The position numbers and the translations under genes were made by a program. The notes beneath the pieces were generated by a model. It was not told where the DNA came from, did not search any database, and saw only the letters and a list, made by a program, of their open reading frames with translations. 64,000 nucleotides of DNA. Origin: Monarcha castaneiventris obscurior. Lineage: Eukaryota > Chordata > Aves > Passeriformes > Monarchidae. Below, piece by piece: positions 1 through 64,000 of this stretch; within the stretch, counting starts at the first letter, position 1; every line of letters begins with the position of its first letter. Where the stretch lies: assembly GCA_026261815.1 (NCBI GenBank), contig JAMPIT010000269.1, positions 434,001-498,000 on the forward strand, in the 5' to 3' direction.

Positions 1-8140
<8,140 letters not shown>

Positions 8141-8196
8141 GGCCGCCCCGTCGAGGCGCGCCCGGAGCCGCGGCCACGCCGCCGCCGCCGCCCCGA

Positions 8197-8206
8197 GCGC
8201 ATGCGC
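8197..8206. promoter_or_regulatory. NRF1-type palindrome, PIWIL2 promoter
   Basis: GCGCATGCGC is the consensus NRF1 (alpha-palindromic) site. It lies 57 bp upstream of the PIWIL2 start codon inside a CpG-rich block (about 7900-8330) that I take as the promoter CpG island. The same palindrome occurs before POLR3D and REEP4. Confidence 0.7.
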
Positions 8207-8389
8207 GGCCCCGCCCCCGGAGCCCCAGCGCGGCGCTGATTGGGCGGCGCCCAGGACACGCCCACGCCGGGCGCGGCGCCCCCTGGCGGATGGGGAGGAG
8301 GGAGGAGGGAGGGCGGCGCACGCGGAAGGGGCGGGGGTGGGGAAAGGGGGCGTGGCCAAACGGGGAGGGGGGCGGGGTTATGCAAAATA

Positions 8390-9310
8390 GGGCGTGGAGG
8401 GGGATGGGAGGAAGGGGAGCTGCGATGGGGATGGGATAATTTGGGATGGGGGGAATATGGGATGGGGTGGGAACGGGGTAATTTGGGATGGGCAGGAGAG
8501 GGTAAAGGTGGAATTTGGGGGGTTAAATGGGAAGGGGGTGGGCTGGAATGGGGCAGGAGAGGGTTCAGGTGGAAGTTGAGGGGTTAAATGGGATGGGGTG
8601 GGAACAGGGGTAATTTGGGATGGGCAGGAGAGGGTTCAGATGGAATTTGAGGGGTTAAATGGGATGGGGTGGGAAGAGGGGCTGGAATGGGGCAGGAGAG
8701 GGTTCAGATGGAATTCGGGGGCATAAATGGGATGAGGTGGGAACAGGGGTAATTTGGGATGGGCAGGAGAGGGGTAAAATGGAATTGAGGGGGTAAAAGA
8801 GGATGGGGTGGGAACAGGGGTAATATGGGATGGGTAGGAGAGGGTTAAGATGGAATTTGGGGGGTTAAATGGGATGGGATGGGAAGGGGGCGGGCTGGAA
8901 TGGGGCAGGAATGAGGATAAGATGGAACTGAGGGGGTAAAAGAGGATGGGGTGGGAATAGGGTTAATATGGGATGGGCAGGAGAGGGTTAAGATGGAATT
9001 TGGGGGGTTAAATGGGATGGGATGGGATGGGATGGGATGGGATGGGATGGGATGGGATGGGATGGGGGCAGGAATGAGGATAAGATGGAACTGAGGGGGT
9101 AAAATGGGACAGGGAGGTGGGGGCAAGATGGGAGGGGGAGGACGAGATGGGATGGGGCAGGAACAGGGGGATAATATGGAATTGGGAGGGGAAGGTCAGG
9201 TTTAAGATGGGATGGGGTGGGAACAGCGGGGTTTAAGATGGGATGAGGTGGGAACAGCGGGGTTTAGATGGGATGGGGTGGGAACAGCGGGGTTTAAGAT
9301 GGGATGAGGT
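8390..9310. repeat. Minisatellite filling the PIWIL2-POLR3D intergenic region
   Basis: Long imperfect units built from 'gggatggggtgggaacag', 'ggtaatttgggatgggcagg' and 'gagggttcagatggaattt' occupy nearly the whole intergenic gap. They include a pure (TGGGA)n block at about 9015-9063. No exon or RNA gene was seen in it. Confidence 0.93.
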
Positions 9311-9596
9311 GGGAGAACAACACAAGAGGGGCAAGCGCAGCCCCAGCCCTGCCCCGGTGGTCGGTGCCCCCCATCCCAGCTCCCTGCCCAGGGGCTGGCA
9401 GCATCCTGGGAGCTTTGGCTCCACTGTGACACCCCCGTCACCCCCAGGACATTCAGCCCCCTGCCATGGCATGGGGTGGGGGTCACCCGCTGCCCCCCAC
9501 CCACTGCAGCCACTCCCAGGGACCCCAAAGGCTCAGCAGAGCCGACAGAACAAAACAGAGCAGCCCCACGCAGGGGAGGGACAAAAAAAAGAGGTT

Positions 9597-9602
9597 TTTA
9601 TT
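9597..9602 (-). terminator. POLR3D poly(A) signal
   Basis: AATAAA on the minus strand (TTTATT on plus), 268 bases past the POLR3D stop codon. It implies a short 3' UTR of about 280-300 nt. Confidence 0.7.
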
Positions 9603-9869
9603 CCAGGTTTCTCCTCCAGGACGTGCATCCTGCTCCCACCAGCGATTCCTCAGAGCTGGGGGACACCCCACGGTCCCACACATCCAGAGATCCCCGTTTG
9701 GCACTGGGGGGGGAGCCACCGGTTTGGGGGGCACAGCCCGGACCCCGCCGCGGGGCTGGGAGGAGGCGGGGGCTGGCTCTGCTGCAGCCCCCTCCCCACG
9801 CCCCAAAGGCACATCTGGAGGGGCTGAGGGTCCTTCCATGGGGATTTGGGGGGGCCAGGACCCCCAGGG

Positions 9870-12800
9870 CTACCGGTGCCGGTGCTCCAGGAGAGCCTCG
9901 AAATCCGGGGAGCAAACCAGTTTGTGCCTCACGTGGCCCAGCACTATCATCTCGCCCGTCCGGTTGTCCCCGATGCCCACGGACACCAGCTCCTGTTCCC
10001 CGCGGGAGAAACGCCCGTGAGCAGCCTGATCCCACGGGAATCCCTGGGAAAAGGGTCCCACACCCACAGGCAGGACCCTTCCCCAATTGTTGTCACAGGG
10101 AAGGGCTGCCCAAAAACCAGCACGACCCCACCCCGGGGGGTTATTTTGGGGTGTAACCCCCTGAAATTGGGTGTCGGCGTTGCCCCCCATACCTGCAGGA
10201 AGGAGCAGGGGGTGCCCATGGTCACATCCAGGGTCACCTTGCCCAGCACCAGCTGCACCTTGCCCGACTTTCGGATGAGCAGTTTCCCCACCTGCCCCTC
10301 GGGGAGGTCGGCCAGGGTGCAGGTGTTCTCTGCCTGCTTCGCCTCCTGCCACGGGCACAGCGGGGTCGGGATCGCGCCGCGGGGTTGGGGTCACTTCACA
10401 GGATTGGGATTGCACCGTGGGGTTGGGATCATGCAGTGGGGTTGGGATCTCACAGCGGGGTTGGGATTGCGCAGTGGGGTTGGGATCTCACAGTGGGGCT
10501 GGGATCATACCACGGTATTGGGATCATGCAGTGGGGTTGGGATCACACCGCGGGATTGGGGTCACGTCACAGGATTGGGATCGCACCACGGGACTGGGAC
10601 TGCGCCGTGGGGTTGGGATCACACCATGGGGTTGGGATTGCACAGCGGGGTTGGGATCATGCAGTGGGATGGGGATCACATCACAGGATTTGGATCATGC
10701 AGTGGGGTTGGGATCGCACCGCGGGGTCGGGATCGCACCGTGGGGTTGGGATCGCACCATGGGAGTGGGATCGCACAGTGGGATTGGGATTGCACAGTGG
10801 GATTGGGATTGCACAGCGGGGTTGGGATCATGCAGTGGGATGGGAATCACATCACAGGATTGGGATCACATCACAGGATTGGGATCGCACAGTGGGATTG
10901 GGATTGCACAGTGGGATTGCGATTGCACCACGGGATTGGGATCATGCAGTGGGATGGGAATGACATCACAGGATTGGGATCACATCACAGGATTGGGGTT
11001 GGGATTGCACCACGGGGTTGGGATCACACCACGGGGTTGGGATCACACCACGGGACTGGGATCGCACCACGGGACTGGGATCGCACGGTGGGGCTGGGAT
11101 TGCACCACAGGATTGGGATTGCACCATGGGATTGGGATCACACCATGGGACTGGGATTGGGACCACAGGATTGGGATCACACCATGGGATTGGGATCACA
11201 CCATGGGACTGGGACTGCACCACAGCATTGGGATTGCACCACAGGATTGGGATCACACCATGGGACTGGGACTGCACCACAGGATTGGGATTGCACCATG
11301 GGATTGGGATCACACCATGGGACTGGGATTGGGACCACAGGATTGGGATCACACCATGGGATTGGGACCACATCACAGGGTTGGGATCATACTGTGGGAT
11401 TGTGATCACACCATGGGACTAGGATCATGTCATAGGACTGGGATCACACTGTGGGGTTGGGATCGCACCACGGGACTGGGATCACACCATGGGATGGGGG
11501 GACAGCCCCATGGGATAGGAGGGCAAAGGACACCACAGGATGGGGGAAGATGACACCATGGGATGAGGGGGAGCCATCACGGGATGGGGTGGAACAGACA
11601 TTGTGGGATGGGGGGACATCCTCATGGCCTTGGAGGAGATGACACCACAGGAGGGGAGGGGAGGGATCCCACCCAGGAGGAGATGACACCACAGGAGGGG
11701 AGGGATCCCACCCAGGGACGAGGGGACACCCCCGGCATGCCCCTACCTGGCTCTTCTCCTGCTTCACCACCACCACCTGCCCATCCTCGTTGTGCAGCTC
11801 GGATTTGATGGGTTTGGAGTCGTGGCTGGGGGGCTGCCCGGGCAGGGTGTCGGGCAGCTGCAGGAACAGCAGCTCCTCCTCGGCTGCCAGGCTCAGCCTC
11901 TGCAGCAGCTCGGCCGCCGACACGTCCCGTGGGAATCCTGGGGGGCCCTTGGGCTGGGCCACCTTGGGATCCTCCTCACCCGGCTCTTCCTTCACTGCAG
12001 AGCGGGGTGAGTGGGCACGGGGCACAGGGGGATGCCCCCGGCTTGCCCCCGCCGTGTCCCACTCATCCCAGCCGTGCCCCACTCATCCCAGCCGTGCCCC
12101 ACTCATCCCAGCCGTGTCCCACTCATCCCAGCCGTGCCCCACTCATCCCAGCCCTGTCCCACTCATCCCAGCCGTGCCCCCCTCATCCCAGCCCTGTCCC
12201 ACTCATCCCAGCCGTGCCCCACTCATCCCAGCCGTGTCCCCCCCATCCCAGCCCTGTCCCCCTCATCCCAGCCCTGTCCCCCTCATCCCAGCCCTGTCCC
12301 CCTCATCCCAGCCCTGTCCCACTCATCCCAGCCGTGTCCCACTCACCCCAGCCCTGTCCCACTCATCCCAGCCCTGTCCCCCTCATCCCAGCCGTGTCCC
12401 CCTCACCCCAGCCCTGTCCCACTCATCCCAGCCCTGTCCCCTCATCCCAGCCTGTGTCCCCCTCATCCCAGCCCTGTCCACCACCCAGCCCTGTCCCACT
12501 CATCCCAGCTGTTGCCCCCATCATCCCAGCCCTGTCCCCCTCATCCCAGCCCTGTCCCCCTCATCCAGCTGTGCCCCACTCATCCCAGCGTGCCCCCCTC
12601 ATCCCAGCCCTGCCCCCTCATCCCCCAGCCGTGCTCCCCTCATCCCAGCCCTGTCCCCTCATCCCAGCCGTGTCCCCCTCATCCCAGCCCTGTCCCCCTC
12701 ATCCCAGCCCTGTCCCCCTCATCCCAGTCCTGTCCCCCTCATCCCAGCTGTGCCCCACTCATCCCAGCTGTGCCCCACTCATCCCAGCCCTGTCCCCCCC

Positions 12801-15580
12801 ATCCCAGCCCACCTTTCACCGCTGGTGGGTCCAGCTCCATCTTCTCCTCCTTGGATCCAGGGAGCCACGGCTGGGAGTCCTCCTGCTCCTCCGCCGCCTC
12901 TTCCTTGAAGAGCCACCCCGAGTGGGCCAGGGGCAGCTGCACCGGCTTGTTCCGGATGTCGTTCTTCAGCCCCGGGTCGTCCAGGAACTGTGGGGATGGC
13001 ACAGGGGACACTGAGAACCTCCCCGGGGGCACAAGGGACACTGAGAACCTCCCCGGGGGCACAGAGGATGCTCAGCACCACCCCAGGGGCACAGAGGACA
13101 CTCAGAACCACCCCAGGGGCACAGAGGATGCTCAGCACCACCCCAGGGGCACAGAGGACACTCAGCACTGTCCCAGTGGCACAGGGGACACTCAGCCCCA
13201 CCCCAGGGGCACAGAGGACACTCAGAACCAGCCCGGGGGCACAGGGGACACTCAGCATTGCCCCGGTGGCAGAGGGGGCACTCAGCACTGTCCCGGGGGC
13301 ACAGGGGACACTCAGAACCACCCCAGTGGCACAGAGGACACTCAGAACTGTCCCAGTGGCACAGGGGACACTCAGAACCACCCTGGGGGCACAGAGGACA
13401 CTCAGCACTGCCCCAGTGGCACAGGGGACACTCAGGACCACCCCGGTGGCACAGGGGACACTCAGCACTGCCCCAGTGGCACAGGGGACACTCAGGACCA
13501 CCCCGGTGGCACAGGGGACACTCAGAACTGTCCCAGTGGCACAGAGGACACTCAGAACTGTCCAGTGGCACAGGGGACACTCAGCACCGGCCTGGGGGCA
13601 CAGGGGACACTCAGGAACTCCCCAGAGGCACAGGGGACACTCAGCACTGCCCCGGGGGCACAGAGGACATTTAGAACCACCCCGGGGGCACAGGGGACAC
13701 TCAGAACCACCCCGGGGGCACAGGGGACACTCAGAACCAGCCCGGGGGCACAGGGGACACTCAGCATTGCCCTGGTGGCACAGAGGACACTCAGAACTGT
13801 CCAGTGGCACAGGGGACACTCAGAACCACCTCAGTGGCACTGAAGCCACCCCCTCCATGCCCACTGACATCGTCCTTCTGCAGCATCCTCAGGATCTGCT
13901 TCGTCTCCTCGTCTGTCTCCCGCTTCTCCTTCTTGATGTTGATGATGTGGGAAGGGCCAAAGTCGGACACGTCCACGGTCTTGTCCCAGGACCCTGCTGG
14001 GAGCGGGGACACAGGAACAACCCTGGGTCACCCCGAGCCTGTGGGACCCCCCCCCCCAAAAAAAACCAACCCAGAGGGGAATCTCCCCTTTACCTTTCTT
14101 CTTCATCATTTCAGCGGGGCCCTGCTCGAAGATGGAGTGGGACTGGATGACCTCGGGCCGGCCCCGGCCCCGGCCGTGCCCATCCCGCTGCCGCTCCCGC
14201 TCCTTCTTCTCCTTCTTGATGGAAACGTCCTCCCGGGGCCTGTGGGGCACGGAGGGGGCACGGAGGGGGCACGGAGAGGGCACGGAGGGGGCACGGAGAG
14301 GGCACGGAGGGGGCACGTCACCCCCAGCCCCGCCCTCAGCACCTCCCAGCACGTGGGGTTTGCTTAAAAGGGACCTCTGGATGTCACCCCGAGATGTTTG
14401 TGTGGCTATTTGGGTTATTTATGTGGATTTTTGGGATATTTTTATGGATTTTTGGGATGTTTCCATTGGTATTTGGGATATTTTCATGGATATTTCAGAT
14501 ATTTCCATGGGTATTTGGGATATTTCCATTGATATTTGAGACATTTCTATGAATATTTGAGATATTTCCATGGATATTTGAGATATTTCCATGGATATTT
14601 CCATGGATATTTGAGATATTTCCATTGATATTTGGGATATTTATATGGATATTTGCGACATTTCTATTAATATTTGAGATATTTCTATGAATATTTGAGA
14701 TATTTCTATTAATATTTGGGATATTTCCATTGATATTTGGGATATTTCCATGGATATTTGAGATATTTCCATTGATATTTGGGATATTTCTATGGATATC
14801 TGGGATATTTCTATGGATATTTAAGATGTTTCCATGGATATTTGGGATATTTCCATGGATATATGGGATATTTCCATGGATATTTGGGATATTTTCATGG
14901 ATATTTGGGATATTTCTATGGATATTTGAGATACTTCCATGGATATCTGAGATATTTCCAAGGATATTTAAGATATTTCCATGGATATTTGGGATATTTC
15001 CATGGATATTTAAGAGTTCCCATGGATATTTAGGATATTTCCATGGATCCACGGGATCCCCTCTCACTCCTCCCTTCTCCAGACCAACCAGGCCCAGGTC
15101 CCACAGTCTCTCACCCTCGGACAGATGCTCCAAACCCCAAACCACCCCTGTGCCCCAATTTTTACCCCACAGGGCACCCCCCTGCTGCCAAATCCACCCC
15201 TGTCCCCTCTGGAAACAATTCCAAGGCCACTCACTCTTCCTTGATCTTCCTGCTGATGATGTTGGGGGTGAAGGTTTTCTGTGGGAGACGGGAGAGGGAC
15301 AAAAATCACGGCACGAGCCGGGACCGGCCCCACAAAACAACTCCCCAAAACCCCCAAAACCCCCAGCCTGGGGTCCTCGAAGGACACAGGGTGACCCCAA
15401 TTTGGGGTCTCTCACCTTTTTGACACCCCCCAGGGTGAGGTCTCGGGAGCGGATGGAGGGCAGGCGGCCCGGGCTGAGGGGGGGGGCTGCAGGACGTCTC
15501 CCCAAAACCCCCCGAGCCCCCGGGAGCCCCGGCCGGAGGCTGCCAGGGGAGCCAGAGCTGCCAGAGCCCCCCTCGGCCAT
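9870..15580 (-). CDS. POLR3D: POLR3D, RNA polymerase III subunit RPC4
   Basis: RPC4 pairs with RPC5 as the TFIIF-like module of RNA polymerase III in the nucleus, acting in initiation and termination at tRNA and 5S genes. Eight coding exons: 15580-15416, 15278-15235, 14239-14094, 13993-13869, 12987-12813, 11994-11747, 10345-10193, 9992-9870, all in phase, 392 aa (human about 398). The N-terminus (LPSIRSRDLTLGGVKK then KTFTPNIISRKIKEE) and the basic RGRGRPEVIQSHSIFEQGP stretch are diagnostic. KKEKRETDEETKQILRML and PVQLPLAHSGWLFKEE follow, then the C-terminal fold (GKLLIRKSGKVQLVLGKVTL; ending LVCSPDFEALLEHRHR). The start ATG at 15580 follows a short leader spliced from a noncoding exon. VKEE and IKKE motifs look like SUMO acceptor sites, as in mammals. 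Introns hold four large minisatellites. Confidence 0.96.
10375..11520. repeat. Minisatellite, unit about 19-20 bp, POLR3D intron
   Basis: About 55 copies of 'gggattgggatcacaccat' and variants (cacagtg, cacaggatt) lie between POLR3D exons 11747 and 10345. They produce open frames of several hundred codons that read Asp-Trp-His repeats; these are not genes. Confidence 0.95.
12040..12800. repeat. Minisatellite, 20-bp unit, POLR3D intron
   Basis: About 38 copies of 'gccgtgtcccactcatccca' or close variants fill the intron between exons 12813 and 11994. A few units are shortened near 12450-12620. Confidence 0.95.
12995..13845. repeat. Minisatellite, 30-bp unit, POLR3D intron
   Basis: About 28 copies of 'ggcacaggggacactcag' plus 'aaccaccccggg' begin next to the acceptor of exon 12987 and run almost to the donor of exon 13869. 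A 30-bp period keeps frames open, so the long Thr/Gly/Ala frames here are spurious. Confidence 0.95.
14395..15050. repeat. AT-rich minisatellite, unit about 18-21 bp, POLR3D intron
   Basis: Copies of 'gatatttgggatatttccat' and variants form a locally AT-rich island in an otherwise GC-rich gene. The Asn-Ile-His frames on the minus strand derive from it. Confidence 0.93.
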
Positions 15581-15619
15581 CCTGAGGGGAGGGGGACGCG
15601 GTCAGGGACAGCCAGAGCG

Positions 15620-16640
15620 GGGCTGCAGCCCCAAATAGGGCTCAGCCCTACACCCACCCCAATAATGAACCTCCAGGACCCCAAAATAGGGCTCAATCCT
15701 ACACCCACCCCAATAACAAACTCCCCTGCAGCCCCAAATAGGGCTCAGCCCTACACCCACCCCAATAATGAACCCCCCTGCAGCCCCAGATAGGGCTCAG
15801 CCCTACACCCACCCCCAGGACACCCAATAGGGTGCAGTCGTGTCCCCCCCTGCAGCCCCCAGGACCCCCCTGCGCCCCCTGGCCCCAATAGGGCTCAGCC
15901 CTCACCGCCCCCAGAACCCCCTGGTGGGGTTGTCCCCCACTCCCCCCCCCAATTACCCCCTCACACCCCCCATTTCCCCCTCACAGACCCCAGGAACCCC
16001 CTGCGCCCCCTCCCCAAAGGGTCTCAACCCTCCCGTTCCCCCCAGATCCCCTTTGGCCCCACTACCCGGGGGTTCAGACCCCAATTACCCCCTCACACCC
16101 CCCAGAACCCACCCGCAGCCCCCTCCCCATGGGCCCCAGACCCCCATTTCCCCCTCACACCCCCCAGGACTCCCTCACACCCCCCCAGAACCCACCCGCA
16201 GCCCCCTCCCCACGGGCCCCAGACCCCCAGAACCCCCCTGCCCCCACTCCCCAGGGGTTCACACCCCCATTTCCCCCTCACAGCCCCCAGAACCCACCCG
16301 CAGCCCCCTCCCCACGGGCCCCAGACCCCCAGAACCCCCTTGCCCCCACTCCCCAGGGGTTCACACCCCCATTTCCCCCTCACACCCCCCAGAACCCACA
16401 CGCAGCCCCCTCCCCACGGGCCCCAGACCCCCAAGACCCCCCTGAGCCCCCTGCCCATGGGCCTCAGCCCCCTCCTTGTCCCCCCTTTACCCACTCTCAC
16501 CCCTCTCCCCAGCAATCCCACACACCCCTAAAGAGGACCCGCTTTCCCCCCGCTCCCCAGGGGTCTCATCCCCCTCCTCGCACCCCTCAAGACCCCCTGG
16601 ACCCCCCAAAAATCTCCCCCAACGCCCCCGCCACGCCGCC
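15620..16640. repeat. C-rich repeats in the POLR3D 5' intron
   Basis: Two arrays are adjacent. One at 15620-15900 uses units around 'aatagggctcagccctacac'. The other at about 15930-16640 uses 'ccagaacccacccgcagc' with 'ccccctccccacgggccc'. They fill the intron between the start-codon exon and the proposed noncoding first exon. Confidence 0.88.
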
Positions 16641-16646
16641 CCTTAC

Positions 16647-16830
16647 CCTGCCCGGGCAGCCACGGGCTCGCCGCCCGCACTGCGCATGCGCGGCGCACGG
16701 CGCGCCCTTCCCTGAGCGACGCTGCCGCCGCCATCTTTGTTGAGGGCACGGCGGCGTTGCCAATGAGCCGCCATCTTTGTGGTTGGCATTGCCCCGCTCT
16801 GTGTGAAGGCGGCAGCGCCATCTTTGTAAC
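16647..16830 (-). promoter_or_regulatory. POLR3D noncoding first exon and CpG-island promoter with NRF1 and YY1 motifs
   Basis: A consensus donor (gtaagg on the minus strand, complement of 16641-16646) ends a noncoding exon that begins somewhere between about 16690 and 16830. An NRF1 palindrome GCGCATGCGC is at 16682-16691. Three YY1-type motifs AAGATGGCG on the minus strand are at 16729-16737, 16769-16777 and 16816-16824. YY1 motifs of this kind commonly sit at the start sites of housekeeping genes. The exact transcription start is not determined. Confidence 0.65.
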
Positions 16831-16849
16831 GGGCAGTGCCCTGTTCTCC

Positions 16850-17480
16850 GGACTGGACACGGGGGGGATATTTTTTGGGGGGGGGGGGGGTCACTCTGTC
16901 CTTCATTTCACACCCTCACGGGTTTCCTGCAGTGCAACCACCCCCTCACGAGCCTCTACAGCCCCACAGCCAGCCGGCACCCCCACATGAGGTGTCCATG
17001 CGTGGGCAACCCCCTTTTCCCCTCACAAAAATTTGGGGGGGGGGGGGGCAATGAGGTTTTTGGGGTGCTCCGCCACACGTCCACCCCAAAAAGAAGCTTT
17101 TTTTCCTCCAAAAGGGTGTTTTCTAGGTGCAAAAGAAGAAGTAACTCCCACCTTGGGCTTTGCACCCACATTCCCGCGGGGGTCCTGTGTGGGTACCAGC
17201 ATTCCCACACTCTTCATCCATCCCATTTTTGGGGCCGGGAGGGGGTGTCCCGGCCCCAAAAATGGGAGGAACAGGCAGAACCTGCCCACCACCCACCCCC
17301 AATCTGCACCCACATCCCACTCTGCCTCCATCACCTGACGCCGCACGCATCCCTCCATCCCATTGGCAGAACCGGGAGGTTTTTCCTTCCTCCCCCCCTT
17401 TTCTCTCCCAGCTCCTTGGATATCTATTTTTCCCATTTTTTTTTTTTTTTCTCCTCTCCCTCCTCTGGAGGGTGTTTGCT
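16850..17480. other. Intergenic POLR3D-PHYHIP region, no gene seen
   Basis: Divergent spacer between POLR3D (minus) and PHYHIP (plus). It contains poly-G tracts at about 16862-16889 and 17033-17050 and a poly-T run near 17440. No exon or RNA gene is recognisable. Confidence 0.6.
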
Positions 17481-17499
17481 ATTTCCGAGCTGGCTGGGA

Positions 17500-17695
17500 G
17501 GATCCCAGTCTCATCAGCCGCAGGCAGCGACGCGGCATCGCCGGGTACCACCGCGATCCCACCGGCATCCTCCGTCCTTTTCCCGCTCGGATCAGCCCCT
17601 CCGGGGGTCTCTCTGTCCTGTTTTCCCTTCCCTTCTCCCACCCTGCCACTCCACCGGCATCCCCGAGCATCCCGGCAGCCCCCCGGCACGGCCAG
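17500..17695 (+). other. Probable PHYHIP noncoding first exon
   Basis: A consensus donor CAG|gtaag ends at 17695, and the first coding exon of PHYHIP starts after a cccgcag acceptor at 18747, before its ATG. The upstream limit is a guess; only the donor and the acceptor are visible. Confidence 0.45.
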
Positions 17696-18157
17696 GTAAG
17701 GGCCCTCACACCGGAGCAGCCACCGAATCCCGGTGGCGTCGGGAAAAAACATCCCAAAAGCATCGCTGAGGGATGCTCGGGGGGGGCAGGAGTTGGGGGT
17801 TTGGAGGGTTTGGAGGGTTTGGAGGGCGGGCAGGAGGTGTCGGGGACACAGGGACGCGGTGACACGATCCAGCTGGAACAATCCCGGTGCGGAATTCCTG
17901 CGCCACCGCCGGGCACGGGGGATAAGGGGGCAGCGAGGTGGCACCTTGTGCCCCAGCGCCGTGACCTTCTGCCGTGCCCGAGGGCTTTGCCGGGTTCACA
18001 GCGGCTTTGGGGGGTGCAAAAAGAGGGGCTGGGGGGGTCTGCGGAGATGGGGAGGGGGTGACAAGCGGCCCCCCGTGGGTGGCGAGTGACAGGGACACAC
18101 AGGGCTGAGCGCGGCGTGGGTGCCCGTGGGCACACGGGGGTGTGGGGTGGGTGATGA

Positions 18158-21518
<3,361 letters not shown>

Positions 21519-22298
21519 GGGCGGGCCGCGGGCAGGGCCGGGCAGGGGGACGGGAGCCCGCCCAGGGGGCTTCTCCCACGGACGCTGGTGGGTGGAGGGC
21601 GCGGGTGGGCGCGGGGGACCCGAGGAAGGAGAGGAAGGAGCCGGCGGGATGCTCGCCCAGCAAGGAGGAAGAGCCCGCGCCGCTGTGCGCCCCGAGGGAG
21701 GGAGCCTTCATCTCCTGGACTGGCCGACCAGCAGCATCCTCGCTGGCGTGAGCCCCGAGCTCTGCCCTGCTCCGCGCAGCCGCTGCGGGACCCCCTTTCC
21801 CCTCCCGTGTCCCCCGCGTCCCCCCAGCCCCAGGTTCACGCAGGTCCCAGGGAGCCCCGGCCCTGCCAACCGGGGCTGGGGCTCCCCGGCCACTCCAGGG
21901 GGGGTTCAGGGAGATGTTGGAAGCACCCCCCCCGCTTTTGAACTGTTCCCGGGGGACGGGGGGGGGTGCTCAGACAGGGACCTGCGGTGTGGGGGACCCC
22001 CGTGTCCTGTCCCTCTCTGCTCTGCCATCCCGCACCGCCCGAATCCCCGGCCCCGCGGCCCCGGAGGCAGCCGGAGGAGCCGGGGAAAGGCGGGGGAACG
22101 GATCTGAAGCCACCTCCTCCTCCCTCCCCGTGCCCCCCACAACCCGCCGCCCCCCGCATGAGCCGTCGGCAGCATGGCGCTTGCGAGCGGCCCCCCACCC
22201 CGGGGTGCCCGCCCCCCGTCTCTGTGTCCCCCCCTGCACGCTGTCCAACAACCGGCTCCCCGTCCCCGAGCATCCCTGTGCTGTGCTGGAGGTGTTTC

Positions 22299-22304
22299 AA
22301 TAAA
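22299..22304 (+). terminator. PHYHIP poly(A) signal
   Basis: AATAAA in a 'caataaactctgtgcggtc' context followed by a GT-rich stretch, 780 bases after the PHYHIP stop codon. Confidence 0.75.
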
Positions 22305-22469
22305 CTCTGTGCGGTCGCCACCGGCCCTGTCAGTCTCCTCTGTCCCCCACGGGACCCCAAAAAGTGGCTCAGACCCCCCCTCCCCACAGCGATCCAGCTC
22401 AGGGGTGGGACTGGGAGGGGATAAGGTGGCACAGAGAGTTACGGGCACCCTCCTGCCCTCGCCAGCTCT

Positions 22470-22745
22470 TGGGGAAGTTCGGGTTGGAAGGGCCTTCCTG
22501 GAGATCACCAGGTCCGTCCCAGGCAGGGTCACTTGCTCCAGGTGACACAGGAGCGCATCCCAGTGGGTTTGGAATGTGGCCCAGACAGGGACACTCCACC
22601 CTTCCCCGGGGCTGTCCCAGTGCTCTGCCGCCCTTCATGGAAAGTCCTTCCTCATGCAGAGGTGGAACTCGTGTTTTTGTTTACGGCCATCGCTCCTCGC
22701 CCTGTCACTGAAAATCTCCCCGAATTCATCACCCCCAATTTTCAT
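22470..22745 (-). mobile_element. Diverged CR1 LINE 3' fragment
   Basis: The plus-strand segment 'ttcgggttggaagggcctt' through 'cttcctcatgcagaggtgg' and 'cctgtcactga' is the reversed 3' end of a CR1 element. It lies between the convergent ends of PHYHIP and BMP1. It has no intact octamer tail and is more diverged than the copy at 34150-34680. Confidence 0.75.
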
Positions 22746-23323
22746 TACGGAGACTGAAAAACCCCCTCGGGGATGAACAACCCCGGTGCCCATCCCCGTT
22801 CTGCCCTGCGGAGCATCCCAGCCTTGGCACCAAGGGGGAATCGGAGCCTCCCCGCGGCACCGGCAGCGAGCACGGGATGATGCAGGAGGGGTCGGGGCAC
22901 TCGGTGGGCGCGGGGGCCGTGCCGCAGCCCACCCTCCATCTGCCATCGCCGGCTGCAGCACGGGGTGGGCACAGCACGTGGCACCCACCCACCCACCCAC
23001 CCTCCCCACGGCTGCTGCTCTTCGGGCTCGGAGACACCTCAAAATAAAGGTGTGGGGAGAGAAACCCACCTGCACAGTCCTGGGGGGGCAGAGGGCTGCG
23101 AGTCCGCCCCCCGTCACAGGATACCTGCATCTCTGGCTGCCTCTTGGTTGGAATTCCTGGCTCTGCTCCGTCAGAACCACAAGGATGGGGGTCCTCCATG
23201 AGGACTGGGGTTCATGCAGGCTCCTGGGAGCTTTCCCCCCACAGCCCAGCCCCGTTTTGGATGCTGTTTTGCCGGGCTGGAAGCAAAGAGGCCGGGGCTG
23301 CCCCCGCTCCAAGTACAAGGGTA

Positions 23324-23329
23324 TTTATT
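23324..23329 (-). terminator. BMP1 (long isoform) poly(A) signal
   Basis: AATAAA on the minus strand (TTTATT on plus), 361 bases past the stop codon of the terminal exon. Together with the PHYHIP signal it leaves about 1 kb between the two convergent transcript ends. Confidence 0.65.
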
Positions 23330-23689
23330 TCATACAAGAGAGAGAGACAGCACCTTGTGTGTGTGTGTTGGGCTCTTCCCGGTTACTGGTTTGTACATTC
23401 AGAGCTTTGGCCGGGGCAGGGGAGGGCAGCGGGTCCCGCTCGGCCCCCCCAGCACCGGGGTGGGCGGCTGCCAGCGGGGACCCCCCCCCCCGGTGCCCCC
23501 GTGCCGTGGGCGCCCGAGCCCCGGGGCCCCGTGCGAGCGTGTCTTGAGTGCTGAGGTTGGCTGTGTGCTCCTCCTCCGTGCAGTCTGTGCGGGGCAGCGC
23601 TCCCCGCCGTCCTCCCTGCCTTCCTCCTCCTCCTCTTCATCCTCCTCCTCCTCCTCCCCTGCCCGCGGCGGGGCCGGGACCCCCGGCCG

Positions 23690-45381
<21,692 letters not shown>

Positions 45382-45503
45382 GGCTCCGGCCGGGGTTTTT
45401 TTTTTTTTTTTTTTCCTCTCTTCCCTCTTTCCTTCCCTTCTTCGCTTTTTTTTTTTTTTTTTTTTTTTTTTTTCCCTCGCTCTCTCTCCCTCTTTTTTTT
45501 TTT

Positions 45504-45534
<31 letters not shown>

Positions 45535-45545
45535 AGGGAAATGAG
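45382..45545 (-). promoter_or_regulatory. Poly-purine BMP1 leader and adjoining CpG island
   Basis: Immediately upstream of the BMP1 ATG, the minus strand is about 140 nt of A-runs and GA-rich sequence (plus strand: T-runs at about 45397-45414, 45447-45472 and 45493-45534). A CpG-rich block from about 45545 to 46070 follows and is likely the promoter. If transcription starts there, the mRNA leader would be almost all purine. Confidence 0.55.
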
Positions 45546-46084
45546 ATCTGGCGGGGGCGGGTTCAAGCGCGGAGCTCGGCCCCTGCAGCCCCGGGCGCAG
45601 GGCTGGGAGCGGGGCCAGCGCCGGGGGGGCGGCGGGGACGAGCGGTTGCGGGGACCCGGCCCCCGGTAGCCCCCGCTCCTGCCCCTCCGCAGCCCCCCGG
45701 GCCCGCTCCTGCACCCCCCGGACCGGGGCTGGCCCGTCCCGTCCCGTCCTGCACCCCCCGGGTCCCGTCTCGTATCCCCCGGTACCGATCCTGCTCTCTC
45801 CGGTACCGTCCCGTACCCCCCCCGGTACCGACCCTCCCCATCCCATCTCCGCTCCCCGGTACCGATCCTGGTCTCCCTCGGTCCCATTCCGTATCCCCCC
45901 GGTCCCCAGAACCGATCCCTCACCCCGGTATCGCTCCTGCCCCGCTCGGCTCCTGCCCGGTATTCCCGGTCCGATCCTCGTTCCCCTCCCGCTCCCCTCC
46001 GGTGTCTCCCAGCCCCGTTCCTTCCTCCCCCTCGGTCCCATCTCGCATTCCCCGGTACCGATCCAGACCCCCCAGCACGCCCTG

Positions 46085-46895
46085 GATCGATCCTGGCCCC
46101 CCCATATTCCCAGATCCCCCGATATTCCCAGACCCCCCGATATTCCCAGACCCCTCGATATTCCCAGACCCCCCCGATATTCCCAGACCTCCCGATATTC
46201 CCAGACCCCTCGATATTCCTCCCCCGATATTCCCAGGCCCCCCGATATTCCCAGACCCCCCCGATATTCCACCCCCAATATTCCACCTCTCCCAGCCCCT
46301 ACCCGTCCCCTTCGGTGCCATCCCGTGTCCCCCAGCACCAACCCCGCACCCCCACATTGCCCAGTCCCACACCCCATATCCTACTCTGCTCCCCCAAATT
46401 CCCGCCCCACATCCCTGCTCCTGCATTCCCTGCCCAGTCCCACACCCATATCCTACTCTGCTCCCCCAAATTCCCGCCCCACATCCCTGCTCCTGCATTC
46501 CCTGCCAGTCCCACACCCCATATCTACTCTGCTCCCAAATTCCCGCCACATCCCTGCTCCTGCATTCCCTGCCCAGTCCCACACCCATATCCTGCTCTGC
46601 TCCCCAAATTCCAACCCCACATCCCTGCTCCTGCATTCCCCACATTCTCCAGACGTGCTCCCTCTATCTCCTGGTCGTGGACCCCAAGTCCTTGCATTCC
46701 TGGTTCTGGACCCTTTATCCTGCACCCCACATCCTGGTGAGCCACCCCAGGAACGGGAAAAGCACCCCAGGAATGGGAAAAGCACCCCAAGAACTGGAAA
46801 AGCACCCCGGGAACAGGAAAAGCACCCCAAGAACTGGAAAAGCACCCCAGAAACTGGAACAGCACCCCAGAAACTGGAACAGCACCCCAGGAATG
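46085..46895. repeat. Three short minisatellites upstream of BMP1
   Basis: At 46085-46285 the unit is 'gatattcccagaccccc' (about 18 bp). At 46370-46640 it is about 65 bp and includes 'ctgctcctgcattccctgcc'. At 46740-46890 it is 'agcaccccaagaactggaaa' (20 bp). Confidence 0.9.
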
Positions 46896-46899
46896 GTGG

Positions 46900-49489
46900 G
46901 CAAGGATCCCCGGAGAAGGATGAGCACCCCAAAACTGGCCAAACACCCCAAAAGTGGGATGACCACTTCGGGGATGGGGTGTGGGAGCACCCTGGAACCT
47001 CCAGGAGCTGGGTGGATGAGTTTTTGGGGAGCAGGGTGAGCCCCCCAGGGCGATCCCAGCGTGGCCGGGTGCCAAGGCAGGGACACACAACCCCTTGAGG
47101 TGTCCCTCCTGCACATTCCAGCCCGGGAATGCTGCAATTGGGATGGGGCCTGAGCGAGTCCCCTCCGCTGCCCCGAGGCCTGGCTCATCCCGTGCTGCTC
47201 CTGCTGCTTCTCCAAACCCATCCCTCTCCTCTCACAGCGCTCCCAGAGCTCGCATTAACTTCGTTTTCGAAGATTTTAATTGTTCCCTGTGTCCGATGGC
47301 CTCCACGGGGACCCACTGGGTGACACCAGCATCCCTCCCCTGCCCACCAAGCCCCCAAATCCTCTTTCTCTTCACTTTTGGGGACCCCTCCACATCCAGG
47401 GCCTGGCTCATTCCCACCGGGAACGGCAGAACCTCCTTCACCCCTTATCTCGGTCGCTGTTTTCCTCCCCCATCCATCAGGATCATCCCAGGATGTTTTC
47501 CTCGTTCTCCTTTATTGCAAAACCCACATCCAGCAAAACTTCCCTCCTCAAGCAGATAAATAAACCCCGGAAAACCGGGCTGGCTCCGTGTCCCCACTCT
47601 GCCCCCGGCCCAGACGTCGCGCAGAGCATCCCAGGGATGGGAATTTGGGGAGCAACTCCTGGATTCAACCCCAGCCTCGAGCCGCTCTCCCAAGAAAACA
47701 AACAAACCGGGCTTTGGAATACTTTTTTGTTTTCCTCCTGGGCTCGGGCTGGGGAGGATGTTTGCGGGCCGAGTCCCTGGATGATGTCAATCCATGATGT
47801 CAGGATCCAGCCGTTGCTTTCCACCCTGAGATCGCCCCTTTCTCACGGAGCGCTCCGGGGAGCCCGGGCTCTCCGAGGAGGCTTTTCCCAGCTCGGCTTT
47901 CCCACGCCAGCCTCAGCTCCTGGGACCCGGCTCCCTTGCAGCCACACTGGTGGCCCTGGATGCCACTGGCCACCGGCATTCCAGCCTGGAGCCCTACCTG
48001 GAGCAGGAGCTGAGCATCCCACCCGGCCGGAGAGATCAGGATGGGAATTTCCTCGTCAAAAGAGTGGCAGTGGGAGCACCAGGGTGGATGTGCCCTGGCA
48101 CGGGCACACGGATTCCAGCGCTCCTAGCTCAGCCTGCCCGCCCTGCAGGGCTTCCTTGGCATCCTGGAGCTGCAGGTGGGCGATGCCAAAGCCTGGCACC
48201 GGCACAGCCCTGAGGGTGGGGGGACACCGGGAGCTGCCAGGAGCGTTCCTGGATCCCACCCTCGGCTCTCCGTGGTTTCCAACCCCAAAACCTCCACGGC
48301 AAAGAGGAGCCCGGGGTGTTCCCAGGAGTTTTTCCCCCCCATGGAATCAGGAGCAGTGACCCCCTTGGAGAGCCCCGTGCAGTGAGTGACTGGCACTTGA
48401 TTGCCACCCAGAGTGGCATCTCCTCTTCCCAGGGATGGGATTTCCCCCTTCCAGCGCCTGATGAGGGGGGTTTTACTCTGATTTTCCCTGCCAGGACTCC
48501 CCAGGTCCCCACTGTGGCGCAAACCTCCGGAAATCGGGATACCGGAATTATTGCACAAGGACCTGGGGGCTCTGCCAATTTTCTGACGCCTCCTTCAGCT
48601 GCTCCAGCCTTGTGGGGGGAGGCTGAGGGGGTTTGGGGGGTCAGGGAGGGTTTGGGAGTGGACACCCCGGAGCCGTGGGAGGGTCTGGATGGATGCCCCA
48701 CATCCAGGCCAGCTGCAGGAGCAGCTCCCCTGCTGCAGGGGTGGGAATGGGGGCTGGATCCCGGGGTGGGGGCAGTGGGGGGCTGGTGGTCCCGGCTTTG
48801 GGGCCGGCCTGAGGCAGCTGTGGGGTTGTGGGGCTCCCATTCCCAGGGGGATTGGATGGGATGCTCCCTGTTCCTCTTCTCAGCCCCAGGCCAAAGTCCT
48901 GGTCCCGATAATTCCTGGTCCTAATGATGCCAGGATCTCATCCTAATAAAGCCTGATCCTAATAGAACCTGCATCCTGGTCCTAGTGATGCCAGAATCTG
49001 ATCCTAATAAAGCCTGATCCTAATAAAACCTGCATCCTGGTCCTAATAAGTCCTGATCCTAACCGTACCAGCATCCCAGTCCTAATAATGTCTGATCCCA
49101 GTAACCCCAGCATCCCAGTCCTGATAACTCCTGATCCCAGTAACACCTGATCCCACTGACACCAGTACCTCACTCCTAACAACTCCTGATCCTCGGAACA
49201 CCATCCCGACCCTAAATAATGCCTGATCCTAATAGTACCAGCATTCCAGTCCTAATAACTCCTGAGCTTAATAAAGCCTGATCCCAACACCAGCGCCCTC
49301 ATCCCGACAACCCCAATGCTTGTAATGCCTGATCCCGATAACTCCCGATCCCAACAGCACCAGCATCCCTGTCCTAAACCATCCCAACCCTAATGTTCCC
49401 TGTCCTCGGGCAGCGTCTGGTGGCAGCGGCTGCTTTCGGCACAGGCTGGCTCCAGGAATAGCTCCCAGACCTGATTCCTGCCCTCCTCC
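46900..49489. other. Intergenic BMP1-SFTPC region, no gene seen
   Basis: Mostly unique GC-rich sequence without recognisable exons, followed at 48895-49400 by a degenerate array of 'cctgatcctaataaagcc'-type units (repeated AATAAA-like motifs that belong to the repeat). A short noncoding RNA cannot be excluded. Confidence 0.5.
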
Positions 49490-49495
49490 TTTATT
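49490..49495 (-). terminator. Possible poly(A) signal of the cysteine-rich SFTPC paralog
   Basis: AATAAA on the minus strand (TTTATT on plus), about 640 bases past the stop codon at 50138. No closer canonical signal was seen. Confidence 0.4.
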
Positions 49496-50137
49496 CCAGC
49501 CTGGCAGAGGACAAACCCATTTTTCAGGCCAGCTCTGGCAGCAGGATGGGGCAGCTCAGGTCAGGCAGCCACACTCGGGGGGTGCCCTCCCGTGAGCCCC
49601 CCCAAAGCCGTGGCTGCGACAGAAATTCCCCCAAAATCCAAGCTCGGAGCCCCCTCGAGGCATTTTTTTTTTTTTTTTTTTAAAGGCAGGGGGAAGGCGG
49701 GAGCTGGCGGGAGCCGGCAGCGAAGAACTGGAACGGAGGATTGTGTTTTCTTTAAATGTCATGTTTTTTTAAGCTCGTTTTTTGCACTTGGGTTTGGCGA
49801 AGCTGAAGAAGATTTAAGTGACAAACCAGCTGTCCCCCGGCGCAGCGCGGACACCCCCGCCCTGCCTCCGCTCCGGCCCCGCTCCCGAGACCCCCCCGAG
49901 CCCCTCCAGCACCGACCCCCGGACCCCTCCTCACCCCCCGCACCCCAAAATCCGCGTGGGTGGCTCGGGGGTGGCCGCGGAGGGGTGGCCGATGCTCCCA
50001 GCGGGTCTGTGGCTGCCAGGGGTGCTGCAAAGGCAAAGCTGGCCCAGTGAGGGTGCTGCAGGGTGGGTGGGGGTCCCCCCGCACCTCGGGGGTCGCGCAG
50101 CCCCCCCCTGCCCACCCTGCAGACTCACCCCGAGGGG

Positions 50138-50258
50138 TTAAGCCCAGTAGACGGGGAGGAGGCTGCAGAGGATGCTCGCAGTGGTGCCCAGGAGGGAGCC
50201 GTCAGCCACGGGCACGGAGATCCTGTCCTCAGCCTGGATGAAGAATCAGGGGGGATTC

Positions 50259-50306
<48 letters not shown>

Positions 50307-51627
50307 TTCATCTTCATCATTCCTCATCGCGGGGGGGGGCTGCACAAGGCTCTGAGCCCCCCACTCCCACCCTGCCCCAGCCCGGTCCTCACCTGCCGGC
50401 GCTGGAAGATCTCGACCACGGTGTCCAGCCCCGGGACGTTGTCCTTGTCCACCAGGGTCACGTAGCAGGCGCGGTGCCTCCGGGCTCTGTAGCTCACCAG
50501 CAGCTGTTGGAAGCCAGACCCGGCTCGGCTCCATCCCATCGCTCCCTCCCCGTCACCCCCAGGACCCCCCCCACTCACATTTTTATAGTCATAGATCACC
50601 GTGGCCGCGTTCCCGTCCCCGCTGTCCAGGTAGAAAGTGGCCGCGTCCTCTTCCCAAGCCGGTCCAGTCCCCAAAGCGCCCCGCAGGACCTGGAGTGGGG
50701 AGAGGGGGGGATCTCAACCCCTTCCCGTGGGCATCGGGGGGTCCTCACTGTCAGCACCGGGGGCTCCCCACTCACGGTGTCGGCGCGGTGCTGGCCAACG
50801 CTCAGCCACATCAGCAGGGCGCCGGCCACGATGACCACCAGCAGGACCACCACGACCACGGCGATGAGCAGGCAGCGGAGGCGGCCGCAGCTCAGCAGCT
50901 TGCGGGGCAGGTAGCAGAGCAGCCGAGGGACGAAGCACAGGGACTTCTTGAGGCAGCCACCGCAGCCGGGGCATTTGGGGCACCCGAGGCACTTGGGGCA
51001 TCCGAGGCACTTGGGGCACTTGGGGCAGCCGCAGCACTTGGGCAGGCAGCAGCACCGGGCGCATTTGGCGCAGCATTTGCTGCAGCACACGGTGCAGGGC
51101 AAGCAGCAGCCTGGGCAGCAGCAGCCGTTCCCCGAGTCCTGGGGGTGAGGGAAAGTTGGGGGGAGATGGGGTCAGTGGGGGGGAGATGGGGCCAGTGGGG
51201 TGGAGATGGGGTCAGTGGGGGGGAGATGGGGTCAGTGGGGTGGAGATGGGGTCAGTGGGGGGAGATGGGGTCAGTGAGGGAAGATGGGGTCAGTGGGGGG
51301 AAGATGGGGTCAGTGGCGGGGAGATGGGGTCAGTGGGGTGGAGATGGGGGTCAGTGGGGGAGAGATGGGGTCAGTGGAGTGGAGATGGGGTCAGTGGGGT
51401 GGAGATGGGACAGGGGGACGCGGGAGGTTGGGGGTGGGATTGCTGCAGGGAGCAGCTCTCATCCCGCTGCCCCCCAGCATCCCTTGGACATCCCACAGCC
51501 CAAATCCCCATCCCAGGCGCTGGTGCCTTGCTGGGATAAACTGGGCAAAGCCCCGTGCCCAGCTGGATGCCACCCTGCAGGGACTCACCTCCTCTTCAAG
51601 CACCACCTGCTTCATGCTGCTCTCCAT
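50138..51627 (-). CDS. SFTPC: SFTPC paralog A: proSP-C-like BRICHOS protein with a cysteine-rich N-terminal segment
   Basis: Surfactant protein C precursor family (type II membrane protein, lumenal BRICHOS). Exons: 51627-51589, 51138-50776, 50689-50579, 50503-50393, 50233-50138, all phase 0, 239 aa. Residues 1-13 (MESSMKQVVLEEE) are followed at about 19-75 by a segment with 25 Cys, including CCC runs and CPKCLG repeats. Next come juxtamembrane Cys (RKLLSCGRLRC) and the helix LLIAVVVVVLLVVIVAGALL (about 103-122), strongly like mature mammalian SP-C. The BRICHOS domain keeps its two Cys (about 184 in HRACYV and 231 in ILCSLLP) and ends PVYWA. A TATA box lies 88 bp upstream. Gene B, with the same exon plan, lies 2 kb upstream. 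The Cys-rich segment has no counterpart in the mammalian proSP-C I know; palmitoylation or metal binding is conjecture. Family membership is certain; orthology relative to gene B is not. Confidence 0.93.
50256..50320. repeat. (CAT)n microsatellite, last intron of SFTPC paralog A
   Basis: About 17 consecutive 'cat' triplets followed by 'cttcat' variants. Confidence 0.95.
51150..51415. repeat. Minisatellite, unit about 20 bp, first intron of SFTPC paralog A
   Basis: About 13 copies of 'gggggagatggggtcagt' lie just upstream (minus strand) of the cysteine-rich exon. Confidence 0.93.
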
Positions 51628-51714
51628 GGCTGCCTCCTCCTCCTCCTCCTCCTCCTCTTCCTCCTCCTCCTCCTCCTCCCATTCCCAGCCCAGCCTGGCC
51701 GCAGAGAAGGGGAA

Positions 51715-51721
51715 TTTTATA
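51715..51721 (-). promoter_or_regulatory. TATA box of SFTPC paralog A
   Basis: TATAAAA on the minus strand, 88 bp before the ATG. The interval holds a (GGA)n leader (plus-strand CTC run at 51633-51680). The flanking sequence resembles the TATA region of paralog B, supporting tandem duplication including the promoter. Confidence 0.75.
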
Positions 51722-51729
51722 CCGGGGCA

Positions 51730-53480
51730 CCGGGGTGGGGACCGGAGCGGCCCCTGTGAAGGGTTTGGTGGCCCCGGGGTGCAGCCTGGCCCTGGCATGT
51801 GACCCACTCCTCTCGTGTTTGCCAATCGCCCGCTCCCCGCTGGATCCTCCTGGGAACCTGCGGCTCGAGAGGCTCCGAGGGCACTGGGTCAAGGATCCTC
51901 ATCCCCAGGCACGGGGACTTCTCTGGTGCCCAGGAGCGAGGTGGCAGGGCCAAAGCAAACCCTCCAGGGTGGAGCATCCGGCCGTGGCGAGCCCTTGGCT
52001 CGTGTCCCTTGGCCAGCTCGGGCACCTGGAGCTGCTTGATGTGGCGAGGAACAAACAGGACATTCAAGAGTTCCTGTAATCCGCAGGGATGGGGCGGGAA
52101 CGGGGTCACCGTGGCGTGGGGAAGTGTCCCTGATCCTCATTTTTTGGTCCTGAGGGTGCTCAGACCCCGCTGCTGGTGGCTTTTGGGGCTGGCAGAGATG
52201 GGGCTGTGTGATCCCAGTAACACCAGCACCCCGCTCCTGACAACTCCCGATCCCACAGTGTGGATTTTTTTGGGGTGAGGGGGTTGTAACTCTGGCGTGT
52301 CCCCCTCAGGTGGCAGGGGGACGCTGCTGGGCCTTGGTTTTGCCCACCCACGAGCCCCTGCTGCAGCTGGGCTCAGGCTGGGACCCCTCTGGCCACCCCT
52401 GGGACCCCCAACACCCTCAGTGGGGTGCTGAGGGGTGAACGCTGCCTCCTTCCCCAGGGTGCCAAGGGCCACGAGAGCCCCGTGAGTGGCTCCTGGTTGT
52501 TTGTTCCCAGTCCCCGTGGGAGCTCCTAGCACCTTTCCTAGCCCTGGGCACCCTCTTGACCCAGCTCCTTATCACGGGCAGGGTTTTTTTTGGGAAGCAG
52601 AGCTGCTGGCTCCGAGTCAGCACACGGGGAACGTGCAGCGTCCCTCCTGTTCCCAGCAAAGTGTCACCCTGCTGTGACCCCCCCTCCTGTGCCCCTGGGG
52701 GTGGTTTTGGGGACAAAACCGAGTCTGCAGCCCTGGAAAGGTCAAATTTTTCCCCTCCCAGCCCCGCTGCTTCCCAATTTTTCAGCGCAGCACTTGAAAG
52801 CGGCCCCAAAGGTTGTTGCCAGAGGATGTGGGGCAAGAAGGGCTGGAAGGGATGGGAAAAAGGAGAGGGTGAGGATGGGGAGGGAGCTGGAGCAGGTGGA
52901 TCGTGGTGTCTGTGGATAACCCAGGGCTTGGCTGTCACGGGGGATGTGGCACAGTCCCAGGAGGGGACAGGGTTGGGAGCATTTCCCAGAGGCCTGGAAG
53001 TGCAGAGGTTGCTCCTTTCCACCTCACCCTCAGTCCTCCAAACGGGGAGGGCACAGATGGGGGGCACTGGGAGGGCACAGATGGGGGGCACTGGGAGGGC
53101 ACAGATGGGGGGTACTGGGGGCACTGGGAGGGCACAGATAGGGGGCACTGGGAGGGCACAGATGGGGGGCACTGGGGGCACTGGGAGGGCTCAGATCGGG
53201 GGCACTGGGAGGGCTCAGATGGGGGGCACTGGGAGGGCACTGGGAGGGAACTGGGAGGGCACAAATGGGGGCACTGGGAGCATCCTCTGCCATTGTTCTG
53301 CTGCCCCTCGTGTTTGATCCCTCCCAAGCTCCTCTCACCCCAAAGTGAGGGATTCCCCTCCCCACCCTGCACCCCACAAAGAGCCACCCTGGGCCACCCT
53401 GGGCCACCCTGGGCCACCCTGTCCCTGTCCCCATCAGCCCAGGAAGGACAGGAGCACCACGTGAAGGAGGGGGCACAAGG
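51730..53480. other. Spacer between the two SFTPC genes
   Basis: It contains a 24-bp minisatellite at 53035-53275 ('gggagggcacagatgggggg' plus 'cact') and otherwise unique sequence. No third BRICHOS gene or remnant exon was found. Confidence 0.6.
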
Positions 53481-53481
53481 T

Positions 53482-53487
53482 TTTACT
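53482..53487 (-). terminator. Variant poly(A) signal of SFTPC paralog B
   Basis: AGTAAA on the minus strand, about 220 bases past the stop codon. An A-run (plus-strand T-run at 53524-53541) lies between. It is a plausible but non-canonical signal. Confidence 0.4.
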
Positions 53488-53708
53488 TTGAAGACAGAAG
53501 CAAACCCCAAAGCAAATCCCACTTTTTTTTTTTTTTTTTTACGGCCAGAGCAGCGGTGCCAAGCGACAGCGCATGGAGCACCCCCTTGGCGATGCCCCCG
53601 GGCACGGGGATGAGGAGGAGGAGAAATTCCCGGGGCATCCCGCCTGGAAGGTGACGTGCGGGGCAGTGCCACCCCCATCTCGCTGTGCCACCCCTCTGGG
53701 AGCTGCTG

Positions 53709-54686
53709 CTAGGCCCAGAACACGGGCACGGCGCTGCAGAGGATGTTGATGGTGGTGCCCAGGATGGAGCGGTCAGCCAGGGGCACGGCCTCGTCCCCAG
53801 CGCCCTCATCCTGCCGGACAGAGAACAAAGCGATGATTTCCACCCTCAGAGGGGACAAACCCCCAACCTCACATTCCCCAGGGTGCAGGGGCTGGGCTGT
53901 GCCGAGCCCAGCGCGGCTCCAGCTCCATCCCAGCGGGATGGGCAGCGCTCACCTGCCGCCGCTGGAAGGTCTCGGTGACCGCATCCAGCCCCGGGAAGTT
54001 GTCCTTGTCCACGCGGGTGATGTAGCAGGCGCGGTGACGCCAGGACCTGTAGCCCACCAGCAGCTTTTTTGGGGACAGAGCGGGGTGAGCTCAGCTCAGC
54101 CCTGGCCCCGCAGCGCGTCCCCGGCTCCCCACGCACCTTGCCGTAGTCGTACACCACCGTGGCCGAGGCGTTGAGCCCCTCCCGCACCGCGAACGTCCCG
54201 GTCCTTTCCTTCTTGCTCACGGCGAGCTGCTGGGGGGTCCCCTCGCCATCCAGCCCCTGGATGGTCATCCGCAGCACCTGCCAGCGGGAGAGGGCTCAGG
54301 GAGCTCTGCGGGGCCCTAAACCCGTCCCTACAAAGCTCCGGCGTCATCCCAAATCCCCCTCCCGGAGCCGGGTCCCTGCCGGGCCTCACCGTCTCGGCGT
54401 GGGACTCGCTGAGGTGCAGCCCCAGCAGCAGGAAGGTGACGTTGACCACCACGAGGGCCACCAGCACCAGCACCGCCATCAGCAGGAGGCTCCTGAGCTC
54501 GTGGGGGATGCAGGGCAGGCGCGGGGACTCGGTGTACCTCTGGTGGGGGACACAGGGCAGTGCCCGGCTGAGCTGCCAGGGCTCGGGGGTGGCAGCGGGG
54601 GCTCGGCCTCACGCCCGGGGTGGGTGCTGGGTGCTCCTTACCGGAGGTGCCTCCTCCATCAGCGCCTCTTTGGAGCTGTCGTCCAT
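53709..54686 (-). CDS. SFTPC: SFTPC paralog B: proSP-C-like BRICHOS protein without Cys-rich segment
   Basis: Exons: 54686-54642, 54539-54390, 54277-54137, 54063-53953, 53810-53709, all phase 0, 182 aa (human proSP-C 191-197). It begins MDDSSKEALMEEAPP, like human MDVGSKEVLMESPP. One Cys (about 25) precedes a hydrophobic segment at about 33-55 (MAVLVLVALVVVNVTFLLLG) that lacks the long valine run and contains an Asn. The linker GLHLSESHAETVLRMTI is very close to the mammalian one. The BRICHOS domain has Cys at about 125 (HRACYI) and 174 (ILCSAVP), a possible N-glycosylation site NAS at about 101, and ends PVFWA. The exon 4 acceptor is unusual: its AG follows an A-run rather than pyrimidines. 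A TATA box lies 47 bp upstream. Overall it looks like the canonical SFTPC in linker and N-terminus but not in the helix. Confidence 0.93.
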
Positions 54687-54732
54687 CTCTCCGTGTGCTC
54701 TTGTCCCTTCTGCCAGCCCGAGGCCAGGGGGA

Positions 54733-54739
54733 TTTTATA
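54733..54739 (-). promoter_or_regulatory. TATA box of SFTPC paralog B
   Basis: TATAAAA on the minus strand, 47 bp before the ATG, preceded by a 'ggatcc' context. Sequence between TATA and ATG ('cagcccgaggccaggggg' on plus) resembles that of paralog A. Confidence 0.75.
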
Positions 54740-54744
54740 GGATC

Positions 54745-55600
54745 CCGGGTGGCTGGGCAAGGCTGGGGCCACTCCAGCCGCCGAGGTGCCACTCGTGCTG
54801 TTTGGTTAACCCAGGAGAAGAGCCCAGGGAAGGGACACGAAACCTCCGAGGGCCCTTCCCTGGCATTTATCCGGCAGCGGCGGGGGTGCCAAAGCAAACA
54901 GCGGGCAGTGCCCGCCCTCCACACCCAGTCCGGGGCTGTGGCAGGAGGGGGGCCCAGCACGTCTCCGGGGGGTGCTGCACCCTCGGTTGTGCACGGGCAG
55001 CTGCGTGTGCCCCCCCCGGGTGGGGAAGGAGCTGGCTGAGCTCATTGTTCCCGCGGGCTCCGTGCCAGGGACGGCGCAGATGGACGCCTGGCATGGGAGA
55101 GATGGGTGCCTGGGACGGACGGGTGCCCGGGGTGGCGTGGATGGGTGCCCAGTGTGCTGTGGAGGCTGCGGACACAGCGGGCAGCGAGCCGAGCTGGGGG
55201 TGCCACTACCGGGGGCATCACCCCTGTCCTGTGCCCCCCACCCAGCCCTGTGCACCCAGAGAGCGCCCGGTGATCCCCAACCCGAAATGGGACCCCGGGT
55301 TTGGTGGATGCCGCGGACACGCGTGCCCGGGGATGCTGGAGCTGTCACTCAGCTGCATCCCTCCCTCCTTCCTTCCCTCCTTCCTTCCTTCCCTCCCTCC
55401 CTCCCTCCCGCAGCGCCGGGCATGGTGTGCTGCAGAGCCGCGGGTCAGGCAGCCTCCGCCGCTTCTCCTCCACGCTGAGATCTCCGGGGAAAAAAAAAAA
55501 CTACAAACAAAACCAAAAAATAGGAAAAAAGGCTTTTTCATAGCTCCCGGGCACAGCAGCGCTAGGAGCAGCTCCCGCCACCAAGCAGGGATAAGGCCAG
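54745..55600. other. Divergent spacer between SFTPC paralog B and LGI3
   Basis: Head-to-head intergenic region. A (CCTT/CCCT)n tract at about 55356-55410 and a short A-run at about 55490 are the only repeats. It must contain the LGI3 promoter, but no TATA box or strong motif was identified. Nothing coding was seen. Confidence 0.5.
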
Positions 55601-55606
55601 GGCGTG

Positions 55607-58600
55607 ATGGAGCTGCGGCGCGGGAGGAGGATGCTGAGGGACCAGCTCCTCGCTCGCCTCCTCCTCCTCCTCCTCCTCGCCGTGGCCTGCCTCTGGCAGC
55701 CGGCGGAGGGGCGGCGACCCCCCCGGCCTCCCCCTTGCCCCCCGACCTGCTCCTGCACCCGGGACACGGCTTTTTGCGTGGACTCCAAGGCTGTGCCCAA
55801 GAACCTGCCCCCCGAGGTCATCTCGCTGTGAGTAGCCGGGCTGGGCACAGGGATGGGCACAGGGATGGGCACAGGGATGGGCACAGCTTCACACGCCAGG
55901 AGCGCGGGGCTGGCAGGGGCTGCTGAGGGGGGCAGGAACAGCCCCTGCGTGGGGCAAACGCGTGGCACGGCTGGCTGCGGGCAGTGTGGGGGGCTCTGGG
56001 GAAAGGAGGAGGCTGGGCACAGCCCCGGGACCCGTCCCTGCGCCCTGCGGTGCTGGCACACGCAGCCATCCATCAGTGCCAGGCGGAGCAGGGCTGCAGC
56101 CCGTCCCCGCCGCCACCTTGGCCACCGCAAGCCCGAGGGGACACCGATGTGACCTTGGGGGCCGTAGAGCCCAGGGGGACACCCTTGGGGGGGTCTCTGG
56201 GGGCGCGGCGGCTCCCCGGAGCCTGGCACGGGGGGGTTGTGGGGCAGCTGTGTGTGTTGGCACCTGCGGGCGTGTGTTGGCACAGGCGTTCGCGTGTGTT
56301 TACACACTCGTGTGCACGCATGGCCGCGGGCCAGGGGCTGCCGCAGGGCGTGGGCAGCGCGGGGTGGGCGCCAGCCCCCTGCTCCTCGTCCCCTCCGTGT
56401 CCCCCTTGGCGCTTGGGGGTCTCTCTGCCACCTCCCAAGTCGCCTCCGGGGCTGGCAGGGGGTGGCACAGGGCTGGTGCTGGGGGGGGGCACGGGGGTGG
56501 CAGTGCCAGGCTGCTGAAGCTCCGTGTCTCCGGCAGGACCATGGTGAACGCAGCCTTCACCGAGATCCGGGAGGCGGCTTTCGCCCACATCCCCTCCCTG
56601 CAGTTCCTGTAGGTCTCCCGTGCCCCCCAACCCCCGGGGCCGGGCATCCCGGTGCTGCCCTGGGTGCCCACCGTGCCCACCGCGCCCACAGCCCGGCGCT
56701 GACGCCTTCCCCTGCTCTCTCTCTCTCTCTCTCTCTTTGCAGCCTCCTCAACTCCAACAAGTTCACGCTGATCGGGGACAACGCCTTCGCCGGGCTCTCG
56801 CACCTGCAGTACCTGTGTGTGGCATGGGGGCACGGAGGGCACACGGGGGGCACACGGAGGGCACACGGAGGGCACAGGGAGGGCACACGGAGGGCACGGA
56901 GGGCACAGAGAGGGCACACGGAGGGCACACGGGGGGCACACGGGGGGCACACGGACGGCACAGGGAGGGCACACGGAGGGCACACGGGGGGCACACGGAG
57001 GGCACAGAGAGGGCACACGGAGGGCACAAGGAGGGCACACGGAGGGCACAGAGAGGGCACACGGGGGGCACAGGGAGGGCACACGGAGGACACAGGGAGG
57101 GCACACGGAGGGCACACGGAGGGCACACGGAGGGCACACGGAGGGCACACGGAGGGCACAGGTGGGACCCTCGGGACGGTTCTGTCACTATCTGCTCCCG
57201 TTCCAGGTTCATCGAGAACAACGACATCCAGGCGCTTTCCAAGGGCACTTTCCGGGGGCTCAAGTCCCTGACGCACCTGTGAGCATTTGGGGGGCACGGC
57301 GGGGGTGGCCCCGACCCTTCCTGGCCACCCAGGGACGTGTCACCCCCAAAACCCTTCTTGTCCTCCAGGTCCTTGGCCAACAACAACCTGCAGACGCTGC
57401 CTCGGGACCTCTTCAAGCCGCTGGACATCCTGAGTGACCTGTGAGGCTGCCACGGCACCGGGGGCACCGGGCTGGGGAGAGGGTGATGTTTTTGTGGGTG
57501 CTGGGGGGTGACTCGGTGCCATCCCTGAGAGGGTGACATTTTTGTGGGTGCTGGGAGTGACTCGGTGCCATCCCTGGCAGGGAGGGACCCCCAGGACATC
57601 GAGCTGGGGAGAGGGTAACGTTTTTGTGGGTGACTCGGTGCCATCCCTGGCAAGAACCCCCAAGACACGGAGTTGGGGAGAGGGTGACATTTTTGTGGGT
57701 GACTCGGTGCCATCCCTGGCAAGAAGCGTCCCAGGACACCGGGCTGGGGAGAGGGTGACGTTTTTGTGGGTGCTGGGGGGTGACTCGGTGCCATCCCTGG
57801 CATGGAACTCCCCAGGACACGGAGTTGGGGAGAGGGTGACATTTTTGTGGGTGACTCGGTGCCATCCCTGAGATGGTGACATTTTTGTGGGTGCTGGGGG
57901 GTGACTCGGTGCCATCCCTGGCAAGAACCCCCGCAGGACACCAGGCTGGGGAGAGGGTGACTTTTTTTGGGTGCTGGGGGGTGACTCGGTGCCATCCCTG
58001 AGAGGGTGACATTTTTGTGGGTGCTGGGGGGTGACTCGGTGCCATCCCTGGAAGAACCCCCAGGACACAGAGTTGGGGAGAGGGTGACATTTTTGTGGGT
58101 GACTCGGTGCCACCCTTGGCATGGAACTCCCCAGGACACGGAGTTAGGGAGAGGGTGACATTTTTGTGGGTGCTCAGGGTGATTCCGTGCCATCCCTGGC
58201 AGGGACCTGCGTGGCAACACGCTGGCCTGCGACTGCAAGATCAAGTGGTTGGTGGAGTGGCTGGAGAGCACCAACACCACGGTCCCCGCCGTCTTCTGCA
58301 GCAGCCCCGGGCAGTTCGAGGGACAGCGGATCCGGGACCTGGCGCTCAGCGACTTCCAGTGCATCACCACAGGTAAAGGAACACCTCCCACCTCTCACCT
58401 CTCACCTCTCTCACTTTTCACCTCACTCCTGCGTGTCCAGACCCTCACCGCCGCCTCTCCCCGCTCCAGATTTCGTCATGCACCAGGTCCTGCCCTTCCA
58501 GGCGGTGTCAGCCGAGCCCTTCACCTACGCCAGTGACCTGTACGTGGCCCTGGCGCAGCCCAGCGCCAGCAGCTGCTCCATCCTCAAGTGGGACTACGTG

Positions 58601-59535
58601 GAGCGCAAACTCCGCGACTTCGACCGCATCCCCGGTGAGGAATCCTGAGCTGGGACCCCCTTTTTGGGGTGAGCCGGGGCGGGCAGAGCCCCCGATGTGA
58701 CGCGGTTTTGTCGGCAGCTCACTCGGCGGTGCACTGCAAGCCCATCGTGGCTCAGGAGCAGCTCTACGTGGTGGTGGCTCAGCTTTTCGGCGGCTCCTAC
58801 ATTTACCGCTGGGACACGGCCGTGGACAAATTCATCAAGATCCAGGACATCGACAGCCAGAAAATCCGCAAGCCCAACGACATCGAGGCTTTCCAGATCG
58901 AGGGCGATTGGTACTTTGTCATCGCCGACAGCTCCAAGGCGGGCTCCACCAGCCTCTACCGCCTCAACCAGAACGGGTTTTACTCCCACCAAGCCCTGCA
59001 CGCCTGGCACCGAGACACCGACGTGGAATACGTGGAAAACGACGGGAAACCGCGGCTCATCATCTCCAGCAGCTCCCAGGCTCCCGTCATCTACCAGTGG
59101 AGCCGCTCGCAGAAGCAATTCGTGCCTCAGGGCGAGGTGGGCGAGATGCTGGACGTGCAGATGGTCAAACACTTCAAAGGCAAGCGGGACCAGTTCCTGT
59201 GCCTGAGCCGCTACATCGGCGACTCCAAGGTGGTGCGCTGGGAAGGGCAGCGCTTCGTCGAGGTGCAGACGCTGCCCTCGAGGGGCTCCATGGTGATGCA
59301 GCCCTTCTCCGTGGGGCAGCGGCGGTACCTGGCGCTGGGCAGCGACTTCTCCTTCACCCACGTCTACCTGTGGGAAGAGGAGAAGCAGAAATTCGCCAAG
59401 TTCCAGGAGCTGTCGGTGCAGGCGCCGCGGGCGTTCCGGGCTGTGCCGGCGGCCGATGTGCAGCTTCTGCTGGCGCCCAGCTTCAAAGCCAACACCTTGG
59501 TGTACAGGCACGTGGTGGTGGACCTCAGCCTGTAG
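55607..59535 (+). CDS. LGI3: LGI3, leucine-rich glioma-inactivated family member 3
   Basis: Secreted LRR/EPTP glycoprotein that binds ADAM22-type receptors at neuronal and other membranes. Exons: 55607-55827, 56537-56608, 56743-56814, 57207-57278, 57369-57440, 58203-58372, 58470-58634, 58718-59535, in phase, 553 aa (human 548). A signal peptide with a Leu-rich core ([14 protein letters not shown]) is followed by an LRRNT cysteine cap ([14 protein letters not shown]) ending about residue 74. Four LRRs follow, each on its own 72-nt exon, as in all LGI genes, then LRRCT (about 170-226, [13 protein letters not shown]). The seven-bladed EPTP propeller occupies 227-553 ([34 protein letters not shown], ending [10 protein letters not shown]). 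The start is the ATG at 55607. Minisatellites lie in introns 3 and 5 and in the 3' UTR. It is transcribed away from SFTPC and toward REEP4. Confidence 0.97.
56818..57165. repeat. Minisatellite, 11-bp unit, LGI3 intron 3
   Basis: About 30 copies of 'cacacggaggg' or 'cacagggaggg' begin right after the exon 3 donor at 56815. Confidence 0.95.
57475..58200. repeat. Minisatellite carrying copies of the LGI3 exon 6 acceptor context
   Basis: Units of about 60-110 bp combine 'gggtgacatttttgtgggtg', 'gggtgactcggtgccatcc' and 'ctggcaagaacccccagg'. The real acceptor of exon 6 (AG at 58201-58202) lies in the last unit ('gtgccatccctggcag'). One internal unit keeps the same 'ccctggcag' (AG at 57579-57580). 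Confidence 0.93.
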
Positions 59536-59579
59536 CTGGCACCCCGAGAATCCCCGGAAACCACCGGGCACGCATGCCC

Positions 59580-60610
59580 CCAGCACCCCCTGCCTCCACC
59601 GGGCACCCCCTGCCCTCATCGGGCACCTCCTGCCCTCATCGGGCACCTCCTGCCTCCAGCGGGCACCTCCTGCCTCCACCGGGCACCCCCTGCCCTCAGA
59701 GAGCACCCCCTGCCCCCATCGGGCACCCCCTGCCCTCAGAGAGCACCCCCTGCCCTCAGCGGGTACCTCCTGCCTCCACCGGGCACCCCCTGCCCCACCG
59801 GGCACCCCCTGCCCCCATCGGGCACCCCCTGCCCTCAGAGAGCAACCCCTGCCCTCATCGGGCACCCCCTGCCCTCAGCGGGCACCCCCTGCCCTCAGCG
59901 GGTACCTCCTGCCTCCACCGGGCACCCCCTGCCCCACCGGGCACCCCCTGCCCCCATCGGGCACCCCCTGCCCTCAGAGTGCACCCCCTGCCCTCAGAGA
60001 GCACCCCCTGCCCCCACTGGGCACCCCCTGCCCTCAGAGGGAACCCCCTGCCTCCACCGGGCACCCCCCGCCCCCAGTGGGCATCCCCTGCCCTCAGAGA
60101 GCACCCCCTGCCCTCGGAGGGCACCCCCTGCCCTCAGAGTGCACCTCCTGCACCCAGCGGGCACCTCCTGCTCCAGCGGGCACCCCCTGCCCTCAGCGGG
60201 CACCCCCTGCCCCCAGCAGGAACCCTCTGCCCCACCGGGCACCCCCCGCCCCCAGCGGGCATCCCCTGCCCTCATCGGGCACCCCTTGCCTCCACCGGGC
60301 ATGCCCTGCCCCACCGGGCACCCCATGCCCTCATGGGGCACCCCTTGCCTCCAGTGGGCACCCCCTGCCTCCACTGGGCACCCCCTGCCCTCATCGGGCA
60401 CTCCCTGCCCCCACCGGGCACCCCCTGCCCTCAGAGAGCACCCCCTGCCCTCAGAGAGCACCCCCTGCCCTCATCGGGCACTCCCTGCCCCCACTGGGCG
60501 CCCCCTGCCCTCAGCGGGCACTCCCTGCCCCCACTGGGCGCCCCCTGCCCTCAGAGGGAACCCCCTGCCCTCATCGGGCACTCCCTGCCCCCAGCGGGCA
60601 CCCCCTGCCC
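59580..60610. repeat. Minisatellite, 20-bp unit, in the LGI3 3' UTR
   Basis: About 50 copies of 'gggcaccccctgccctcagc' and variants start 45 bp after the LGI3 stop codon. If the poly(A) signal at 61453 is used, the whole array is transcribed into the 3' UTR. Confidence 0.95.
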
Positions 60611-60884
60611 GGGCCCTCCACCCTCACCCAGCCCCACGGTGCCTCAGTTTCCCCACGGCGCTCCCCGGTTTCACCCCGTGGGATGCAGGGAAGGAGGGAG
60701 GGAGGGAGAGAGGGAGGGAGGGAGGGACACCCTGTGCCCTTTTTTGGGGGGGTGGAGAGGGTGGGGGGGTGTTTGTCTGCTCGGGATGGGATCTGGTGGT
60801 AGGAAAAGGGGGGGACAGAGAAAAGGGATGTGGCAGGAAGGATTTTGGGGGGGGAGGGGTTCTCAGGATGCTGATGGGATGCTC

Positions 60885-61255
60885 CAGAGTGGATGGGATG
60901 GAGGAGGTGGATGGGGTGGGATGCTCCGAGGAGGATGAAGAGGGGAGGCTGAGGGTGCTGGGATGCTCCGAGGACTCTGGGATGCTCCGAGGAGGAGGAA
61001 GAGCAGAGGCTGAGGGTGCTGGGATGCCCCGAGGAGGAGGAAGATAGAACACTGAGGGTGCTGGGATGCTCCGAGGAGGAGGAAGATGGAACACTGAGGG
61101 TGCTGGGATACTCCGAGGAGGAGGAAGATGGAACACTGAGGGTGCTGGGATGCTCCGAGGAGGAGGAAGATGGAACACTGAGGGTGCTGGGATGCTCCGA
61201 GGAGGAGGAAGATGGAACACTGAGGGTGCTGGGATGCCCCGAGGACTCCGGGACG
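60885..61255. repeat. Minisatellite, 42-bp unit, in the LGI3 3' UTR
   Basis: About eight copies of 'ctgagggtgctgggatgctc' plus 'cgaggaggaggaagatggaa'. It lies before the presumed LGI3 poly(A) signal. Confidence 0.93.
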
Positions 61256-61452
61256 CTCCAAGGCAGACACAAATGGGACACCCCGAGGACTCCGGGATGC
61301 TCCAGGACGCTCCGAGCTGGATTCAGCCGGGACGCCCGGAGCACAGCGCGATTCTCGGAGGCAGCAGCTCCGGTCCCTCTCCGTGCATGCCCAGTGCCCG
61401 TGCCAGGACCCAGCGTGCCAGGCGAGGTGCCCGTGCCCACCAGAACCCCCCC

Positions 61453-61458
61453 AATAAA
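61453..61458 (+). terminator. Presumed LGI3 poly(A) signal
   Basis: AATAAA in 'ccccaataaactcactgtg'. It is the first canonical plus-strand signal after the LGI3 stop, giving a 3' UTR of about 1.9 kb. Confidence 0.6.
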
Positions 61459-61854
61459 CTCACTGTGACCCCCCCAGCCCTGCCCGTGCGTGCTTCCAGC
61501 CGCGGGGGAGGAAGGGGGATGCTCCATCCAACACCCCGCGGCAGCAGCGAGTGGGAATTCCTCATTTTTGGGGCGCTCCGTGGCTTTTGGGGTTTTTTTT
61601 TTTTCCAGCAGAAAGCTTGGCCCGCGGTGCGGGTGGGAGGCAGGAGGTGTTTCCCCGGGCAGGGAAACTGGTTTTTATTTCAAGCGTATAAATATGCATG
61701 TGAAAAAAACCCACTAATTAAGAGGGCAAATAAAGATCCTCTGGCGGCTGAAAGGCAGCCCGGGGGCACGGATGGGTTTGGGGAGCAGGATTTCACCCGG
61801 GTGCATTGCCGAGTGTCCCTGCCTCAGTTTCCCCGGCAGGAAAAAGCAGATTTT

Positions 61855-62370
61855 ATATGTATATTATATATAAATATATATATATATATTAAAAAAAAAA
61901 AAAATATATATTAGGGAATTAATTTCTATGTATTAAGGAACACTTAATATATTTAATATGTGAATATACCGTGTATTAACACAGTAATATTCAATCTATT
62001 AGGCAAATTTGAAGCACGACATTTTAAGGTATTCTTAATACATTTAATATTGATATTTCATCTATTCAGCCAATTTCTAGAACCTTTTTATTTTATTTTA
62101 TATAAAAGATAAAATTTTATATATTTTATATATAAAAATAAGATATAAAAATATATATTTTATATTTTATATTTTATATTTTATATTTTATATTTTATAT
62201 TTTATATTTTATATTTTATATTTTATATTTTATTTTTTGTATTTTATATTTTATATTTTATATTTTGTATTTTATATGAAATATGAAATATGAAATATGA
62301 AATATGAAATATGAAATATGAAATATGAAATATGAAATATGAAATATGAAATATGAAATATGAAATTCAC
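61855..62370. repeat. AT-rich island of short tandem repeats between LGI3 and REEP4
   Basis: It contains (TA)n near 61855-61910, then about 120 bp of 'tattttata' 9-bp units (62095-62275), then (GAAATAT)n 7-bp units (62275-62365). It ends abruptly at the GC-rich REEP4 promoter. Confidence 0.93.
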
Positions 62371-62412
62371 CGCTCCGCGCCTGGGCCCCACTTTTAAAGG
62401 GGTCTCCGTTGC

Positions 62413-62514
62413 CCTTTTAAGTGCATTGCCCTTTTAAGAGGCGGCATCGCCCTTTTAAGGCCATTGCCCTTTTAAGAGCCCCCTTTGCCCTTTTAAGGCA
62501 TTGCCCTTTTAAGA
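62413..62514. promoter_or_regulatory. Tandem array of CArG-like boxes at the REEP4 promoter
   Basis: Six copies of CCTTTTAAG(G/A/T), spaced about 16-21 bp, start at 62413, 62430, 62451, 62468, 62489 and 62505. Two of them (62451-62460 and 62489-62498) are perfect CC(A/T)6GG elements, the SRF consensus. The array ends about 165 bp before the REEP4 ATG. It may be a functional SRF platform or just an 'ATTGCCCTTTTAAG' minisatellite. Confidence 0.6.
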
Positions 62515-62533
62515 GCGGTCGGTGGGGCCCGCA

Positions 62534-62547
62534 CCGCGCATGCGCGG
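62534..62547. promoter_or_regulatory. NRF1-type palindrome, REEP4 promoter
   Basis: CCGCGCATGCGCGG is a perfect 14-bp palindrome around the NRF1 core GCGCATGCGC (62536-62545), 133 bp upstream of the REEP4 start codon. Confidence 0.7.
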
Positions 62548-62679
62548 TTCCGTTGCTGCAACTTTCAAGTTCTTGGATTCGCTCCTTTGGGGTTCGGGAG
62601 GGAATTTGGGGGGGATTTGGGGGCTCCAGGGGGGGCACAACACCGAATTTCCCTCCCAGCCTTCAGCCCCGGCCCCGCC

Positions 62680-63941
62680 ATGGTGTCCTGGATCCTCAGC
62701 CGGGTGATTGAGTGAGTGGGGTCCGCGCGGGGTAACGGGGGAGGGGCTGCAGGGCTGCGGTGCCCCCCCGGGGGGGGTCAAAAAGGGGTCCCTGACCCCC
62801 TGTTCCCCCTCAGGGTATTCCATCAGTGGGGTCCCCGTGATGGGCAGGCAGCGGGGACTCCGCGGAGAGGCCCCAGGAGGGGTTTGGAGGGGGCGACCCC
62901 AAATTTCTTATGGGGGGGGTAACCAGCAGCCCCCCTCCCCCCACCCCTTCCCCTAAATCCGCCACCCCCCCCAAAAAAGGGGGTCCCTGAACTGCTGCTG
63001 GCTCGCCCTGCTCGTCCTGGGGAGGGTGAGCACGGCCTGGGGTCCCCCTGCATCACCCATGGGTGGGAGGGGTCCCTGCATCATCTTGGGGGTCCCTCTG
63101 CATCACCCATGGGTGGGGGTCCCTGCATCATCTTGAGGGTCCCTGCACCAGCGCGGGGGTCCCTGCATCACCCATGGGTGGGGGGGCAACTCGGGGGTCC
63201 CTGCATCAGCTCAGGGGTCCCTGCATCATCTTGGGGGTCCCTCTGCATCACCCATGGGTGGGGGTCCCTGCGCCAGCTCGGGGTCCCTGCATCACCCATG
63301 GGTGGGGAGGGGGGTCTCTCCATCATCTTGGGGGTCCCTGCATCACCCGTGGGTGGGGGGGCAACTCGGGGGTCCCTGCATCATCTTGGGGGTCCCTGCA
63401 TCACCCATGGGTGGGGGTCCCTGCATCATCTCGGGGTCCCTGCATCAGCTCGGGGGTCCCTGCAGCACCCATGGGTGGGGGGGATCCCTGCTCCCAGAGC
63501 CTCCCCAGGACACACGGGGTGCGTTTTTGGGGCTCACCCCTCACCCCGTGCCCCGGCCGGAGCTTGGCACTGCCACTCCGGGGACGGAGCCTGCGGGCAC
63601 CGAGCCCGTGCCCTGCCACCCCCCCTTGCCCTACCCTACCCTACCCCGACAGGTCGGGCCGGTCCCGGGGACGTGGGAGCGACGCCGAGCTCATGGCTGA
63701 GCCTCCCCGGAGCCTCCCGGAGCCTTTTCCCGGCCTCTCCGGGCTCGGCATGCTGCTGGAAGGGCTCAGGGGCAGGGTCCGGCGCTGGGGCCGAAAGCTC
63801 TGCTGCTCCCTGTTCCTGCTGCTCTACGCGTGCTGGCCCGGCTGCCTCACCCCCCCTCTGCCCTACAGGCTGCTTTTTGGGATGCTCTACCCGGCCTACG
63901 CGTCCTACAAGGCTGTGAAGACGAAAAACATCCGGGAATAT
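62680..63941 (+). CDS. REEP4: REEP4, receptor expression-enhancing protein 4, first two coding exons
   Basis: ER membrane-shaping, microtubule-binding protein of the REEP1-4 group, known to clear ER from mitotic chromosomes. Exon 1 is 62680-62711 ([10 protein letters not shown] and two bases of the next codon). Exon 2 is 63869-63941 and encodes [20 protein letters not shown] followed by IREY. It leads to a gtgagt donor, with the rest beyond the right edge. The MVSW start and the [13 protein letters not shown] hairpin motif identify REEP3/4, and position next to LGI3 favours REEP4. ATG context gccATGG is strong. The intron holds a minisatellite at 63040-63485. Confidence 0.93.
63040..63485. 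repeat. Minisatellite, REEP4 intron 1
   Basis: Units made of 'gggggtccctgcatcaccca' with 'tgggtgggg' and 'tcatcttgggggtccctgc', with irregular lengths. Confidence 0.92.
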
Positions 63942-64000
63942 GTGAGTGGAGTGCTTGGGGAGCCCTTCCTGGGTTCCAGTGCCCCTTTCCTGGGCTCCAG

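Follow-up and report, generated by a model that had tools for sequence, protein, structure and literature searches.

Two SFTPC-type genes, referred to here as gene A and gene B, lie in tandem on the minus strand of the window (the whole stretch of 64,000 nucleotides analysed). Gene A comprises five exons, all of phase 0 and with AG/GT intron borders, which together form an open reading frame of 239 amino acids. A TATA box (51716..51721) precedes its ATG by 94 nt, and exon 1 (51589..51627; MESSMKQVVLEEE) ends at a GTGAGT donor, with residues M1, K6 and E12 invariant in a 20-row alignment. Exon 2 (50776..51138, 363 nt), bordered by AG on one side and GTGAGT on the other, encodes three elements in succession: a cysteine block with 25 Cys in 57 residues that is conserved in birds (residues 19-75; 50953..51123), a juxtamembrane motif with four further Cys (CFVPRLLCYLPRKLLSCGRLRC, residues 81-102; 50872..50937) and a poly-Val transmembrane helix (residues 103-123; 50809..50871). 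The block is the 5' part of this exon, between the splice acceptor and the mature-SP-C-like part, rather than an added exon. Exon 3 (50579..50689) contributes a linker and the start of the BRICHOS domain, exon 4 (50393..50503) continues the domain with C184, and exon 5 (50138..50233) supplies its end, C231 and the stop codon. In all, the protein has 31 Cys, 29 before the helix and two, C184 and C231, after it. An earlier note on this DNA had placed the Cys-rich exon at exactly these coordinates and counted the same 25 Cys in 57 residues; its further claims, that more Cys and a poly-Val helix follow and that the exon is spliced to BRICHOS exons, agree with the four juxtamembrane Cys, the helix position, the intact frame and the splice sites. 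Two repeats were seen in the introns, a minisatellite of about 13 copies of a 20 bp unit in intron 1 (51154-51409) and a stretch of (TCA)n in intron 4 (50260-50320).

Pfam assigns the gene A protein to the surfactant protein C family, as had been proposed, since both SP_C-Propep (residues 99-142, 33.7 bits) and BRICHOS (residues 160-238, 47.1 bits) exceed the cut-off of 25; a third match falls far under its own cut-off. A search of the PDB (E<=0.001) returned three sequences, every one an SP-C BRICHOS. The hallmark of the BRICHOS superfamily, an invariant Asp and two Cys according to the available text of PMC2751770, is present as D168, C184 and C231, which are invariant in a 74-row alignment from which chicken isoform X2 (P0055) was left out. 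In that chicken isoform of the paralog, exon 4 is apparently skipped and one BRICHOS Cys (C184) is missing with it. AlphaFold, run with 20 sequences, gave a mean pLDDT of 46; residues 101-120 reached 87 and 92, and the model supports only the helix, the one part modelled confidently.

Gene B (53709..54686), some 2 kb upstream of gene A and likewise on the minus strand, is by Pfam an ordinary SFTPC of 182 amino acids with three Cys and a PPRY motif. It too has five phase 0 exons (54642-54686, 54390-54539, 54137-54277, 53953-54063 and 53709-53810). Its TATA box (54734..54739) stands 53 nt before the ATG, and the TATA stretches of the two genes agree at 13 of 14 nt. When 600 bp upstream were scanned for NKX2-1-like, GATA and FOXA words, one FOXA-like word per gene was found and nothing else. 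The poly-Val helix is degraded in exon 2 of gene B (LLLMAVLVLVALVVVNV) but stays poly-Val in gene A; degraded helices also occur in the ordinary SFTPC of tinamous and some other birds, and mean pairwise helix identity is 0.69 across 14 bird B rows versus 0.87 across 25 bird A rows. A second minisatellite lies between the two genes (53045-53280). The A/B pair itself sits between an astacin zinc motif at 33544 on the minus strand, assigned to the BMP1 type by motif search, and plus-strand reading frames at 58148-59532 that Pfam identifies as EPTP repeats of the LGI family and that have their best PDB matches to LGI1. Mammals have a BMP1-SFTPC-LGI3 neighbourhood, which the window locus fits. Two further candidate flanking frames, 56168-57268 and 63030-63998, gave no Pfam match (E<=0.01 for the latter); the second, on the plus strand, resembles REEP4 by eye.

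Protein database searches, one of which was limited to the 8000 candidates with the most words in common, yielded 128 clusters, and 52 of these have a Cys block, defined as at least eight Cys within a 30-residue stretch. On sequence comparison, this recurrence rules out a spurious reading frame. Block-bearing clusters come from neognath and palaeognath birds (songbirds, suboscines, falcon, parrot, hummingbirds, cuckoos, owl, penguin, crane, duck, chicken, kiwi, emu, rhea and tinamou), three turtles (P0087-P0089) and four squamates (P0085, P0097, P0099 and P0100). The block is missing from the one crocodilian cluster found (P0092, 5 members) and from the eight mammal clusters found (P0115, P0116, P0118-P0121, P0126 and P0128), statements that refer to protein clusters and not to genomes. 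A comparison of the kind that the earlier note had proposed thus shows the block in birds, turtles and squamates but not in the sole crocodilian cluster, and the note's statement that it knew of no mammalian counterpart holds among these hits. Across 37 rows (36 database proteins and the window), 36 could be measured and carry 14-34 Cys before the helix; the Patagioenas row was missed by the pattern used, though its block is visible. Some models otherwise like gene A have no block, among them P0031, P0033, P0038, P0040, P0052 and P0096, by truncation, skipping of the block, an annotation gap or an alternative acceptor. In P0058 (Corvus isoform X2), P0062 (Rhynochetos) and P0009 (Columba, a full fusion), gene B exons appear by eye to be joined to gene A exons, through either read-through splicing or annotation error. 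Turtles also have a third, diverged SFTPC-like protein devoid of a Cys block (P0122, P0123, P0125 and P0127).

Indirect signs of transcription come from two sources. P0002 is a complete spliced ORF of 244 amino acids for which the longest contig is 957 bp, the ATG-to-stop span in the window being 1490 bp; it was probably assembled from RNA, the alternative being an intron-less retrocopy. In the accessible part of one duck ovary RNA-seq study (PMC10887599), a table gives values of 7.78 and 0.33 for LOC110354773 'SP-C-like' and of 6.33 and 0.21 for SFTPC, so that the two vary together there; we take LOC110354773 to be the Cys paralog because of its name and of the Oxyura protein P0035. That the ovary signal reflects adhering air-sac tissue is speculation. 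The gene goes unmentioned in the available portions of two reviews on the lung and a single-cell study of chicken (PMC3502106, PMC3591247 and PMC10593216), and likewise in those of a frog lung paper (PMC11139932).

To place the duplication, a main tree was built from the helix onward, with the Cys block excluded, for 58 hand-picked rows: 32 Cys paralogs (one from window A, the others from 31 of the 52 block-bearing clusters), 24 ordinary SP-Cs and two turtle third paralogs as outgroup. All the Cys paralogs group together in a single clade (support 94/84) and sauropsid SFTPC in a second (84/79), with mammals placed outside the two (96/77). A tree restricted to the helix and exon 3 (57 rows) again gives the Cys clade with an SH-aLRT of 96, albeit from only 84 columns, while with exons 4-5 alone (69 columns) A and B mix, with 6 and 8 label changes instead of 1. 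This mixing has a local counterpart. In exon 4 of Rhea, A and B are alike at 35 of 37 residues, versus 18 of 47 in exon 3, and Rhea A resembles Balearica A at only 23 of 37 exon 4 residues; in exon 5 the order is the reverse, with 17 of 31 alike between Rhea A and B and 24 of 31 between Rhea A and Balearica A. The window shows a weak signal of the same kind in exon 4 (A-B 28/37, A-Balearica A 25/37). Judged from these identities, exon 4 (50393-50503 in A, 53953-54063 in B), but not exon 5, looks like the target of gene conversion in some birds and has apparently been homogenised between the genes. Gene A is a tandem SFTPC paralog whose origin probably goes back at least to the last ancestor shared by today's sauropsids. 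This dating is tentative, since AU tests reject neither a grouping of mammals with the Cys paralogs (p-AU 0.349) nor one with ordinary SP-C (p-AU 0.331). The duplication could thus predate sauropsids, mammals having lost the gene; the former grouping, which would make the Cys gene, whose helix ends in GALLM like that of mammals, and not the annotated sauropsid SFTPC the ortholog of mammalian SFTPC, is not the best tree.

The surplus Cys are distributed very unevenly about the membrane. Across the 32 paralogs, 12-34 Cys precede the helix and 2-3 follow it, Falco having a further one within it, and the net charge over 15 residues is +3 to +5 before the helix and -2 to +2 after it; for window A it is +4 over the residues preceding the helix. 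The surplus is therefore predicted to lie entirely on the cytosolic side, in agreement with the type II logic advanced previously. All 32 share the juxtamembrane pattern [FCS][LV]P[RKG][LM]L, followed by LP[RK] in the printed rows, and the ancestral Cys positions align, as in turtle LPCCPLHIKR and platypus IPCCPFHLKR. The paralogs differ in one further respect. NEDD4-2 acts on proSP-C through PPxY, a motif that 23 of the 24 ordinary SP-C rows carry, versus 1 of 32 Cys paralogs. An N-terminal PPxY is absent from window A, from all 25 bird rows (of which two have no proper N-terminus) and from four squamates (Zootoca alone having a plausible start), the N-termini of Apteryx, Oxyura, Rhineura, Varanus and the split Phrynocephalus model being incomplete or doubtful; one of the three turtle Cys paralogs has PPHY and the other two PLHY. 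Because PPxY is absent, gene A is filed here as an SP-C paralog and not as SFTPC itself.

The block itself averages 41% Cys, 11% Pro, 10% Gly, 8% Lys and 8% Ser over all rows, with LIVMFW at about 9% (0-2 such residues in each squamate). Its Cys fraction is 35-55% at every length, from 15 to 71 residues. In birds, spacing is largely fixed (CxxCCxKC...CC.P.CC), and in 21 of 25 bird rows the 21 Cys-consensus columns have a mean identity of 98% versus 79% for the 43 other columns between them, a contrast somewhat flattered by the tendency of aligners to stack Cys; Apteryx, Oxyura, Dromaius and Nothoprocta, whose N-termini are unusual or highly divergent, and columns with more than 20% gaps were dropped. 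The underlying DNA is partly repetitive, with periods of 9, 18, 27 and 45 bp within 50962-51074, so that tandem duplication probably enlarged the block.

What might such a segment do? The mechanism we favour, at about even chances, is that of a membrane-apposed cysteine string that is S-acylated and enlarges the two palmitoylated Cys of SP-C. Ordinary proSP-C is, according to the excerpts available of preprint PMC12621905, a type II protein with a cytosolic N-terminus that is palmitoylated in the Golgi; a figure legend in PMC7279303 describes the palmitoylated N-terminal Cys of SP-C as inserting into packed film regions, and the accessible text of PMC7181726 has proSP-C trafficking directed by NEDD4-2. 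Exon 2 of gene A places a string rich in Cys, Pro and Gly after the N-terminal segment and ahead of the mature SP-C peptide, and in a type II precursor this string would lie in the cytosol against the membrane, next to a conserved motif of the PRLLCxLPRKL type, with the poly-Val helix crossing the membrane and the lumenal BRICHOS domain serving as intramolecular chaperone. Golgi acyltransferases could then palmitoylate many of the string's Cys, enlarging the ancestral two-Cys site. The resulting multi-acylated SP-C-like lipopeptide or lipoprotein would travel to lamellar bodies independently of a PPxY signal, and there might tie surfactant lamellae together. An enlarged acylation platform is the simplest account of surplus Cys at SP-C's own place and on the same side, although the bird Cys spacing is more fixed than a loose string needs and the block holds few hydrophobic residues. 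A bolder version, which we regard as conceivable but doubtful, is that sauropsids have a hyper-acylated second SP-C, with at least a dozen palmitates on its cytosol-facing string, which staples several lamellae and has taken over the role of SP-C in songbirds like this one, where the ordinary helix is no longer largely poly-Val.

The CxxC spacing and the positional conservation in birds make metal binding the main rival. Here the string would be a membrane-tethered cytosolic metal-thiolate segment that buffers zinc or copper or folds a small zinc module. CxxC outnumbers CC in 19 of 32 rows, with ties in 3, Lys or Arg stand between the Cys, and the 25 bird blocks contain no acidic residue and 0-2 His each. 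However, CC outnumbers CxxC in 10 of the 32 rows, Cys number ranges from 9 to 30 in bird blocks, spacing differs in turtles and squamates, and no metallothionein or zinc-finger match was found in Pfam at E<=1, so that we consider this reading unlikely, if well worth weighing. The string could also act as a cross-linker through thiols or disulfides; kept reduced inside the cell, it would oxidise after exocytosis to yield a sulfur-bridged network in the surfactant film, an idea we rate as rather improbable. Ordinary SP-C is secreted, and the block, rich in C, P, G, K and S, recalls other Cys/Pro/Gly-rich cross-linked proteins; in mammalian SP-C, however, the N-terminal propeptide is cut off before secretion. 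The earlier note had preferred acylation or metal binding to disulfides, and the confinement of the Cys to the positive N-flank, with the lumenal side unchanged, favours that preference indirectly; secretion would take the segment out of the reducing cytosol, so that disulfides could then form.

Two further readings deny the block a function or an existence. Repeat drift tolerated in a part that is cleaved and degraded, with only the helix and BRICHOS mattering, would fit the 9-45 bp repeats beneath the block and its wide range of lengths. Yet the near-invariance of the Cys columns relative to those between them, a Cys fraction held within the same bounds in all 32 rows and retention of the block in birds, turtles and squamates speak against drift, and we judge it quite improbable. 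Repetitive GC-rich DNA is error-prone, but no specific support was found for an assembly artefact, pseudogene or spurious frame, and the intact frame and splice sites, the relatives in many species and their independent assemblies, and the spliced ORF on a short contig together leave this explanation a negligible likelihood. The product of gene A is probably a heavily lipid-decorated surfactant protein.

Whether the gene had been described in birds was left open by the earlier note. It is annotated there, as 'SP-C-like' or, in chicken (LOC107050901), as 'uncharacterized', names that appear to be automatic; we found no description of a Cys-string paralog among the literature matches listed, a scope outside which most subscription journals fall. 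Most work on SP-C concerns mammals, in which its lipid anchor consists of just two palmitates. A conserved paralog that carries 12-34 same-side Cys raises the question of how the amount of acylation relates to sorting and film structure, gene A offers a natural proSP-C devoid of the PPxY motif, and its product is a possible surfactant component of bird and reptile lungs that is seemingly missing in mammals.

Among known systems, ordinary SP-C is the closest, sharing SP_C-Propep and BRICHOS, five phase 0 exons, a poly-Val helix with a positive N-flank, the BRICHOS Asp and two Cys, and the locus. It has, however, 1-2 Cys before the helix as against 12-34 in the paralog, whose bird rows have no PPxY and whose helix in birds mostly ends in GALLMWL. 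The salamander SFTPC-like protein is likewise a diverged SFTPC paralog, but is termed salamander-specific in PMC6191699, in whose main text, as available, the word 'cysteine' does not occur; the comparison is by description only. A relation between this protein and the third SFTPC-like protein of turtles is possible. Metallothioneins have a similarly high Cys fraction with Lys and CxxC, whereas the paralog gave no Pfam match to them at E<=1 and its Cys number and spacing are not kept across sauropsids. The cysteine-string protein DNAJC5 also carries dense cytosolic Cys near the membrane; unlike it, the gene A protein has no J-domain match in Pfam at E<=1, and its string is attached to a transmembrane helix.
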